Assembly (NCBI GenBank): GCA_038043445.1
Contig: JBBTBY010000066.1
Location: 1 to 64,000 of the forward strand
DNA: 64,000 nucleotides
Reading direction: 5' to 3'
Origin: Spirochaetota bacterium
GTDB taxonomy: Bacteria; Spirochaetota; Brachyspiria; Brachyspirales; JACRPF01
Below the pieces are notes generated by a model. It was given only the letters and a program-made list of their open reading frames with translations, had not been told where the DNA came from and searched no databases. Positions 1 to 64,000 of this stretch are shown here, one piece after another. Position numbers and translations under genes: made by a program. Each line of letters starts with the position of its first letter. Position 1 is the stretch's first letter.

Positions 1-102
1 CTTACAGAAATACCATCGACATCGCAGGCGAAACAACGGTTGATCGATGCTGCCGTTCTTATAGGCGGGAACGCACGACGGAATTCTACCGGCAAGGAGT
101 GA
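1..102 (+). CDS. Possible 3' end of an upstream gene (partial)
   Basis: Frame 1 is open from the window edge to a TGA at 100-102, giving 33 residues with codon use like the neighbours. The stop overlaps the AAGGAG Shine-Dalgarno of the next gene, which is typical of an operon. A second frame (from base 3 to a stop at 123-125) is also open, so the frame is not certain. No family is recognisable from so short a tail. Confidence 0.3.
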   Translation, partial: LTEIPSTSQAKQRLIDAAVLIGGNARRNSTGKE

Positions 103-105
103 CCC

Positions 106-1287
106 ATGTTCGATGCATCGTATGACGTAGTTATCTGCGGCGGCGGCGTTGCCGGTGCAGCAGCGGCATTGGCTTCAGCGCGGCGCGGCAGAAAGACCGC
201 GCTCATCGAAAAGACGGTATTGAGCGGCGGACTCGCAACAACGGGGCTTATCTACATCTATCTCCCCCTGTGCGACGGCAACGGAACGCAGGTGCTGTTC
301 GGCATTGCGGAGGAATTGCTCCTCGCCAGTCTCAAGTACGGTCCGGGTGAAGTACCCGACTGGCGAAAAGGGAAGAATGCCGAGGAGGCGAAACGCTATC
401 GCGTGATCTTTTCCCCGGCATCGTTCACGCTCGCTATTGATGAACTCCTCATCGATGCAGGTGTGGATGTCTGGTATGATACGCTCATCTGTGCGTCGGT
501 CGTTGAAGGCGGAAGGCTCGCCGCGGTCGAAGTGGAGAACAAAAGCGGGCGCGGGCGCATGCACGCACATTGCTTCGTCGACGCCACCGGTGATGCCGAT
601 GTCGCCCATTTCGCAGGGCTTCATTGCCCGACAGCCGAAAACGCCATGGCGATATGGGTGCTCGAATACGCAAAGGGCGCACAGTGGCGATTAGAGAAAT
701 CGATAGAATCGGTGTCGCTCCATGCCGGCGGGGGCAGTATCGATAAAAAAGAATATCCGGCCGGCATTGACGGCGCAACGGTCACGCGCTTCATACTCGA
801 TGGAAGAAAAAAATATCTTGCCCGCCTGAAGGAAGGATACGCCTCCGGCAAGCACACGCGCACATCGCTTTTCCCGCTCATGCTCCCCTCCATGGCGCAA
901 TTCAGGACAACGCGCCATATTCCCGCGCAGTACAAACTCCGCGACAGCGAAGATTGGAAACACTTCGATGACTCCATCGGCATGACTGCAGACTGGCGGA
1001 AACCCGGATATGTCTGGGAGATACCCTATCGCAGCATGCTCCCCGTGGGACTGAAGAACCTTGTTGCCGCAGGGCGCTGCACCGCCGCCGAAAAGGATGC
1101 CTGGGAGGTGACGCGCGTCATCCCGTCTGCGGCGCTTACCGGCGAGGCGGCCGGCACCGCTGCGGCTATCTGTGCGGAGAACGGAACATCGCCCGACGAA
1201 TTGCCGGTAGCACAGATACAGGAAGCGATGCGCCGTGCGGGGAATAAGATACATCTCGAGGATGTGGGGCTTGCTCCCAGGAAATGA
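106..1287 (+). CDS. FAD-dependent oxidoreductase (FAD_oxidored type)
   Basis: A 393-residue flavoprotein. The N-terminus carries a Rossmann dinucleotide-binding motif, GGGVAG at residues 12-17, followed by the acidic residue E36 that normally holds the FAD ribose. The C-terminal part has a second FAD-contact segment (LVAAGRC, then a small-residue-rich helix at about 320-365). This arrangement fits the FAD_oxidored/GidA-like group often found in sugar and polysaccharide clusters; the substrate cannot be read from the sequence. No signal peptide is seen, so it is probably cytoplasmic. The ATG at 106 has AAGGAG seven bases upstream. A 12-bp inverted repeat follows the gene. Confidence 0.8.
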   Translation: MFDASYDVVICGGGVAGAAAALASARRGRKTALIEKTVLSGGLATTGLIYIYLPLCDGNGTQVLFGIAEELLLASLKYGPGEVPDWRKGKNAEEAKRYRVIFSPASFTLAIDELLIDAGVDVWYDTLICASVVEGGRLAAVEVENKSGRGRMHAHCFVDATGDADVAHFAGLHCPTAENAMAIWVLEYAKGAQWRLEKSIESVSLHAGGGSIDKKEYPAGIDGATVTRFILDGRKKYLARLKEGYASGKHTRTSLFPLMLPSMAQFRTTRHIPAQYKLRDSEDWKHFDDSIGMTADWRKPGYVWEIPYRSMLPVGLKNLVAAGRCTAAEKDAWEVTRVIPSAALTGEAAGTAAAICAENGTSPDELPVAQIQEAMRRAGNKIHLEDVGLAPRK

Positions 1288-1305
1288 TCTACCGTCGTAG
1301 ATGCC

Positions 1306-1355
1306 GAACAAGGGGCTGTATTTCGACCACGCTCGGTAACCAAAGCCCCTTGTTC
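1306..1355. terminator. Stem-loop after the FAD oxidoreductase
   Basis: Perfect 12-bp arms (GAACAAGGGGCT at 1306-1317, its complement at 1344-1355) enclose a 26-nt loop. There is no T-run directly after the right arm, so intrinsic termination is not proven. A second small hairpin (GCTGC-ATA-GCAGC, 1376-1388) is followed by a T-run at about 1398-1403. Together they probably end the first transcript. Confidence 0.4.
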
Positions 1356-1454
1356 TATCCTGCATACGCGTTATAGCTGCATAGCAGCATCCTCCACTTT
1401 TTTCCGTGATATGTTATAGTATAGACATCTTTTTATCGGTACATTTGGTGGACA

Positions 1455-3287
1455 ATGAACAAGACCTGCCGCATCGATTTCGTAAAAGAGAACATCACCC
1501 TCTATGTTTCGCCCGGCACGACGATAGCCGAGGCTGCCGAGCGCGCGGGGATCATACTCAATTTCGCCTGCGCAAAAGCCGGCACCTGCGGCAAATGCAA
1601 GGTAGAGCTTGAAGGCGCGATAAGCCCGCCCACCGGGGAAGAACGGGAACTGCTCGGCGATGTGGAACGCGAGGCGGGCATACGCCTCTCCTGTCAGGCG
1701 AAGGTCATGGGCGCGGTCAAAGTGCATGTGTTCGGGAGCGCCACCTACGCTACGGCGAAGATAATGGAATGGGGTGAGAACCGCGAGGTGAAGCTCGCTC
1801 CGTGCGTACGGAAATATCACCTTGCGCTCACGCCTTCCACGCTCGAGGAATCGCTTTCCGATGTGTCGGTGATAGAGCGGGCGCTTGCGCGCGAACTGAT
1901 CGTCTCTTCATCGGTGCTGCGCCTCATCCCGCCGACGCTTCGTGCCGGCGAATGGAACGTGACGGTGACCATAGAGGAATGCGAGAACCGCCTTATCGAT
2001 ATAGAAGCGGGCGATACGACACACGCTGACTACGCCATTGCCTTCGATATCGGAACGACATCGGTGGTCGGCACGCTCATCGATCTTACGCACGGCAAGG
2101 ACATCGCCACCGCATCGCGATTGAATCTGCAGCACAAATACGGCCTCGATGTGATATCGCGCATCAAATACAGCCTTTCCGCCGAGGGCATGGATAATCT
2201 CAACAGAAGCGTCGTCGCCACCGTGAACGAGATAATCGACGAGCTTGCCGTGAAGGGAAAGATCGACCGCCGCCACATCTACGAGATATCGGTCGCCGGC
2301 AATACAACGATGACGCATCTTTTCCTCAAAGTCCCCGTCGAATCGCTCTCGCATATGCCGTTCACGCCGGCGTTCGTCCGAGAACAGCGCACCACCGCAC
2401 GCGAACTGTCCATCGTCATCAACCCCGAGGGCGCGGTGTATACGCTCCCCATGGTCGGCGGTTTCGTCGGCGCCGACACGACAGCATGCATACTCTCGAG
2501 CGGCATGTACAAGGCGGAGCGCACGTCGGTCATCGTCGATATCGGCACGAACGGCGAGGTCGCTCTCGGCGATCACACGCGCATGCTCACATCGTCGGCA
2601 CCCGCGGGGCCCGCGTTCGAGGGTGCGGAGATAAAATTCGGCATGCGCGCGACGAACGGCGCCATCGAAAAGGTCGTCATCGATAATGATGTCACCATCA
2701 ATGTCATCGGCAATGCGGCGGCAACCGGCATCTGCGGCTCGGGGCTCATCGACGCGGTCGCGGAACTTCTCAACAAAGGAATCATCTCCGACACCGGCGA
2801 AATGCTGAAGCCCGCGGATATCCCCGCGACGACACCGGAGAAACTGAAAAAACGCATCTCGCTCGATGAAAAGGGAATGCCGATGTTCCTTCTCTCCGCC
2901 AAAGGCGGTGAAGCCGTGTTTCTCACGCAGAAGGACGTCCGCGAGCTGCAGCTTGCGAAAGGGGCGATACGCGCCATCATCGATATGCTCATAACGGAGG
3001 CCGGTATCTCCCTCTCCGATATCGAGACCTTCTATATCGCCGGGGCGTTCGGAAATTACATACGCTGCGAAAGCGCTATGCGCATCGGCCTCATCCCGCC
3101 CTTGCCGCGGGAGAAAGTGCGCTTCATCGGCAATGCCGCGCTTACCGGGAGCAGGATGACGCTTCTCTGCGCGCCGCTTCGCCGGGATATCGCGGCGTTC
3201 TCACGCGAGGCGAGGAACATGGAATTCGCGGGGCGGCCTGAATTCCAGATGGCGTTCTCCGAGGCGATGCTTTTCCCGGAGAAATAA
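1455..3287 (+). CDS. DUF4445 / ASKHA corrinoid-activation protein with N-terminal 2Fe-2S domain
   Basis: A 610-residue iron-sulfur protein of the RamA/RACE class, which uses ATP to reduce and reactivate the cobalamin cofactor of corrinoid methyltransferases. Residues 1-90 form a plant-type 2Fe-2S ferredoxin domain with cysteines C39, C45, C48 and C80. The C-terminal two thirds is an actin-like ASKHA domain: IAFDIGTTS (about 194), VDIGTNGE (about 360), an ICGSGLID turn (about 424) and FYIAGAFGN (about 528). Length and order match the family. No corrinoid protein or methyltransferase lies in this window, so its client is unknown. The ATG follows a GGTGGA Shine-Dalgarno. Confidence 0.88.
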   Translation: MNKTCRIDFVKENITLYVSPGTTIAEAAERAGIILNFACAKAGTCGKCKVELEGAISPPTGEERELLGDVEREAGIRLSCQAKVMGAVKVHVFGSATYATAKIMEWGENREVKLAPCVRKYHLALTPSTLEESLSDVSVIERALARELIVSSSVLRLIPPTLRAGEWNVTVTIEECENRLIDIEAGDTTHADYAIAFDIGTTSVVGTLIDLTHGKDIATASRLNLQHKYGLDVISRIKYSLSAEGMDNLNRSVVATVNEIIDELAVKGKIDRRHIYEISVAGNTTMTHLFLKVPVESLSHMPFTPAFVREQRTTARELSIVINPEGAVYTLPMVGGFVGADTTACILSSGMYKAERTSVIVDIGTNGEVALGDHTRMLTSSAPAGPAFEGAEIKFGMRATNGAIEKVVIDNDVTINVIGNAAATGICGSGLIDAVAELLNKGIISDTGEMLKPADIPATTPEKLKKRISLDEKGMPMFLLSAKGGEAVFLTQKDVRELQLAKGAIRAIIDMLITEAGISLSDIETFYIAGAFGNYIRCESAMRIGLIPPLPREKVRFIGNAALTGSRMTLLCAPLRRDIAAFSREARNMEFAGRPEFQMAFSEAMLFPEK

Positions 3288-3372
3288 ACCCCTATCCCCG
3301 CCCATCGTTAATTATTTTCTTTCATGCAATGAACTTGGGCACCCCTTCCCCCTTTTTAAAGGGGGAAGGGGT
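3287..3372. repeat. Intergenic hairpin element, type A, copy 1
   Basis: The element starts at the stop codon of the preceding gene with the tag AACCCCTATCCCCGCC (3287-3302). About 38 A+T-rich bases follow, then a perfect hairpin: ACCCCTTCCCCCTTT (3341-3355), a TT loop, and its complement (3358-3372). The same layout with the same spacing recurs at 19484-19562, so this is a dispersed element rather than a simple terminator. Confidence 0.7.
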
Positions 3373-3396
3373 AATAACGTTCTTCAAAATATTATT

Positions 3397-3742
3397 TTAG
3401 ATCCCGCGGTCAGGCTGCTTTTTTTTCTTGTTTTCATGCGCATGTGTCTTCCGGTACGCCAGTATCGCTTTTGCCAGCTGATCGGGGCATGATGTCCCGT
3501 TCTGGCAGTCGATGCCTTTGATACGCTTTACGACCTCATCGGCATTCGTGGCGGCTACGGCCATCCATGGCCGCCGCCAGCTGCGGCATCCGTGCCGCAC
3601 GCACGCCTTCGACAAGTGCGCTCAGCCCGCGGCGATTGCCACGACAGCCGCCGCGTATCTTTAATCCCCTGACCTTGCCGTCGATGATATCGAACGTCAT
3701 CTCCTGCGAGCAGGTGCCTTCGGGTCGGTAGGTGAATGACAT
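3397..3742 (-). pseudogene. TSCPD-domain protein, interrupted by a frameshift
   Basis: The N-terminal half, read from the ATG at 3740-3742, has the family start (MSFTYRPEGTCS, then GGCRGNRRGL and LVEG). It runs out of frame and stops near 3536. The C-terminal half lies in another frame and carries EVVKRIKGID and the diagnostic GTSCPDQLAKAI, ending at 3397. Between LVEG and DEVV there are 64 nt where the family normally has about 12-15, so roughly 50 extra bases and a frameshift sit around 3545-3610. A sequencing error could explain the shift but hardly the extra length. TSCPD proteins are small and of uncertain function; related domains occur in vitamin-B12-dependent ribonucleotide reductases. 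A -10-like TATACT lies six bases before the ATG. Confidence 0.75.
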
Positions 3743-3748
3743 GGGGAA

Positions 3749-3776
3749 AGTATATAGTGCAGGCGCGAAGACGCAA
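3749..3776 (-). promoter_or_regulatory. Promoter of the TSCPD gene, near-leaderless
   Basis: On the minus strand TTGCGT (3771-3776), a 16-nt spacer and TATACT (3749-3754) are followed after six bases by the ATG. Transcription would begin at or next to the start codon. Confidence 0.5.
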
Positions 3777-3812
3777 CGGGGAAAGAAATAATTTATCGGA
3801 ATTACCGGTCTT

Positions 3813-4064
3813 GCCGATTTCAGTAAAGAAGTTGCCAACATCAATAAAGAACCTGCCACTCTCAATAAAGAAAACGCCACGGTCAAAAAAGAGACCGCCA
3901 CGTACAATAAAGAGCCGTCCATCGTCAATAAAGAGAATGACACGGCCAACAAAGAAAATGCCGCAAGCAAAAAAGAATCCGCCGTTCCCGATACAGAGAA
4001 TGACATCGGCAATAAAGCGGATGCCATGCACGATACAGAGAACGGCGGGATCAATAAAGCGTTA
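3813..4064. repeat. Twelve-unit degenerate 21-bp tandem repeat
   Basis: Twelve consecutive 21-bp units with core TCAATAAAGA occupy 3813-4064 without a spacer. Because the period is a multiple of three, several frames stay open. In the + frame in phase with GCC each unit encodes a heptapeptide near A-T-x-N-K-E-N. Its Glu codon alternates GAA/GAG and its Asn codon AAT/AAC, which looks like selection on a protein. That frame has no ATG, GTG or TTG start ahead of the repeat (a stop lies at 3789), and it runs on without its own stop into rsgA. I read it as a decayed or headless repeat gene, or a non-coding VNTR. The spacing of hydrophobic residues is not a canonical coiled-coil pattern. The rest of 3743-4278 holds the rsgA promoter and upstream ORF. 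Confidence 0.8.
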
Positions 4065-4115
4065 TTCGGAACAACTAGGATTTTCGCGGACATGGCATAT
4101 CGTATCGTCATTGTA

Positions 4116-4144
4116 TTGAATAAGGACGAAGTATGCCATATAAT
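4116..4144 (+). promoter_or_regulatory. Promoter of the upstream ORF-rsgA unit
   Basis: TTGAAT (4116-4121), a 17-nt spacer and a perfect TATAAT (4139-4144). Transcription would start near 4151, giving a short leader with GGAG (4160-4163) before the ATG at 4172. Confidence 0.65.
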
Positions 4145-4171
4145 CGTACTATCGAGGCAGGAGAAAACGAA

Positions 4172-4282
4172 ATGGATCATGTCCCCTTGTTCTGCAGCGA
4201 GGCGGCACTCACTTCCGCGCAGAAAAGTCTTTACATGCGTTATTGGAACGAAACAGCGATACATGACAATGGTATACTATGA
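4172..4282 (+). CDS. 36-residue upstream ORF coupled to rsgA
   Basis: A short ORF starting at ATG 4172, with GGAG eight bases upstream and a consensus promoter at 4116-4144. Its TGA (4280-4282) overlaps the rsgA ATG (4279-4281) in an ATGA arrangement. rsgA has no Shine-Dalgarno of its own, so it is probably translated by coupling to this ORF. The peptide starts MDHVPLFCSEAAL, ends NETAIHDNGIL and resembles no family I know. It has no signal peptide or membrane segment. It may be a true micropeptide or only a translational leader. Confidence 0.55.
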   Translation: MDHVPLFCSEAALTSAQKSLYMRYWNETAIHDNGIL

Positions 4283-5346
4283 ACCTTCACGATCTGGGAT
4301 ATTCTTCCTATTTCGAACAGCATGCGGAATCGATGTCTATACAACGAGATGACATCGGACGTGTAGCCGCTGTAGACCGTGGGCGGTTCATCATATGGAA
4401 TGAGCACGGGGAGATACCCTCGGAACTCACGGGAAAATTCAATTTTGGCATCCGATCGTCAGAGGATATTCCGACGGTCGGGGACTGGGTGTCGCTCCAG
4501 TATCACGATAATCGTCATGCAGCGCGCATCACCCATGTTCTCCCGCGCAGGACGTTCCTCAGACGTAAGTGCGTCGGGAAAGACACAGAGCATCAGATGA
4601 TCGCCGCGAACATCGATGTCGCCTTTATCATGCAGTCATGTCATTTTGATTTCAATGTGAAACGGCTCGATCGCTATTTGATCATGGTGAATGACGGCCA
4701 TATAGAGCCGGTCATCCTGCTGACGAAAACGGATCTGGTCGCCCCCGGTGCCGTGGAGGCATGCATCGCATCGATACGGCAAAGCGGCATGTCGGCCAGG
4801 GTCATCGCCGTAAGCACAGTGACCGGCTCAGGTCTCGATGAATTCCGCGGCCTGCTCGCGCCGGGAATGACGTATTGCCTCATCGGATCGTCCGGCGTCG
4901 GGAAGACCACGCTCATCAACACGCTCCTCGGCGAGGACCGATATGACACCAAGGCGGTCAGCGGAACAGGTGAAGGCGTGCATACGACGACACGCCGAGA
5001 GCTTGTCCGTCTTGAGGGCGCCATGCTCATCGACACTCCGGGGATGCGCGAGCTCGGGCTTGTGGGGGCGCATGAAGGCCTCGGTGAGACCTTTGACGAT
5101 ATCGGCGCTCTCGCGGCAGAGTGCCGCTTTACCGACTGCAGTCACACGGCGGAACCCGGCTGTGCGGTGCGCAAAGCGCTTACGGAAGGGACGCTGAGCG
5201 AGATGCATTATGAGAGCTTCATGAAGCTCAGGAAAGAATCGGAATACCATGAGATGTCCCATGCCGAAAAACGGGAGAAGGATAAAGCGTTCGGGCGTTT
5301 CATCAATAATGCAAAAAAGGATATCGGCAAAAAAAAGCGTCTATAG
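4279..5346 (+). CDS. rsgA: Ribosome small subunit-dependent GTPase A
   Basis: A 355-residue circularly permuted GTPase that checks late 30S ribosomal subunit assembly. The order of motifs is typical: an OB-fold N-terminus, the G4 motif TKTD at about residue 150, then the P-loop GSSGVGKTT at about 202 and the G3 motif DTPGMRE at about 253. A zinc-binding C-terminal knuckle follows (C-x5-C-x-H-x5-C from about residue 284). The tail is Lys/Arg-rich. The ATG is forced because a stop codon lies five codons upstream in frame. It overlaps the stop of the 36-codon ORF. Confidence 0.93.
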   Translation: MNLHDLGYSSYFEQHAESMSIQRDDIGRVAAVDRGRFIIWNEHGEIPSELTGKFNFGIRSSEDIPTVGDWVSLQYHDNRHAARITHVLPRRTFLRRKCVGKDTEHQMIAANIDVAFIMQSCHFDFNVKRLDRYLIMVNDGHIEPVILLTKTDLVAPGAVEACIASIRQSGMSARVIAVSTVTGSGLDEFRGLLAPGMTYCLIGSSGVGKTTLINTLLGEDRYDTKAVSGTGEGVHTTTRRELVRLEGAMLIDTPGMRELGLVGAHEGLGETFDDIGALAAECRFTDCSHTAEPGCAVRKALTEGTLSEMHYESFMKLRKESEYHEMSHAEKREKDKAFGRFINNAKKDIGKKKRL

Positions 5347-5400
5347 TGATATCGCGCCTGCAGCGAAGGGCAGCGATGCTGCCGTTATGTACTCATCACG

Positions 5401-6897
5401 TTACCAGGAATATGCGAATCCGATGCCGTCCTGAATTGGGAAGAACCTGAGTGATGTTTGCGACGGTGTGCGGCCAAAATCCCCGTAAATACCGGTGATC
5501 ACCGCGATAAAACCAAGTGCTGTACAGGATATCGCCGCTATCCGCAACCCCTGCGCCTCATTCATCAGATCAGCGGGCGCTGCGCCGCTTGGCAGAATGG
5601 TGTTTTCTGCTGCGTTCTTTCTGCTGACAGAAGAACGGATCAGCAATACACCGCCGATATCAACGAGGGAAACACCGGCCGAGAGAAGGATATCATTGAC
5701 CGCTGAACCTCCGAGCCGCGATCTGTCGCCCGGCAGGAACGGTGCTATCGCCGCGAGCAGGAAACCGCCCCCCGCTGTGATATATGAAGCGATCACCCAT
5801 GAATTCCATGATTGCGCTGAATTCGTATATACTGCGTTATCCATAGCGATATCAGCTGACGGCCAGGCCAGGAGCGAGGCAGCTGTTATTCCCATAAGCC
5901 CTGCGGTATATGAAATGCGCCCGAGAAAAGACATCTCCGGACCCTGCAATACCGCATGCGCTGCACTCTGCTGAACAGCTCCGAGCCCGTACCCGATAAC
6001 ACCGCCGATGGAATACCAGAAACCTGTATTCATATATACAGAATAATTCACAGTGCGTGTTCCATAATAGGACAATTCTAAGGCGCCCAATGCCCATCGC
6101 GATACTGCCATGCCGGAAAATAATGCGCCGAACGTGTCGCATAGTATCCCGGATTCCCATAATATCAGTGCGGGTATTGCGGAGCTGTTTGAAGAAGTGT
6201 CGGCTTTCAGCGCAACTGCGGGTGCCCCGGGTGCTGCGACGGCTTTTTTTTCAGGTGTGCTCGAAGGCGATCTTGCCGCGTTCTTCGTCGCTTCATTGGC
6301 AATGGACGGTTTGGTCTCGCCCGCGGCCTTCCGTGTTTCGTTCGCGGCAACGGTGCTCAAGGATGAAACTTTTGGGGCATCCGGCGTTCGTTCAGCGAGC
6401 GTATTGAACTGCGCGCCGAATTTTGACGCAAGCCGTTCGCTTGTCCCGATGATGGCATTGAAATTATCGACGATCTCCCGTTCGCTCCCCTCTATCTGCC
6501 CGTTCTCGACATTGACAAGCGATATTGAAACGACGAATTTATCGCCGAACTTGACGAGCGTCCCGGAACAGACGTACTGAACGCTCAGTATCTTCCCGAT
6601 ACGCACGGCACATTCCGTTTCCGTGCAGCCCGTTGTCTGAAGTTCCTGCTCTTTGAGAAGCGTCTGCATATTACCGCGGTCGACCACGATGCATGACTTT
6701 GTTTTCACAAGATCGGTACGAAAGAAATCCGAAACAGCGGCGGCATCGATACCGGACACACCGGAGCGCCCGGCAAAATCGAGTACGGCTACATGCGTCT
6801 TTCCGGCGGGCAGGAGTACGGAGGCGAACACCACTGACAGCAGTACTGCGTTCATACCGTTACGGACTCGGCGTTCTCTCGATAGATCGACATACAT
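5401..6897 (-). CDS. LpoB/CsgG-like envelope protein with C-terminal membrane region
   Basis: A 498-residue protein in two parts. After an N-terminal signal or anchor (hydrophobic stretch at about 16-32) comes a CsgG/LpoB-like domain. It shows HVAVLDF, VVDRGNMQTLLKEQ, the two-cysteine motif GCTETECAVRIGK, then YVCSGTLVKFGDKFVVS and a VNVENGQIEG strand. A low-complexity Ala/Thr/Pro linker leads to a C-terminal half with about five hydrophobic segments. The domain is paralogous to that at 44246-45229 (GCTES-x-CAVKIGK). The start at 6897 has AGGGG seven bases upstream; a later ATG at 6855 is also possible. CsgG/LpoB-like domains usually act in the periplasm on envelope machines; the partner here is unknown. 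Confidence 0.7.
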   Translation of the reverse strand: MYVDLSRERRVRNGMNAVLLSVVFASVLLPAGKTHVAVLDFAGRSGVSGIDAAAVSDFFRTDLVKTKSCIVVDRGNMQTLLKEQELQTTGCTETECAVRIGKILSVQYVCSGTLVKFGDKFVVSISLVNVENGQIEGSEREIVDNFNAIIGTSERLASKFGAQFNTLAERTPDAPKVSSLSTVAANETRKAAGETKPSIANEATKNAARSPSSTPEKKAVAAPGAPAVALKADTSSNSSAIPALILWESGILCDTFGALFSGMAVSRWALGALELSYYGTRTVNYSVYMNTGFWYSIGGVIGYGLGAVQQSAAHAVLQGPEMSFLGRISYTAGLMGITAASLLAWPSADIAMDNAVYTNSAQSWNSWVIASYITAGGGFLLAAIAPFLPGDRSRLGGSAVNDILLSAGVSLVDIGGVLLIRSSVSRKNAAENTILPSGAAPADLMNEAQGLRIAAISCTALGFIAVITGIYGDFGRTPSQTSLRFFPIQDGIGFAYSW

Positions 6898-6939
6898 ACG
6901 GCATCCCCTGCGCTTCCACGTGCATGCTTGCGCTGTCAT

Positions 6940-6967
6940 AGTATAATCCACCCGCACTGACCGTCAA
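6940..6967 (-). promoter_or_regulatory. Promoter of the LpoB-like gene
   Basis: Minus-strand TTGACG (6962-6967), a 16-nt spacer and TATACT (6940-6945). It lies just past the stop of the AraC gene transcribed in the same direction, so the LpoB-like gene has its own promoter. Confidence 0.6.
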
Positions 6968-6974
6968 GTGCATC

Positions 6975-7778
6975 CTAAAAAAAGCGCACCGCCCTGTGAA
7001 TGCTCTGCTCTTTCCGATACGAAAGCGGAGTTGCGCCGGTGAATTTCCGGAACACCTTGAAGAAGTAATCGGTATCGGCATAGCCGACGCTCCGTGCGAT
7101 ATCGCGCACGGGCATTTCGGTCGATGCCAAAAGATAGCATGCGCGGCGCATACGATTCTCCGTGATGACGCGGGTGAACGATCTCCCGTACCATGTCCGC
7201 ACGAGCTGGCGCGCACGCGAACCCGATATGCCGACCGTATCCGCAAGGTCAGTGTAATGCACATCATCGCACGAACGCTGTGAAAAGAAGCGCTCGACGG
7301 CACGCCGCCGGTCCGATGCAGGCGAGTTCTCCGCTATGCGCCTGAGCATTTCACGCGCTATCATCGATAGCAGCGCCGCGATGGATGCGTCATTTCGGAG
7401 CAGGGGCACATGCCGCGTGCTGACCGCCGTTCCCTTCTGCTGTGAAAGTGCGCATGATATTTTCTTGCGGGAGGTGAAGGGACCGATGAACAGGATACCG
7501 AATGTCCCGACCGGCTGTACATATTCACAGACGCCCGCATGGCATGATTTCCAGAAGCCGTTCGATGATCGTGTCATCGTACGCCGAACCATATCCACAT
7601 CGAACCGCATGCAGCGTCCTTCATGCGCCCGTTTCACGGCACGACAGAACGCGTGTGCGTGCAGCCGCCGTGAACGGCCGAGAAGGGGTATGAGCGCGCC
7701 GGACAGATCGTGATAGCTCACGTATCCGCCGCTCATATCTTCCACTGCTTCGACAGCTGCAATGACATCGCTCTCCAT
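6975..7778 (-). CDS. AraC-family regulator with N-terminal PocR-like sensor
   Basis: A 267-residue transcription regulator. Residues 1-110 resemble the PocR sensory domain: FC at 44-45, C56, the CHAG motif at 79-82, C84, then a VQPVGTFGILFIGPF strand. PocR domains bind small organic ligands such as diols or hydrocarbon derivatives. The last 95 residues form a double AraC helix-turn-helix (DLADTVGISGSRARQL, then DIARSVGYADTDYFFKVFRK). The start at 7778 is chosen because TATACT lies seven bases upstream, giving a predicted leaderless mRNA; longer frames would cross this promoter. It is divergent from the GH110-like gene at 7871 and is its most likely regulator. Confidence 0.85.
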   Translation of the reverse strand: MESDVIAAVEAVEDMSGGYVSYHDLSGALIPLLGRSRRLHAHAFCRAVKRAHEGRCMRFDVDMVRRTMTRSSNGFWKSCHAGVCEYVQPVGTFGILFIGPFTSRKKISCALSQQKGTAVSTRHVPLLRNDASIAALLSMIAREMLRRIAENSPASDRRRAVERFFSQRSCDDVHYTDLADTVGISGSRARQLVRTWYGRSFTRVITENRMRRACYLLASTEMPVRDIARSVGYADTDYFFKVFRKFTGATPLSYRKEQSIHRAVRFF

Positions 7779-7785
7779 GTGAGGG

Positions 7786-7791
7786 AGTATA
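7786..7791 (-). promoter_or_regulatory. -10 box of the PocR-AraC gene (leaderless)
   Basis: Minus-strand TATACT (7786-7791) stands seven bases before the ATG at 7778. No good -35 hexamer is visible 16-18 bp further up, as expected if the promoter needs an activator or autoregulates. Confidence 0.5.
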
Positions 7792-7834
7792 CATCGCGTT
7801 GTCATTTTTTCCAGTAATCGTGGCAGCATATCGA

Positions 7835-7863
7835 TTGCAGGATGTGCTGCACCTGTGTATACT
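7835..7863 (+). promoter_or_regulatory. Promoter of the GH110-like gene (leaderless)
   Basis: TTGCAG (7835-7840), a 17-nt spacer and TATACT (7858-7863), then seven bases to the ATG at 7871. The -35 is only a partial match. The two divergent -10 boxes are about 66 bp apart, so the AraC regulator could control both from one site. Confidence 0.55.
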
Positions 7864-7870
7864 ATTGAAC

Positions 7871-10276
7871 ATGAGCCAAACAACATCGGCCGTTACCGCT
7901 TTCGTTCTTGCCTTCACCGTGCGTATGCTTTTCGCCGGCGACTTCGCCTTCATTGAAGCGTCGAGAACAGGCGCTGCCGCGCCCCTGCCGTCGGCCGTAC
8001 CCGTCGGGGCTGAGGAGTTCACCGTTCCCCCGCCGCGCGCTGCCGATGACAAGAACATCGTACGTATATCCGAGAATGCCGATCTGAACGCGAAGCTGAG
8101 CGAGAACGCGGATGATAATCTGCAGGGGCTCATCGATATTTTCACGTACATGAAAAGCCGTCACGGCGATGCGCCGTCCAAGCTCGTTCTGCCGCGCGGG
8201 GTGTTCCGGGTGAAGATCGGTGCAAAGAAGGAGCTCGCCCTCCTTTCAATGAGCGACTTCACGCTCGACGGGAACGGCGCAACGCTCCTCTTCTCGTATC
8301 GCTCACCTGAGGATGCGAACGTGAACCCGCTCCATCTCTTGAGGATCAGCACCTGCAGGGATGTGAAGATCCATAATCTTATCATGGACTGGGACTGGGA
8401 TATCTATCCGATCACAAGCGTCGCCGAGGTGACCCGCATCGACCCCGATGCGGACAGTGTGAGCTTCCGCGTCTATGACATGTCCGATGCGCGAAAACGC
8501 CAGTTCGATTCCTGCCCGTCGATCTACGGCGACTTTCAGCCCTTCGACTACGGCCGCGGCGCGATCGGCGTGCAGTGGGTCAATACGCTCGGCATAACGA
8601 GCGATGCAGTCATGACACGGCGATGGGGCAGCCCCGCTAAGAAATTCTTCGAGGAAGACACCTCCTGGAGCAGCGACGAGGTCACCTTAAAGACCGTGAA
8701 GGAAAAACGGAATTGGATGCGCAGCTTCGTGAAGCCGGGGTTCCAGTACCTTGTACGCCACTATGTGTACAATACCGGCGCGTTCTGGCTCGTCGCGAAC
8801 ACGAACCTCACCCTTGCAAACGTTACGGTCTATTCTGCCCCGGGCATGGGGATACGCGGCGGTGAGGGCAAGGGGCATCACACCCTGCTCTCGAATTTCC
8901 GGATAATGAACAAGCCCGGCACCTACGGGAAGCGCTACTGCACCGTCGCGGCCGACGGCATGAATTTCGGGAGCACGTTGGGGTATCTCATCATCGACAA
9001 TTGCCGCATCGAGAACAATCTGGACGACGGCATCAATATTCATGACAAGATACACGTATCGGTCACGTTCACGCCGGGCGGAAGGGAGATCGTGCTCAAT
9101 GATTTCCAATGGCGCACGCCCTTCGATGTCGGCGACCGCATTGAACTGCAGATGCCCGATCGCAGACCGCTCGATCCGCCGTTCATCGCGATCATCGTTG
9201 AAAAGAAGATAGTGCCGAAGAGCGGGGCGGTCAATCGCTATGCATCGCTCCTGCTCGATCGCGAACTTCCGGCGATAGCAGCGGACCAGAAAAAGATATA
9301 TGTGCTCAACAGGAGCTACGATTCCGGGAATTACATCATCCGGGATACGACGATCAGCGGCAACAAAGGCCGCGGCATGCTCCTGCAGTCGCCCAATGGA
9401 ACGGTGGACAACTGCCGCGTCATCGGCAACCGCAAGCATGCGCTCGATCTCGAATCCGAGATGACCTCATCATGGGGCGAAGGCTACACACCCGAGAACA
9501 TCGTGATTCGCAGCTGTACGTTCGAGAACAATAATGTCGAGACGGTGTGGAATCAGCACCGCCAGTCGCCGGTCGTGCGCATCGGCGCTGTCGTGGGTGA
9601 ATACTGGAAGCCCGAAGACGATCTTGCCTGGGGACTCCTTAAGAACATACTTTTCATCAGTAATGTGATAAACGCATACCCGAGCGCGGTGATGCAGCTG
9701 ACCGCATGCGAGAACGTCATCATATTCGGGAACGTGTTCCAGAACGTGACGCGCGTAAGCACCCCGGGGCGGGAACGCAACGGCGCCATCATCGTGAACT
9801 ATGGACGCAACATAGCGGTGCTCAATAATCGCTGGGGCGGCGAGAACGTGGAGCATCGCGGCATCTATTACGATACATCGCGCGTCAAGGCGGAGGATAT
9901 CATTTCCCGTGGCAACACCGCGCATGCTGAAATCCTCATGAAGGAGCGCGAGACGTTGAAGATCTCCCTCTGCGGACTGAGGCCGGAAAGCGCGTATACG
10001 CTTCGCATCACGTTCAGGACAGGCGATGACGGCGGCATATACCGTGTATCGGACGAAGCGGGCATGCTGACACCGGCAGCAGTGGACACCTACAGCGCGC
10101 AGAACGGAGTGAAGGATGTTCCCTTCTCGTTCCGATCGCCGAAGAACACCGATGTCGAAATGAAGCTCTCCTTTACCTGCGAGGGAAAGAACGCCGCGTC
10201 AAGGAATTATTACCTGAAACGATATGATGGCTCCGGGGATAATGGGAAATTCAGCCTCACTATTATCGATCGGTGA
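7871..10276 (+). CDS. Secreted right-handed beta-helix protein, GH110-like
   Basis: An 801-residue protein with an N-terminal signal peptide (hydrophobic core at residues 6-20, ending near FAG). The body is a parallel beta-helix. The most telling segment runs from about 355 to 392: ADGMNFG, then DNCRIENNLDDGINIH, close to the aspartate-rich core of family GH110 alpha-1,3-galactosidases. A preceding GAFWLVANTNLTLANVTVY rung and a GMGIRGG turn also fit. Later PbH1 rungs carry DNCRVIGNRKHALDLE. A beta-sandwich-like tail follows from about 690. The start at 7871 is preferred to an upstream ATG at 7799 because it gives a clean signal peptide and the promoter lies between them. Exact substrate is unknown. 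Confidence 0.72.
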   Translation: MSQTTSAVTAFVLAFTVRMLFAGDFAFIEASRTGAAAPLPSAVPVGAEEFTVPPPRAADDKNIVRISENADLNAKLSENADDNLQGLIDIFTYMKSRHGDAPSKLVLPRGVFRVKIGAKKELALLSMSDFTLDGNGATLLFSYRSPEDANVNPLHLLRISTCRDVKIHNLIMDWDWDIYPITSVAEVTRIDPDADSVSFRVYDMSDARKRQFDSCPSIYGDFQPFDYGRGAIGVQWVNTLGITSDAVMTRRWGSPAKKFFEEDTSWSSDEVTLKTVKEKRNWMRSFVKPGFQYLVRHYVYNTGAFWLVANTNLTLANVTVYSAPGMGIRGGEGKGHHTLLSNFRIMNKPGTYGKRYCTVAADGMNFGSTLGYLIIDNCRIENNLDDGINIHDKIHVSVTFTPGGREIVLNDFQWRTPFDVGDRIELQMPDRRPLDPPFIAIIVEKKIVPKSGAVNRYASLLLDRELPAIAADQKKIYVLNRSYDSGNYIIRDTTISGNKGRGMLLQSPNGTVDNCRVIGNRKHALDLESEMTSSWGEGYTPENIVIRSCTFENNNVETVWNQHRQSPVVRIGAVVGEYWKPEDDLAWGLLKNILFISNVINAYPSAVMQLTACENVIIFGNVFQNVTRVSTPGRERNGAIIVNYGRNIAVLNNRWGGENVEHRGIYYDTSRVKAEDIISRGNTAHAEILMKERETLKISLCGLRPESAYTLRITFRTGDDGGIYRVSDEAGMLTPAAVDTYSAQNGVKDVPFSFRSPKNTDVEMKLSFTCEGKNAASRNYYLKRYDGSGDNGKFSLTIIDR

Positions 10277-10293
10277 ATTCGATACGGAGAGCG

Positions 10294-12516
10294 TCAGGGA
10301 GCACATACAAATGTCTTCTTCACCATCGTCTCACCGCTTTTCAGGAGCCGCTTATTGAAGTCCGGTGTGTTGCAGAGCATCATCATGTCTGCAGGCATCG
10401 GTGAAAGACCCGCGTTCTCGGGAAGCGTATATCGATGCGCGATCGCCCGCAAGCGAACAGCACCGGCCGCACGCACCGTGAGCACCGGCTCGACGCGCGG
10501 TCTGCCGATCATCCTGAGAATGAATTTCCCGTCGCGGAACGGAAGCCGCCTGCCGTCCAGGAACGCTTCCGTGATGGTACCGCCGTCATCGGTAAGAACG
10601 ATATAATCATAGTCACGGTATCGTATCGTCATACGGGTCACATCGCCGGTCCGCGCGCCCGACAGCGAATATTCCGGCAATGCCGCGACAGGCGCCTTCG
10701 CCGAAGGATACACGCCCTTCTCATACGGAACGAATGCATCGACACGCTTTGCCGCACTTCCCGGCGGAATGACGCGCGATGTCCATGCATCGCTTGTAAG
10801 CGCAGAATACCATGCGGCATTCCCCGTATCGCGGTCAAGCGTGTACACAAGACTGGTGAAGTACGGCTCTTCGGGACTGAAGCGAAAGAAGACAGTTCCG
10901 CCCGCCGCGAGAAGCGCACCGAGTACGATGGAGATCATCGCAGCAAAACCCCTTTGCCGTCCACCGATGAACGGGACGAAGGATCCGCAGATAATAGCGA
11001 AGACGCCGGCGGTGAGGAAAACAAAAATACAGGTGAGCGTTTCGTGGAGAGCGAGCAGTATCCCTCCCCAGAGCAGTATGACGGCGAACGCAATAATGGC
11101 GCGAACGAGCACCGATACTATCCGCTGCACATTGCCGAACGTATCGACCGCGAACAGGATCAGCGAGCCTAAGAACGGCCATACGAAGAGGTAATTGCCG
11201 CCCGGCATGAAGAACAGGAATACTACGGAAAGCACACCCCAGACGAGCGAGAATGCAAGCACGGATGCTGTCCCGCTCTTTGAAAAGCGCAGATAGATGC
11301 CGAACGCTATCATGTAAAGTCCTGTCGCGATGGGAACACTGGAATAGACAAGATAGAACGACCGGAAAAGATACAGGACTGCCGTAATGCCGAGGGTTAT
11401 CCCGGTAATGACGGCGAACACACCGATGCTGCCTGCGAACGAAGCGACTATCGCTTTTCGATCGAGGCGTTTACGGCAGAGGAACACCAGGAACGCCAGC
11501 GCTATCCATCCCCCGACGGTCAAAAGGGGCGAGATGAACGATGGATAATGGACAACGACAAGCCCGGCGATATCGAAATAATGGAGCTCCGCCGATGTTC
11601 GGGGAAGAGATGCGTTGAGACGCGCTAATATCCCTGCGGTGTAGTCGAGCGAATGCGTAAGCGTATCGATGGAAAGGTTCTCCGGCGTATCCCGCGCGGT
11701 ATGATAATGCTGCAATCGGTCGGTGAACGCGAAGTTCCATCCCGATACACCTTTGTTCGCGAAGCGCGTGAAATCGCTCCCGAGGGGCATTGACCCGTAA
11801 ATGGATGCCATGAGGCTCGATGTGAACGAGCGCACCCCCGATGATGCGAGTATCGGTATCACCGATGCGTTCGTCGGTCCCGTCTCGTACATATACACCG
11901 GTCCGCGCGAGCCGCGGCAGTCAAAGTTGAGGATGAACCCGATATTCGACATGAGCGGATGGCTCTCGGCAAAAAGCATCGCCCCTTTCGTCCCGCTGCC
12001 GGGATTGTATCCCTCCTCACCGTCGGCAAAAAGAAAAACGACATCCCGTGTAACGGCTTGCTGTTTCAGCGCCCGCATCGTCTCAAGCAGCACCGCACAC
12101 CCTGCAGCATCATCGGCGGCTCCCGGTCCGAACGGCACGGAATCGTAATGCGCGGCAAGACAGACGGCTTTGGCATTCGTGTCCGTCCCTTTCAGAACGG
12201 CGATGATATTACGGAGATAATACGCCTTCCCGTCCTCGACATGAAAAAGCTCTTTCGTTTCGAGTGCAACCCCCATGGACGCGATCTGCGACACGATGTA
12301 CGTAAAGCCGCGTTCATGCCCGGGCGAACCCGTCGGGCGGGAGCGGGACGCAAGGGCCTTCACATGCTTCATCGCGCGTGCTGCACTTGCTTTCGCGGGC
12401 GGCGCATTCTCGCCAAGCGCTTTCGGCGGGCGATGGAGCGCGAACGTCATTACGACGCCGGCAAGCACGATGATGAAAGCAGCGGACAGTACGGCTTTTT
12501 CACGGATATCCTTCAC
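10294..12516 (-). CDS. M28-family zinc aminopeptidase with C-terminal multi-pass membrane domain
   Basis: A 740-residue membrane peptidase resembling the ER metallopeptidase/Fxna type. One membrane segment lies at residues 8-26, followed by an M28 domain. The expected two-zinc ligands are visible: H123 and D125 in AAHYDS, D135, E167-E168 in DGEEGY, D199 and H272 in HYHTARDT. From about residue 310 there are eight or so membrane helices, then a soluble beta-rich C-terminal domain. The start is GTG at 12516, chosen for the GAGGTGAT Shine-Dalgarno six bases upstream. Its active site should face the periplasm. It is divergent from the ABC ATPase at 12692. Confidence 0.85.
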   Translation of the reverse strand: MKDIREKAVLSAAFIIVLAGVVMTFALHRPPKALGENAPPAKASAARAMKHVKALASRSRPTGSPGHERGFTYIVSQIASMGVALETKELFHVEDGKAYYLRNIIAVLKGTDTNAKAVCLAAHYDSVPFGPGAADDAAGCAVLLETMRALKQQAVTRDVVFLFADGEEGYNPGSGTKGAMLFAESHPLMSNIGFILNFDCRGSRGPVYMYETGPTNASVIPILASSGVRSFTSSLMASIYGSMPLGSDFTRFANKGVSGWNFAFTDRLQHYHTARDTPENLSIDTLTHSLDYTAGILARLNASLPRTSAELHYFDIAGLVVVHYPSFISPLLTVGGWIALAFLVFLCRKRLDRKAIVASFAGSIGVFAVITGITLGITAVLYLFRSFYLVYSSVPIATGLYMIAFGIYLRFSKSGTASVLAFSLVWGVLSVVFLFFMPGGNYLFVWPFLGSLILFAVDTFGNVQRIVSVLVRAIIAFAVILLWGGILLALHETLTCIFVFLTAGVFAIICGSFVPFIGGRQRGFAAMISIVLGALLAAGGTVFFRFSPEEPYFTSLVYTLDRDTGNAAWYSALTSDAWTSRVIPPGSAAKRVDAFVPYEKGVYPSAKAPVAALPEYSLSGARTGDVTRMTIRYRDYDYIVLTDDGGTITEAFLDGRRLPFRDGKFILRMIGRPRVEPVLTVRAAGAVRLRAIAHRYTLPENAGLSPMPADMMMLCNTPDFNKRLLKSGETMVKKTFVCAP

Positions 12517-12590
12517 GGCGCATCACCTCGTCAATACTATGCTCAGCGAGATATATATCCGTGCACGGATTATTGCAAGCGCATAGAGAT

Positions 12591-12634
12591 CCCCAAAACC
12601 TCACGTACGTGATCCATTCTGTGAGGATTTGGGG
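12591..12634. promoter_or_regulatory. Inverted repeat between divergent genes, possible operator
   Basis: CCCCAAAACCTCAC (12591-12604) and GTGAGGATTTGGGG (12621-12634) are complementary at 13 of 14 positions with a 16-nt gap. The centre contains the palindrome TCACGTACGTGA (12601-12612). It lies between the starts of two divergent genes, so it is not a terminator for either. A regulator-binding site is the simplest reading. Confidence 0.45.
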
Positions 12635-12655
12635 GGATGCAACACAATGCATGCA

Positions 12656-12684
12656 TTGCATTCCGCATCCGTCCGCGCTATAAT
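12656..12684 (+). promoter_or_regulatory. Promoter of the OppF-like gene (leaderless)
   Basis: TTGCAT (12656-12661), a 17-nt spacer, a perfect TATAAT (12679-12684), then seven bases to the ATG at 12692. There is no room for a Shine-Dalgarno. Confidence 0.65.
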
Positions 12685-12691
12685 CATACCG

Positions 12692-13657
12692 ATGGAACTC
12701 ATACGCACGGAACATCTTTCGAAGGAATTCACATCACGGTCCAACCCGCTCATCGGCGGTGCGCGGAAGATACAGGCGCTTCATGATGTCGACCTTGCCA
12801 TCGCCCCGGGGACGACGCTCGGACTGGTCGGCGAGTCGGGCTCGGGGAAATCGACGCTCGCGCGCGTGATACTCGGCCTCATCGAACCGTCGGCAGGCGG
12901 CGTGCTCTATCGCGGCACGGATATACGCGAACTTCTCAACGATGACAGCCGCGCATACCGCAAAAAGATACAGATGGTGTTCCAGGACCCGGCGTCGACG
13001 CTCAATCCGAAATTCACGATATTTCATCTGCTCAAGGAACCGCTCGCGATACATCATATCGTTCCGCCGCGGGAAGTACGTGAAAAAGCGAAAGACCTTC
13101 TGCGTCTCGTCGAAATAGAAGAGGACGCGCTCGACCGCTACCCGCATGAATTTTCCGGCGGTCAGCGTCAGCGCATCGGCATAGCACGTGCGCTATCGGT
13201 ATCCCCCTCGGTCATCATTCTCGATGAGCCGGTCTCGGCGCTCGACCTCTCGATACAGACCCAGATATTGAACCTTCTCAATTCGCTCAAGAGATCGCTT
13301 GACCTCACCTACCTCTTCATCTCGCATGACCTCAATGTGATACGGCACATGAGCGACGCGGTGGCCGTGCTCTATCTCGGGCGTGTGATGGAATACGCCT
13401 CGGCGGAAGAGCTCTTCTCAAAGCCCGCCCATCCGTACACGGAGCTCCTCCTTGCCTCATCGTTCTCCGTCGAAGGGGTGCGCCCCTCGGTGGACATTAC
13501 CGACGACATCTCGAAGGAAATGCCCGGGGACACGCCGGAGAACGGCTGCGTGTTCTATCCGCGCTGCCCGAAGCGTACGGATGCGTGCCTTTCCGCCGTT
13601 CCGCGCGCCGAATTGAGCGGTACCCATTACGCATACTGCACGAGTCCTGCCCGATGA
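12692..13657 (+). CDS. Oligopeptide/dipeptide-type ABC transporter ATPase
   Basis: A 321-residue ATPase of the OppF/DppF type, which powers peptide or oligosaccharide import. Walker A is GESGSGKST at residues 47-55, the signature SGGQRQR is at about 156-162, Walker B VIILDEP at about 176-182, and the H-loop SHD at about 211. The C-terminal OppDF motif with cysteines (CVFYPRCP) is present. The start at 12692 begins MELIRTEHLSKEF, typical of the family; a 21-codon extension upstream would cross the promoter. No permease or binding protein is adjacent, so it must serve a transporter encoded elsewhere. Its stop overlaps the next ATG (ATGA). Confidence 0.9.
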   Translation: MELIRTEHLSKEFTSRSNPLIGGARKIQALHDVDLAIAPGTTLGLVGESGSGKSTLARVILGLIEPSAGGVLYRGTDIRELLNDDSRAYRKKIQMVFQDPASTLNPKFTIFHLLKEPLAIHHIVPPREVREKAKDLLRLVEIEEDALDRYPHEFSGGQRQRIGIARALSVSPSVIILDEPVSALDLSIQTQILNLLNSLKRSLDLTYLFISHDLNVIRHMSDAVAVLYLGRVMEYASAEELFSKPAHPYTELLLASSFSVEGVRPSVDITDDISKEMPGDTPENGCVFYPRCPKRTDACLSAVPRAELSGTHYAYCTSPAR

Positions 13658-14727
13658 GATACATCGGTGCGCTCATCATCGCCCTCGTGATGCCCGCCGC
13701 TCTTTGTGCGGATGAGATCGATGACGCACGGAAACTTCTCGCCGCCGGGAAAACGAACGAGGCGTCGATAGCGATGCGCCGCTTTCTCGTACGCAATCCC
13801 GTCGATGTTCGCCGGGCGGATGCCGCCTTCATACTCGCGGAAACGGAACAGGAATATTTTCCCGCAATACTCGCCTATCGCTCCGTGTACGACGGCTATC
13901 CGGACTATGCGCGCCGCGATGAGGTGAGCTATCGCATCGGCGTGCTCTATCGGCTCCATGGGAACCATACCGAGGCATCGCGATGGTTCACGGTAACGGC
14001 GTCGTTCACCAATTCCTCGTACCGCACGCGATCGCTCCTCGCCTCCGCCGCGGCGGAAACGGCGCGCGAGTCGTACGACACGGCGTTAGCCGCCTATGAG
14101 GCCATTGTCCGGGAATACGAGGGCGTCCGCGATGCAGCGTATTACGAAGCGGCGGCCGGCATGGGGCACGCGCTCTTCGGGCAATCGCGATTCGACCGCG
14201 CACGGGAGAAATATCTTGAGGTGGTACGCGCCAACGCCCCCATCGCCGACCGCCCGTTCGTCATCTACCGCATCGCGCTCTGCCACGAGAACATGGGCGA
14301 GCTTGACCGCGCTGCCGAGGAATATCGCTCGGTCGTTTCGGGGTATCCCTCATCGTATGCGGCTACGCTCGCGCGTCAGCGCATCAAGCAGCTCCCCGCG
14401 CAGAAGGCCGCCGTACCGACGAATACCGCTTCGGTGAAGGAGACCGCGACGAACATACCGGCGACGAATGCCGCTGTTCAGTCAACGAATGTGCCGCAGC
14501 GTCCATACGCGACCTATCAGACGGGGCTGTTCCAGAAAGAGGCATCGGCGGTGACCCTCCGCGACTTCATACGGTCGATGGGGTATGCGGCGTATATCGT
14601 AAAGGACACGAAGAACAACGCGGAGATATTCCGCGTGCGCATCGATGTGCCCGACGAACGGGCGATGAACGCCATGAAGGGATCGCTTACCCGCGAGAAC
14701 ATACCGTTCTTCAAGACAGGAAAATAG
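13654..14727 (+). CDS. Secreted TPR protein with C-terminal SPOR domain
   Basis: A 357-residue exported protein. The signal peptide ends near residue 18 (ALC-ADE). Residues 20-245 hold tetratricopeptide-like repeats, with the recurrent pattern of EYP-x-IL and AREKYLEVV helices, as in YbgF/CpoB-like proteins. A Thr/Asn/Pro-rich linker follows. The last 75 residues look like a SPOR domain (YQTGLFQKEASAVTLRDFI and a final strand), which binds denuded septal peptidoglycan. The ATG overlaps the stop of the ABC ATPase, so the two are co-translated. It probably acts in the periplasm in cell-wall or division processes. Confidence 0.75.
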   Translation: MRYIGALIIALVMPAALCADEIDDARKLLAAGKTNEASIAMRRFLVRNPVDVRRADAAFILAETEQEYFPAILAYRSVYDGYPDYARRDEVSYRIGVLYRLHGNHTEASRWFTVTASFTNSSYRTRSLLASAAAETARESYDTALAAYEAIVREYEGVRDAAYYEAAAGMGHALFGQSRFDRAREKYLEVVRANAPIADRPFVIYRIALCHENMGELDRAAEEYRSVVSGYPSSYAATLARQRIKQLPAQKAAVPTNTASVKETATNIPATNAAVQSTNVPQRPYATYQTGLFQKEASAVTLRDFIRSMGYAAYIVKDTKNNAEIFRVRIDVPDERAMNAMKGSLTRENIPFFKTGK

Positions 14728-14735
14728 GAGGCACT

Positions 14736-14951
14736 ATGAAAGCGCTCATGCTCAGGATCGTGAATCTCCTGCTGTTCTTCACGCTCATCGTGCAGCTTTC
14801 GACGGTGCTGCTGTTCAAGGTGTTCACCCTCTATCAGACGGTGAGCGAGATACATGAGATAGCAGGCTATGTGATGGGGGGGCTTCTCCTTCTCCATATC
14901 GTGCTCAACTGGCCATGGATACGTGCACAGCTTATGCGAAGCAAAAAATAA
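14736..14951 (+). CDS. Small two-helix membrane protein, DUF4405-like
   Basis: A 71-residue inner-membrane protein with hydrophobic helices at about 8-30 and 42-60. The second helix shows histidines in EIAGYVMGGLLLLHIVLNW, a pattern of DUF4405 and cytochrome b-type anchors, where histidines may bind heme. It starts eight bases after the TPR-SPOR gene behind AGGAGG, so it is in the same operon. Function is not known. Confidence 0.65.
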   Translation: MKALMLRIVNLLLFFTLIVQLSTVLLFKVFTLYQTVSEIHEIAGYVMGGLLLLHIVLNWPWIRAQLMRSKK

Positions 14952-15050
14952 TTCCCCCTCGACGGTCCGCCATGCCTCCTCAGGGCGCTGTAGTTTATCC
15001 CTCCATCTTCCGATAATGTATCCGAAGTATCATTATTGAGGACAAGCGCC

Positions 15051-15437
15051 GTGAAAGACAATCTGCCGGTAGTACTCGCCATCGACGATGAGCATACGAT
15101 ACGCGACCTCATCCGCTATACCCTTGAACCGGAAAAGATGATCGTGCTCACCGCGGAGAACGGCAAGGCGGGACTCCATATCCTCGAGACCGAACCTGTC
15201 GACGTCATCATCACCGACCTCCTCATGCCGCTCATGACGGGACTCGAATTCCTCCGCGAGATAAAGAACCGCAAAAGCACCGTACCGGTGATAATCATAA
15301 CCGCCTACGGCAACATCGATATGGCGAAGCAGATACTCTCCGAGGGCGTGTTCAAGCTCCTTGAAAAGCCCCTCGATTTCAGCGTGCTCGTTCCCATCGT
15401 GAAGGACGCGCTCACGAACCCGAAGAAAAAGAAATAA
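15051..15437 (+). CDS. Single-domain CheY-like response regulator
   Basis: A 128-residue receiver domain without an output domain. The acidic pair DDE is at about 12-14, the phospho-acceptor Asp in ITDLLMP at about 55, a Thr in IITAYG at about 83, and the conserved Lys in LEKPLD at about 105. The start is GTG 15051, with GAGGA eight bases upstream; a TTG at 15036 is less likely. No histidine kinase is close by. Its stop (15435-15437) directly abuts the stop of the convergent AraC gene. Confidence 0.88.
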   Translation: MKDNLPVVLAIDDEHTIRDLIRYTLEPEKMIVLTAENGKAGLHILETEPVDVIITDLLMPLMTGLEFLREIKNRKSTVPVIIITAYGNIDMAKQILSEGVFKLLEKPLDFSVLVPIVKDALTNPKKKK

Positions 15438-16283
15438 TCACGCTTCCGCTGCAATACGCTTACGGTATTCCCGCGGCGATAGCCCCGTGAACTTACGGAA
15501 CGTTTTCGTGAACTGCGCGACGTCCGAGAAGCCGACCGCAAAGGCGATGTCGCCGAGCGCGGCGTCGGTATGCGCTATCATCACCTTGGCTTTGCCGATG
15601 CGAATGCGTCCGAGAAAATCCGCGAAGCCGGCGGGATACGCATGGGTGAAACGACGCGAGAGCTGCGATACGCTCTCGTTCAGATGCTCCGCGATCATCG
15701 CAAGCGTCACCTTTTCGGCGTAATGCGCTTCGAGATAGTTCATCGTACGGACATAGTCGAATACCGGCGCAGCTACCCCCGACGTTGCAAGCGCGGCGAA
15801 GAACGGTTCAAGCGCGAAAAGGGCACCGATGCGCGATATCGCATCATTCGCGGAGAGTGAGCGCAGCGCGCGGAGGAACGCGGTGTCAACCGTCTGCAGC
15901 GGAACGAATGAATAGAACCTCGTGATGAACGGCCGCGCGAGGCGTTCAAGCACGGACCCGCGTACGATATCGGAGAGGACCGCGGGGTCGATGCGGAGTA
16001 TGAGATGCCGCTCACGGTCGCGCTCGATGCGGTAGGAGTGTATCGCATACGGGCGTATGATGATGAGCTTGTTCGGGCCGAAGCGGTATCGCTCGCCGTC
16101 TATGGTCACACTGCCGGAGTCGTTCTCGAAATGCACTATCTCCACCGAGGGATGGAAATGCGGTTTCACTTCGCGGCCATGTTTCGGTGTTACGCGCACG
16201 TACATGCGCATGGGGTATTCGGCGCTGAAGCTCATGTCCTCAGCGTACAATCCGCGGATCGCTTCCGGCAATTGTCGTCCCAT
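15438..16283 (-). CDS. AraC-family regulator with cupin sensor
   Basis: A 281-residue sugar-type transcription regulator. Residues 35-90 form an AraC cupin: HFHPSVEIVHF, then a GERYRFGPNKLIIIRPYAIHSY strand. The last 100 residues hold the double helix-turn-helix (LAMIAEHLNESVSQLSRRF, then DIAFAVGFSDVAQFTKTFRK and GLSPREYR). The ATG at 16283 has GAGGTGAT just upstream. No carbohydrate gene adjoins it, so its target is not apparent; autoregulation or control of the HAD phosphatase is possible. Confidence 0.88.
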   Translation of the reverse strand: MGRQLPEAIRGLYAEDMSFSAEYPMRMYVRVTPKHGREVKPHFHPSVEIVHFENDSGSVTIDGERYRFGPNKLIIIRPYAIHSYRIERDRERHLILRIDPAVLSDIVRGSVLERLARPFITRFYSFVPLQTVDTAFLRALRSLSANDAISRIGALFALEPFFAALATSGVAAPVFDYVRTMNYLEAHYAEKVTLAMIAEHLNESVSQLSRRFTHAYPAGFADFLGRIRIGKAKVMIAHTDAALGDIAFAVGFSDVAQFTKTFRKFTGLSPREYRKRIAAEA

Positions 16284-16314
16284 CGATCACCTCACTACCA
16301 TTGCTGCTTCCCGT

Positions 16315-16956
16315 TCACGTGCTCCCCAAAACCGATAGAACATCATCGAACGAATCGATGATGATATCCGCACCACTGAGCATTGCACGCGGGAGGTTTG
16401 TCGCGACAGCACACGTGTACACCCCCGCCGCTTTCGCCGCAATAATCCCGGCGATGGAATCCTCGACAGCGATACATCGAACGGGCGGCAGCGACAGCAT
16501 CTCGCATGCGCGCTGATATATATCGGGTGCGGGTTTGAGCGCTTTTACATCATCGCCCGTGACGTAGAACGTGACGAAGGGATCGATGCCGGTGCGCCTC
16601 GCGACATCGGCGACGAACGAGCGTTCGCTGTTCGACGCACAGGCAACAGGAATTCCCATGGACTCCAACCGCGAGAGCGTATCGATAACGCGGGGGAACG
16701 GGACTATCTTTTCATAGAAGAGTGCGAGATCGCGGCGGTGGCGGTCGAGGAATGCATCGACGGTGAACGGCAGCGAGAACCGCTCGATGAGCTCGCGCGC
16801 CTCATCCGCATCGGGAACGCCGATGAACGCGGCATAATCGACCTCTTCCGTAACGCCGGTATCGCGTATGGTCTTTTCCCATGCATGGATATGGCACGGC
16901 TCGGAATTGACGAGCGTACCGTCGAAGTCGCTTATGATGGCGCTGAATCGCTTCAT
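16315..16956 (-). CDS. HAD-superfamily phosphatase/phosphoglucomutase-like
   Basis: A 213-residue HAD hydrolase of the beta-phosphoglucomutase/sugar phosphatase group. The nucleophile motif DFDGTLV is at residues 10-16, the helical cap lies at about 17-80, motif II is ASNSE at about 107-111, the motif III Lys is in KALKPAPDIY at about 139, and motif IV is VEDSIAGI at about 165-172. The substrate is probably a small phosphorylated sugar or polyol. No Shine-Dalgarno precedes the ATG at 16956. A strong promoter on the other strand begins 13 bp upstream, so the two transcripts are divergent. Confidence 0.85.
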   Translation of the reverse strand: MKRFSAIISDFDGTLVNSEPCHIHAWEKTIRDTGVTEEVDYAAFIGVPDADEARELIERFSLPFTVDAFLDRHRRDLALFYEKIVPFPRVIDTLSRLESMGIPVACASNSERSFVADVARRTGIDPFVTFYVTGDDVKALKPAPDIYQRACEMLSLPPVRCIAVEDSIAGIIAAKAAGVYTCAVATNLPRAMLSGADIIIDSFDDVLSVLGST

Positions 16957-16968
16957 GGGAATTCAATA

Positions 16969-16997
16969 TTGACAACACAATATTTTTGGGTTATACT
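16969..16997 (+). promoter_or_regulatory. Consensus promoter of the candidate small RNA
   Basis: A perfect TTGACA (16969-16974), a 17-nt spacer and TATACT (16992-16997). It reads toward a short transcript that ends at a hairpin and T-run at 17046-17069. No gene on this strand follows until 18068. Confidence 0.8.
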
Positions 16998-17003
16998 ATC
17001 GCC

Positions 17004-17068
17004 AATCCGTCTAGCGGAGTTGGATGGCCAGTGGCTATCGGGATGCGCCCGAAAGGGCGTTTTCTTTT
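17004..17068 (+). ncRNA. Candidate small RNA of about 65 nt
   Basis: A consensus promoter (16969-16997) predicts a start near 17004. The transcript ends at a compact terminator: CGCCC (17046-17050), a GAAA tetraloop, GGGCG (17055-17059) and TTTTCTTTTT. Gene density leaves no protein gene on this strand. A short ORF could start at ATG 17024 behind GGAG (17016-17019, only four bases away), but it reads through the terminator. I do not recognise an Rfam family. The RNA lies between the divergent HAD gene and the 3' end of the DUF3800 gene. Confidence 0.6.
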
Positions 17069-17073
17069 TGTTG

Positions 17074-17862
17074 TTACGGCAGGATTTTTTTACCATACCC
17101 TTCAATCCTACCCTGCTGTGACTTGAGATACTTTTCTTCCCTGAGAATTTCACATATTAAATTTGCAAATATCTCTCGAGAATCATCAATCAATTTATGA
17201 TCCAACAATACCTCCCGCCGGGAAGGATGCGCGAGAATATCCGCCAGTTGCAGCCCGGCGCTGTTTGCGGTTTTGGGCTTTACTTTCAATTCTTTTGAGG
17301 TCAGCCGTGCCTGCCAACGTTCCGCGGGAATGTGATCGGTTCCATTTTCATACAAACGACGGAATGAATCCATCAACTTCTGATCCTCAAAACGCCCCCG
17401 ACTTTCTACCATAACATCCCCTCGGTAATTGCCGTAGTGCAAAAATAAAACGAAACGCTCGAGCAATACTTCGAGACAATAATGATAGGGATGATGCCTC
17501 CAGACAACATATTGTTCCCTGTGCGCCCGCTTATCGATGAGCACCGTGATCACATGGAATCTCCACCGGCGCAAAGCGTCAAGAATTGCCGCATTGAATT
17601 GATCTTTCAGAATCGGATCACGAAGCGCTTCAAATGGCGGCCGGCAATTTATCATGTCCGCACGGTGCAATATAACCGGTATTTCCGGATCTTTCTGAAA
17701 AAACCGGCGTTTGATCGATTCAAGTTCACCGCTGAGAATATTTACATTATATTCAGATTCAATGATCACTCCGGTCAAAGCTAAAAAACGCTCATTCTGA
17801 TCTTCGGTATGGGTCATATCGTGATTTCCGGTTTCATCAATATATATGCGATACAAGCTCAT
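17074..17862 (-). CDS. DUF3800 domain protein
   Basis: A 262-residue protein of the DUF3800 family, predicted to have an RNase H-like fold. The opening YIDETGNHD (residues 5-13) carries the conserved acidic residues, ESRG is at about residue 153, and LQLADILAHPSRRE lies near the C-terminus (about 206). Such proteins are scattered among bacteria and are often near mobile elements or defence genes, but their activity is not established. The gene is visibly more A+T-rich than its neighbours, which suggests recent transfer. The ATG at 17862 is preferred to one 69 bases upstream because it begins directly with the family's first strand. Confidence 0.8.
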   Translation of the reverse strand: MSLYRIYIDETGNHDMTHTEDQNERFLALTGVIIESEYNVNILSGELESIKRRFFQKDPEIPVILHRADMINCRPPFEALRDPILKDQFNAAILDALRRWRFHVITVLIDKRAHREQYVVWRHHPYHYCLEVLLERFVLFLHYGNYRGDVMVESRGRFEDQKLMDSFRRLYENGTDHIPAERWQARLTSKELKVKPKTANSAGLQLADILAHPSRREVLLDHKLIDDSREIFANLICEILREEKYLKSQQGRIEGYGKKILP

Positions 17863-18067
17863 TGTTATTTCTCTGCTCTGTCCGGAAATCTCATCCCCGC
17901 CACCGTTACAATCACCCTTATCCCCCCACACTTACAACTTCCACTATTCTTCGTCCAGTATACATGAAATACTTGAATCGGGCAACTTTTCCGTATACAT
18001 GCCTGAGATATCATTCCCTTAAACCGATTCCCGATGTATACTGCTGGGAACGATAAAAGGCAAACAC

Positions 18068-19243
18068 ATGGGAATGCTCGTTCAGTTCGGCGCAGGGAAT
18101 ATCGGGAGATCGTTCATCGGACAATTGTTCTCCCGCGGGGGATATGAGGTCGTCTTCGTCGATATCAACAAACCCGTCATCGATGCGATGAATGAGCGGC
18201 GCGAATACCGGCTCATCGTCAAGCGCAATGAAATACCCGACGAGACGGTACTGATAAAGAACGTGCGCGGCATTCTTGCAAGCGACGCGGATGCTGTCGC
18301 AGAAGCATTGTCGCATGCACGCATCGCGGCTACCGCCGTCGGACAGAACGCGCTCACCCATATACTGCCGACCATTGCAAAGGGACTCGTGCTCCGCATG
18401 GAACGCAATGGCGGGCCGCTCGATATCATACTCGCGGAAAATATCCGCAACGGCGCGGCATTCGTACGCAAAAGCCTTGCAGCGATGCTCCCGTCATCGT
18501 TCGACCTCGACAGCATCGGCCTTGTCGAGACGAGCATAGGCAAAATGGTGCCGCTCATGCGCGAAGAGGATATGCGCGTGGACCCGCTCTGGGTGTTCGC
18601 CGAAGAGTACAATAATCTCATCGTCGATACGCGCGCGTTCAGGAACCCCATCCCCGATATACCCGGCATCGCCCCCAAAGAGAACATGGCGGCGTATGTC
18701 GATAGAAAACTTTTCATACATAATCTCGGTCATGCAGCCGCAGCATATGCCGGTTTCGCGGAAGATCCCTCGCGGACGCTCATCTGGCAGGTGCTGGAGT
18801 TACCGAACGTGGCTACGCACGTGCGTTCCGCCATGCAAGAAAGCGCGCAGGCGCTCATGAAAGAGTATCCCGGTGAGTTCACCGAGAAAGCGCTTGCCGA
18901 TCATATCGACGACCTCATCATGCGTTTCCGCAACAAAGCCCTCGGCGATACGGTGTTCCGCGTCGGCCGCGATCTGAAACGTAAGCTCGGCAAGGACGAC
19001 CGCCTCATCGGCGCGCTCCTTCTTGCGGTGAAGCACAACATCGACTGCCCCGCGACAATAAAGACCGTGCATGATGCGATGCGTTTCCGCGCGAAGGATG
19101 AACGCGGCGAATTCTTCCCGGCGGACAAGGTCATCATCGAAAATGAATTCCCGAAGGGAATACGATCGGTGCTCATGTCGATGAGCGGTCTATCCGAGGC
19201 CGACAAGAATGAAAAGCGGGTGCTGGATCTGGCTGAGAAATAA
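18068..19243 (+). CDS. mtlD: Mannitol-1-phosphate 5-dehydrogenase family protein
   Basis: A 391-residue NAD-dependent polyol-phosphate dehydrogenase that interconverts mannitol-1-phosphate and fructose-6-phosphate. The N-terminal Rossmann fold begins VQFGAGNIGRSFIGQ with GAGNIGR at 8-14, and an acidic residue (D31) ends the second strand. The C-terminal domain carries the family's catalytic KLFIHNLGHAAAAY (Lys at about 218) and the signature of long-chain mannitol dehydrogenases. No mannitol PTS gene is in the window. A TATACT box at 18037-18042 and AAAGG before the ATG suggest an own promoter with a short leader. Confidence 0.85.
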   Translation: MGMLVQFGAGNIGRSFIGQLFSRGGYEVVFVDINKPVIDAMNERREYRLIVKRNEIPDETVLIKNVRGILASDADAVAEALSHARIAATAVGQNALTHILPTIAKGLVLRMERNGGPLDIILAENIRNGAAFVRKSLAAMLPSSFDLDSIGLVETSIGKMVPLMREEDMRVDPLWVFAEEYNNLIVDTRAFRNPIPDIPGIAPKENMAAYVDRKLFIHNLGHAAAAYAGFAEDPSRTLIWQVLELPNVATHVRSAMQESAQALMKEYPGEFTEKALADHIDDLIMRFRNKALGDTVFRVGRDLKRKLGKDDRLIGALLLAVKHNIDCPATIKTVHDAMRFRAKDERGEFFPADKVIIENEFPKGIRSVLMSMSGLSEADKNEKRVLDLAEK

Positions 19244-19282
19244 AGAATAGTAGTTTTCATTCGCCGTCATCACCGCCTCCCG

Positions 19283-19306
19283 TAGCGGCTACGCCGCCAG
19301 GCAGCG
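19283..19306 (+). repeat. Short dispersed repeat, copy 1
   Basis: The 24-bp stretch beginning TAGCGGCTACGCCGCC matches 60971-60994 at 21 of 24 positions. Its first half is self-complementary (GCGGC-TAC-GCCGC). Confidence 0.5.
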
Positions 19307-19483
19307 CCTTACAGGCGCACGCTACTCGGCCCAGTATACCACCCGCCGAATTCCTGTCAATTCCAACCGTGTCTCACCGCGCGTTTCGCTATGGCGACAC
19401 CTCGCCTGCATCGATCGCTATCACACATCGAGAATGAAAAGACATGAAATGCTGTTTATATTCCACGCGACATGTCGCAGAAC

Positions 19484-19562
19484 AACCCCTAACCCCGCCT
19501 AATCCAATTTTTATTCGTTAAATATTTTTCCGGCTCCCTTTCCCCTTCAAAAGGGGAAAGGG
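19484..19562. repeat. Intergenic hairpin element, type A, copy 2
   Basis: Tag AACCCCTAACCCCGCC (19484-19499), an A+T-rich stretch, then the hairpin CCCTTTCCCCTT (19536-19547), loop CAA, and its complement (19551-19562). Tag-to-hairpin distance is 52 bp here and 54 bp in copy 1 at 3287. Confidence 0.7.
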
Positions 19563-19680
19563 GCTGGGGGATAGATGTTACCCCAGCACCGAATAACTGC
19601 TGTCATTTTTCAAGTCAAGTTCCTTCATTATTTTGTCGAAAATCAATACGTATCACAATTTCAGTACCACTGGTGCAGCC

Positions 19681-21129
19681 ATGAAGATCGTTGTCCTATT
19701 TCTCACCGCGCTATCGTTCATCCTTGCCGACGACTATATCATCGGCGGAGCGAACGGCTTCGGTGATATCCACGCATCCAATAACATCCGCTTTTCCGTC
19801 AACACCCAGGGTACGCTCTCCGCAAAGCTCGCCCCGCAGCATGCGATCCTGTCAATGGATGCGGACATGCTCCTGCAATTCAACAACACCTTCGATGACG
19901 CAGCGCGCCGATACAGCGCCGTTGCATCCGGGCCGTGCCGTTTCGAGCCGGGCATCGCCGACGCTTCACTTCGTTTCCTTACAAAGAAGGCATCCGTTGC
20001 GATAACGGTACCGGAAGGCGTTTTCCTTTCCGAGCGGCGGCGCATCGGCGATTTCACCATCGAGTTCAGGCTCAATCCAGCGCGCATAGAGCCGTATGCC
20101 GAGGTGTTCTCACGCGTCGGAGCGTTCCTCGAGAACGGAGAGGTGAAAAAACAGGGGCTGCGTGCCGTGCTCAAGAACGGCCGGCTTGCGTGGGAGTTCA
20201 TCGGCCTGTTCCGGGACGGGAATATCGCGAAGGATATCGCGCTTGAGAAAGGGACCTTTCTCCCGACGGGCGAATGGCATCATCACAGCATAAGCTACGA
20301 TGTGTCGCGCGGACGCATCGTGAAATATATCGACGGCCTTGAGGATGAAATAGCCTATGCAAGCCGCGACGGCACTGAAATGAGCGCGATGCTCACGGGT
20401 TATTTCTCGCCGCGTGCCGAGCATAATGCCGTCATCGGCGGATTCACCGGCGCCATCGATGAAGTGATGATACGCACGAGCGCCAATCGTCATTATGCCC
20501 TTCATCGCGTTACGAAGAACATCGGCGAGCTCATATCGCGCGTGAAGGACCTGGGCGTCGAAGATTCGTTCATACGCGGCATATCGGTACGCCATAGCGC
20601 GCCGGGCGGGGCCGATGTGCGTCTGTACTACCGCGTAAGCAGCCGTTATTTCCTCCCGGAGAACACATCGATACCGTGGTCATACGTGCCCAACGAATCG
20701 CGCTTTGCCGATGTGCGCGGGAGATATCTGCAGCTGAAAGTCGCGCTCGCATCCGATACCGAGGGGAAGCATTCCCCTTCCGTTGATGCCATCGTCGTAT
20801 CATGCGAGCCCGATGAAGTGCCGCTGGTGCCCACCGGGCTTGTCGCGACCGCGGGGAATACACGCGTCACCCTCCGCTGGGATGCGGTGCCGGACCGTGA
20901 TATTGCCGGTTATAAGATCTATTACGGCAATGAGAGCGGATACTATGACGGTGAACGCTCTCCCATCATCGCACGCGGACGCATGACGAATTTCACGGTA
21001 AGTGATCTTGTCAATGATGAGCTCTACTATTTCCGCATAAGCGCCTTCCACACTGTCGGACCAATGCATGAGAGCGAGACCTCAGCCGAGGTGTACGCCC
21101 GCCCGAAACCATTCCTCGCCGCCCGTTGA
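19681..21129 (+). CDS. Secreted LamG/concanavalin-like and fibronectin type III protein
   Basis: A 482-residue exported protein. The signal peptide ends near residue 17 (LSFILA-DD). Residues 55-265 form a LamG-type jelly roll: FTIEFRLNP, then GEWHHHSISYDVSRGRIVKY and an AVIGGFTGAIDEVMI strand. A middle beta domain at about 285-375 is followed by a C-terminal Fn3 domain (VPTGLVATAGNTRVTLRWD, GYKIYYG, YYFRISAF). Such proteins usually bind glycans or partner proteins at the cell surface; no catalytic motif is seen. The start at 19681 is chosen for the signal peptide, although no good Shine-Dalgarno precedes it. Confidence 0.75.
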   Translation: MKIVVLFLTALSFILADDYIIGGANGFGDIHASNNIRFSVNTQGTLSAKLAPQHAILSMDADMLLQFNNTFDDAARRYSAVASGPCRFEPGIADASLRFLTKKASVAITVPEGVFLSERRRIGDFTIEFRLNPARIEPYAEVFSRVGAFLENGEVKKQGLRAVLKNGRLAWEFIGLFRDGNIAKDIALEKGTFLPTGEWHHHSISYDVSRGRIVKYIDGLEDEIAYASRDGTEMSAMLTGYFSPRAEHNAVIGGFTGAIDEVMIRTSANRHYALHRVTKNIGELISRVKDLGVEDSFIRGISVRHSAPGGADVRLYYRVSSRYFLPENTSIPWSYVPNESRFADVRGRYLQLKVALASDTEGKHSPSVDAIVVSCEPDEVPLVPTGLVATAGNTRVTLRWDAVPDRDIAGYKIYYGNESGYYDGERSPIIARGRMTNFTVSDLVNDELYYFRISAFHTVGPMHESETSAEVYARPKPFLAAR

Positions 21130-21154
21130 CGAAACCCCTGCACGAACGTATAGT
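21126..21154 (+). promoter_or_regulatory. Promoter of trpD overlapping the upstream stop codon
   Basis: TTGACG (21126-21131), a 17-nt spacer and TATAGT (21149-21154). The TGA stop of the LamG gene (21127-21129) forms part of the -35 hexamer. Confidence 0.7.
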
Positions 21155-21190
21155 AGCATCAGTACGAACATCAATGATGGAGATCGGTCT

Positions 21191-22204
21191 ATGACGGTCC
21201 GCGAAGCACTTTCACGCGTGATAGACGGGCATGACCTTGCCCGAAGCGAGATGCGTGCCGTGACGAACGATATCGCATCGGGGGCGGTAAGCGATATGCT
21301 TATAGCCGCTTTCCTCACGGCGCTTCGCATGAAAGGCGAAACGATAGAAGAGATAACCGCGGCGGCGGAGATAATGCGCGAGAAAGTGATACGCATCCCT
21401 TCAAGCGCACCGCATCTCGTGGATACCTGCGGCACCGGCGGTGATAAGAGCGGCACGTTCAACATATCGACAGCAGCGGCCCTCCTCGCGTCAGCGGCGG
21501 GCGCCGTCGTCGCCAAGCACGGCAATCGCAGCGTGTCGTCACAATGCGGGAGCGCCGATGTGCTCACTGCGCTCGGCATAAAGATAGATATCACACCGGA
21601 AAAAATGGCATCCGTCCTTGCATCGACAGGCTTTTCCTTCCTCTTCGCACCGCTCCTTCATCCATCGATGAAGTATGTTATGCCCTCCCGCAGGGAATTG
21701 GGCGTACGCACCGTGTTCAACGTGCTCGGTCCCCTGACCAATCCCGCGGGGAGCGTGCATCAGCTCCTCGGTGTCTATTCCGATACACTCGTCAAACCGA
21801 TAACCGAGACGCTTAAGAATCTCGGGAGCAAACGCGCCTTCGTCGTGCACGGCAAGGACGGGCTCGACGAGATAACGCTCACCGGCGCTTCCTATGTCGG
21901 CGAGATCGATCATGGGGAAACGCGGTATTACGAAGTGACACCGGAGCAGTTCGGCTTCACCCATGTGCATGCCGGGGAATTGACCGGCGGAAGCCCGGAG
22001 AAGAACCGCGATATTCTCATGACAATATTCGAAGGCGTGGATTCACCGCGGAAGGACATCGCCGTCCTCAATGCGGCCTTTGCGCTTACCGCTTCCGGCG
22101 CTGCAGCGGATATACCGACGGCGATAACGCGCATCGAGGAAAGCATCGCGTCGGGCGCGGCGATGAAGAAGTACCGCGCCATCGTCGCGGCAACGAACGG
22201 CTGA
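21191..22204 (+). CDS. trpD: Anthranilate phosphoribosyltransferase
   Basis: A 337-residue enzyme of the second step of tryptophan synthesis, joining anthranilate and PRPP. The PRPP-binding GTGGDKSGTFNIST loop lies at about residues 80-93, followed by KHGNRSVSSQCGSADVLTALG, the anthranilate-channel region, and a FNVLGPLTNPAG segment at about 180. Length is normal. The ATG at 21191 follows GGAG (21179-21182) and a consensus promoter. No other trp gene is present in the window, so it is an isolated member of the pathway. The next gene, an AraC regulator, starts ten bases after its stop and is probably co-transcribed. Confidence 0.93.
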   Translation: MTVREALSRVIDGHDLARSEMRAVTNDIASGAVSDMLIAAFLTALRMKGETIEEITAAAEIMREKVIRIPSSAPHLVDTCGTGGDKSGTFNISTAAALLASAAGAVVAKHGNRSVSSQCGSADVLTALGIKIDITPEKMASVLASTGFSFLFAPLLHPSMKYVMPSRRELGVRTVFNVLGPLTNPAGSVHQLLGVYSDTLVKPITETLKNLGSKRAFVVHGKDGLDEITLTGASYVGEIDHGETRYYEVTPEQFGFTHVHAGELTGGSPEKNRDILMTIFEGVDSPRKDIAVLNAAFALTASGAAADIPTAITRIEESIASGAAMKKYRAIVAATNG

Positions 22205-22213
22205 CAGAACGGC

Positions 22214-23074
22214 ATGGCATCGCTCACCCGCTATGCGCTCAAGGCCGGCACGTTCCGGTTCACCATCGGAAAGACGCGCGTCACTGAGGACTTTCACGAA
22301 CACACGCATGCCTACACAGAACTGGTCGTTATCCTGGGTGGAACCGGGCGCCACATCATCGACGGCAATTCTTATTTTGTGACCTCCGGCGATGTATACG
22401 TGTTCCGCGGGAGCGCAAGCCATGGCTTCACCGATGTCGATGCGCTCGACATGTGCAATATCGGTTTTGAACCGGCCGTGCTCGCCCCGGTGGATGGTGT
22501 GCTCAGAACGCTTCCCGGGTATCAGGCATTATTCCTCCTCGGCCCATCATCCCGCAGCGGGAGCGATTTCTCCTGCCGCTTGCGCCTTTCACTCGCCGAC
22601 CGATCATCCGCTGAGCGCATGATCGATCGTATGATCGCCGAGGCGCGGAAGAAGGAGGATGGTTATGAGGCGGCGCTTACCGCACTTTTTACCGAGTTCA
22701 TTGTTTTTCTCTCACGCCGATACGGAAAGACCACGGCGGCTTCCACTGAGGATGTGCATCGTCTCGCGATGGCGATGAGCTTTCTCGAACGCGAATTCCG
22801 TTCCGACATCCGTTTGAACGAATTGGCAAAACGCGCAGGACTTTCCGAGCGGCAGTTCCTGCGCGCGTTCCGGAGCCATTATCAGACGACGCCGATCGAT
22901 TATCTTCTGAAGCTGCGCGTTATGCACGCTTCAAGGCTTCTGTCTTCGGATGCACCGATAACCGACATTGCGTATGAAAGCGGTTTTTCCGACAGTAATT
23001 ATTTCACACGGCAGTTCAAGCGCGTCATGGGTGTGAGCCCGAGGGAATTCCGGGTGCGCAGCACTGCGATATGA
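22214..23074 (+). CDS. AraC-family regulator with cupin sensor
   Basis: A 286-residue regulator of the RhaR/RhaS kind. The N-terminal cupin shows DFHEHTHAYTELVVILGGTG at about 25-44, then NSYFVTSGDVYVFRGSASHGF. The C-terminal DNA-binding part has LNELAKRAGLSERQFLRAF and DIAYESGFSDSNYFTRQFK, ending in GVSPREFR. It follows trpD closely without a clear promoter or Shine-Dalgarno. The target is unknown. Since AraC cupin proteins sense sugars, regulation of trpD seems unlikely and the proximity may be accidental. Confidence 0.85.
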   Translation: MASLTRYALKAGTFRFTIGKTRVTEDFHEHTHAYTELVVILGGTGRHIIDGNSYFVTSGDVYVFRGSASHGFTDVDALDMCNIGFEPAVLAPVDGVLRTLPGYQALFLLGPSSRSGSDFSCRLRLSLADRSSAERMIDRMIAEARKKEDGYEAALTALFTEFIVFLSRRYGKTTAASTEDVHRLAMAMSFLEREFRSDIRLNELAKRAGLSERQFLRAFRSHYQTTPIDYLLKLRVMHASRLLSSDAPITDIAYESGFSDSNYFTRQFKRVMGVSPREFRVRSTAI

Positions 23075-23137
23075 ACGGATCAATATCCGGCATGAGGAAT
23101 TCGGAATTTCGTACAATGGAATGTATGCGCTTTTCGT

Positions 23138-23166
23138 TTGACAGTTTTATTGAATTATGCTATATT
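23138..23166 (+). promoter_or_regulatory. Consensus promoter of the FG-GAP locus, copy 1
   Basis: A perfect TTGACA (23138-23143), a 17-nt spacer and TATATT (23161-23166). The predicted leader before ATG 23240 is about 67 nt. The other FG-GAP locus has an equivalent promoter and leader length. Confidence 0.75.
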
Positions 23167-23239
23167 CTGTCAGTGTAACGTGGCGGTGTTTTTAAAATTC
23201 TCCGAGATCAATTCATCGGTAAATTGGGCGGAAGCAGAC

Positions 23240-23716
23240 ATGAAAATCCTTTCCTTCGTATTAATTTCAGCAGCTGTTTCCTCGTCAGTTATGTGTCAAA
23301 CGAATACCGTTAGATCGACAGCGGGCGAGACGATGCCGGGGATCGGTTGTACGACAAATATCCAGGTAAAAGCTAATTCGATGAAGAATATTGTTTTCTG
23401 GACTGCTGTAGGAACTGTCTCGTTTGGTGCGGTGTGCAATGCACTTGGTTTTCTCGACACATTGCCGGGATTTACAATCCCCGCAGCGAAGACCTCCTAT
23501 GAAAGTGCCGCCTCAGATGTTGTTGGATATCGTACAAAATATACTGATGCGGTAACAGGTTCCTGGGTGAAAAGCATCACGGGATGGTCGTGTTACGGAA
23601 TTGCCGCAGGTCTATTTATCTGGTGTCTTCTCATGCCTGATATGGTGCCAGCGCAGGCGATCATTCCGTACTTTGATGGACATAACACCGCACTGCAAAT
23701 AGCAATACGTTTTTAG
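23240..23716 (+). CDS. Small exported membrane-module protein, paralogous to the C-terminus of the gene at 44246
   Basis: A 158-residue protein with a signal peptide (MKILSFVLISAAVSSSVMC) and two later hydrophobic helices. Its second half aligns by eye with the end of the protein at 44246-45229: LGF-x-D, then YRTKYTD versus WRSKYTA, YGIAAGLFIWCLLMPD versus YAVGAGLLAWWFFTPD, and a closing beta strand ending in RF. It lacks the LpoB/CsgG-like domain that precedes this module in the other copy. It is followed after 11 bases by an FG-GAP lipoprotein, as in the other locus. Function unknown; the pair probably forms an envelope unit. The ATG at 23240 is chosen for the signal peptide. Confidence 0.65.
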   Translation: MKILSFVLISAAVSSSVMCQTNTVRSTAGETMPGIGCTTNIQVKANSMKNIVFWTAVGTVSFGAVCNALGFLDTLPGFTIPAAKTSYESAASDVVGYRTKYTDAVTGSWVKSITGWSCYGIAAGLFIWCLLMPDMVPAQAIIPYFDGHNTALQIAIRF

Positions 23717-23727
23717 GGGGTGGAATC

Positions 23728-25206
23728 ATGGGGAAACGATATCTTTTGGTTCTTGTGCCCGGCATTGTAGCTCTTTCATGTCTGCCAACCGCAGAGTTCA
23801 ATAATCCGCTTGACCCGGGTTTTTCCGGTGTTAAAATTTCGACAAAAAACATTGCGTGTGCCTCGCCATATGGGATCTCAAATCCCTGTTTTATCAAAAA
23901 TAAAAGATACTCCATTGTCGCACCAAGAACCTATAATGGAGCGGTATACTCGCAATGGCGGTGTTTCAGTGCCGATGCCTCAACCGAATGGAGTTCATCC
24001 CCGCAGCTCAATTTGACATTTGTCTCTGGAGGGATGAAGAACATATCGATACAAATGAAGAATGCGTCATTGTTCGCCGGTATACCGTCAAATACGGTGT
24101 GTATCCCATCCGGGGGGAGCGGTGTGTTCACTGAGATCGGTACGGGTAGCCTTCAGACTGGCAGCGTCAGCTGTGATGCCTTGGGAGATATTGATGGCGA
24201 CGGAGATCTTGATCTCATTGTCTCCGGTGAATACGTGACAACGTACACAAAGATTTACAGGAACAGCGGAGGCAGCTTTTCCGAGATTTTTCCTGGTACA
24301 TTAACTGGGGTGAGATCAGGGTCGCTTGCATTGGGCGATATCGACGGTGATGGCGACCTCGACTTGGTGCTGACAGGGAATAATGGGGTCATTAATATCG
24401 GAAAAATATACCGAAATAACGGGAGCGGATCATTTTCCGAGATCAATGCCGGCTCTCTTGCCACGGTAAGGGACAGTTCAATCGCCCTCGGCGATCTTGA
24501 TGCTGACGGAGATCTCGATCTTATACTCACCGGTTTTGGGGCGACGCATGTCGCGAAAATATACAGGAACAATGGGAGTGGCCAATTCAGTGAGATATAC
24601 CCGGGATCGATCGTTGCAGTAAGATATAGTGCGATCGCGCTTGGCGATATTGATAATGATACAGACCTTGATGTTATCGTGACGGGAGATACCGGTGCCG
24701 GATACTGCTCGAAGATATATCTGAACAATGGGTCAGGTTCTTTTTCCGAGGTCAACAGCGGGACATTGCATAGCGTAGCCAACGGGGAGATAAAACTGGT
24801 CGATGTTGACGGGGACGGCGATCTTGATCTGATACTTACCGGCGATGACAACGGGTCAAGTCCGCATGTTGGGAAAATTTATCAGAACAACGGCGAAGGG
24901 TCTTTTTCAGAAATCTATCCCGGGTCTATTATTGGGCTGATTGGAGCATCGATCGCAATTGGTGATATCGACGGGGATGGAGATTTTGACATAATCGTTA
25001 ACGGCATGGACGGGATCTTCTATACAAAGATATACAGGAACAACAGCAACGGGAGCTTTTCTGAAATATATCCCGGATCCCTTACCGCCGCCGGCGGCGG
25101 ATCAGTATTGCTCGGCGATATTGATGGCGACGGCGATATTGATGCAGTCCATCGGGGTTACACCGGTGTGAGCGAAATCGCAAAGATTTACCGAAACGGC
25201 CCATAA
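23728..25206 (+). CDS. FG-GAP/VCBS repeat lipoprotein, copy 1
   Basis: A 492-residue lipoprotein. The lipobox VALSC places the lipidated cysteine at residue 18, followed by FNNPLDPGF, a motif shared with the paralogue at 42729. After an immunoglobulin-like region come seven tandem repeats with calcium-binding loops of the form DIDGDGDLDL, alternating with KIYRNN and FSEI strands. This is the seven-bladed beta-propeller pattern of FG-GAP/VCBS proteins, used for adhesion or glycan binding at the surface. GGGTGGA precedes the ATG. The locus is somewhat more A+T-rich than the neighbours and than its paralogue. Confidence 0.85.
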   Translation: MGKRYLLVLVPGIVALSCLPTAEFNNPLDPGFSGVKISTKNIACASPYGISNPCFIKNKRYSIVAPRTYNGAVYSQWRCFSADASTEWSSSPQLNLTFVSGGMKNISIQMKNASLFAGIPSNTVCIPSGGSGVFTEIGTGSLQTGSVSCDALGDIDGDGDLDLIVSGEYVTTYTKIYRNSGGSFSEIFPGTLTGVRSGSLALGDIDGDGDLDLVLTGNNGVINIGKIYRNNGSGSFSEINAGSLATVRDSSIALGDLDADGDLDLILTGFGATHVAKIYRNNGSGQFSEIYPGSIVAVRYSAIALGDIDNDTDLDVIVTGDTGAGYCSKIYLNNGSGSFSEVNSGTLHSVANGEIKLVDVDGDGDLDLILTGDDNGSSPHVGKIYQNNGEGSFSEIYPGSIIGLIGASIAIGDIDGDGDFDIIVNGMDGIFYTKIYRNNSNGSFSEIYPGSLTAAGGGSVLLGDIDGDGDIDAVHRGYTGVSEIAKIYRNGP

Positions 25207-25213
25207 GATACGA

Positions 25214-25675
25214 TTAACGCTTCCTCATCTCCCGTTCCATATCCCTGTCCATATCGCGCTTTTTTATCGTATCGCGTTTATCGTGGAGTTTCTTGCCGCG
25301 CACAAGCCCTATCTCGACCTTCACGTGATTGTTGAGGAAATAGAGATTGAGCGGCACTATCGTAAGTCCCCGTTCATTCACCTTGCCGAGGAGCTTCTTG
25401 AGCTCGGCGCGATGGAGGAGGAGTTTCCGTGAGCGGTCCGGGTCATGATTATTGATATTGCCGAAATCGTACGGCGCGATATGCATATTGACGAGAAACA
25501 GCTCATCGCCCTTGAACACCGCATAGGAGTCCTTCATCACCACGCTCCCCTTGCGGAGCGATTTTACTTCCGTACCCGCGAGCATGATACCCGCCTCATA
25601 TTTATCGAGTATCTCGTAATCGAAATAGGCTTTCTTGTTGCGGGCTATATCCATGCGGCCGCTCTGCTTCGCCAT
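25214..25675 (-). CDS. smpB: SsrA-binding protein
   Basis: A 153-residue RNA-binding protein that carries tmRNA to stalled ribosomes. The family motifs are present: ARNKKAYFDYEI at about 11-22, EAGIMLAGTEVKSLRKG at about 27-43, and a basic C-terminal tail (HDKRDTIKKRDMDRDM) that enters the mRNA channel. The ATG at 25675 overlaps the ddl stop as TGATG, which indicates translational coupling; longer upstream readings lie inside ddl. tmRNA itself is not in this window. The stop is eight bases from that of the convergent FG-GAP gene. Confidence 0.95.
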   Translation of the reverse strand: MAKQSGRMDIARNKKAYFDYEILDKYEAGIMLAGTEVKSLRKGSVVMKDSYAVFKGDELFLVNMHIAPYDFGNINNHDPDRSRKLLLHRAELKKLLGKVNERGLTIVPLNLYFLNNHVKVEIGLVRGKKLHDKRDTIKKRDMDRDMEREMRKR

Positions 25676-26643
25676 CAGCGCACCGCTTTGTACCCGAGGA
25701 TATAGAGGACGAAATCGTTGAACGCGATGCCTGCATGCTTCGCCATCTGCGGGAGGTCCGAGGTATCCGTCATGCCCGGCTGTGTATTGTTCTCGATGAG
25801 ATAGGGCTTGCCCGTCCGCTCGTCGATGATAACGTCCGTGCGGCACACTCCCTCGCAGTCAAGCGCATCGTACGCCGCTTTCACGAGATCACCGACCTGC
25901 GATGCAGCATCGTCGGAAAGTTTCGCCGGCATCTCGAAGTCGGTCATGCCGTGGGTATATTTCGCTTCGTAATCGTAGAATTCCTTCTTCGGATTGATGC
26001 CCAGTATCGGGAGCGTCATCGGCCCCTTGTCGGTGCGGAGTACGCCGACGGTGACCTCTTTGCCTTTGACATACTCTTCCACGAAGAATGCTTTCGGCGC
26101 AAGAGCGGCGGTCGCTTTTGTGAACTCATCGGCGCTCTTTACTATGAAGATATCGACGCTCGAGCCGTTCTCCCTGGGTTTCACGACCACGGGGAATCGC
26201 ATCGATATCCGGTCGAATTCGAGCGTATCCCCGTCGATGCGCTGTAATCGGTCAAGAAGCGCGAACTTCGGCGTCGCAAGTCCGTAATACGCCCAGATCT
26301 CCTTCGCCTTGGTCTTGTTCATGCAGAGCGAGCTTACGAGCACGTTCTCGCCGGTATAACCGATCTTGAGCATTTCCAGTATGCCCTGCATGACGCCGTC
26401 CTCGCCGTAGGTACCGTGGAGAATGTTGTACGCATAGTCGATGCGCTTTTCCATGAGCACCGAGGCGATATCCTTCTGTACATCGATGAGCGTAACATCG
26501 AGGGGGAAGCTTTTAAGCGCGGTAAAGACGTTCTTGCCGCTCCTGAGCGACACCTCGCGTTCATCCGAAAGCCCGCCCGCAAGCACGGCGATGCGCTTGC
26601 CCTTGAAGTACGATAGTATCTTTTCTTTCTGTACGCTGATCAT
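25675..26643 (-). CDS. ddl: D-alanine--D-alanine ligase
   Basis: A 322-residue ATP-grasp ligase that makes the D-Ala-D-Ala dipeptide for peptidoglycan. Visible motifs are AGGLSDEREVSLRSG (22-36), HGTYGEDGVMQGILE (75-89), VVVKPRENGSS (about 151-161), EEYVKGKEVTVGVL, and ENNTQPGMT (about 288-296) with the magnesium ligands. It is the second gene of a set with the 97-residue protein upstream and smpB downstream. Its N-terminal loops are of normal length. AAGG lies about eight bases before the ATG. Confidence 0.95.
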   Translation of the reverse strand: MISVQKEKILSYFKGKRIAVLAGGLSDEREVSLRSGKNVFTALKSFPLDVTLIDVQKDIASVLMEKRIDYAYNILHGTYGEDGVMQGILEMLKIGYTGENVLVSSLCMNKTKAKEIWAYYGLATPKFALLDRLQRIDGDTLEFDRISMRFPVVVKPRENGSSVDIFIVKSADEFTKATAALAPKAFFVEEYVKGKEVTVGVLRTDKGPMTLPILGINPKKEFYDYEAKYTHGMTDFEMPAKLSDDAASQVGDLVKAAYDALDCEGVCRTDVIIDERTGKPYLIENNTQPGMTDTSDLPQMAKHAGIAFNDFVLYILGYKAVR

Positions 26644-26669
26644 GGATATGCCTTGCGCGAACGTACCGG

Positions 26670-26963
26670 CTACTGGATTATTTCGCAGGTCTCTTTTATG
26701 AGCGCCAATTTATCGCGCTCCTTGCCGGTGAGCGGCGCGTACCGCTCCTTCGCCTCGAGATCGACGGCAAGTTCGATGAATTTCGCCTTGAAGAACTGCG
26801 ACGCCTCGGTGAGCGTTTTCCCCGTCGCCGAGAACCCGAGCTCGTGGCTTCCCACGAGGAAGTTATCCTCACCCGTCTGTATCAGGTACGCGGAGAACGG
26901 CTTTTTGAAGCGCACCTTCTCGGTATTGGACAATTTCATATCGAGGCGTTTTCTGTCTGACAT
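26670..26963 (-). CDS. Conserved-looking small protein of unknown function
   Basis: A 97-residue, charged, cytoplasmic-type protein lying between tRNA-Gly and ddl and read in the same direction. It contains a beta-rich start (FSAYLIQTGEDNFLVGSHELG) and a helical C-terminus with many Glu and Lys. I do not recognise a family. The start may be the ATG at 26963 or the one eight codons later at 26939. The 26-base gap to ddl suggests co-transcription. Confidence 0.6.
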   Translation of the reverse strand: MSDRKRLDMKLSNTEKVRFKKPFSAYLIQTGEDNFLVGSHELGFSATGKTLTEASQFFKAKFIELAVDLEAKERYAPLTGKERDKLALIKETCEIIQ

Positions 26964-26988
26964 GCATGCTCCCGCGCTGTGCGCTCTG

Positions 26989-27060
26989 AGCGGGTGAACG
27001 GAGTCGAACCGTCGTCTTCAGCTTGGAAGGCTGAGGTAATAGCCGTTATACGACACCCGC
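26989..27060 (-). tRNA. tRNA-Gly (anticodon TCC)
   Basis: A 72-nt tRNA on the minus strand. The acceptor stem GCGGGTG (5' end at 27060) pairs with CACCCGC at 26990-26996, with discriminator T at 26989. The anticodon arm TCAGC-CTTCCAA-GCTGA gives anticodon TCC. The T arm contains GGTTCGACTCC. CCA is not encoded. The sequence is close to bacterial glyT. No other tRNA is found in the window. Confidence 0.95.
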
Positions 27061-27073
27061 ATAAGGCACCCTG

Positions 27074-27101
27074 ATAGTAGCATGTGCCTGAAAAAAAACA
27101 A
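27074..27101 (-). promoter_or_regulatory. Promoter of tRNA-Gly
   Basis: Minus-strand TTGTTT (27096-27101), a 16-nt spacer and TACTAT (27074-27079), 13 bases before the tRNA. It is back-to-back with the aroA promoter. Confidence 0.5.
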
Positions 27102-27145
27102 GCGCTGTGATGAGCGTATATTCATTTGAAGACATACGCGGTCCA

Positions 27146-27174
27146 TTTGCAAAAGCCCCCTTCTGGCGTATAAT
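27146..27174 (+). promoter_or_regulatory. Promoter of aroA
   Basis: TTTGCA (27146-27151), a 17-nt spacer and a perfect TATAAT (27169-27174). The predicted leader before ATG 27194 is only about 13 nt with a weak AGGCG. Confidence 0.55.
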
Positions 27175-27193
27175 ACCGCATCAGGCGAACACA

Positions 27194-28480
27194 ATGTCAA
27201 CGAACGATATTCCGATAACACGCGTTGAGAATGTTGATGCATCCGTCCGCATTCCGGGTTCAAAAAGCTATACGAACCGCGCGCTTGCCATAGCGGCACT
27301 CGCCCGCGGCACGTCGAACCTTTCCAATGTGCTCGTGAGCGACGATACGACGTTCATGATGCGCGCACTTGAGAAGCTCGGGCTTTGGATGAGCTTTAAC
27401 AACGACAAACTTTCGGTGAGCGGCGGCGACGGCCATTTCCCCGGCTATGTCGGCGAAATATACGTACAGAACGCGGGGACCGCCATGCGCTTCCTCGTTT
27501 CCATGCTCACGCTCGGCCAAGGCACGTATTTCATCACCGGCAATGAGCGCATGATGCAGCGGCCCATCGGCGACCTCGTGCGCGCGGTGAAATCGATGGG
27601 CGTGAACATCAAGGCCCGCGATAATGAATTCCCGCCGGTCATGATAGAGGGAGGGAAGCTCCCCGGCGGCAAGGTCACCATGCGCGGCACGGTGAGCAGT
27701 CAATTCATATCATCGGTGCTCTTAAGCGCACCGTATGCACAGAAGCCCGTAACGCTTGCCATCGACGGGGATCTCGTGAGCAGACCCTATGTCGATATGA
27801 CCATCGATCTCATGGCGCAGTTCGGCGTGACCGTGGAGCACGACCGCTACCGTTCGTTCACGGTGCCCAATGAGAACGGGTACAGTGCACACGATTACGT
27901 GATCGAACCCGACGCTTCCAACGCATCGTATTTCTTCGCCATACCGGCGGTGGCCGGCGGCCGCGTGCGCGTGGAAGGCATATCAGCGGCGACGAAGCAG
28001 GGCGATATCCGTTTCGTCGACATACTCGAACAAATGGGATGTACCGTCGAACGCGGTGCGGACTACATCGAAGTGCGGTACGACCGGACAAAAAAGCTCC
28101 GCGGTGTGGATGTGAACATGGCCGACATGCCCGATGTTGCCCAGACACTCGCGGTGGTAGCGCTTGCCGCCGAGGGACCGACGACGGTGCACGGTGTCGA
28201 GAACATGCGCGTGAAAGAGACCAACCGCATCGATGCGGTGGCCAATGAACTCAAGATGATCGGCGCGGATGTGACGACGTACACGGATGGTTTTACCGTC
28301 GTACCGAAAGAGAATTATCGCGGCATAAAGGTCGCCACCTATGACGATCACCGCATGGCCATGGCGTTCTCGCTCGCCGGTCTTTTCATCGACGGTATCG
28401 AGATAACCAATTCACAATGCGTGAGCAAGACATTCCCCGACTTTTTCAGCGTGTTCCGCTCGGTCTGCAAAAAGGGATGA
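27194..28480 (+). CDS. aroA: 3-phosphoshikimate 1-carboxyvinyltransferase (EPSP synthase)
   Basis: A 428-residue enzyme of the shikimate pathway that joins PEP to shikimate-3-phosphate. Key segments are PGSKSYTNRALA at about residues 18-29, NAGTAMRFL at about 94-102, the GNERMMQRPIGDLV stretch at about 115-128, SSQFISS at about 164-170, EPDASNASYFFA at about 237, and DHRMAMAFSLAGL near the C-terminus. The ATG at 27194 is chosen over an earlier start because the promoter lies between them. Its stop overlaps the next gene (ATGA). aroF and tyrA are found in an operon 13 kb away. Confidence 0.95.
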   Translation: MSTNDIPITRVENVDASVRIPGSKSYTNRALAIAALARGTSNLSNVLVSDDTTFMMRALEKLGLWMSFNNDKLSVSGGDGHFPGYVGEIYVQNAGTAMRFLVSMLTLGQGTYFITGNERMMQRPIGDLVRAVKSMGVNIKARDNEFPPVMIEGGKLPGGKVTMRGTVSSQFISSVLLSAPYAQKPVTLAIDGDLVSRPYVDMTIDLMAQFGVTVEHDRYRSFTVPNENGYSAHDYVIEPDASNASYFFAIPAVAGGRVRVEGISAATKQGDIRFVDILEQMGCTVERGADYIEVRYDRTKKLRGVDVNMADMPDVAQTLAVVALAAEGPTTVHGVENMRVKETNRIDAVANELKMIGADVTTYTDGFTVVPKENYRGIKVATYDDHRMAMAFSLAGLFIDGIEITNSQCVSKTFPDFFSVFRSVCKKG

Positions 28481-29214
28481 TACCGTCCGACATCATAGCA
28501 TCGATACGCCGTGAGCGCTCCGTTCTGCGTCCCACGCTTTTTCCCAGAGGCTCAGTCGAGCCGGATACGGTCATCATACCGACGAAATTCATTTGGGAAC
28601 GGTTCATCGCACGGCAGGCTGACATCCCGACACTATCGCTCAAGGCGACGGAAGCATCGCTCTTTTCCGTGAACGGTGTTTCCTTCGCCGGCCCATGCTT
28701 CGGCGCACCCGCTGCAGCGTTCCTTCTGGAGAATCTCGTCGCAGCCGGGGCAAAACGCATCATCATCGTCGGTACGGCGGGCGGCATTGCGGATGCGTTC
28801 AGCGCACCCTCCCTCGCCGTCATCGAACGCGGCGTCGACAGCACCGGCATCGGAACGTTCTACCGCGATACATCATCACCCGATGAAGGCCTTACGCATC
28901 ATCTGTCATCCGTACTTGAAGCGCGCGGGTATACGCAGCGTGCCGTCATAGCATCGATGGACGCGCCGTACCGCGAAACGCCCTCGCTTCTTTCCTACTG
29001 CACCGCGAAAGGAGCATCGCTCATCGATATGGAGATCGCCGCGATGTTCTCCGTTGCGAACGCTTTGCAGACCAAGGCCGCCGCATTCGCCGTCGTCTCC
29101 GATGTTGTTGATGCATCGCACGGCGTATGGAACACGTTCTTCAAGAAACGGGAATTCCACGACATCGTTCATGAGACCGTGAATATGCTCCCTGCTGTTT
29201 TTTCCGAGGGCTGA
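28477..29214 (+). CDS. Nucleoside phosphorylase (PNP/UDP family)
   Basis: A 245-residue enzyme of the purine/uridine phosphorylase fold, which cleaves nucleosides with phosphate to base and ribose-1-phosphate. Visible motifs are the phosphate-binding VGTAGGIAD near residue 105 and the base/ribose-binding SLIDMEIAAMFSVA near 186-199. The latter matches the uridine-phosphorylase-like subgroup. The ATG at 28477 overlaps the aroA stop, so the gene is coupled to aroA although the pathways are unrelated. The stop directly abuts that of the convergent Tudor-like gene. Confidence 0.82.
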   Translation: MIPSDIIASIRRERSVLRPTLFPRGSVEPDTVIIPTKFIWERFIARQADIPTLSLKATEASLFSVNGVSFAGPCFGAPAAAFLLENLVAAGAKRIIIVGTAGGIADAFSAPSLAVIERGVDSTGIGTFYRDTSSPDEGLTHHLSSVLEARGYTQRAVIASMDAPYRETPSLLSYCTAKGASLIDMEIAAMFSVANALQTKAAAFAVVSDVVDASHGVWNTFFKKREFHDIVHETVNMLPAVFSEG

Positions 29215-29589
29215 CTACTGCTGCGCTATTCCGGCGATGGATACCCATCCCTTGTCACCGTCATCGAAATTGATGAAATACGCGCGCCCGACGACTTTTG
29301 CGATCGTACCCGGATACATTTTACCGTCGCTCCAGCGTGCGAGTACTTTCGTCCCCGCATCAAGCTTGAGCGTTCGGACGCGCGCCGAGGGTATGACACC
29401 GGAATCATTGTCCGCGAACACGATACGGTACCCGCCGCCTTTCACCGTTGAGTCGATCTCGACGACGGTGCCGACATAGTAGAGCTTCGCTTTTTCCCAA
29501 TAGGCCATGACTTCCTGGCCGACGGAGAATGATTGCGCGGAGAGGATGGAACCGAACGCGAACGCTGCGATGGCAAGGTACTTAAGCAT
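29215..29589 (-). CDS. Secreted Tudor/SH3-like domain protein
   Basis: A 124-residue exported protein. The signal peptide ends near residue 18 (SILSAQ-SF). The rest is two Tudor-like barrels: GQEVMAYWEKAKLYYVGTVV and TKVLARWSDGKMYPGTIAKV, each followed by a strand ending in FADNDSG or NFDDGDKG. This pattern resembles eukaryotic SGF29/agenet tandem Tudor domains, which read histone marks; a secreted bacterial version must bind something else. The ATG at 29589 follows a strong GAGGAG. The first strand of the convergent neighbour ends at the base before its stop codon. Confidence 0.7.
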   Translation of the reverse strand: MLKYLAIAAFAFGSILSAQSFSVGQEVMAYWEKAKLYYVGTVVEIDSTVKGGGYRIVFADNDSGVIPSARVRTLKLDAGTKVLARWSDGKMYPGTIAKVVGRAYFINFDDGDKGWVSIAGIAQQ

Positions 29590-29659
29590 AGGAAAACTCC
29601 TCATGTTTGATAGTAGAATAGTATGAAAGATGCATTAAAATGCAACGGGGGAGGGGAAA

Positions 29660-29714
29660 CACTCACCCCACCCCGACCCTCCCCTCTCTCACAGGGAAGT
29701 GAGAGAGGGGAGGG
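29660..29714 (-). repeat. Hairpin element, type B, left copy around the Omp85-like gene
   Basis: Outer tag CACTCACCCC (29660-29669), then perfect 16-bp arms CCCTCCCCTCTCTCAC (29677-29692) and complement (29699-29714) with loop AGGGAA. Its mirror copy lies at 31286-31343, in the opposite orientation. Confidence 0.75.
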
Positions 29715-29729
29715 AGTAATTTTTATTTT

Positions 29730-31208
29730 TTAAAATGCGCGGGTTATCGAAAAGATAAGCTTCCATCCCCTTCCAAGGAAAGGCCAGTCAAGGAATGATG
29801 CGACTCTCCCAAGGAAATACGGCCCTGTTTCATCCGCAGGATCGAAAAATCCGCTTCCATTGAATATGAATTTCTTTACCAATGCAACATCGAACGGGAA
29901 GAAAGGCATGAGAAGCCGTAAACCGAGACCGACCGAGAAACGCATCTGCCGAAGATCACCAATGGTAGCGATCATTCCCGGGTCGAAGATCGTCTGCCCA
30001 GAATCAAGAAAGCAGTATGTACCGAGCACATCGGTAATGAGGGGAATATTGTATTCAAATGAAAGAAGGAACATATTATTACCGGATGATATCATGTAAT
30101 TATGCCCGTTAATAAGATCTTCCACCAAGAACCCGAAACTTTCATACTCAAGGACCGACCATCCGCGGACATTGAACGCAGCAGCGATACTGTCCGGATA
30201 GTAATTGCTGAGACTTTGCACGAACGGATTGGGAAGCACTGTCATGAATTGAGATCGGATGTGTATCGATGTCGACCAGATCGGGATCGCCCACATGAAC
30301 TGTGCATTAATGCTCACATGACTGTACGCCCCGAACGACAGCGCAACATCCAGCCCGAGCTTCATACCATTGTTCGGGTACATGTAATTATTGCGTGTAT
30401 CATAGGTGAAATTGAATTCCGGGGCGAATGAAAAATACCACGGCGACTCCCAGCGGAATGTGTCCCCCTCTTGTTTATACACCGTAAGCCGCGATGCTAT
30501 CGGTATGTATTGCGCCCCATTCGTCGATGCATATTGCATTTCAGACTGCTGGTATTGATACAGCGATATGGACGCTCCGATATCGATAGACATGCTGCCA
30601 AAGAAATATAGTCCTGTTCTTGCACTCGCTCCGAAATCGCTGGTAGTGTACGAGGGGTACCTGCCCTCTCCGTAATTGGTCACGTCGCTAACCTGTGTGT
30701 CGTATGTCACATAATATGCCTGCAGCGCAAGGAGCCAAGGCAAACGAGCGATCTCCGGCAGCAAATATTCTCCCGCAATATCCTTCGTGTATTGGGAGAC
30801 ATTAAAATGCAGTTTCAGCCGCTGCGGTATGCCGAACAATGCCATGTCAAAATACTCAGAACCGAGTGAAAGCCCGGTGGATGGCGTATAAAGGGAATGC
30901 GGCACAAGCACTCGATTCGTTTCATTCGTACTTATCACTTTCGGCGGGACCGGCAGCCCGCGATAAAAATAGTCATTCGGGCCATGCGCTTTGTCCTGGA
31001 ATGAATCCGCATAATCATAGCTCACGAACCCTATGGGCAGACAGAATATATTGAGGAACGGTTTGCCCCACAGCCACGATTCGCGTATGTTCCATGTGTT
31101 CGTCTGTTGAATATTCGTAAAAACTGAATTGGTAACCGCATTCGTTTGCGCCGAAAGCGAGGGGAAGACAAGTGCGATCGACAGTGTAATTATAACAACA
31201 TTCCGCAT
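29730..31208 (-). CDS. Outer-membrane beta-barrel, Omp85/surface-antigen-like
   Basis: A 492-residue exported protein with a signal peptide ending near residue 20 (PSLSA-QT). The rest is made of alternating amphipathic strands rich in Tyr, Phe and Ser, ending in a C-terminal Phe, the usual barrel signal. The second half resembles the Omp85 barrel: AAFNVRGW, a LGTYCFLDSGQTIFD strand, and MRFSVGLGLRLLMPFFPFDVA. POTRA domains are lacking. The start is uncertain: ATG 31208 is 12 bases after GGAG, while ATG 31217 is only three bases after it. It is A+T-rich compared with neighbours and sits between inverted hairpin elements. Confidence 0.7.
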   Translation of the reverse strand: MRNVVIITLSIALVFPSLSAQTNAVTNSVFTNIQQTNTWNIRESWLWGKPFLNIFCLPIGFVSYDYADSFQDKAHGPNDYFYRGLPVPPKVISTNETNRVLVPHSLYTPSTGLSLGSEYFDMALFGIPQRLKLHFNVSQYTKDIAGEYLLPEIARLPWLLALQAYYVTYDTQVSDVTNYGEGRYPSYTTSDFGASARTGLYFFGSMSIDIGASISLYQYQQSEMQYASTNGAQYIPIASRLTVYKQEGDTFRWESPWYFSFAPEFNFTYDTRNNYMYPNNGMKLGLDVALSFGAYSHVSINAQFMWAIPIWSTSIHIRSQFMTVLPNPFVQSLSNYYPDSIAAAFNVRGWSVLEYESFGFLVEDLINGHNYMISSGNNMFLLSFEYNIPLITDVLGTYCFLDSGQTIFDPGMIATIGDLRQMRFSVGLGLRLLMPFFPFDVALVKKFIFNGSGFFDPADETGPYFLGRVASFLDWPFLGRGWKLIFSITRAF

Positions 31209-31285
31209 GAAAACCATAATCTCCAATACAGAGGAGAGATTACCATTTATCGATTAAATATCAAGCGCACAGTTTTTTATTTCCT

Positions 31286-31343
31286 CCCTCCCCCTCTCTC
31301 ACATCCCCGTGAGAGAGGGGGAGGGCCGGGGTGGGGGTGAGTG
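31286..31343 (+). repeat. Hairpin element, type B, right copy around the Omp85-like gene
   Basis: Perfect 17-bp arms CCCTCCCCCTCTCTCAC (31286-31302) and complement (31309-31325) with loop ATCCCC, followed by the outer tag GGGGTGAGTG (31334-31343). It is the inverted partner of 29660-29714. Confidence 0.75.
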
Positions 31344-31351
31344 CCTCTCTC

Positions 31352-32725
31352 TCACCCAAAAATAAATTTCACCAGCCGATGCACCCATTTCGTATACGGC
31401 GGGTAGCGGAGCGGCACATCGAATACGAACGGTTTCGTCAGTATGCCTTTGCGATGCGTGAACGTATCGAAACCGGTCTTCCCGTGATACGCACCCATGC
31501 CGCTGAAGCCCACACCGCCGAAAGGGAGATGGACATTCGCAATATGGAGCACGGTGTCGTTGAACGTCCCGCCGCCGAAGGAAAGCTCGCGTATGATGCG
31601 CCTCTGTTCGCTTCGCTTCCGCGTGAAAAGATAGAGCGCGAGCGGTTTCTCGCGCCCAGCGACGAATGCTATTGCGTCTTCAATACCACTGATTTCTATC
31701 ACTGGCAGTATCGGCCCGAACACCTCCTCTTGCATGAGCGGCACCGCGACCGACGAAGGGGCGATGAGCGTCGGTGCGATATAGCGTTCATCGTCGATCG
31801 TTTCACCGCCGCAAAGCACCTCCCCCTGCGCGAGGTACGACACGAGGCGATCGTACTGCTCTTTATTGATAATGCGGGGATAATCGGGGCTTTTTTTCGG
31901 TTCACCGTACATACGGGTTATCTCATTACGGATCGCTTCGATCAGTGTTTCCTTCACCGATCGTGCAACGAGGAGATAATCCGGTGCTATGCATGTCTGC
32001 CCTGCATTGATGAATTTTCCCCAGACGATGCGCCGTGCCGTCACCCGGACATCGATATCGGAGAGTACGATGCAGGGGCTTTTGCCGCCAAGCTCGAGCG
32101 TGAGCGGCGTGAGATGTTTCGCCGCCGCCTCCATGACGACACGCCCGGTAGCCTCGCCGCCGGTAAAAAAGATATAGTCGTATCGCTCCGCAAGCAGCGC
32201 TTTATTGACATCGCGATGCCCCTCGAACACGGCTGCATGCTCACGCGGGAACGCCGCTTCGATGATGCGGCGAATGACGGCGGAAACGTTCGCACTTGCC
32301 GGCGCGGTCTTCATCATCGCGGTGTTGCCCGCGGCTATCGCGCCGACGAACGGCGAAAGGAGCAGCATGAACGGATAATTCCACGGTGCAATGATGAGCA
32401 CGGTGCCGTAGGGCTCCTTGATGACGGTCGAACGCCCCGGCGCTATTGAGAAATGTGTCGGCACGCACTCAGCGGCGGCCCAGGAAGCGAGATGCCGCAC
32501 GGCGAACGATATCTCTTCAAGTACCTGCGCTATCTCCGTACTGTACACCTCGAACGGCGGCTTTCTGAAATCGAGGCGAAACGCTTCGTAGAGCGCCTCT
32601 TCCTGATCGTGTATCGCCTCTGCGAATCGCTTAAGCGCTTTGATGCGGAATACTACATCCTTCGTCGCCCCGGATAGAAAGAACACCCGTTGATCGGCGA
32701 TCGTCTTTTTTACGTCCGGATTCAT
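31352..32725 (-). CDS. Aldehyde dehydrogenase (ALDH3-like)
   Basis: A 457-residue NAD(P)-dependent aldehyde dehydrogenase, short like class 3 enzymes. The catalytic Glu is in TLELGGKSP at about residue 211 and the nucleophile Cys in NAGQTCIAP at about 243. The substrate and cofactor region IIAPWNYPF is at about 110, and FGGVGFSGMG lies near the C-terminus. Together with its length and hydrophobic tail (VHRLVKFIFG) this suggests a fatty- or aromatic-aldehyde enzyme loosely attached to the membrane. AGGAGG precedes the ATG at 32725. Its stop lies eight bases from a hairpin element. Confidence 0.92.
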   Translation of the reverse strand: MNPDVKKTIADQRVFFLSGATKDVVFRIKALKRFAEAIHDQEEALYEAFRLDFRKPPFEVYSTEIAQVLEEISFAVRHLASWAAAECVPTHFSIAPGRSTVIKEPYGTVLIIAPWNYPFMLLLSPFVGAIAAGNTAMMKTAPASANVSAVIRRIIEAAFPREHAAVFEGHRDVNKALLAERYDYIFFTGGEATGRVVMEAAAKHLTPLTLELGGKSPCIVLSDIDVRVTARRIVWGKFINAGQTCIAPDYLLVARSVKETLIEAIRNEITRMYGEPKKSPDYPRIINKEQYDRLVSYLAQGEVLCGGETIDDERYIAPTLIAPSSVAVPLMQEEVFGPILPVIEISGIEDAIAFVAGREKPLALYLFTRKRSEQRRIIRELSFGGGTFNDTVLHIANVHLPFGGVGFSGMGAYHGKTGFDTFTHRKGILTKPFVFDVPLRYPPYTKWVHRLVKFIFG

Positions 32726-32834
32726 ATCGCCTCCTGATATAATGTAAGAAAAAACAGCCCCCCGACACCCGCCTCGATGTTCACCTTCGGCTCACTGGCA
32801 GCTCGGGGCGGCGGCTCAGGGCGCGTCGTGTCCG

Positions 32835-33878
32835 CTATGCCGGGATCTCATGACTTAAACAGTGAAGCGTGCCGAGGCCCCAGACGATGTCTATTGCGTG
32901 TACACCGATGACGGTGCGCGCGGGCATGAGCTCAGCAAGTATGCCGAGGGCTATACGGTCATTCGCATCGTTGAACGTGGGAACGAAGAGCGCGTCGCCG
33001 ACAAAGATGAAATTCGCATAGCTCGCGGGAAGCCGCAGGTCGTCGTAGTAGAGCGGCTTGGGCATGGGAAGATATGCTATCCTCGGCTTCGATCCGTCTT
33101 CCAGCCGCGCATCGGCAAGGCGCTCTATATTCTCCTCGAGCGCACGGTAGTTCTTCTCGCGTACATTCGCCTCGCGGCAGAGCACTATCGTCCGTTCGTC
33201 GATAAAACGGCAGAGGTCATCGACATGGCCGTGCGTATCATCGCCCGCAATACCGTTCTTAAGCCAGATGATGTTCTGTACGCCGAGATAGTCGCGGAAC
33301 ACGGCGGCATAATCGTCCTTTGTGAAACCGGGATTGCGGACCTGTACCTTCGGATGCAGAAAACATTCCTCGGTGGTGAGCATCGTCCCTTTACCGTTAC
33401 CGTCGATACCGCCGCCCTCAAGTACGACATGCCGATCATTGTACATCGCTTCTGTTCTTTCCATGCGGAGCGCTTTCGTGACCGCCGCGGGAAGCTTCTG
33501 ATCGCGCTTGTGGTTCGGATATTTCGCCCATCCATTGAACCGGAAATGTATCGCCTCGGTCATATCCCCGTTCTTCACGAACACGGGCGATTCATCGCGC
33601 ATCCACGTGCGATCGAGCGACTGTGTGATGAAACTCACCTTGCTGGTATCGGCATGCGCTTTAATAAGGAGCTTCCTGATCGCCGTGCTGTGCTTCGCGG
33701 ACGCAGCGGCTATCAGCACCTGCTCGCGCTCGGCTATGAGCCGAACGAGATCGGCGAATGCATGCTGGAATGCCTCGTATTTCCCGGGCCAGTCAAGGCC
33801 GGTAACCGGCCACGCAAGCAGCGTATGCGAATGGCGTTCCCACTCGGCAGGCCAGCGCCGGGGCGATACTGGTGACAT
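32835..33878 (-). CDS. aguA: Agmatine deiminase
   Basis: A 347-residue guanidino-group hydrolase that turns agmatine into N-carbamoylputrescine and ammonia. The pentein-fold motifs are visible: RTWMRDESPVF at about 89-99, LEGGGID at about 150, THGHVDD with its catalytic His at about 217-223, and the nucleophile Cys in LHCLSHEIP close to the C-terminus. Its ATG overlaps the stop of aguB as TGATG, so the two successive enzymes are co-translated. The gene for arginine decarboxylase, which would supply agmatine, is not in the window. Confidence 0.94.
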   Translation of the reverse strand: MSPVSPRRWPAEWERHSHTLLAWPVTGLDWPGKYEAFQHAFADLVRLIAEREQVLIAAASAKHSTAIRKLLIKAHADTSKVSFITQSLDRTWMRDESPVFVKNGDMTEAIHFRFNGWAKYPNHKRDQKLPAAVTKALRMERTEAMYNDRHVVLEGGGIDGNGKGTMLTTEECFLHPKVQVRNPGFTKDDYAAVFRDYLGVQNIIWLKNGIAGDDTHGHVDDLCRFIDERTIVLCREANVREKNYRALEENIERLADARLEDGSKPRIAYLPMPKPLYYDDLRLPASYANFIFVGDALFVPTFNDANDRIALGILAELMPARTVIGVHAIDIVWGLGTLHCLSHEIPA

Positions 33879-34786
33879 CAGTCGTTGAACCGTTTGGTGA
33901 TGTCGGAGAACGCATCGATGCGCCGGTCGCGGAAGAACGGCCAGTTGCGGCGTATCGTTTCCATATGCGAAAGATCGATATCGGCGATGAGTATCTCTTC
34001 CTTATCGGTCGATGCCTCAGCGATAATGACGCCCTGCGGATCGGCGATGAAGGAACTTCCCCAGAACTCAAGACCCGATACCTCTTTCACCGGTCGTTCG
34101 AAACCGATGCGGTTTGCCGCCGCCACATAGATGCCGTTGGCCACCGCATGCCCGCGTTGCACGGTCATCCACGCATCGCGCTGCGCCGCTCCGTGCGCCT
34201 TCTTCTCGGCGGGGTGCCAGCCGATGGCGGTGGGATAGCAGAGCATTGCCGCCCCCTGCATGGCGGTAAGCCGTGCCGCCTCCGGATACCACTGGTCCCA
34301 GCATATGAGCGTTCCGATGCGCCCGTACGCGGTATCGAAAGCGCGAAAGCCGATATCGCCCGGTGTGAAATAGAACTTTTCATAATAGTTCGGATCGTCG
34401 GGTATATGCATCTTTCGGTAAAGCCCGGCGAGCTTCCCGTTCGCATCGATGATAAGCGCGCTGTTATGATAGACTCCCGCCGCGCGGCGTTCGAAGAACG
34501 GAACAATTATCACCGCCTTCAGTGTGCGGGCAAGGGGCGAGAAATGACGCAACGACGGCCCATTCACCGGTTCTGCAAGGTCGAAATAGTCGGCATTCTC
34601 GGTCTGACAGAAATACTGCGAGCGGTAAAGTTCGGGGAGGCATATCACCTGCGCCCCTTCGCGTGCGGCCTTCGTCACCCATGACGAGGCCTTCTTCATG
34701 TTGTCAGCGATCTCTTTCGAGAACGCCATCTGTATGATGCCTGCGGTGAATAGTGGCTGCTGTCCGCTTCGGCTCGCTTTTTTCAT
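33878..34786 (-). CDS. aguB: N-carbamoylputrescine amidase
   Basis: A 302-residue nitrilase-superfamily enzyme that makes putrescine from N-carbamoylputrescine. The catalytic triad is readable: Glu in CLPELYRSQYFCQ at about 50, Lys in LYRKMHIPDDP at about 134, and Cys in LICWDQWYPEAAR at about 170. It is the first gene of the aguB-aguA pair. The ATG at 34786 stands six bases after a consensus -10, with no Shine-Dalgarno, so the mRNA is predicted to be leaderless. It is divergent from pta. Confidence 0.94.
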   Translation of the reverse strand: MKKASRSGQQPLFTAGIIQMAFSKEIADNMKKASSWVTKAAREGAQVICLPELYRSQYFCQTENADYFDLAEPVNGPSLRHFSPLARTLKAVIIVPFFERRAAGVYHNSALIIDANGKLAGLYRKMHIPDDPNYYEKFYFTPGDIGFRAFDTAYGRIGTLICWDQWYPEAARLTAMQGAAMLCYPTAIGWHPAEKKAHGAAQRDAWMTVQRGHAVANGIYVAAANRIGFERPVKEVSGLEFWGSSFIADPQGVIIAEASTDKEEILIADIDLSHMETIRRNWPFFRDRRIDAFSDITKRFND

Positions 34787-34792
34787 GCCGCG

Positions 34793-34820
34793 ATTATACG
34801 CACGGAGGCTGTTTTGTCAA
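34793..34820 (-). promoter_or_regulatory. Promoter of aguBA (leaderless)
   Basis: Minus-strand TTGACA (34815-34820), a 16-nt spacer and a perfect TATAAT (34793-34798), six bases from the ATG. Confidence 0.7.
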
Positions 34821-34833
34821 ATGTGCGCGTTGC

Positions 34834-34861
34834 TTGAAAATTAAACGAATCGGTGTAGAAT
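34834..34861 (+). promoter_or_regulatory. Promoter of pta
   Basis: TTGAAA (34834-34839), a 16-nt spacer and TAGAAT (34856-34861), then a leader with GGGGAG before the ATG at 34891. Confidence 0.6.
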
Positions 34862-34890
34862 AGCGACATCACACGCCGGGGAGCAGCACG

Positions 34891-35883
34891 ATGTACATTG
34901 AAACGATCAAAGCAAAGGCAAAGTCACTTCAGAAGAAAGTGGTCCTCCCCGAGGGTACCGATCCGCGGCCGCTCAAAGCCGCCGAAATGCTCAACAAAGA
35001 CAGGACGATGAAGGAAGTCGTCATTATCGGCAATCCCGATGCGGTGAATAAGCTCGCAAAAGAGAATGGCACCGCAATGGGCGATGTTACCATTATCGAT
35101 CCGAAAACAGCGCCGGAGCGCGAGCAGTACATCGACCATCTTTTCGAACGGCGCAAAGCAAAAGGGATGACAAAGGACCAGGCACGCGATCTCATCGAGG
35201 ATCAGCCGCTTTTCTTCGGCGCGGCGCAGGTAGCGACCGGACGTGTGGACGGCATGGTGGCCGGCTGCATACATCCCACCGCCGATACGATACGCTCGAC
35301 ACTTTATTGCGTCGGCCTTAAGCCCGGCAACAAAACGATATCGAGCTTTTTCATCATGATACACCCGGACACATCGTTCTTCAATCAAGGCGTGTTCATG
35401 TACGCCGACTGCGGCGTCGTCCCCAATCCGACAGCCGAACAACTCGCCGACATTGCCGAGGCATCGGCCGCGTCGTACAAGCAGCTTGTCGCCGATGACC
35501 CGCGCGTGGCGCTCCTTTCGTTCTCTACCATGGGGAGCGGCCAGGACCCCATCGTCGATAAGGTCATCGCTGCGAAGAAGATACTCGACGAGCGCAAGCC
35601 GTGGTTCCCCTTCGACGGCGAGCTTCAATTCGACGCAGCGATGATACCCGACATCGGCAAGCGCAAAGCCCCGAAATCGCTTGTCGCGGGCAACGGGAAT
35701 GTGTTCATTTTCCCGGACTTGAACGCAGGCAATATCTGTTACAAGGTGACCGAACGCCTCGCCAAATGCGCAGCCCTCGGCCCGATACTGCAGGGCGGGG
35801 CGAAACCGATCAACGATCTCTCACGCGGCTGTTCGGCGAAGGACATTGCTGAGATAGCGTATATCACGGCGCTGCAGGCGTAG
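34891..35883 (+). CDS. pta: Phosphate acetyltransferase
   Basis: A 330-residue enzyme that interconverts acetyl-CoA and acetyl phosphate. It is the short type without an N-terminal DRTGG region. Motifs include VVLPEGTDPRPLKAAEML at about 16-33, ATGRVDGMVAGCIHPTADTIRS, YADCGVVPNPTAEQLADIA at about 170, and VFIFPDLNAGNICYK near the C-terminus, which is the family signature. No acetate kinase lies next to it. GGGGAG precedes the ATG. Directly after its stop begins the DUF559 unit. Confidence 0.95.
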   Translation: MYIETIKAKAKSLQKKVVLPEGTDPRPLKAAEMLNKDRTMKEVVIIGNPDAVNKLAKENGTAMGDVTIIDPKTAPEREQYIDHLFERRKAKGMTKDQARDLIEDQPLFFGAAQVATGRVDGMVAGCIHPTADTIRSTLYCVGLKPGNKTISSFFIMIHPDTSFFNQGVFMYADCGVVPNPTAEQLADIAEASAASYKQLVADDPRVALLSFSTMGSGQDPIVDKVIAAKKILDERKPWFPFDGELQFDAAMIPDIGKRKAPKSLVAGNGNVFIFPDLNAGNICYKVTERLAKCAALGPILQGGAKPINDLSRGCSAKDIAEIAYITALQA

Positions 35884-35885
35884 AA

Positions 35886-35963
35886 CACACTCACCCATCC
35901 CCCGCCGCGGAATACGCAGCACCCCCTTCCCTCTCTCACGGGGAAGTGAGAGAGGGAAGGGGG
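35886..35963 (-). repeat. Hairpin element, type B, left copy around the DUF559 gene
   Basis: Outer tag CACACTCACCCATCCCCC (35886-35903), a 17-bp or so variable stretch, then perfect 18-bp arms CCCCCTTCCCTCTCTCAC (35922-35939) and complement (35946-35963), loop GGGGAA. It begins three bases after the pta stop codon. Confidence 0.8.
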
Positions 35964-35985
35964 AAGAGAAGAGCTGGGGACTGTC

Positions 35986-36408
35986 ATGATGACTAGAGAG
36001 TCTACCGTACGAGCACGCCGCTTACGGGCGGATCAAACAAGCACTGAGGTCATATTATGGGAGCATCTTTGGAACAGAAGGCTTGGCGGATTGAAATTCA
36101 CACGGCAACACACGATTCGATATATAGAAGACGGCAAGCCGTACTATTTTATTGCTGATTTTTACTGCGCACGACGAAAGTTATGCGTTGAGATTGACGG
36201 GTCGATCCACAATGACCAGAAAACGTATGACTGCATACGAAGCTCGTTAATGGCGCAATTCGGTATTCGCACCATTCGCTTTTCGAACGATGAAGTTCTG
36301 GAAAATGTCGATGCTGTTCTAAAAATGATTAATAGAAATACATCCGCTCCCCTTCCCCTCTCTCACTTCCCTGTGAGAGAGGGGAAGGGGCAGGGGGGGA
36401 TGGGGTGA
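35986..36408 (+). CDS. DUF559 (Vsr-like, PD-(D/E)XK) endonuclease-type protein
   Basis: A 140-residue protein of the DUF559 family, related to very-short-patch repair endonucleases. The core is IADFYCARRKLCVEIDGS with the putative metal ligands D58, E69 and D71, followed by H, DCIRSSLMAQFGIRTIRF and a final helix. The last 20 or so residues (from APLPLSHFPVREGKG) are encoded inside the right hairpin element, so that element supplies the stop codon. The gene is more A+T-rich than pta and thiL on either side and lies between inverted copies of the same element. A methionine pair opens the ORF; ATG 35986 or 35989 may be used. Confidence 0.82.
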   Translation: MMTRESTVRARRLRADQTSTEVILWEHLWNRRLGGLKFTRQHTIRYIEDGKPYYFIADFYCARRKLCVEIDGSIHNDQKTYDCIRSSLMAQFGIRTIRFSNDEVLENVDAVLKMINRNTSAPLPLSHFPVREGKGQGGMG

Positions 36409-36413
36409 GTGTG
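36349..36413 (+). repeat. Hairpin element, type B, right copy around the DUF559 gene
   Basis: Perfect 18-bp arms CCCCTTCCCCTCTCTCAC (36349-36366) and complement (36373-36390), loop TTCCCT, then the outer tag ending GGGGTGAGTGTG (36402-36413). It overlaps the end of the DUF559 gene, and its GGTGAG may act as Shine-Dalgarno for thiL. Confidence 0.8.
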
Positions 36414-36414
36414 C

Positions 36415-37353
36415 ATGACCCTCTCTGAATTCCAACTCATACACAAGATCAAATCCCTCCTCCCTGCCGACAACACCAATCTAGGCATCGGCGACGACTG
36501 CGCCGTCATCAAAGGCGCTCCCTACGATACGCTCGTCACCACAGACATTCTCGCCGAGGACGTGCACTTCAAACTCGACTATTATTCGTTCGCGGACGTA
36601 GGTTATAAATCCTGCATCGTGAACGCAAGCGACATACTTGCCATGGGCGGCGAGGTGACAGGATTCTTCGTATCCATCGCCGTGCCGAAAAAGCTTACTG
36701 ATGAGAACATCCTCGATTTCTACGCCGGTTTCAAGGAAGCGATGCTGCCCTTCGGCGTGACTATTCTCGGCGGCGACACGACATCGTCACCGTCGGGTTT
36801 CTTCATTTCGATAACCGCGGTGGGGCGTGTCCCAACGGGAAAGGCGCTCCTTCGAAGCGGCGCGAAAGCAGGCGATAATATCTACGTGCTCGGACGTCTC
36901 GGTGAAAGCGCGTACGGGCTTCATCTCCTCCTCGACAAAGGCGTGCGCGACAGGAACGATACGTTCGTTAAAGCGCATCTGCGTCCGCGGCTCTTCCCCA
37001 ACGAGTGGCGGAAAATCCGCGAGGGGTGTACAATAACAGCAGCTATCGATGTGAGCGACGGACTTTTCGCCGACCTCGGTCATATTCTTGAAGAGAGCAG
37101 ATCGGGCGCGGAGATCGATATCGATGGCGATGCATGGGCGCCGGTAAGCGGTCTTCTGAGCGCAGGCATCACCAAGGATGAAGCGCTCGGGTACATCCGT
37201 AGCGGCGGCGAGGATTACGCGCTTTTATTCACATCGCCCGATCGCGTGGACGGTGCGCTTGCCATCGGACGCATCATCGATGAGGCGGGGCTTTACCGGA
37301 GAACGCCGGGAGGGCGGCTACGGCTGGAAGCAAAAGGGTATAAGCACTTTTAG
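36415..37353 (+). CDS. thiL: Thiamine-monophosphate kinase
   Basis: A 312-residue kinase that makes thiamine diphosphate, the last step of cofactor synthesis. Family motifs are NLGIGDDCAVI at about 23-33 with magnesium-binding aspartates, TTDILAEDVHF at about 42-52, NASDILAMGG at about 70-79, LGGDTTSSPSG at about 118, and DVSDGLFADLGH at about 214. The ATG at 36415 is chosen; a GTG two codons upstream is also possible. The Shine-Dalgarno lies in the flanking repeat. Followed closely by yjbQ, another thiamine-related gene. Confidence 0.93.
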   Translation: MTLSEFQLIHKIKSLLPADNTNLGIGDDCAVIKGAPYDTLVTTDILAEDVHFKLDYYSFADVGYKSCIVNASDILAMGGEVTGFFVSIAVPKKLTDENILDFYAGFKEAMLPFGVTILGGDTTSSPSGFFISITAVGRVPTGKALLRSGAKAGDNIYVLGRLGESAYGLHLLLDKGVRDRNDTFVKAHLRPRLFPNEWRKIREGCTITAAIDVSDGLFADLGHILEESRSGAEIDIDGDAWAPVSGLLSAGITKDEALGYIRSGGEDYALLFTSPDRVDGALAIGRIIDEAGLYRRTPGGRLRLEAKGYKHF

Positions 37354-37363
37354 GAGGCAGAAT

Positions 37364-37777
37364 ATGGTTAAGCGCGGAAAGATCATGATCAAGACCGAGG
37401 GGTTCCTGGATTTCGTCAATCTCACGCCGGACATCGTCAACGAGCTGAAGGCGCTCGAAGTACGCGACGGCAACGCCCTTGTCTTCTGTGCGGGGTCAAC
37501 CGCGGCGATAACGAGCGCGGAGTTCGAACCGGGCATGAAGCGCGATGTGAAAAAGTATTTCAACAAGCTCTTCCCGAGCACCGATGATTATGCGCACAAC
37601 ATCATCGCGAACGACGACAACGGCGCAAGCCATCTCCTCTCAGCGATAATAAAACCGAGCTTCGTGTTCCCCGTGGTTGACGGATCGCCGATACTCGGTC
37701 GCTGGCAGCAGATAGTCTTCATCGAATGCGATATGCGTGCGCGTACGCGCGAGATACTTCTCTCGATAACGGAGTAG
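37364..37777 (+). CDS. yjbQ: YjbQ family protein (secondary thiamine-phosphate synthase)
   Basis: A 137-residue member of UPF0047. The family core is visible: GNALVFCAGSTAAITSAEFE, then DDYAHNIIANDDNGASHLLSA with His residues of the active-site cleft, FPVVDGSPILGRWQQIVFIEC, and a short end. YjbQ proteins show weak thiamine phosphate synthase activity in E. coli. Its position ten bases after thiL fits a role near thiamine phosphate. AGGAGG lies seven bases before ATG 37364. The stop is four bases from that of the convergent cmk-rpsA gene. Confidence 0.9.
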   Translation: MVKRGKIMIKTEGFLDFVNLTPDIVNELKALEVRDGNALVFCAGSTAAITSAEFEPGMKRDVKKYFNKLFPSTDDYAHNIIANDDNGASHLLSAIIKPSFVFPVVDGSPILGRWQQIVFIECDMRARTREILLSITE

Positions 37778-37781
37778 CCGT

Positions 37782-40127
37782 TCACTTCTCGAGATGCTTA
37801 AGCTTATCCGCGAATGAATACGTCATGGTGTTCGGGTCCACCTTGGACAGGTATTTTTCCGCGTCCTTCTTTTCCATCGCGTTGAAATAATCCTTGCGAG
37901 AGAGCGACACGCGGCGTTTGTCCGCTTCTATCGCCTTTATGGAGAACGAGTACGTCTCTCCCACTTTCACCGCGTCCGCGGCGTTCTCGGTGCGCTTCAC
38001 ATCGAGCTGCGATACGTGGACGAAACCTTCGATATCGTCGGTAAGCTTCACGATAGCACCGCTTTCGATGACGTTCACCACGACACCGTCAATGGGCGAA
38101 CCGATGGGATGCGCCTTCTTGAACTCCGCCCACGGGTTCTCGGAAAGATGCTTGATGCCGAGCTTTATCTTCCGCGCAGTGCCATCGACGGAGAGCACCT
38201 TCACCTTCACCGTCTCGCCCTCTTTGATGATATTGTCGATATTGACGACGGCGTTCTTCCAGTCGAAATCGCTCACATCGATGGTGCCTTCGAGATCATC
38301 GGAAATGCCCAACACAGCATAGTTCCTGAATATCTTCTTCACGGTGCATTCAATGATCGTACCGGACGGGAACAGTTTGGCGGCATTATCCCAGGGATTG
38401 GGCTTCACCTGTTTAAGACCGAGCGAAAGCTTCCTGTTCTCGTTGTCAATGGAGAGTATCATGCATTCGACGAAGTCGCCGACCTTTACGACGTCCTTCG
38501 GGTGCTCGACATGCTTCGCCCAGGAAAGCTCGCTGATATGGGCGAGCCCTTCAACGCCGGTGAACACGCGTATGAACGCGCCGAATTCCTTTATCGATGT
38601 GACCTCGCCGGAAACGACATCCTCGGCCTTGTGGGACGCGACGAAATCATTCCACGGATCATCGGAGAGCTGCTTGATGCCGAGATCGATCTTACGTTTC
38701 TCACGATCGACATTGAGCACCTTGAACTCGCGCACCTCGCCCTTCTTGAGAGCCTTGGTCGGCTCCTTCACCTTGTCCCATGCGATGTTCGAGAAGGCGA
38801 GAAAACCGTCGAGGCCGGGCACCACTTCCACGAATATGCCGAAGCTCTCGATGTTCTTCACCGTGCCGCGTATCACATCGCCCACGGAGAGATGCTCGAA
38901 GAAATTGCCGATAGTGAAATCCGCTATTTCGTCAAGGACCTTGCGGCGCGACACGACGAGATCGCGGCCCTTATTTTCGATGATGCGAAAATCATATTCC
39001 TGATCGATATACTCTTTTTCCTCGATATTCCTTTTCGTATCGATGTGCGAGCGCGGACAGAACCCCTCAAGCCCGCCGACGGAAACAATGAAGCCGCCCT
39101 TCACCGCGCTCTTCACCACACCGCGGACATTGGATGCGTTGGCGAACGCCGCATCAACCACATCGCGCGAGCGTATGCGGTCGGCGGCCAGTTTCGATAC
39201 CACCGATTCCCCCGCATTGTTCTCACCCGTAAGTATCATCACTGCAACCGCGGCGCCCACATCGGGCGGCGTGCGGAATTCGTGGAGCTTTATCTTCCCC
39301 TCGGACTTTCCGCCCAGGCTCACATAGACGTGGGTGTCGTCCACCTGCATGACGTGCGCGGTTATTATCTCCCCGCGTGCCGTCTTCGTTTCGCCTTCGC
39401 CCTCGAGCGCCTTGCGGAATTCGAGCTCCTCGGGCGAAAGTTCGCGCTTTTCTTCGTCGTGCCGTTCCATGGTACCATCCCGTTTTTCATCGATGACCGC
39501 ACGTACTGCCGCAACGACCTCGTCGATGGACATCCCCGTGGTGTCAACGTAATATGCGTCCTTCGCCTTCGCGAGCGGACTATGGGCGCGAGAGCTGTCT
39601 ATCCTGTCGCGTTCCATTACGTTCTTCTTCACGTCCTCAACACTGCTCGAAAAACCCTTCGCCGCCTCTTCCGCATGGCGGCGCCGCGCGCGCTCGTCAA
39701 CGCTTGCATCGATATAGAATTTATACCGCGCGTCCGGGAACACCACGGTGCCGATATCCCTTCCGTCTATCACGTACTTCCCTCCAGCCGCGATGCGCCG
39801 CTGGAGGTCAACAAGCGATTCACGCACGGAGGGTATCGTCGAGACCGGCGATACATTGTCATTGACGGGCTTGGTACGTATCTCATCGCTCACGTCCTCA
39901 TCGTTCAGGAACACATGCCCGGAGGCGAAGCGGATATCGATCTTTTTCATGACATCGGGAATGGCGGCATCGGTGAGGGCGATATTGTTGCGCAGAAAAT
40001 AGAGCGTCACACAGCGGTAGGTGGCACCCGTGTCGAGGTATTCGTACCCGAGCGCTCTGGCGAGGCGTTTTGCTGCCGTGCTTTTCCCCGAACCGGCGGG
40101 GCCGTCGAGCGTGACAATATCGGTCAT
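37782..40127 (-). CDS. cmk-rpsA: Cytidylate kinase fused to ribosomal protein S1
   Basis: A 781-residue two-enzyme fusion. Residues 1-220 are a complete CMP kinase: P-loop GPAGSGKST at 9-17, DTGATYR at about 32, and the RDIGTVVFPDA segment with its NMP-binding arginines at about 123. A short acidic linker leads to six S1 RNA-binding domains, each with a G-x-V-x-x-I/V start and a final HISEL-like strand (for example FCPRSHID, FLAFSNI, LAHISEL, VHVSQL). S1 guides mRNA onto the 30S subunit. The fusion is known in spirochaetes such as Treponema. Its ATG overlaps the tyrA stop (ATGA), so a ribosomal protein is co-translated with aromatic amino-acid synthesis. Confidence 0.93.
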   Translation of the reverse strand: MTDIVTLDGPAGSGKSTAAKRLARALGYEYLDTGATYRCVTLYFLRNNIALTDAAIPDVMKKIDIRFASGHVFLNDEDVSDEIRTKPVNDNVSPVSTIPSVRESLVDLQRRIAAGGKYVIDGRDIGTVVFPDARYKFYIDASVDERARRRHAEEAAKGFSSSVEDVKKNVMERDRIDSSRAHSPLAKAKDAYYVDTTGMSIDEVVAAVRAVIDEKRDGTMERHDEEKRELSPEELEFRKALEGEGETKTARGEIITAHVMQVDDTHVYVSLGGKSEGKIKLHEFRTPPDVGAAVAVMILTGENNAGESVVSKLAADRIRSRDVVDAAFANASNVRGVVKSAVKGGFIVSVGGLEGFCPRSHIDTKRNIEEKEYIDQEYDFRIIENKGRDLVVSRRKVLDEIADFTIGNFFEHLSVGDVIRGTVKNIESFGIFVEVVPGLDGFLAFSNIAWDKVKEPTKALKKGEVREFKVLNVDREKRKIDLGIKQLSDDPWNDFVASHKAEDVVSGEVTSIKEFGAFIRVFTGVEGLAHISELSWAKHVEHPKDVVKVGDFVECMILSIDNENRKLSLGLKQVKPNPWDNAAKLFPSGTIIECTVKKIFRNYAVLGISDDLEGTIDVSDFDWKNAVVNIDNIIKEGETVKVKVLSVDGTARKIKLGIKHLSENPWAEFKKAHPIGSPIDGVVVNVIESGAIVKLTDDIEGFVHVSQLDVKRTENAADAVKVGETYSFSIKAIEADKRRVSLSRKDYFNAMEKKDAEKYLSKVDPNTMTYSFADKLKHLEK

Positions 40128-40963
40128 ATCCGTTCCCGGAAAACGCGCACGCCCTTCAGATAAGCGAAAAGCGCGTCATACTCATGTTCAGTGATCATCC
40201 GTTCGATCTCGTTCACTTCACATTTGAACCGTGAAAGCGCCGAAAGTATATCAGAACCGTTCGTTTTTACAATATCGGTCCACATCGTTTCATCGCCCTT
40301 GGCGACCCGCGTCGTGTCGAGAAATCCGCTCCCGATGAGCGGCGTGAACGCATCCTCGCGGCTCACGGTGGCGGTAAGCGCGCTTGCCGCAAGATGCACA
40401 AGATGGCTCGTTACGGCGAGTTTCCTGTCGTGCTCCTCCGGACTCATCAGTACCGGGCGGGCCGAGAGATCTTTCCAAAGGGCCGTAAGTAACTGCACCG
40501 CTTCGGGCTTCGTATGCTTCGTCGGCGTTACGACTATGGTCTTGTCCGTGAAAAGATCGACCGCTGCATGCTCGAAACCGGTCTTCTCGCTCCCGGCGAT
40601 GGGATGGCACCCGACGAACATCGCGTTGGGAAAACCGATGTCATCCCCCGCGGCGACGATCTCTTTCTTCGTGCTCGCAAAATCGGTGATGAGCGTTCCC
40701 GGAGCGATGAACGGAGCTATCTCGGCGAGCACTGCCGCAACGCTTGCCGCCGGTGTTCCGATGACAACAAGCTGTGCGTTCACAACGCCTTCAGTGCGCG
40801 ATGCGGTGACATCATCGACCATGCCGCTCACTACCGCCGGCCGCAGTTTCTGTTCGCTGCGTCCGACGGCCGTTATGCGCGTACCGGGGAATCGCTTCTT
40901 CATCGCGAGCGCGAACGACCCGCCGAGCAGGCCAAGACCTACGATCGCTATGCGTGAGAACAT
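40124..40963 (-). CDS. tyrA: Prephenate dehydrogenase
   Basis: A 279-residue NAD(P)-dependent enzyme that makes 4-hydroxyphenylpyruvate for tyrosine. The nucleotide-binding motif GLGLLGGSFALAMKK is at 10-24. TDFASTKKEIVAA at about 94-106 and FVGCHPIAGSEKTG at about 116-129 carry the catalytic histidine, and LTSHLVHLAASAL follows. No chorismate mutase or ACT domain is fused. The ATG overlaps the stop of aroF as TAATG, and its own stop overlaps cmk-rpsA, so the three genes form one coupled operon. Confidence 0.93.
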   Translation of the reverse strand: MFSRIAIVGLGLLGGSFALAMKKRFPGTRITAVGRSEQKLRPAVVSGMVDDVTASRTEGVVNAQLVVIGTPAASVAAVLAEIAPFIAPGTLITDFASTKKEIVAAGDDIGFPNAMFVGCHPIAGSEKTGFEHAAVDLFTDKTIVVTPTKHTKPEAVQLLTALWKDLSARPVLMSPEEHDRKLAVTSHLVHLAASALTATVSREDAFTPLIGSGFLDTTRVAKGDETMWTDIVKTNGSDILSALSRFKCEVNEIERMITEHEYDALFAYLKGVRVFRERI

Positions 40964-41979
40964 TATGAAAGCGTCCTTCCGACCGCGGGTGCTATGCGGG
41001 AAAGTGTCGCCATGATCTCGGAGAACTCTTCGCAGTTCACCGTCTGGGCGCCGTCCGTGAGCGCGCTCTCAGGATCGGTATGCGCTTCTATCATGACGCC
41101 GTCGGCCCCCGCCGCCATGGATGCATACGCCGTTGCAGCGACGTACTTTCGTTTTCCCGTCGCATGCGAGGGATCGGTGAACACGGGCAGATGCGAGAGG
41201 TCCTTCATCACCGGCACGGCATTGATGTCGAGCGTGTTGCGCGTGGCCGTTTCGAACGTCCGAATCCCGCGTTCACAGAGTATCACATCCGGGTTGCCGT
41301 TGGCAAGTATGTATTCAGCGCTCATGAGGAATTCCTCTATCGTAACTGCGAAGCCGCGCTTGAGAAGGATGGGTTTTTTCGCGCTCCCTACTTCCTTGAG
41401 GAGATTGAAGTTCTGCGTATTGCGCGCACCAATCTGAACGATATCGGCGAACGATGCGACCAGTTCCACATCGCGTACGTCCATCACTTCGGTGCATATG
41501 CCGAGGCCCGTGACCTTTCGCGCTTCTGCGAGTATCTCAAGCCCGCGCCTGCCGAGCCCCTGGAACGCATACGGCGATGTGCGCGGTTTGAACGCCCCCC
41601 CGCGGAGAAAATGCGCCCCGCGTGCCTTCAGTTCTTTCGCGATGCGTATCATCCCTTCTTCGTTCTCGACGCTGCAGGGACCGGCGATCACCGTGAACGC
41701 CGCGCCGCCGATCTTCTTATCGCCGACGGTTATGACGGTGCGCGAGGCCTTGAACTCACGCGAGGCCATCTTGTAGGGTTTGAGCACCGGCATCACTTTC
41801 TCGACGCCTGATATGGCATCGATAGGCTGCTCGGAGAGCTTCGATTCGTCGCCGATGACGCCGATGATGGACGTCGTTTCGCCCTTTGAAAAATGCGCCT
41901 TGAGCCCCAGCGACTCGATCTTCTTCATTATGTGATCGACTTCTTCTTTGCTGGTGTTCGGTTTGAGTACTATTATCAT
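40963..41979 (-). CDS. aroF: 3-deoxy-7-phosphoheptulonate synthase, type I-beta
   Basis: A 338-residue DAHP synthase, the entry enzyme of the shikimate pathway. Residues 1-70 form the ferredoxin-like regulatory domain (MIIVLKPNTSKEEVDHIMKK) typical of the Thermotoga type, followed by the barrel with VIAGPCSVEN at about 97-106, RGGAFKPRTSPYAFQGLG at about 125-142, and KRGFAVTIEEFLMSAEYI at about 207. The last motifs bind PEP and metal. The N-terminal domain usually gives feedback inhibition by tyrosine or phenylalanine. It heads the aroF-tyrA-cmk/rpsA operon. GGAAG precedes the ATG. Confidence 0.94.
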   Translation of the reverse strand: MIIVLKPNTSKEEVDHIMKKIESLGLKAHFSKGETTSIIGVIGDESKLSEQPIDAISGVEKVMPVLKPYKMASREFKASRTVITVGDKKIGGAAFTVIAGPCSVENEEGMIRIAKELKARGAHFLRGGAFKPRTSPYAFQGLGRRGLEILAEARKVTGLGICTEVMDVRDVELVASFADIVQIGARNTQNFNLLKEVGSAKKPILLKRGFAVTIEEFLMSAEYILANGNPDVILCERGIRTFETATRNTLDINAVPVMKDLSHLPVFTDPSHATGKRKYVAATAYASMAAGADGVMIEAHTDPESALTDGAQTVNCEEFSEIMATLSRIAPAVGRTLS

Positions 41980-42234
41980 ATCGCTTCCATTTCGCTGCTT
42001 TTTATAGTATCCGCTGGGGGGTAGATAACGCTACCGGTGCGGAGAAGGATTGTATAACGTACGGGGGAAAATGTCTACGGACGAAATGGCGCGCGTACAC
42101 ACCATTTCGTCAGGGCATCGGAGAGATATCCATAGCGGTCCGTTGCAGTATATTTTTGCGTAACGCATCGCCCCGTCCGATGAAATGCGGCTTACGCCGG
42201 CATATCCGAAAAATAGGAGATCATGATCGCCTAT

Positions 42235-42263
42235 TTGAATATCTGTGGAGATTTTGTTACACT
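42235..42263 (+). promoter_or_regulatory. Promoter of the YdeI-like gene (near-leaderless)
   Basis: TTGAAT (42235-42240), a 17-nt spacer and TACACT (42258-42263), then five bases to ATG 42269. No Shine-Dalgarno fits between. The rest of 41980-42268 shows no gene. Confidence 0.5.
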
Positions 42264-42268
42264 AAACC

Positions 42269-42610
42269 ATGAGAAAGACAGCGGTCGAAAAACGGCGCAT
42301 GAATAGAAAAAATATTTCCAGCGGTGTCGTGCACAAGATCCCGGCTGATCTACGGGAGGCTTTGACTTCCGACCCGAAAGCGCTCGCAACATGGGAGGCC
42401 CTTTCGCCTCTTGCGCGCAATGAATGGATATGCTGGGTCACATTCGTAAAGAAAGACCTGACACGAAAGGAACATATTCAGAGGACGGTAAGCGAACTCA
42501 GGGAAGGGATGCGTCGGCCGTGCTGCTGGCTCGGCTGTATTCATCGCACGGATAAGCCCATAAGCCCTTCGGTGCAAGCGATGCTGAATAAACAACGGAA
42601 ATCTAAATAG
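42269..42610 (+). CDS. YdeI/OmpD-associated (OmdA) family protein
   Basis: A 113-residue cytoplasmic-type protein. The C-terminal half carries the OmdA-family core: LATWEALSPLARNEWICWV at about 38-56, KKDLTRKEHIQRTVSELREGM at about 61-81, and RPCCWLGCIHR with clustered cysteines. Members have been linked to resistance to antimicrobial peptides or bacteriocins in a few species; the mechanism is unsettled. It stands alone between convergent and divergent neighbours. The start could also be the Met at residue 11. Confidence 0.75.
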   Translation: MRKTAVEKRRMNRKNISSGVVHKIPADLREALTSDPKALATWEALSPLARNEWICWVTFVKKDLTRKEHIQRTVSELREGMRRPCCWLGCIHRTDKPISPSVQAMLNKQRKSK

Positions 42611-42728
42611 ATAGTTTGCACATTTTGGTATACTGTATCGAACCACGTGGGTGGGGGGTATCACCCTCAATCACATCGCGCAGAGGGGGCTGCGATTCGT
42701 GCGAAATTCAGCAGCCGCGGTGAGAGGT

Positions 42729-44225
42729 TCACGGACCGTTGCGGTATATCTTTCCATATCGCGTCGCTCCGTCCCATCCTGCAAGGATAAGATCAAGATC
42801 ACCGTCGCTGTCAATGTCACCAAGTGAAACTGAACCATTGATAGGTATCAATGTCCCGGGGCCGAACTCGCTGTACGTCCCGCTACCGTTGTTCCTATAT
42901 ATTCTCGAGTAGCGCGTACCGTCTGACCCCGTGAATATCAGATCAAGATCGCCATCCGCATCGATGTCACCGAAAGAGAACGATGCCGCCGTCACCTGCG
43001 GAAGGGAGCCGGTGCCGATATCGGTGAATCCACCGCTTCCATTATTACGGAAAAACTTCGTGATCCGTGATCCCCCCGTGTCGAGTCCGGAAAGAAGCAA
43101 GTCAAGGTCGCCGTCTCCGTCCATGTCCGCAAGTGCTGTGGTGCTGTCCTGCACACCGGGCAAAGAACCAACACCGGTTTCCGTGAACGCACCAGCACCT
43201 ACATTCTCGTATACTTTCGCCCGGCGAACGGTGCCGTCATATCCGGTAAGAATGAGGTCAAGATCACCATCCCGGTCCAAGTCACCGAGCGATATCGAAC
43301 TGAAATATACCGGCGTCAATGAACCTGCGCCGATCTCGGTGAATGTGCCCAACCCGTTATTCTGGTATATTTTTGACCGTGCGCTGCCATCGGTACCGGT
43401 CATGATGAGGTCCAAGTCCCCGTCATTATCGATGTCGCCGAGAACAATACTGCCATTATTCAGAATCGCAACCGTTCCCGCACCGGTCTCGGTGAATACG
43501 CCGGATCCATTGTTGCGATACATTTTCACTTTCGCCGCTCCCCCGCCGTCGGTGCCGGATAGGATAAGGTCGAGATCGCCATCGCCGTCTATATCACCCA
43601 ATGCCGTATTCCCGTTCTGCATGGCGAATAAACTCCCCGCGCCTATTTCCGAAAAACCACCGGCCCCATTGTTGCGAAAGATCCTCGATGACTCGCTGCC
43701 GCCACCTATGTTTGTGGCGCCCATAATGATGCAATCAAGATCCCCGTCGCCGTCTATATCACCCAATGAAATGGCCGATGAAGAGCACTGCCAGACGGAA
43801 ATAGATCCTGCGCCGATCTCCGTGAACGCCGCCGTACCGCCTGTCGGGATACGCACGATGTTGTTCGCAAATGTCGTCGTCGCAGACCCGCGAACCTCGA
43901 CCGAAACCACCGCCGTACCGCCCGCCGTGTACGTAACACCATAGCGGTTGGATGTTATCCATCCCGAATCGAACGTACCGATGCCGCCGGAATGGAAATG
44001 CCATTCGCGTATCGTATCCGAACCGACCGTTCTCGGCGCGACGAACACGTAGGGCTTCCCCTTCATGAAATACGGATTGGCGCTGCCATACGGGGGCGGG
44101 CAGAGTATGTTCTTTGTCTTATTCCCCTCGAACGCGGGGTCGTACGGATTATCATGCGTGAAATTCTGCGGCAGGCAGGAGATGAGAACGAACGCGACGA
44201 TGCAGGCGGATATGATATTTCGCAT
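42729..44225 (-). CDS. FG-GAP/VCBS repeat lipoprotein, copy 2
   Basis: A 498-residue lipoprotein and clear paralogue of the one at 23728. The lipobox VLISC puts the lipidated Cys at residue 17, followed by HDNPYDPAF in place of FNNPLDPGF, then PYG-x-x-NPYF and VAPRT, both shared. Seven repeats with loops such as DIDGDGDLDL alternate with RNNGSG and FTEIG strands, as in a seven-bladed beta-propeller with bound calcium. GGAG lies six bases before ATG 44225. It starts 20 bases after the LpoB-like gene, so the two form an operon. Confidence 0.88.
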   Translation of the reverse strand: MRNIISACIVAFVLISCLPQNFTHDNPYDPAFEGNKTKNILCPPPYGSANPYFMKGKPYVFVAPRTVGSDTIREWHFHSGGIGTFDSGWITSNRYGVTYTAGGTAVVSVEVRGSATTTFANNIVRIPTGGTAAFTEIGAGSISVWQCSSSAISLGDIDGDGDLDCIIMGATNIGGGSESSRIFRNNGAGGFSEIGAGSLFAMQNGNTALGDIDGDGDLDLILSGTDGGGAAKVKMYRNNGSGVFTETGAGTVAILNNGSIVLGDIDNDGDLDLIMTGTDGSARSKIYQNNGLGTFTEIGAGSLTPVYFSSISLGDLDRDGDLDLILTGYDGTVRRAKVYENVGAGAFTETGVGSLPGVQDSTTALADMDGDGDLDLLLSGLDTGGSRITKFFRNNGSGGFTDIGTGSLPQVTAASFSFGDIDADGDLDLIFTGSDGTRYSRIYRNNGSGTYSEFGPGTLIPINGSVSLGDIDSDGDLDLILAGWDGATRYGKIYRNGP

Positions 44226-44245
44226 GATACACTCCGTTGCGTGGA

Positions 44246-45229
44246 TTAAAAGCGATACGTGAACGAGAACGCCATGCCGTCGATGATGCCGGGATCTGCA
44301 GCGAACAAAGGTGCGATAGTGACCGATGCGCGCTTCACCGGGACATCGGGGGTAAAGAACCACCAGGCGAGCAGCCCCGCACCGACAGCGTAGAGCGAAT
44401 ACGCGCTTATGTATTCGATGAGGCTTGCGGTATATTTCGATCTCCACTCGGTATATTTGAGCGCGGCGGCCGCGGAATTCGTCTCAACGAGATACACCGT
44501 GTCGTGATAGGTCACCGCTGCGTTGTCCTGAAAGAAACCGAGGAGGTTCAGCGTACCGCCGGCGAGAAGCACGCCCCCCGCGCCGATGAACAAACCCCAT
44601 TTGAAACTGCTCCACTGCGTTGCTCCAGAATATCCTTCCGGCTTTACACCACCCTTCCCCTTTGAATCCAGCAATAAATCCTTCTTATCCTCAGCTGGTC
44701 TCGTATCGGATTTTACCGAATCTGACTGCATATTCTCTTTTCGTTTCTGGGCATTTTCTCGATGAAAATCCGCAACTTTATTCCTCACATTATTAACGAT
44801 CCGAACAATAGCATCATCGGCATTCTCAAGGGCGCCGAATTTCTCCTTGACCGAAAGCGTTATCTGCGATGTTTCGATGTTCACCATCTCAGCCTGAATG
44901 ATGTATGCCGTTCCGAGTTTCGACAGCGTGCCGTAGAGCATATACTCCATGTTGAGCATTTTCCCTATCTTCACCGCGCAGGCGCTTTCCGTGCAGCCGC
45001 TCATCTGGAACGACTGCTCTTTGAGGATGGAATTCATATTATTGCGGTCGAGCACTTCAAATGCTCCGCTTGAGACCACTTCTCCGCGGAACATGTCCCC
45101 GACGACGCGGGCATCGGCGGCGCTTACGCTTACCGGAGTAAAATCGAGCACACCCACGCGCGATCGCCGCGCTTCGGCATGGAGGGCGGCAGTAAGGATG
45201 AGCGACAGACACACGATAATGCGTGCCAT
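44246..45229 (-). CDS. LpoB/CsgG-like exported protein with C-terminal membrane module
   Basis: A 327-residue protein with signal peptide (ending near LHAEA, residue 20). Residues 22-150 are an LpoB/CsgG-like domain: RVGVLDF, VLDRNNMNSILKEQ, GCTESACAVKIGK, YMLYGTLSKLG. This is paralogous to the protein at 5401-6897. A charged linker follows, then two hydrophobic helices around GLFIGAGGVLLAGGTLNLLG and YAVGAGLLAWWFFTPD. This end matches the small protein at 23240, including the final MAFSFTYRF strand. GGAGG precedes the ATG, behind a consensus promoter. It is followed by an FG-GAP lipoprotein, its likely partner in the envelope. Confidence 0.75.
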   Translation of the reverse strand: MARIIVCLSLILTAALHAEARRSRVGVLDFTPVSVSAADARVVGDMFRGEVVSSGAFEVLDRNNMNSILKEQSFQMSGCTESACAVKIGKMLNMEYMLYGTLSKLGTAYIIQAEMVNIETSQITLSVKEKFGALENADDAIVRIVNNVRNKVADFHRENAQKRKENMQSDSVKSDTRPAEDKKDLLLDSKGKGGVKPEGYSGATQWSSFKWGLFIGAGGVLLAGGTLNLLGFFQDNAAVTYHDTVYLVETNSAAAALKYTEWRSKYTASLIEYISAYSLYAVGAGLLAWWFFTPDVPVKRASVTIAPLFAADPGIIDGMAFSFTYRF

Positions 45230-45302
45230 AAAAAATCCTCCGATGCTATTCTCCCCCTGACGATCGCCGGCAGATACGCATCGGCATTACATAACCATGT
45301 AC

Positions 45303-45331
45303 AGTATAGTTGATGTGCATATCTTTGTCAA
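45303..45331 (-). promoter_or_regulatory. Consensus promoter of the FG-GAP locus, copy 2
   Basis: Minus-strand TTGACA (45326-45331), a 17-nt spacer and TATACT (45303-45308). The leader before ATG 45229 is about 65 nt, close to that of copy 1. Confidence 0.75.
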
Positions 45332-45359
45332 TGAAATCGCGGTTTTCAGAACGATGCGC

Positions 45360-46145
45360 TTACCAATCCACCAGTCCCGAAAGCGAAAGCATGCCCGACG
45401 TATTGTATATCGCAAATCCCTGTGCTGTCCCCGCGAAATAGAGCACCACTGCATCCGGATAGGGATCGTCCTTCGTCACGGCCCCGCTCACGATAAGTGC
45501 GCCGCGGTTAAGCTCGGATGACCATTTTGTTTCGAATACGGCAGGGCGTTTCACATACTGGAACAGGTTCAGATGTATCCTGCCGGAAGCGCCGTCAGCG
45601 AGCGTGCATATTCCGCTGATGACGTTCGTAAGATCCGCGATGCTCGTTTCTGCCCGCATCTCGGGAAATCGCAATGCGAGCCGTCTGCCGAGCGCATCGA
45701 GTTCGCGGTTGGGAGGGAGTGTACGCGGATCGAGATCGCTTCTCACGAGGCCCGCGAGAAAAAGTTCCTTGAACCGTGTATCCTCATTGAAATTATATAC
45801 CAGCCACGCTGCGGTACGTTTTTCGGCGTATACGAATATCATATCTGACGGCCGTCTGTCCGACGCACGAAGGACGATGATGTCCGCCGCGGCACGGTCA
45901 TTGGACTGCACGATGGTCTTTATCTCGAACAGCAGCAGCCGGCCCTTGCCGTATCCCTGCCTGATGAGCTTCTGCGGGCTGTTGTACGTGTTCGTCCAAT
46001 AGCCCGCTGCGCATGCCGCCTTCACGTTCTCGGTATCACCGCGATTGAAAGCATCGACGAACGATGCGAACATATTCGACGCATTGTCGGCGGGGTACAG
46101 CAGCAAGGAGGCGAGTATCGCGGGGATAAGACCGATAATCCTCAC
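45360..46145 (-). CDS. Exported protein of unknown function
   Basis: A 261-residue protein with an N-terminal hydrophobic segment (VRIIGLIPAILASLLLYPAD) that looks like a signal peptide. The body mixes helices and strands (SFVDAFNRGDTENVKAAC near the start, as in NTF2/DUF4878-like folds), with a later LPPNRELDALGRRLALRFPE helix. No catalytic motif is evident. The GTG at 46145 is chosen because it lies four bases after the stop of the previous gene in the same direction and gives the signal peptide; an upstream ATG would overlap that gene. Confidence 0.55.
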   Translation of the reverse strand: MRIIGLIPAILASLLLYPADNASNMFASFVDAFNRGDTENVKAACAAGYWTNTYNSPQKLIRQGYGKGRLLLFEIKTIVQSNDRAAADIIVLRASDRRPSDMIFVYAEKRTAAWLVYNFNEDTRFKELFLAGLVRSDLDPRTLPPNRELDALGRRLALRFPEMRAETSIADLTNVISGICTLADGASGRIHLNLFQYVKRPAVFETKWSSELNRGALIVSGAVTKDDPYPDAVVLYFAGTAQGFAIYNTSGMLSLSGLVDW

Positions 46146-46149
46146 GCTG

Positions 46150-46518
46150 CTAGCGGAACCAGATCGTATCGGCGTACCACTTCCCGTTCTTTTCAATGAG
46201 CACGGTGAGCGTACGCCCGTTCTTCATCTTGATCTTTGCGCTGCCTTTGCCCATTTCAACCTTATGAACAAGATCGGCAAGCGTATACGAAGAGGCCTCG
46301 GCTTTTCCCTTCGCAACGCTTTGATCGGTAATGCTTTCCTTAAGCCTGTCGGTAAAACATTCCCTGAGCGCCGCTGTTTTTGACGCCTTGAGAAGTTCGA
46401 ACTGCGTTGCGATCGACGCCTTGGGATTCGATAGATCGATCTTTATCTCGGCAGAAAAAAGGAAAGCTGCGCCAACTGCCGTAATGATCGCGAGGGATAT
46501 GAAACGTCCTTTCTTCAT
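46150..46518 (-). CDS. Small exported protein, NTF2/DUF4878-like
   Basis: A 122-residue protein with a signal peptide (FISLAIITAVGAAFLFSAE) and a compact domain. A helix with LKASKTAALRECFTDRLKE is followed by strands ending in MKNGRTLTVLIEKNGKWYADTIWF. This layout is seen in DUF4878-type and other lumazine-binding-like secreted proteins. GAGGAG precedes the ATG at 46518. It is the first gene of a pair with 45360-46145, and both have helix-plus-strand secreted domains, so they may be distantly related. Confidence 0.6.
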   Translation of the reverse strand: MKKGRFISLAIITAVGAAFLFSAEIKIDLSNPKASIATQFELLKASKTAALRECFTDRLKESITDQSVAKGKAEASSYTLADLVHKVEMGKGSAKIKMKNGRTLTVLIEKNGKWYADTIWFR

Positions 46519-46744
46519 TGGATGCTCCTCATTGTATTGTCGTATCAGTGTAATTCCTTCTCCAAATGTTGTCAACAGGAATGCGAATCCGAAAATACGA
46601 AAAGCGGGATGTGTTGTTTCATTTCCTGTTTTTCTCTGTTTCGTGTCTTTCGTAATTTTCGTTGTTCCTTCCTCGAAGATTTGGGCGAATGTCCCCTTGC
46701 GCCGCGCTCCAGCTATGGTAGTATCATCTCCCGGAGTGTATCTC

Positions 46745-47710
46745 ATGAAAAAGCGCCACATCGTCGCGGGCATCATCGGCATACCGCTCACTATCCTGCT
46801 CATCGTGCCGCTCATCATTCCCGTGCCGAAACTGAAGGATACCGTGGCGGATATACGCGCGCTGGCGTATCCGTACAGCACGTTCACGAACATCGGCGGG
46901 CTCGATGTCCATTGCCGCGTTGAAGGGCGCGGGACACCGGCCATTATCCTCCTCCACGGCTTCGGCGCATCGCTCTATTCCTGGCGCGATGTGGCCGTGC
47001 CGCTCTCGCGCATCGGCACCGTCATCGCCATCGATTATCCTCCGTTCGGGCTCACGGGACGCTACTCAAGCGATGTCGCAAAAGGAAAGAACAAGTACGG
47101 CATCGATACAAGCGCCGCGCTCACCGTTTCGGTGATGAAGGCGTTCGGTTTTAAAAATGCGATCCTTGTAGGGAATTCCCTGGGCGGATACCTTGCCGCG
47201 GTAACGGCGCTTTCCTATCCGTCGAACGTGTCGGGGCTTATCCTTGTCGATGCGGCCGTATACAGCGCCGGTCCGCCGCCGCTGCTCCCCATCATCGCGC
47301 AATTGCCGCAGGTGGATTCTCTCGGACCGCTCATCTCCCGTCAGTTAAAGGATGTCGGCATATCGATATTGATATCGGCCTGGCATGATACGAACCGTGT
47401 GACAAAGGACGTGATAGAGAATTACCGGCGGCCGCTCCGCATGCCCGCGTGGGACAGGGCGCTCTGGTCGTTCACGGCGGCAGTACGCCCGAAGGATATC
47501 GTCCCTCGGCTTTCGTCGCTCCGCATGCCGGTGCTCGTTATCACGGGCGATGACGACAGGCTCGTCCCCGCGTCAAACAGCATACGGCTAGCGAGGGATA
47601 TTCCCGGAGCGAAACTTATCGTCATCACGAATTGCGGTCATATGCCGCAGGAGGAAAAACCGCGTGAATTCATGAACGCGGTCGAACCATTCCTGCTGCG
47701 CATGCGGTAA
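46745..47710 (+). CDS. Membrane-anchored alpha/beta hydrolase
   Basis: A 321-residue hydrolase. One membrane helix at residues 6-26 anchors it. The fold shows the oxyanion-side LLHGFGASLYSW at about 69-80, nucleophile elbow VGNSLGGYLA with Ser at about 145, the acid in ITGDDDRLVP at about 268, and the catalytic His in NCGHMPQEE at about 298. It belongs to the epoxide-hydrolase/lipase-like branch; the substrate is unknown. The ATG at 46745 has GGAG eight bases upstream. A long in-frame extension upstream has no coding character and would overlap the divergent gene. Confidence 0.88.
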   Translation: MKKRHIVAGIIGIPLTILLIVPLIIPVPKLKDTVADIRALAYPYSTFTNIGGLDVHCRVEGRGTPAIILLHGFGASLYSWRDVAVPLSRIGTVIAIDYPPFGLTGRYSSDVAKGKNKYGIDTSAALTVSVMKAFGFKNAILVGNSLGGYLAAVTALSYPSNVSGLILVDAAVYSAGPPPLLPIIAQLPQVDSLGPLISRQLKDVGISILISAWHDTNRVTKDVIENYRRPLRMPAWDRALWSFTAAVRPKDIVPRLSSLRMPVLVITGDDDRLVPASNSIRLARDIPGAKLIVITNCGHMPQEEKPREFMNAVEPFLLRMR

Positions 47711-47819
47711 GTTCATAAGCGGATGTTACGCGTGCTCACCTCGAGACGCTCGTTCCACTCGCTCCTCGGCGAGCAGGTCAATGATGTTGTTCGCTGAGGA
47801 GCCGCCGAAGGCGGCGTAA

Positions 47820-48458
47820 CTACAGATCGCTCCACGATTTCTTCTTCGTGCCCGTCGTGAGCAGATCGAGCACTTCGGCGGAACGCGCTTCCATGTCGGA
47901 TATGAACGCGTTGACGCGATTCAAGAAATAATTATACGCGATGACCGCAGGTATTGCCACGATAAGCCCCGCTGCGGTGGCGATGAGCGCTTCCGATATG
48001 CCCCCCGCCATAGCGTGCGGATCGCCCGTTCCCTGCATGGCGATGACATTGAACGCGCGAATCATGCCGAATATCGTCCCGAGAAGACCTAAGAGCGGTG
48101 CTATGCTCCCGATGGTGGCAAGTGCCGGGAGGAATCGCTCTATCTTCGGTATCTCTACGTTCGCTGCCGTCTCGATTGCTTCCTTAATGACATCGCGCCC
48201 GCCGTCCGCCTTCTTCAGGCCCGCTTTGAACACCGTGGCTATCGGCCCGGGGGCAGCGTCGCAGGCGGCTATCGCCTCCATCATCTTTCCCGCTTCGAGC
48301 GAGGCCTTCACCCGCGCGATGAGATTATCGACGTCGATGCGGATGCGATGCAGGTAGATGAATTTCTCTATGATGAACGCCACCGCGATGACCGAGCAGA
48401 GCGCGATGGGGTACATGACAAGACCGCCCTTGTTGAACACATCGAACAGATTCCACAT
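47820..48458 (-). CDS. exbB: MotA/TolQ/ExbB proton-channel family protein
   Basis: A 212-residue inner-membrane protein with three membrane helices (about 14-30, 106-135, 145-175). The family core is clear: EIPKIERFLPALATIGSIAP with its conserved Pro and Thr, LLGLLGTIFGMIRAF, and ISEALIATAAGLIVAIPAVI, which line the proton path. It should energise an outer-membrane process with ExbD and TonB, but neither gene is nearby. It is the last gene of the set glgC-barrel-DUF4019-exbB. A G+C-rich inverted repeat follows its stop. Confidence 0.85.
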   Translation of the reverse strand: MWNLFDVFNKGGLVMYPIALCSVIAVAFIIEKFIYLHRIRIDVDNLIARVKASLEAGKMMEAIAACDAAPGPIATVFKAGLKKADGGRDVIKEAIETAANVEIPKIERFLPALATIGSIAPLLGLLGTIFGMIRAFNVIAMQGTGDPHAMAGGISEALIATAAGLIVAIPAVIAYNYFLNRVNAFISDMEARSAEVLDLLTTGTKKKSWSDL

Positions 48459-48471
48459 ACAACAACTCCGT

Positions 48472-48864
48472 TTATCGAATGAAATAGCCGCACACGCGGA
48501 CGCCGTCCTTTTCCTTCACTGTATTCACCGTCTCAACCGCCGTAAGCGTGCTCTCGAACACCGTATCGAACGTGAAAATCACATAATCGCCGGCGGGCGC
48601 CCCCGGCAGCGACTTCTTTTTTGTCTGCGACCGCTCGGTACGCTTCTTCACTTTGCCGAACGGCTTGCGAAATCCGTTCAAGCTCTCCGTCCACTGTGCG
48701 CGCTTCATGTCGCTCCTGAAGAACGCCGCGGTCGCATCGTAGCTCTTTTCGTACGCGCCGCTGTCGACGAACGCAAGCCAGGCACGCACTTCATCGGCGG
48801 CCGTTCTTTTTACCGGCACCGCCGCAAGCGGCAGCAGGCAGAGCAGGATGAGAACTGTTCTCAT
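48472..48864 (-). CDS. DUF4019 secreted protein
   Basis: A 130-residue exported protein with signal peptide (VLILLCLLPLAAVPV). The whole mature part fits DUF4019: WLAFVDSGAYEKSYDATAAF, then QWTESLNGFRKPFGKVKKR, LPGAPAGDYVIFTFDTVFE, AVETVNTVKEKDGVRVCGYF. Its biochemical role is not known. Its ATG overlaps the stop of the barrel gene (ATGA) and exbB follows 13 bases later, so the protein may work in the periplasm with that pair. Confidence 0.8.
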   Translation of the reverse strand: MRTVLILLCLLPLAAVPVKRTAADEVRAWLAFVDSGAYEKSYDATAAFFRSDMKRAQWTESLNGFRKPFGKVKKRTERSQTKKKSLPGAPAGDYVIFTFDTVFESTLTAVETVNTVKEKDGVRVCGYFIR

Positions 48865-50438
48865 AATTTTACCCTGAGCCCGATATGGAATTCGCGGCCG
48901 GAACGCGGATAGAGCGGTGTAAGGAGCGTGCTCATATCGAAAATATTATCGATTTTCAGATTTAATGCAATACTCTCGGAGAATGCCTCCTCCGCCTCGA
49001 AGAACGGGTACCAGTAGAGCGTAAGCGGTCTGCCGGGAGATGCACCGACCGCGAAGGGAATACCTGCCTTGAGCGTCAATCCCCACTGCCGGTTGGTGTA
49101 TGATGCCGTTACCCTCGTGTCGAGCATTGGATAGATCTCATAGCGTGTGGTGACAGGGTAATAGACATAGCGGGCAGCAAGGGTCACGGCGAATTGCCCG
49201 AAATAAAGCTCGCCGCTCGCCTCGGCGCCGTATTCGCTCTCGCGTACATGCTCATACGAGTATAGTACAGCGGCGTTCGTAACAAGCCGCGTAAGGGCGT
49301 TCACGCGCAGTCCGCGGGCGAACGTGTAGAGCGTCAAGCGCAGCGTGTCGGGTACTTTCATCTCGACGCCCGCCGACGCCGTATCCGTATGATCGACAGC
49401 ACCGTTCGTGCTCTGCGCACACGGGAGCGTCGTATCGGCATAGCGCGCGGCATACGGCACGAGCGAATCGGCGCCGTCGTATCGAATGAAGAAGGCGAAC
49501 ACGCTCGATGCGGAGAGCCGCACCAACGCAAGCGGATACCAGGAGAACACGCCGTCGGATGCATAGGAAAGCGTTATCCCGAGCGAGAAGAAGAGCCATG
49601 ACAATGGCGCAACACCGTCGGACGCGGTAAGACCGGCCAACCATCGCCCCTCGGTGAAAAGACCGTTATGCCGCTGATACGAATAATATATCTTCGCGAT
49701 GAGATAGTTCTCCTCGGAAAAAAGATGATCATACACGAACGACGTATCGACCGCATACTCATCGCCCTTGGTCTCCACGGACGGCGTATTCGTCGGATTT
49801 CGCAGATCGAACGTGTTCTGTCCCCACGCGCCGGATATCGTATGCGTCAAGGCGCCCTTCTCGGAAAGGAAAAGATCATTGCGCAGCGTCACCGTAAGGG
49901 CATGACGCTTCTGTGAGAGAAGGTATGCATTGTCGAAAAGCCCATTGCGGTAGGAATTGAAGGAGAAGAAAAGGTTCCCGAGCCACATGCCCGCGCTTCC
50001 CGAAACGTTCACTGACAGCTTCGTGCGGTTCTCATCGCTGTTGCCGTAGAGGACGCTGTTGGATCCGATGCCGTCATTGCGGTACTGCATGAACGAAACG
50101 AGATAATTGAACATGCCGAAATCCCTGCCGAAGAGCGCCGATACGTCAAGCGCATTATAGCTCCCGTAGCGGGCGAAGAATTCCGCCACACCGCGGGAGG
50201 GAGGCGTGTTCGTGATATCGTATTTGGCCGATACGTCCGCCGGGGCGAGTCGCTGATACACACCGGTACGCTCGCGCACGGAGAGGGAATTCGTCTGGAA
50301 CACCTCGCGTATGGTATTGGTCGAGCGGCCCTCGACGGTCACAAGCGGTATGATAAGCCCGCCGTCGTTCTCGGGCGGTACTGCCGCACCGAAGACGAGC
50401 GCGGTACAGAAAGCACCGATGATCGCGGCACGCATCAT
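48861..50438 (-). CDS. Outer-membrane barrel resembling a TonB-dependent receptor without plug
   Basis: A 525-residue exported beta-barrel protein. The signal peptide lies at residues 3-20. A LVTVEG segment soon after resembles a TonB box. There is no 130-residue plug domain; amphipathic strands begin by about residue 90. The C-terminus has the receptor signature LNLKIDNIFD, then LYPRSGREFHIGLRVKL, ending in a barrel sorting signal. It is co-translated with DUF4019 and followed by exbB, which supports energy-coupled uptake. The start is ATG 50438 (or 50435); a TTG at 50453 overlaps glgC. The ligand could be a glycan or metal complex. Confidence 0.7.
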   Translation of the reverse strand: MMRAAIIGAFCTALVFGAAVPPENDGGLIIPLVTVEGRSTNTIREVFQTNSLSVRERTGVYQRLAPADVSAKYDITNTPPSRGVAEFFARYGSYNALDVSALFGRDFGMFNYLVSFMQYRNDGIGSNSVLYGNSDENRTKLSVNVSGSAGMWLGNLFFSFNSYRNGLFDNAYLLSQKRHALTVTLRNDLFLSEKGALTHTISGAWGQNTFDLRNPTNTPSVETKGDEYAVDTSFVYDHLFSEENYLIAKIYYSYQRHNGLFTEGRWLAGLTASDGVAPLSWLFFSLGITLSYASDGVFSWYPLALVRLSASSVFAFFIRYDGADSLVPYAARYADTTLPCAQSTNGAVDHTDTASAGVEMKVPDTLRLTLYTFARGLRVNALTRLVTNAAVLYSYEHVRESEYGAEASGELYFGQFAVTLAARYVYYPVTTRYEIYPMLDTRVTASYTNRQWGLTLKAGIPFAVGASPGRPLTLYWYPFFEAEEAFSESIALNLKIDNIFDMSTLLTPLYPRSGREFHIGLRVKL

Positions 50439-50449
50439 GGATACGTCGG

Positions 50450-51730
50450 TCAAATGACCGTTCCGCTCTTGATGACGGTGTTCTTCGGTATCACCACGAC
50501 GCCGTCGCGAATGCAGTACAGATCGCTGTCCATGTGCTTGATCCGCTTTTTGTTGGTAATGACGACATTATTGCCGATGCGTACGTTCTTATCGATTATC
50601 ACTTCCCTGATAGTGCAGTTCCTTCCGATACCGAGCGGTGCCAGGTGCTTCGCCCCGTCATGCTTCTCGTCGCCCGGCGTCTCGTACATGTCCGCGCCCA
50701 TCATGACCACGCGCTCAAGCGTCGTGCCGTCGCGTATGATCGAGCGCACGCCGATGACCGACTTCTTGATCGAATCGCATTCGATCTTGCACCCCTCGGA
50801 GATGAGCGACTCGGAGATGGCGGTATCCTTCACCACGCTCGCCGAAAGCGACCGGCGATTGGTGTACATGGGGGCTTCCTCATCGTGGAAATTGAACGGC
50901 GGGTTCTTCCCTGCGAGCATGATGTTCGCCTCGAAGAAGGAGCGTACCGTTCCCACATCCTCCCAGTACCCCTGATACGGATAGCCGAAGACCTTGAACT
51001 TCTTTATCGCATCGGGGATGATGTCCTTCCCGAAATCGATCTTCGATCCGTCGGCAAGGAGCGATATGAGCACGTCCTTCTTGAAAAGGTATATCCCCAT
51101 CGATGCGAGATAGTTCTTCTCCGCATCCTTTATGCCCATGGTCTTTTTCTGTTCGGCTGAAAGCTTGAGCGGGTTCAACTCCTCGTTCTTCTCCGGCTTC
51201 TCGCTGAACGAGGTTATCTGCGACTTGGCACTGACCTTCATGATGCCGAAACCCCTGGCCGCTTCCTCATCCACGGGCACGGTCGCCACGACGATATCAG
51301 CTGCAGTCTCCTTGATGAAATCGAGGAGCACGCCGAAGTCCATGCGGTATATCTGATCGCCCGAAAGTATCATGATATAATCACAGTCGTCCTTGTTGAA
51401 CTGCATGAGATGCTTTCTCACCGCGTCGGCAGTCCCCTGGAACCAGTCCATGTTGCTGTCCGTCTGTTCCGCAGCGAGTATGCGTACGAAGCCGCGCGAA
51501 AAGCTGTCGAAGTGATAGGCGCTGTACACGTGATTATTGAGCGATGCGGAGTTGAACTGCGTGAGGATGAATATCTTCTTAAAGCCGGAATTGATGCAGT
51601 TGGAAAGCGGTATATCGATCATCCGGTATTTGCCGCCTATCGGCACGGCCGGTTTCGAGCGGTCGCGCACCAGGGGATAGAGCCGCGTGCCGCGTCCGCC
51701 GCCGAGGATGAGACAATAGGTACGCATCAT
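50450..51730 (-). CDS. glgC: Glucose-1-phosphate adenylyltransferase
   Basis: A 426-residue nucleotidyltransferase that makes ADP-glucose for glycogen. The nucleotide loop ILGGGRGTRLYPLVRDRSKP is at about 8-27, followed by GGKYRMIDIPLSNCINSG at 32-49. ILSGDQIYRMD at about 121 holds the magnesium site, the sugar-binding ITSFSEKPEKNEE is at about 184, and the C-terminal domain is a left-handed beta-helix. GGGAG precedes the ATG pair. It follows rpiB by 22 bases. No glycogen synthase or branching enzyme is in the window. Confidence 0.94.
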   Translation of the reverse strand: MMRTYCLILGGGRGTRLYPLVRDRSKPAVPIGGKYRMIDIPLSNCINSGFKKIFILTQFNSASLNNHVYSAYHFDSFSRGFVRILAAEQTDSNMDWFQGTADAVRKHLMQFNKDDCDYIMILSGDQIYRMDFGVLLDFIKETAADIVVATVPVDEEAARGFGIMKVSAKSQITSFSEKPEKNEELNPLKLSAEQKKTMGIKDAEKNYLASMGIYLFKKDVLISLLADGSKIDFGKDIIPDAIKKFKVFGYPYQGYWEDVGTVRSFFEANIMLAGKNPPFNFHDEEAPMYTNRRSLSASVVKDTAISESLISEGCKIECDSIKKSVIGVRSIIRDGTTLERVVMMGADMYETPGDEKHDGAKHLAPLGIGRNCTIREVIIDKNVRIGNNVVITNKKRIKHMDSDLYCIRDGVVVIPKNTVIKSGTVI

Positions 51731-51752
51731 GGTCTACTCCCTGTATCGCACA

Positions 51753-52187
51753 TCAGATAGCTTTCATCTTCTGCCGGCGTCTGACATGCCGCTCATCAGC
51801 GCTGGGTTTTTCCGCGAGGAATATATCGATCATCCGTATGGCCGCATCCGGCGTGACCTCGCGCCCGCCGAAGGCAAGGCAATTGGCGTCATTGTGCAGC
51901 CGCGCCATTCGCGCAGCGTTCTCATTATATACGAGCGCGCAGTATACGCCCTCTATCTTGTTCGCCGCTATGGATATGCCGATACCCGTGCCGCAGGCAA
52001 GCATCATGAGTTCCGCGTTCTTCTTTTTCTTCTCATCCGCCGCGGCGCGCGCGATGTCTGGGTAATCGCACGATTCTTCCGACGTCGTGCCGATATCGAT
52101 GACCGTATGGCCTTTTTTGATGAGATGCTGTTTGATGGATTCTTTGAGCTGAAATCCGCCGTGATCGGCGCCGACGACTATTGTCAT
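51753..52187 (-). CDS. rpiB: Ribose-5-phosphate isomerase B
   Basis: A 144-residue RpiB/LacAB-family isomerase of the pentose phosphate pathway. Motifs are VVGADHGGFQLKESI at 4-18, GTTSEESCDYPDIA at about 34-47, the active-site Cys in ACGTGIGISIAANK at about 67-80, and an ARLHNDANCLAFGGR stretch at about 98-112. AGGA precedes the ATG at 52187, and a consensus promoter lies further up. It heads the run rpiB-glgC-barrel-DUF4019-exbB. Confidence 0.94.
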   Translation of the reverse strand: MTIVVGADHGGFQLKESIKQHLIKKGHTVIDIGTTSEESCDYPDIARAAADEKKKKNAELMMLACGTGIGISIAANKIEGVYCALVYNENAARMARLHNDANCLAFGGREVTPDAAIRMIDIFLAEKPSADERHVRRRQKMKAI

Positions 52188-52212
52188 GGTCAATCCTGCT
52201 TGCGATAAAACG

Positions 52213-52241
52213 ATAATACACCGCGCGCAGTTTTTAGTCAA
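52213..52241 (-). promoter_or_regulatory. Promoter of rpiB-glgC and following genes
   Basis: Minus-strand TTGACT (52236-52241), a 17-nt spacer and TATTAT (52213-52218), about 20 bases after the dCMP deaminase stop. Confidence 0.65.
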
Positions 52242-52257
52242 TAAATCCCGGACACCG

Positions 52258-52704
52258 CTACTCTATCTTCGTGAGCTCAAGTCCCGCTTCCTTGATGAAT
52301 GAAAGCGCAAAGTCATCGGGGTACCCCTCGATGAAGAATATCCGCTTGATGCCGGCATTGATGATCATCTTCGCACAGAGACTGCAGGGCTGATGAGTGC
52401 AGTAGAGGTCCGACCCCTCAATGGCCGAGCCGTGCCTCGCCGCCTGTATGATGGCGTTCTGCTCAGCGTGGGTAGCACGGCATATCTCATGGCGCTCGCC
52501 GGAGGGAATTCCGAGCTTCTGGCGGAGACACCCCCCGAGCTCGTCGCAATGCTTCAGCCCCGCGGGCGCCCCGTTGTAGCCGGTGGCGATAAGACGCTTA
52601 TCCTTTACGATGACGGCGCCGACGCTGCGCCGGAGGCATGTCGATCGGGTCGCGACCAGTTTGGCGATGTCGATGAAATAGCGGTGCCAGTCGGGGCGTT
52701 CCAT
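52258..52704 (-). CDS. dCMP deaminase (ComEB-like)
   Basis: A 148-residue zinc-dependent deaminase that converts dCMP to dUMP for thymidylate synthesis. Zinc ligands and catalytic Glu are in [10 protein letters not shown] at about 74-83, and the Cys pair in [11 protein letters not shown] at about 103-113. The start at 52704 gives the family's [18 protein letters not shown]. It follows the STAS gene by seven bases. dut, which also feeds dUMP, lies 3 kb away in the same orientation, so the two enzymes supply the same pool. Confidence 0.9.
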
Positions 52705-52711
52705 TGCGCGG

Positions 52712-53050
52712 TCAGGCCCCGCAGACGGAAACGGCCTTATCCAGCGAATCCTGTATCTCGAAAATATCCTCAAGCTCGACGATCTTGAATATCTTCTTCA
52801 CCATGGGCGTCACATTGCAGAGCACGAGACGTCCCTTCTTTTCCTTGAGCTTGCGCATCGCGGAAATGAATATGCGAAGGCCGCTTGAGCTCAGATACTC
52901 GACCTGTTTGAGATCGAGCACCATGCGGGTCACGCCGCCGTCTATCATCTTCTCGAATTCCGATTCTATCTCTATGGAGAGATTGACATCGAGCCGCCCT
53001 TCAAGATGCACTATCTTGACGGCGCCCTGATCGGTTGTTTTCAGTGTCAT
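52712..53050 (-). CDS. STAS-domain anti-sigma factor antagonist
   Basis: A 112-residue single STAS domain of the SpoIIAA/RsbV type. The phosphorylatable Ser is in [17 protein letters not shown] at about 48-64, after a strand with [12 protein letters not shown]-like pattern (HLEGRLDVN). In partner switching the kinase phosphorylates this serine and a PP2C phosphatase reverses it. The kinase-like gene (53047) overlaps by ATGA and the phosphatase (53511) is next, so all three parts are present. Confidence 0.88.
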
Positions 53051-53469
53051 TGATCCTTCCCTGTTCTCAATTTCTTCACGAGCGTAAGCCGGTTGCCCCC
53101 GTCCTTATGCTCGTAGGTAACGGTATCCATGAGCTTTCGCATGAGATACACGCCGATGCCGAGATTCGCCCGCTCAAAGACAGCCTTGCCGAGTTTGGGC
53201 TTTTTCTTCGTCGGGGTGAAACTCGCGGCATTGTCGGTGAATACCGCCGTGAACGCCTTATCATCCGCGCTGAACGTGACCGCAATGTCGCCGTCCTCCC
53301 GGTTCTTGTACCCGTGAAAGACGATGTTCGAGAAAGCCTCATCGATGCAGATGAGAATATCGTGCTTCATCTCATCCGAAAGCCCGAGCGACGCGAACAG
53401 TTCCTGCGCCCGTTCTTCGACAACGGAAAGGTTCTCGATCTTGCTTTTAACGCATGCCGCGGATTCCAC
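53047..53469 (-). CDS. Anti-sigma regulatory factor, HATPase_c kinase
   Basis: A 140-residue RsbW/SpoIIAB-type ATPase. The N-box ICIDEAFSNIVFHGYKN is at about 48-64, and the G-box region near LGKAVFERANLGIGVYLMRK with conserved Gly binds ATP. It binds a sigma factor or acts as kinase for the STAS protein. The start is taken as GTG 53469, eight or nine bases after AGAGG, because a promoter occupies 53486-53514; a longer reading from TTG 53514 would begin inside that -35 box. Confidence 0.85.
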   Translation of the reverse strand: MESAACVKSKIENLSVVEERAQELFASLGLSDEMKHDILICIDEAFSNIVFHGYKNREDGDIAVTFSADDKAFTAVFTDNAASFTPTKKKPKLGKAVFERANLGIGVYLMRKLMDTVTYEHKDGGNRLTLVKKLRTGKDQ

Positions 53470-53485
53470 CGTTATTTTCCTCTTA

Positions 53486-53514
53486 ATTATATCTGTGCAT
53501 CTTTCAAAAGTCAA
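53486..53514 (-). promoter_or_regulatory. Internal promoter of the kinase-STAS-dCMP deaminase set
   Basis: Minus-strand TTGACT (53509-53514), a 17-nt spacer and a perfect TATAAT (53486-53491). The TGA within the -35 is the stop codon of the SpoIIE-type gene. Confidence 0.7.
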
Positions 53515-55277
53515 GGCGACACGAGGCGCGCCGTTACCAGAGTGATATCATCGAACTGCTCGGCCTTGCCCTGGAACACGCGCACCTTCTCAAGGATGTT
53601 CTCCACGAGCTTTTCGCTTGCAAGGGTGCCCCCCTCGGCAAGCACCGCACAGAGTCGCTCCTCGCCGAACTGCTCGCGATGGCAATTGACCGCCTCGGTG
53701 ACCCCGTCGGTATAGAGCACGATGCGGTCACCCGGCGACAGGGCTATGCTTTTGTTCTTGTATACCGCATCCGGAACAATACCGAGCGGTTTGCTCGGTT
53801 CACGCAGCTCCTCGATGCCCCCCCGCCGGCGTACGATATACTGCTCGAAATGACCGGCATTGGAGTAGGTGAGCGTTCTCGCCTTCGTATCGACAAGCAC
53901 CGCGAACGCCGTGACGAATATGCCGCGCTTGGAATCCTCATGGATAAGTACATTGCTCTTCATGAGCGTAGCCCGCGGGTCCTTCGTCTCGATGAAATGT
54001 ACGCGCAGTATGCTCCTCGATATCGCCATGAAGAGGCCCGCCGTGACGCCCTTGCCGGAAACGTCCGCGATGATGATGCCGTATTTACCGTGACCGAGGG
54101 GTATGAAATCGTAGAAGTCGCCGCCCACCGTTTTCGCAGGGATGCTTACCGCGGCGATATCGAGCGCACCCCCCGAATCGAACACTTTCGGGAGTATATC
54201 GTTCTGCATGCGCGCGGTGACGGACAGCTCGGTCTCGATGAGCTGTTTCTCACGGGACGCCTCGGCCAGGATGATGTGATTGTAATTCTCCGCTATCTCC
54301 TGCGAGAGCATCTCAAGGAGACGCATGTGCTTTTCCTGGTACGGCGCGTCGATACGCCGCTCGGTCACCGAAATGAAGCCCATGCGCGTGCCACCGATGC
54401 TGAGCGGCGAAACGATGAACGACCGCCGCCGATAACGCAATCCTTTGTTCGATGGGAATCTTGTATCCTCGTCTATATCGCCGCAGACAACGCTTTTCCC
54501 GGTTCGCATGACCTCAGCGAGGACATTGTCGGTAACGGTCACTTCCCCCTCGGCGAGCACCGATGCAGGAATGCCGAGGCCCGCCTTGAACACGTATTTC
54601 CCGCCCTCTTCTGCAATGATCGATATCCGGTCGGCGCCGAGCATCTCGGAAAGCACAACGATATTGTCCTGCAGTATCGGCAGGAGTTCGTTGAAAATAT
54701 TTATCGATTGCGATATGCGGTAGAGCGCTTCGATCTCGCGTGCACGCTCCTGCATCTCCCGGTACAATTCCCGATTATTGATGGCGAGCGCTGCGAAATC
54801 CGCGAACGCGGTGAGGAGTATCGTATCGTCGTCCGTATAATCACCGTCGAACTTATTGAGCACCTCGAGCACGCCGAGCGTGACACCCTTGGCGATGAGG
54901 GGCACGGCGATGAGATTGCGCGTGGTCATCTTCGTCTTGTCATCGACGCTCTTGTAGATGCGGGGATCATGCTCCGCATCGTTGATGGTTATCGTTTCAC
55001 CGCTCACCGCGACCGTGCCGGCGATGCCCTTCCCGAGCGGTACGCGTATCTCTTTCACCACGCCGCCCGCCTCGCCGGTGGCGGTATTGAAATACAGCTC
55101 CTTTCTCGCCCGGTCTATCAGCATGAGCGAGCTCGCCTCCGAGCTCATCATCCCCTTAGCCTCGTCCATGATGAGCGTAAGCGTCTCCTCGAGATCAAGC
55201 GTCGAGTTGATGCGCTTCACTATGGTCATGAGCGATAGAAGCTTTTTCTCGTTGTGGTCCTTGAACGATAATTCCAT
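53511..55277 (-). CDS. SpoIIE-type PP2C phosphatase with GAF sensor domains
   Basis: A 588-residue signalling protein. Residues 10-160 and about 185-345 are two GAF domains (for example VPLGKGIAGTVAVSG and VPLIAKGVTLGVLEVLNKF), which bind small ligands. A short coiled helix leads to a PP2C domain from about 375: GGDFYDF, IIADVSGKGVTAGLFMA, FAVLVDTKARTLTYSNAGH and GDRIVLYTDGVTEA carry the metal-binding aspartates. It would dephosphorylate the STAS protein encoded next. It follows dut by two bases. Confidence 0.92.
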   Translation of the reverse strand: MELSFKDHNEKKLLSLMTIVKRINSTLDLEETLTLIMDEAKGMMSSEASSLMLIDRARKELYFNTATGEAGGVVKEIRVPLGKGIAGTVAVSGETITINDAEHDPRIYKSVDDKTKMTTRNLIAVPLIAKGVTLGVLEVLNKFDGDYTDDDTILLTAFADFAALAINNRELYREMQERAREIEALYRISQSINIFNELLPILQDNIVVLSEMLGADRISIIAEEGGKYVFKAGLGIPASVLAEGEVTVTDNVLAEVMRTGKSVVCGDIDEDTRFPSNKGLRYRRRSFIVSPLSIGGTRMGFISVTERRIDAPYQEKHMRLLEMLSQEIAENYNHIILAEASREKQLIETELSVTARMQNDILPKVFDSGGALDIAAVSIPAKTVGGDFYDFIPLGHGKYGIIIADVSGKGVTAGLFMAISRSILRVHFIETKDPRATLMKSNVLIHEDSKRGIFVTAFAVLVDTKARTLTYSNAGHFEQYIVRRRGGIEELREPSKPLGIVPDAVYKNKSIALSPGDRIVLYTDGVTEAVNCHREQFGEERLCAVLAEGGTLASEKLVENILEKVRVFQGKAEQFDDITLVTARLVSP

Positions 55278-55279
55278 GC

Positions 55280-55711
55280 TTACACCCCGGTATGTCCGAA
55301 ACCGCCGCTTCCCCGCGCCGTTTCGTTCACCGATCCAGCGTTCGCAAGCTCGACACGCTCGACGCGTGCGAACACCATCTGCGCGATGCGGTCGCCCGGT
55401 TTGACGGTGAACGGCTCTGCTTTCGTGTTCGCCAGTATCACCTTAATCTCACCGCGATAATCCGCATCGATGGTGCCCGGGGAATTAAGACAGAACACGC
55501 CCTCTTTCAGGGCGAGCCCGCTTCTGCTCCGTATCTGCGCCTCAAAGCCCATCGGCAATTCGATGAAAAGTCCCGTCGGTATCGCTGTCGGTTCTCCTGC
55601 CCGCACCGGAACCGGCGCATCGATAGCCGCATAGAGATCGACGCCCGATGAACCCTCGGTCTGGTATTTCGGCAGCGGGTTCTTCGATCGATTGACTATC
55701 TTCACTTTCAT
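55280..55711 (-). CDS. dut: dUTP diphosphatase
   Basis: A 143-residue trimeric dUTPase that keeps uracil out of DNA and supplies dUMP. The five motifs are readable: GSSGVDLYAAI at about 21-31, RSRSGLALKEGVF at about 63-75, NSPGTIDADYRGEIKVILAN at about 77-96, GDRIAQMVF at about 105-113, and the C-terminal RGSGGFGHTG at 133-142. Its ATG overlaps the hisS stop (ATGA), so it is co-translated with hisS. Confidence 0.95.
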   Translation of the reverse strand: MKVKIVNRSKNPLPKYQTEGSSGVDLYAAIDAPVPVRAGEPTAIPTGLFIELPMGFEAQIRSRSGLALKEGVFCLNSPGTIDADYRGEIKVILANTKAEPFTVKPGDRIAQMVFARVERVELANAGSVNETARGSGGFGHTGV

Positions 55712-56955
55712 CCGTTGATCCGTTCTGCGGCTTTATCCAGCGCAACGCGCATCTCTTCACCGCTCGTCATGTTCTTCACCATACATTCGCCGTTCGCCGC
55801 TTCCTCGGGACCGAGGATGAGGGCGAACCGCGCGGAAAGTTTATTCGCCGTTTTGAGCTGGCTCTTTATCGACGGGAGATTGAAATCGGCGGTGGCGGAA
55901 AGCCCTGCAGCGCGAAGTGCCGAAAGCACGGCGAGCAGTGTGCCGGATGTCTCCTTGAAGGCAACGACGAACACATCGAGCGTTGCCGGCGCCGAAAGCC
56001 TTTCCCCGAGCGATAACATGAGCCGTTCCACACCAAGCGCGCTCCCGATGGCGGGTAGCTCTTTGCCGCCGTTGAACTTCGCGATAAGCCCGTCATAGCG
56101 CCCGCCGCCGGCCACCGCGTTCTGTGAACCGAGCGACATATCCTGTATCTCAAAGGCCGTCTTCGTATAGTAATCAAGCCCGCGCACGAGACGCTGATCG
56201 ACCGTGTAGGACACTTTTTCCTTATCGAGCTCGCCGAGCACCTGGGCGAAATGATCGCGGCACTCATCGCACAGGTGTTCGCGCATGGCGGGCGCCTTCG
56301 CAAGTATCGGCTGGCACGTTTCCACCTTGCAGTCGAGCATGCGCAGTATGTTCTTCCCATAGCGGTCGCGGCATGTTTCGCAGAGCGAAGGAAGACCGTT
56401 CGCGAACGCATGGCGAAGCGCCTCGGTGTATACCGGCATGCATTTCGGACAGCCGACGGAATTGACCTTCACCGTGAGGGATGAGAGCCCGAGCGTACGG
56501 AAGAGATCGAGATTGAACAGTATCACTTCCGCATCCACGAGCGGCGACGAAGAGCCGATGACCTCAACGCCGAACTGTCGGAATTCGCGATAGCGCCCCT
56601 TCTGCGGGCGTTCGGCACGGTACATGGTGCCGGTGTAGAAAATCTTATTGATACCGCGCTCAGCCTGAAGGTTCGCGGTCACGAACGCGCGTACTATCGA
56701 TGCCGTGCCCTCAGGGCGAAGCGTGAGCGATCGTCCGCCCCTGTCCTCGAAGGTGAACATCTCCTTGCTGACGATATCCGTTTCCTCTCCTATACCGCGC
56801 GTAAAAAGCTCGGTGTGCTCGAACACGGGAACGCATATTTCCTGGAACCCGTATGCCGCAGCTTTCGCGCGGAGGGCATCGTCAAGGCGCTTCAATTTCT
56901 CCGCTTCGGCGTAGATGAAGTCATTGGTGCCGCGTACCGGCTGTATCGCTTCCAT
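55708..56955 (-). CDS. hisS: Histidyl-tRNA synthetase
   Basis: A 415-residue class II synthetase. Motif 2 lies in FYTGTMYRAERPQKGRYREF (about 105-124). The HisRS-specific RGLDYYTKTAFEI is at about 254-266 and motif 3 in GGGRYDGLI is near 284 and the following GSALGVERL. A cysteine-rich zinc-ribbon-like insert (CDEC, CETC, CPKC pairs) lies at about 165-235, as in some bacterial forms. The start at 56955 follows AAGGA and a consensus promoter; an earlier start would cross the -10 box. Confidence 0.95.
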   Translation of the reverse strand: MEAIQPVRGTNDFIYAEAEKLKRLDDALRAKAAAYGFQEICVPVFEHTELFTRGIGEETDIVSKEMFTFEDRGGRSLTLRPEGTASIVRAFVTANLQAERGINKIFYTGTMYRAERPQKGRYREFRQFGVEVIGSSSPLVDAEVILFNLDLFRTLGLSSLTVKVNSVGCPKCMPVYTEALRHAFANGLPSLCETCRDRYGKNILRMLDCKVETCQPILAKAPAMREHLCDECRDHFAQVLGELDKEKVSYTVDQRLVRGLDYYTKTAFEIQDMSLGSQNAVAGGGRYDGLIAKFNGGKELPAIGSALGVERLMLSLGERLSAPATLDVFVVAFKETSGTLLAVLSALRAAGLSATADFNLPSIKSQLKTANKLSARFALILGPEEAANGECMVKNMTSGEEMRVALDKAAERING

Positions 56956-56979
56956 GCGCTGTCCTTGGGGTGATGCGAA

Positions 56980-57008
56980 ATTATACGCCAAGCGATGGGT
57001 TTATGCAA
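56980..57008 (-). promoter_or_regulatory. Promoter of hisS-dut
   Basis: Minus-strand TTGCAT (57003-57008), a 17-nt spacer and a perfect TATAAT (56980-56985). Confidence 0.7.
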
Positions 57009-57028
57009 TCACGAGCAAAGCAGAATAA

Positions 57029-57328
57029 TACCTGTGCGCAGCGAACGTCGCCGCGGTACCGGGTGTGATGGAAGGGTTCCATACCTACAGCGTCTGGTGG
57101 ACACCGACGGAGTACATCTTTTACACCGACAATGTCGAGACATGGCGCACCAACGCCGGCGGCATCTGCCAAGTGCCGCTGTATATCATCCTTTCCGACG
57201 AGGTGATGAAGAACGGCTGGTGCGGTGATATAGAGAAAGCGGTACTGCCGGATACGATGTTCATCGACTACGTACGCGTATATGATCTTACAGCGCAGCG
57301 CGCCCCCTCATCCGATGCCCGTCACTGA
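57029..57328 (+). pseudogene. Remnant of a family GH16 glycoside hydrolase (C-terminal end only)
   Basis: About 100 codons stay open from 57029, just after a stop at 57026. The residues EGFHTYSVWWTPTEYIFYTD, then QVPLYIILSDEV, GWCGDI and the final FIDYVRVYD match the last strands of GH16 laminarinases and related beta-glucanases. The catalytic ExDxxE region, which lies further N-terminal, is gone, and upstream sequence belongs to the hisS promoter. There is no start signal. It is a relic of a lost polysaccharide-degrading gene between hisS and uvrB. Confidence 0.72.
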
Positions 57329-57468
57329 ACCGTCGGCCGCACGACGCCTTTACGGTCTGAGTTCGGGGGCCCTCAATTCGATACTCTGGCCGCTTCGTCA
57401 TACGTGATATCCACGGCGGCTTAAGAATGAACAGGTATTTTTTGCGGCTCCGCCCGAATACATGATCA

Positions 57469-57497
57469 TTGACATCCCTCCCGCACCGGCGTATAGT
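57469..57497 (+). promoter_or_regulatory. Promoter of uvrB (leaderless)
   Basis: A perfect TTGACA (57469-57474), a 17-nt spacer and TATAGT (57492-57497), then seven bases to the ATG at 57505. No LexA-type box is obvious. Confidence 0.75.
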
Positions 57498-57504
57498 ACC
57501 CGTC

Positions 57505-59547
57505 ATGCCCTTCAAACTCGTATCCGACTTCGCCCCCGCGGGGGATCAGCCCGAAGCGATAGATGCGCTCACCGCCGGCCTTACCGCGAATAAAAAGCAT
57601 CAGACGCTTCTCGGTGTCACCGGGAGCGGAAAGACATTCACCATTGCCAACGTCATCGCCCGCGTCAACAGGCCTACACTCGTGCTCTCTCACAACAAAA
57701 CACTCGCCGCGCAGCTCTATCGCGAGTTCAAGGATTTCTTCCCCGAGAACGCCGTCGAATATTTCGTGTCGTATTACGATTACTATCAGCCCGAAGCGTA
57801 TGTGCCGTCGAAAGACCTTTACATCGACAAGGACGCGCAGATAAACGACGAGATCGATCGCCTCAGATTGAAAGCGACGACAGCGCTCCTTGAGAGGAAG
57901 GATGTGATAATCGTTGCGAGCGTATCATGCATTTACGGTCTCGGTTCACCCGAAGACTACCGCGAGCTCTATGTCGGTGTGGAATCGGGCAGGGATTACG
58001 ACCGCGACGACATTCTCCGCCAGCTCGTGAAGATACAGTATACGCGAAGCGCATCGTCGCTCGAGCGCGCGCAGTTCCGTGTCATCGGCGATACGATAGA
58101 GGTGATGAGCGCATACTCGGATGACATCACGCGCATAGAGATGTTCGGCCCGACGGTGGAGCGCATTACGCGCATCAATCCCGTTACACGCAACCGCATC
58201 GACACGCTCGATCGCGCGGTCATCTATCCGGCAAAACATTTCGTCACCACCGGCGAAAAGATCGCACGCGGCCTTACGCTCATCGAATCGGAACTCGCCG
58301 CGCGATACGACGAGCTCAAGGCGCAGGGAAAGCTCCTCGAAGCGGAACGCATCATGCAGCGCACGAAATACGATGTCGAGATGCTCCGCGAGATGGGATA
58401 CTGCTCGGGCATTGAGAACTATTCGCGGCCGCTCTCGGGGCGCAAAGCGGGTGAACGCCCGGCATGTCTCCTCGATTATTTCCCGTCGGATTTCCTCACC
58501 GTCATCGACGAATCGCATGTGACGATACCGCAGGTGCGCGGCATGTATTTCGGCGACAGGAGCAGGAAGCAGACCCTCGTCGATTTCGGCTTTCGCCTCC
58601 CCTCCGCGCTTGACAACCGCCCGCTCTTTTTTGAAGAATTTGAAAACATCATCCATGAGCGCATGTACGTGAGCGCGACGCCCTCCGAGTATGAGCTGAA
58701 GAACAGCGGCACCGTCGTCGAGCAGATAATACGCCCGACAGGGCTTATCGATCCGTCGATAGAGGTCCGCCCGAGCGAGGGGCAGATCGATCATCTCCTG
58801 GGCGAGATACACGCGCTCGAAGCGAAGAACGAACGCATGCTCATAACGACGCTCACGAAAAAAATGTCCGAAGACCTCACTAAATATCTTGCCGAGAACG
58901 GCGTGAAAGTGCGCTACCTGCATTCCGACATCGAAACGATAGAGCGTGTGGAGATAATTCGCGATCTGCGCAAAGGCGTGTTCTCCGTGCTCGTGGGCAT
59001 CAATCTCCTCCGCGAAGGCCTCGACATGCCCGAGGTATCCCTCGTTGCGATACTGGACGCCGACAAGGTGGGATTCCTCCGCTCAGGTACTTCGCTCATA
59101 CAGACCATAGGCCGTGCGGCGCGCAATGTCAACGGCCGCGTCATCATGTACGCTGACCGACAAAGCGATGCGATGGAGATGGCCATTCGCGAAACGGGAC
59201 GCCGGCGCGAGAAGCAGCTTGCCTACAACAAAGCGAACGGCATTACGCCCAAGACCATCGTTAAGAAGATACAGGATATCGTCGAGCGTGAGGTGGCCGT
59301 TGAACGCAACTACGAAGTACATTTCGATTTCCGGCGCTTCGCCTCCGAGCAGGGGCTTGACCCCGACCGCGACAGGAAGCGTTTCCTCGCCGCGCTCGAG
59401 GCGGAGATGAAGAAGGCGGCGGACAATCTTGAATTCGAGAAGGCGATAGAACTGCGCGAACGTATCGCAACGTTCTCAGGGAAGTCCAAACGCGGGAAGC
59501 GGATAGCGCCGCAGAGGGCGGATGAGGAAGAGAAGGAGTCATTATGA
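57505..59547 (+). CDS. uvrB: Excinuclease ABC subunit B
   Basis: A 680-residue damage-recognition helicase of nucleotide excision repair. Visible parts: [17 protein letters not shown] at the start, Walker [11 protein letters not shown] at about 37, the beta-hairpin region [12 protein letters not shown] at about 93, the DESH box at about 335, helicase motifs V-VI ([16 protein letters not shown] and QTIGRAARN), and a C-terminal UVR domain ([14 protein letters not shown]) that meets UvrC. The ATG at 57505 is set by the promoter that ends seven bases before it. Its stop overlaps the next gene as ATGA. Confidence 0.97.
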
Positions 59548-59948
59548 ATATACCGACAAAAAAACGATGCCATCCCGCACTGCCGTTCGCCGTTGGCGCA
59601 TTTCTGCTAATGTTCTCATGCGCATTCGATCCGATGGTGACCTACGGACCCGAAGGGCGTGTTTCCGACGATCGCATACGCGTCATCGGCGTGGGGAGCG
59701 CAGGCAGGATAGACAACCGTTCACAGCGGCGCACGATGGCGAGCGAGGCAGCGCTCATCAACGCGAAGGAAAAACTTGCCCGTGTTGTGACCGCGATCAT
59801 CGCGCCCGAGTCATCCGGCGTCCGCGAGGCAGTGGTGAAGACCGTGCCCGGCGCGCGCATCGTGGCGATGGAATGGTCAGGCGATGATACCTGTTATATT
59901 ATTTACGACCTCGAAACAAAAGAGCTTGCGAAAATAAAGAAGCGATAA
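59544..59948 (+). CDS. Small lipoprotein, LPP20-like
   Basis: A 134-residue lipoprotein with lipobox LMFSC (Cys at about residue 26) after a long charged N-terminus. The mature part has [19 protein letters not shown], then a helix with [17 protein letters not shown], as in LPP20/DUF4384-type proteins, and an ending strand with CYIIYDLET. Its function is unknown. The ATG overlaps the uvrB stop, so it may be translated together with uvrB, an odd partnership. Its stop lies two bases from that of the convergent DUF4412 gene. Confidence 0.65.
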
Positions 59949-59949
59949 C

Positions 59950-60834
59950 CTATTTAAATAGGTTCTTCATCATCTCTTTCGCGGCTTTCTCCGCCTTCTT
60001 CGCATCGTCCTCATCGTCGCCGGCTTTGGCTTTCGACTTCGTCGTGCCTGCGCCGGTGGACGTTCCGGTCGATGCCGGTGCCTTCGTATCAGCGAGCGAT
60101 GTTTTCTTGTAATCCGCGGGGACGGTGAAGAGATCGTTCCCGAGCGCTTTTGTCGTTATCGATTCTATCGTCATGACCGATGTGTTGACCGTGGTCTTTC
60201 CGTCGGATGTGCTCTTCTGCGTCATTATCGTTTTGACGGGGAAGGCGTTCCCGAGCGCCGCCATTTCCCTGGCGACGAGCTTGTCAAGGTCCTTCATCCC
60301 GGTCTTCGCCGCCTTGCCGCGATAGGCATCGCCGAATTCACCGACCGATACGTCCTTCGTCGCCCATATCTCCTGCGTCTGTTCGACATGCGATTTGGTG
60401 GTCATGAACATTACTTTCATTTCCATGTCGTATGAGCTCGTTATCACGATCTTTTTGCAATTATACCCGGAGACCTTTTCGCCGCCCTCCGCTTTCGAGC
60501 TCACTTTCGGGTTCGATACTTTCATTTCCATCATGCCGCCCATCATCTGCCCCATGGCGTCGAGCGGCATTTCCATATAGCTTTTTTCCTTCGTGTCTAC
60601 GATATACATGGTGTTCTTGTCCGAGCGATAGATGATGTAATCGCCCTTCTCCATCGCGGCCGCCCCGCGCACTTCCGCGAACTCCTCGCGGACATTGCCT
60701 TTCTGGGCATACCCGTTCATGACGGTGACGGTCTCTTTGCCGTCGTTCTTCGATGTCATCGTGCCTTTCCAGGTGACCCCGGCGAATGAAACCGCCGCGC
60801 AGAGAACGGCGAGTGCGACTGTCCGTACTATCAT
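59950..60834 (-). CDS. DUF4412 secreted protein
   Basis: A 294-residue exported protein with signal peptide (LAVLCAAVSFA). The mature part fits DUF4412: MTSKNDGKETVTVMNGYAQ, GDYIIYRSDKNTMYIVDTKE, SGYNCKKIVITSS, EIWATKDV, and a late TKALGNDLFTVPADYKK. The family's beta-rich fold resembles LolA-type lipid carriers; a role is not proven. A Thr/Gly and then Lys/Glu-rich tail ends in KEMMKNLFK. A perfect 18-bp palindrome overlaps both convergent stop codons. Confidence 0.75.
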   Translation of the reverse strand: MIVRTVALAVLCAAVSFAGVTWKGTMTSKNDGKETVTVMNGYAQKGNVREEFAEVRGAAAMEKGDYIIYRSDKNTMYIVDTKEKSYMEMPLDAMGQMMGGMMEMKVSNPKVSSKAEGGEKVSGYNCKKIVITSSYDMEMKVMFMTTKSHVEQTQEIWATKDVSVGEFGDAYRGKAAKTGMKDLDKLVAREMAALGNAFPVKTIMTQKSTSDGKTTVNTSVMTIESITTKALGNDLFTVPADYKKTSLADTKAPASTGTSTGAGTTKSKAKAGDDEDDAKKAEKAAKEMMKNLFK

Positions 60835-60913
60835 GGAAAACTCCTTCTATGTACTTGTAACGCAGCGACGACAGTATATGCAACTGCTGTCCGATGTCAA
60901 CAGCGATATTCGC

Positions 60914-60942
60914 TTGCCAATAAGCATGGCTCCCTGTATAAT
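60914..60942 (+). promoter_or_regulatory. Promoter of the spermidine-synthase-like pair
   Basis: TTGCCA (60914-60919), a 17-nt spacer and a perfect TATAAT (60937-60942). The leader of about 75 nt contains the repeat at 60971. Confidence 0.65.
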
Positions 60943-60970
60943 CTCGCCGCATTTGTCGGCCGGCATTCCA

Positions 60971-60994
60971 TAGCGGCTTTGCCGCCAGGCTGCG
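60971..60994 (+). repeat. Short dispersed repeat, copy 2
   Basis: The stretch starting TAGCGGCTTTGCCGCC matches 19283-19306 at 21 of 24 positions. It lies in the predicted leader of the next gene. Confidence 0.5.
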
Positions 60995-61023
60995 TGCGTC
61001 CGTTCATTATCGCGAGGACAACA

Positions 61024-63375
61024 GTGAACAAAAAGAACATCCCGCTCTATATCGGAGTTTTCGTCATATCCCTCGCTGCGCTCGCGTATGAGGTCGTCGT
61101 CAACCGCGTGTTCTCGCTCGTGTTCTGGTACCATTTCGCGTTCATGATAGTATCGATAGCCCTCTTCGGCATCGGCTTGGGTGCGCTCATCGTATTCTTT
61201 CTTAACCGCTTTCTCAAAGAAAAGCCGGGCATCGTCCTTGCAGTCGCTTCGCTCCTTCTGGCGATAGCGCTCCCCATAACGCTCATGGCGATAAATGCCA
61301 TACCGCTCCAGATGGAAAAGATAGCGCTCGAGGCCGTGCAGCGCGGATATTTCATCCGATACTTCCTTCTTCTTGCAGCACCGTTCGTGCTCGCGGGTTT
61401 CATCTTTTCCTATCTCTTCACGAATTTCCGCGAGGACATAACGCGCATATATTTCTTCGATCTCGTCGGCGGGGGCATCGGCTGTTTCGCCGCGCTCGCA
61501 CTGTTCCCGGGACGCGGCCCGTTCATCACATCGATAATACTCGCGATAATGATGATCTGTGCGGCGGGTGCCTTCGCGTTCCGCGACATCAAATGGTATG
61601 CGCTCATCATCCCGCCGGTGTTCATCGCGCTTACGCTCATCATCCTCTATCCGATAGCGGCGAAAACGGAGATACGGATAAGCAATGCGAAGCGCTATCT
61701 GTGGGGCCTCTCGACGAAACCGGTGTACAGCAATTGGGATAATTTCGGCTACACGGCGGTGCACCCGCGCGAACCGGGGAAGAAAAGCCTTATCGTCACC
61801 GGCAATTATTCCACGTATACCTACATGTATGACATGCGCGATGTCGATCTCACGAAGCCCTTCGATATCTCGCGGCGCGGGCTTGAGGGCCATGCCTATC
61901 CGTTCGTCATTCACGAGCACGCGGAGAACGTGGGCATTGTCGGCGTGGGCGCGGGCAAGGATATACTCCTGGCGCTTCATCGCGGGGCGAAGAACATATA
62001 CGGCGCCGAATTCAATCCGACGATATACGATGTGTTCCAGAACCGCTACGCGGAGTACACCGGCGGTCTCGGGAAGCTTTCGAACGTGCATATCGTCTGC
62101 GACGAGGGGCGCTTCTTCCTCCGGTCATCGAAACGGAAATACGATATCCTTCTCTTCGATAATGCCATCGCCATTGCGGCGGTGCAGTCCGGCGCGTTCA
62201 CGCTCGCGGAAGGATATCTCTACACGGTAGAGGCCATCATGGATTACATGGGGAAGCTCACGACCAACGGTGTGCTCTATCTCAGCAACCCCCTCTCGGA
62301 TGCGGAACGCTTCATAACGATAACGCGCGAGGCGTTCAGGCGCATGGGACGCGAAAAGGAATTCCGGAGCTCGATCGTGACCGCTGAGGACCAGAGCAAG
62401 GTGTACCCGCGCTGCAAGATAATGATCAAGAATACGCCGTACACCGCGGCGGAAGTGGCCGCGCTTGAGGCGTTCACCAAGGGCATACGGCAGGTCATGA
62501 CCTATGCGCCGGGGCGTCCGCCGGCATCATATACGGCACGGCTCATCACGACGAAGAACATCGAGCGTGAATACCTCGCGAGCGAACGGGAGCTTCGCCC
62601 GTCTACGGACGACTGGCCGTTCTATTCACAGGCGTTCAAGGACCATGTCAATGCGCGCGATGATATGAAGGCTATGAAGAAAGACACCTATAATTACGGG
62701 CCGTTCCTCATGCTCCGGGAAATAGCGCTCTATGTCCTTCTCGGATCGCTCATCTTCCTCATACTGCCGCTCGTGCTGTTCAATCTGAAGGGCTTTACGG
62801 CGCTTCCGAACAAAATGGGGAGCATCATCTATTTCGCCTGCGTGGGCATCGGCTTCATGCTCACCGAGATAGTGCTCATGCAGAAGTACATGCTGGTGCT
62901 CGGCCATCCGGTGTATTCGTTCTCGGTGGTGCTCGCGTCGCTCCTCATCGCCACCGGCATCGGGAGTTTCGTTTCTGAGCGGATACACAAGCCCTTTATC
63001 GCGGTGCTTATCGGGTTCAGCGGCATCGTCGTCATGACCGGGATCGGCCTTCTCTGCATGAAATTCTTCACGGGGAGCATCATCGATCTTGCCTTCTGGC
63101 AGCGCTCGGCGATAGTCGCTCTCCTCACGTCGCTCTCCGGCGTGTTCATGGGATTCATGATACCCTCGGGCATTCGCTCCGTATCGAGCGTTGCGGCATC
63201 GATACCGTGGCTCTGGTCGATAAACAGCGTATTCTCCACGGTGGCCGGCTTCATCGCCGTCTATGTGTCCATACAGTTCGGCTTCACCGCCGTACTCGTT
63301 CTGAGCATGCTCTGCTACGCCATCGGAGTGTTCTTTTTCGTGTTTCGTATATCACCGCGGGAGAATATGCTATGA
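61024..63375 (+). CDS. Polytopic membrane protein with spermidine-synthase-like methyltransferase fold
   Basis: A 783-residue protein. The N-terminal 200 residues form about six membrane helices (LAALAYEVVVNRVFSLVFWY opens the first pair). The central soluble part (about 230-560) is a Rossmann methyltransferase-like domain: VGIVGVGAGKDILLAL, IYGAEFNPTIYDVF, and YDILLFDNAIAI take the places of the SAM-binding motifs. A second block of six or seven membrane helices closes the chain. Such membrane SpeE-like proteins have no proven substrate. GTG 61024 is chosen for its GAGGA Shine-Dalgarno. Its stop overlaps the next start (ATGA). Confidence 0.82.
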   Translation: MNKKNIPLYIGVFVISLAALAYEVVVNRVFSLVFWYHFAFMIVSIALFGIGLGALIVFFLNRFLKEKPGIVLAVASLLLAIALPITLMAINAIPLQMEKIALEAVQRGYFIRYFLLLAAPFVLAGFIFSYLFTNFREDITRIYFFDLVGGGIGCFAALALFPGRGPFITSIILAIMMICAAGAFAFRDIKWYALIIPPVFIALTLIILYPIAAKTEIRISNAKRYLWGLSTKPVYSNWDNFGYTAVHPREPGKKSLIVTGNYSTYTYMYDMRDVDLTKPFDISRRGLEGHAYPFVIHEHAENVGIVGVGAGKDILLALHRGAKNIYGAEFNPTIYDVFQNRYAEYTGGLGKLSNVHIVCDEGRFFLRSSKRKYDILLFDNAIAIAAVQSGAFTLAEGYLYTVEAIMDYMGKLTTNGVLYLSNPLSDAERFITITREAFRRMGREKEFRSSIVTAEDQSKVYPRCKIMIKNTPYTAAEVAALEAFTKGIRQVMTYAPGRPPASYTARLITTKNIEREYLASERELRPSTDDWPFYSQAFKDHVNARDDMKAMKKDTYNYGPFLMLREIALYVLLGSLIFLILPLVLFNLKGFTALPNKMGSIIYFACVGIGFMLTEIVLMQKYMLVLGHPVYSFSVVLASLLIATGIGSFVSERIHKPFIAVLIGFSGIVVMTGIGLLCMKFFTGSIIDLAFWQRSAIVALLTSLSGVFMGFMIPSGIRSVSSVAASIPWLWSINSVFSTVAGFIAVYVSIQFGFTAVLVLSMLCYAIGVFFFVFRISPRENML

Positions 63376-64000
63376 ACGAACCAAGACGCCTCACCGCCGT
63401 ATACGCCGGTGTGTTCACCGTATCGCTTGCCGTGCTCGCGTACGAAGTGATAATCAACCGCATGTTCGCGCTCATGTTCTGGTATCATTTCGCGTTCATG
63501 ATAGTGTCGGTGGCGCTCTTCGGCATCGGCGTCGGTTCGCTCCTCGTGTTCTTCCTCAACCGCTTCCTCAAGGAAAAGCCCGGCATCGTTCTCGCGGCGG
63601 CCACGCTTCTGCTCGCGGCGATGTTCCCGATAGCGCTCCTCCTCGTGAACGGCATACCCCTCGAAATGGAAATGCTCGGGTCGAAAACGGCGGCGGATGC
63701 CCTCGTGCATCGGCAGTACTTCATTCAGTTCTTCATCCTGCTCTCGCTGCCGTTCGTGGTCGCCGGGTTCGTCTTTTCGTATCTCTTCACGAATTTCCGT
63801 GAGCGGATAAACCGCATCTATTTCTTCGACCTCGTCGGCGGCGGTCTCGGCGCCCTCGCGGCGCTGCTCCTGTTCCCCAATCGCGGGCCGCTCATGTCCG
63901 CGTTCATTCTCGCTGTCGTGCTCATACTCGCCGCGGCGTTCTTTGCCTGGCATGATATCAAATGGCTCGCCTTCATCGTGCCGGCGGCGGCGATACCGCT
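63372..64000 (+). CDS. Second membrane spermidine-synthase-like protein (partial)
   Basis: The first 209 residues of a close paralogue of the preceding protein, cut by the window end. Segments such as LAYEVIINRMFALMFWYHFA, FLNRFLKEKPGIVLA and YFFDLVGGGLGALAALLLFP are nearly identical to those at the start of the upstream gene. The ATG overlaps the upstream TGA, so the two are translated together, a tandem duplication. The methyltransferase domain lies beyond the window. Confidence 0.85.
   Translation, partial: MNEPRRLTAVYAGVFTVSLAVLAYEVIINRMFALMFWYHFAFMIVSVALFGIGVGSLLVFFLNRFLKEKPGIVLAAATLLLAAMFPIALLLVNGIPLEMEMLGSKTAADALVHRQYFIQFFILLSLPFVVAGFVFSYLFTNFRERINRIYFFDLVGGGLGALAALLLFPNRGPLMSAFILAVVLILAAAFFAWHDIKWLAFIVPAAAIP

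Follow-up and report, generated by a model that had tools for sequence, protein, structure and literature searches.

What is a small nuclease gene doing between two inverted hairpins in the space separating pta from thiL, and is the arrangement a local curiosity or one copy of something that moves? The question arose from a 64,000-nucleotide stretch of a Spirochaetota bacterium genome (the window; GCA_038043445.1, contig JBBTBY010000066.1, positions 1 to 64,000), in which the initial annotation had described an A+T-rich DUF559 gene filling the pta–thiL gap and flanked by opposite-facing copies of one element, each made of an outer tag and a perfect 18-bp hairpin with a 6-nt loop. That description is confirmed by our analysis. 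The pta stop codon lies at 35881-35883 and the thiL ATG at 36415, and the unit (35886-36413) fills the gap. The gene (35986-36408, + strand, 140 aa) matches PF04480 with E = 5e-30 and 104 bits, against a gathering cut-off of 20.6, and has a GC content of 44% compared to 57% for both neighbours. The main hairpins at 35922-35963 (left) and 36349-36390 (right) each have perfect 18-bp arms and a 6-nt loop, with single-strand DNA fold z-scores of -7.2 and -7.7, and the 11-bp outer tags CACACTCACCC (35886-35896) and GGGTGAGTGTG (36403-36413, ending 1 nt before the thiL ATG) are exact reverse complements. The right hairpin and tag are in frame with the 3′ end of the gene and encode the last ~20 residues (SAPLPLSHFPVREGKGQGGMG, stop TGA at 36406-36408), as had been noted. 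The right tag, within GGGGTGAG (36396-36415), could in addition act as the ribosome-binding site of thiL, in which case the element may supply the start signal of that gene. One correction is needed, because the two hairpins are not identical: the arm originally given, CCCCTTCCCCTCTCTCAC, is that of the right end (type A), whereas the left end (type B) has the arm CCCCCTTCCCTCTCTCAC and carries an extra small hairpin at 35904-35920, between tag and main hairpin, which is present only in B-type ends and reads GCCGCGAAATACGCGGC in most copies. Both variants are perfectly paired, so changes on both arms have been matched.

The arrangement is not due to chance and is not confined to this locus. 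The arm pattern occurs 86 times in the genome with up to 2 mismatches, against 3 times for the same pattern read backwards, and the B-type arm likewise recurs genome-wide. The genome holds six DUF559 matches, one of them a truncated copy on contig C3, and all six lie at different loci between hairpins of this kind. Gene orientation relative to the A and B ends is constant where both ends are present, and the tags lie only at the outer ends. Several shorter units keep A and B ends with part of the gene (C3), a gene remnant with stops (contig C71) or no gene (C7, C98), and dozens of further hairpin sites exist. Within the window, a solo A-type tag plus hairpin lies at 29660-29716 (+) and a solo hairpin plus right-facing tag at 31281-31343 (+); these two inverted elements with outward tags bracket a 498-aa gene, possibly for an outer-membrane protein (29730-31226, - strand), as if a host gene had been captured between two elements or both gaps had been hit. 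One solo element (locus L024, 2475-2567) joins an A half and a B half, and is either a deletion product of a full unit or an ancestral empty form. In several copies (loci L020 ~2504, L030 ~2976, L050 ~1138 and L051 ~3483) a second repeat of ~54 bp (CGTGCAACA...TTGCGCCGA), itself able to fold, is inserted in the loop of the main hairpin, and appears to be a nested element that seems to prefer this position. The terminal inverted repeats of the units read ACACTCACCC...GGGTGAGTGT. No target-site duplication was seen by eye in the flanks of ~16 units, most of which have A before and T after them, and units often follow directly on a stop codon. Full copies show dN/dS values of 0.06-0.17 where these can be computed, so the protein is kept, while the non-coding ends are 86-97% identical among copies although silent sites of the gene differ by 33-77% (pS) between the four closest copies, which means that the ends are selected or homogenised.

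What, then, are the ends? Read outward from the hairpin, the tag region is the mirror of the purine arm, with T in place of two of the A's, at 14 of 14 positions at both ends; only 2 (right end) and 1 (left end) of 2,000 shuffles reach this match. The predicted third strand is GGGGATGGGGTGAG at 36396-36409 (+) for the A end and, on the - strand at 35886-35903, GGGGGATGGGTGAGTGTG for the B end. Each end has the make-up of an intrastrand triplex motif, i.e. the layout described by Holder et al. 2015 (PMC4666352) for the TM/TMECO motifs related to Box C repeats. Under the published ITxF search rule, which allows loops of 1-6 nt, the right end fits with a loop of 6 and a linker of 5 nt, whereas the second loop of the left end, 18 nt long and holding the small hairpin, exceeds the limit.

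We next asked whether the association of DUF559 with such repeats is general. One scan of species genomes gave 80 DUF559 loci from many phyla, and of the 75 with enough flanking sequence 62 have matching repeats on both sides, direct or inverted (score >= 14), against 8 of 221 displaced flank pairs and 5 of 78 random ORFs in the same loci; 13 of the 75 loci show no bracketing repeat. Within 250 bp, 84 purine-arm hairpins of 9 bp or more were found in 45 of the 80 loci, compared to one hairpin in 58 displaced loci, and many carry a 9/9 mirror third strand. In 296 Spirochaetota genomes, 28 are both motif-rich and DUF559-bearing, 12 are motif-rich only, 21 have DUF559 only and 235 have neither (odds ratio 26), and copy numbers correlate (rho 0.55), although relatedness of the genomes was not corrected for. 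Of the 40 motif-rich genomes, 12 have no clear DUF559 gene (some are incomplete, but one, G080, is 99% complete), and 21 DUF559 genomes have few or no motifs of the scanned type. Hairpin similarity follows protein similarity (Mantel rho 0.21, 0 of 999 permutations), but this signal is modest and comes in part from related loci. In E. coli, the DUF559 gene ycjD lies between sapF and fabI with such hairpins downstream, and a fragment resembling the ycjD 3′ end is repeated between these hairpins (locus L173, downstream of 3294), a trace of a second copy. In another locus (L121, 2261-6868), DUF559 with several hairpin copies lies in frame inside a large restriction-modification-type ORF, so the element can be read through as a protein insert. 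We found no published report of a DUF559-repeat link, in a search limited to open-access literature.

Evidence for mobility comes from one Spirochaete genus, in which plsC and a hydrolase gene are separated by 112-113 bp in two species (genomes G119 and G069), without a leftover hairpin, and by a 729-bp stretch holding hairpins plus DUF559 in a third (G139). This is an occupied/empty pair at gene level, as divergence is too high to resolve the junction to the base. Other candidate empty sites were not clean. At pta–thiL itself, the sister genome G001 lacks the unit, but it is distant and a different small ORF lies in the gap. In E. coli, 3,362 of 5,426 genomes match across most of the ycjD query, and of the strains without it the four that we opened hold other genes at that place (efflux/MFS genes in three, an SMI1/KNR4 gene in one; PMC12817139). 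A different arrangement is seen in locus L085 of genome G032, where the DUF559 gene lies between two identical 176-bp direct repeats (1299-1474 and 1831-2006), each a full hairpin element plus flanking bases. It looks like a recent event at an existing hairpin site, points to a duplication or homing-like event, and is not explained by a simple terminal-repeat transposon.

As to what might move the unit, the structure model of the protein (AF2, pLDDT 86) has a predicted EDxHD/Vsr-like PD-(D/E)XK fold, with best Foldseek hits to 3hrl (NGO0050), 3r3p (the catalytic domain of the homing endonuclease I-Bth0305I, E 2e-4) and PvuRts1I. Residues E21, D58, E69, D71 and H75 are invariant in 49 sequences and are candidate catalytic residues. 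Another DUF559 protein, VsrA of Caulobacter, was required for the DNA-damage response in a methyltransferase mutant (PMC12907096), so members of the family can affect DNA in vivo. No RAYT/Y1 (PF01797) transposase gene was found in this genome. Such genes exist in 13 of the 15 Spirochaetota genomes searched, but in related genomes only 3 of 20 Y1 loci have hairpins nearby, never on both sides, against 15 of 20 and 9 of 20 for DUF559 loci. So the hairpins go with DUF559.

Our preferred explanation, which we consider fairly likely though far from settled, is that the unit is one copy of a small mobile element with the order end B, DUF559 nuclease gene, end A. In this view, each single-stranded end could fold into a hairpin and further into a purine-motif intrastrand triplex; the ends would extrude when the DNA is single-stranded or supercoiled, the nuclease would recognise its own hairpin/triplex type and cut or nick near the tag, and repair or recombination would then copy the unit elsewhere, without a visible target duplication. 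Internally deleted copies, i.e. hairpin pairs or lone hairpins, would be non-autonomous and spread in trans. The partnership and mobility are well supported, and our data directly establish the structure of the unit, its multicopy state, its presence or absence at one site, bracketing across phyla, co-occurrence at the genome level, purifying selection on the nuclease and ends that are selected or homogenised. By contrast, triplex formation, nuclease activity, the catalytic roles of the conserved residues, action on the hairpin, the cutting step and the copying route are inferred, without cleavage or binding data. Speaking against this explanation are the motif-rich genomes without a clear DUF559 gene, the DUF559 genomes with few or no motifs, the loci without a bracketing repeat, the loci with direct instead of inverted repeats, and the proposal that a DUF559 protein of Caulobacter is a mismatch-repair nuclease (PMC12907096). 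The interpretation in the initial annotation, i.e. a mobile unit in which the nuclease plays the part that RAYT transposases play for REP hairpins, is partly supported: the unit is multicopy, has internally deleted derivatives and an empty site in relatives of another occupied locus, and the partnership, of which the annotation knew no described case, is general across phyla, but the RAYT comparison holds as an analogy of layout only. Of the outcomes named beforehand as speaking against it, none that could be computed (the same unit fixed in the same place in all relatives, or elements absent elsewhere in DUF559-bearing genomes) was found. What had been missed is the scale of the phenomenon, that the tag is the mirror third strand of an intrastrand triplex motif, that the repeat belongs with the Box C/TM repeats, and that some DUF559 loci carry direct rather than inverted copies, which leaves a homing-type route open.

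That route is the most serious alternative, although we regard it as unlikely. The triplex hairpins could be older, independently spread repeats invaded by DUF559 as a homing endonuclease gene, which would cut the hairpin and be inserted by repair against another hairpin-DUF559-hairpin copy, leaving a hairpin on each side. The fold related to I-Bth0305I, the L085 locus, which looks as if an existing hairpin site had been split and duplicated, the 63-bp identical direct repeats of locus L107 and the fact that lone hairpins outnumber gene-bearing units are all in line with it. However, the tags restricted to the outer ends in this genome, the fixed orientation of A and B ends to the gene and the short units that keep both ends with gene remnants fit a unit that moves whole, and the empty site in G119 and G069 shows no hairpin.

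It could also be that another enzyme, a RAYT/IS200-type or DDE transposase, moves the hairpins in trans and that DUF559 merely rides inside. The layout resembles REPINs and some motif-rich genomes lack DUF559, but this possibility is doubtful given the absence of Y1 transposases from this genome and their mostly hairpin-free loci elsewhere; in addition, no other gene recurred inside the bracketed units that we examined, and the tag is neither GTAG nor CGTC. Least likely of all is that there is no element, and that the hairpins are ordinary terminators, mRNA-end hairpins or unstable spots that collect insertions, beside which a repair or defence gene often lies. Units do often sit just after a stop codon, TM sites are unstable in E. 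coli (PMC4666352), and DUF559 has weak matches to restriction enzymes, but only weak PADLOC matches were obtained for a defence role, the hairpins have no U-tract and no terminator-like hit, there is no Rfam match at its threshold (weak microRNA hits being generic hairpin matches), and the displaced and random-ORF controls are near zero. Matching left and right copies, shared A and B ends and remnant copies need a unit rather than chance proximity.

A broader reading, which we hold to be only somewhat more likely than not, is that DUF559 nucleases are the missing mobilisers of the widespread Box C/TM repeats: a distinct class of mobile DNA in which a homing-type nuclease acts on triplex-forming hairpin ends, present across bacterial phyla including E. 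coli (ycjD), with non-autonomous copies spread in trans. The describers of these repeats wrote that they never found mobility functions around them and that the mechanism of the instability is unclear (PMC4666352), while DUF559 is a large family whose cellular role is mostly unknown. The bracketing found here joins the two and makes both questions testable in E. coli K-12, with ycjD and its ~23 repeats. If this reading is right, it adds a nuclease-driven kind of small mobile element beside RAYT/REPIN, and may offer an enzyme that recognises DNA triplex or hairpin structure. What would be new is the partnership as a kind of mobile element, with an enzyme unrelated to, and a DNA structure different from, those of RAYT/REPIN, and without the intron or intein of homing genes.

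Compared with known systems, the gene product shares Pfam family and fold with Caulobacter VsrA, proposed to be a mismatch-repair nuclease (PMC12907096), E. coli YcjD (PMC1189080) and NGO0050 (3hrl), which have been studied or predicted as stand-alone repair-type nucleases, with no repeats reported around them in the literature that we could search. With MITEs and terminal-inverted-repeat transposons the unit shares inverted ends and internally deleted non-autonomous copies, but no DDE transposase was seen inside the units read, and no target-site duplication was seen. The Box C and TM/TMECO motifs (PMC4666352; Bergler 1992, Box C having first been described at envM, which is fabI) are likewise C/G-rich purine-arm hairpins with a mirror third strand, multicopy and mostly intergenic, with 23 copies in E. 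coli K-12, occurrence in more than 260 genomes, unstable neighbourhoods and two types, A and B, found as close inverted pairs in E. coli; they were described as repeats with no mobility gene nearby, whereas here they bracket DUF559 genes in many phyla, and the B end has a longer second loop. REP/REPIN repeats with RAYT (TnpA-REP) transposases (PMC3116915, PMC3733652) have in common with our unit short palindromes, inverted pairs that also occur elsewhere, an enzyme gene flanked by the repeats, non-autonomous copies in trans and an intergenic location, but here the enzyme is an EDxHD/PD-(D/E)XK-type nuclease and not a Y1 HUH transposase, the tag is CACTCACCC rather than GTAG or CGTC, and the end is by its sequence triplex-capable. 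Finally, homing endonucleases of the EDxHD family such as I-Bth0305I share the predicted catalytic-domain fold and the character of a nuclease-only mobile gene, but the present unit has no intron or intein host and no single conserved site, is bracketed by palindromic repeats, is multicopy within a genome, and has spread into many unrelated sites.
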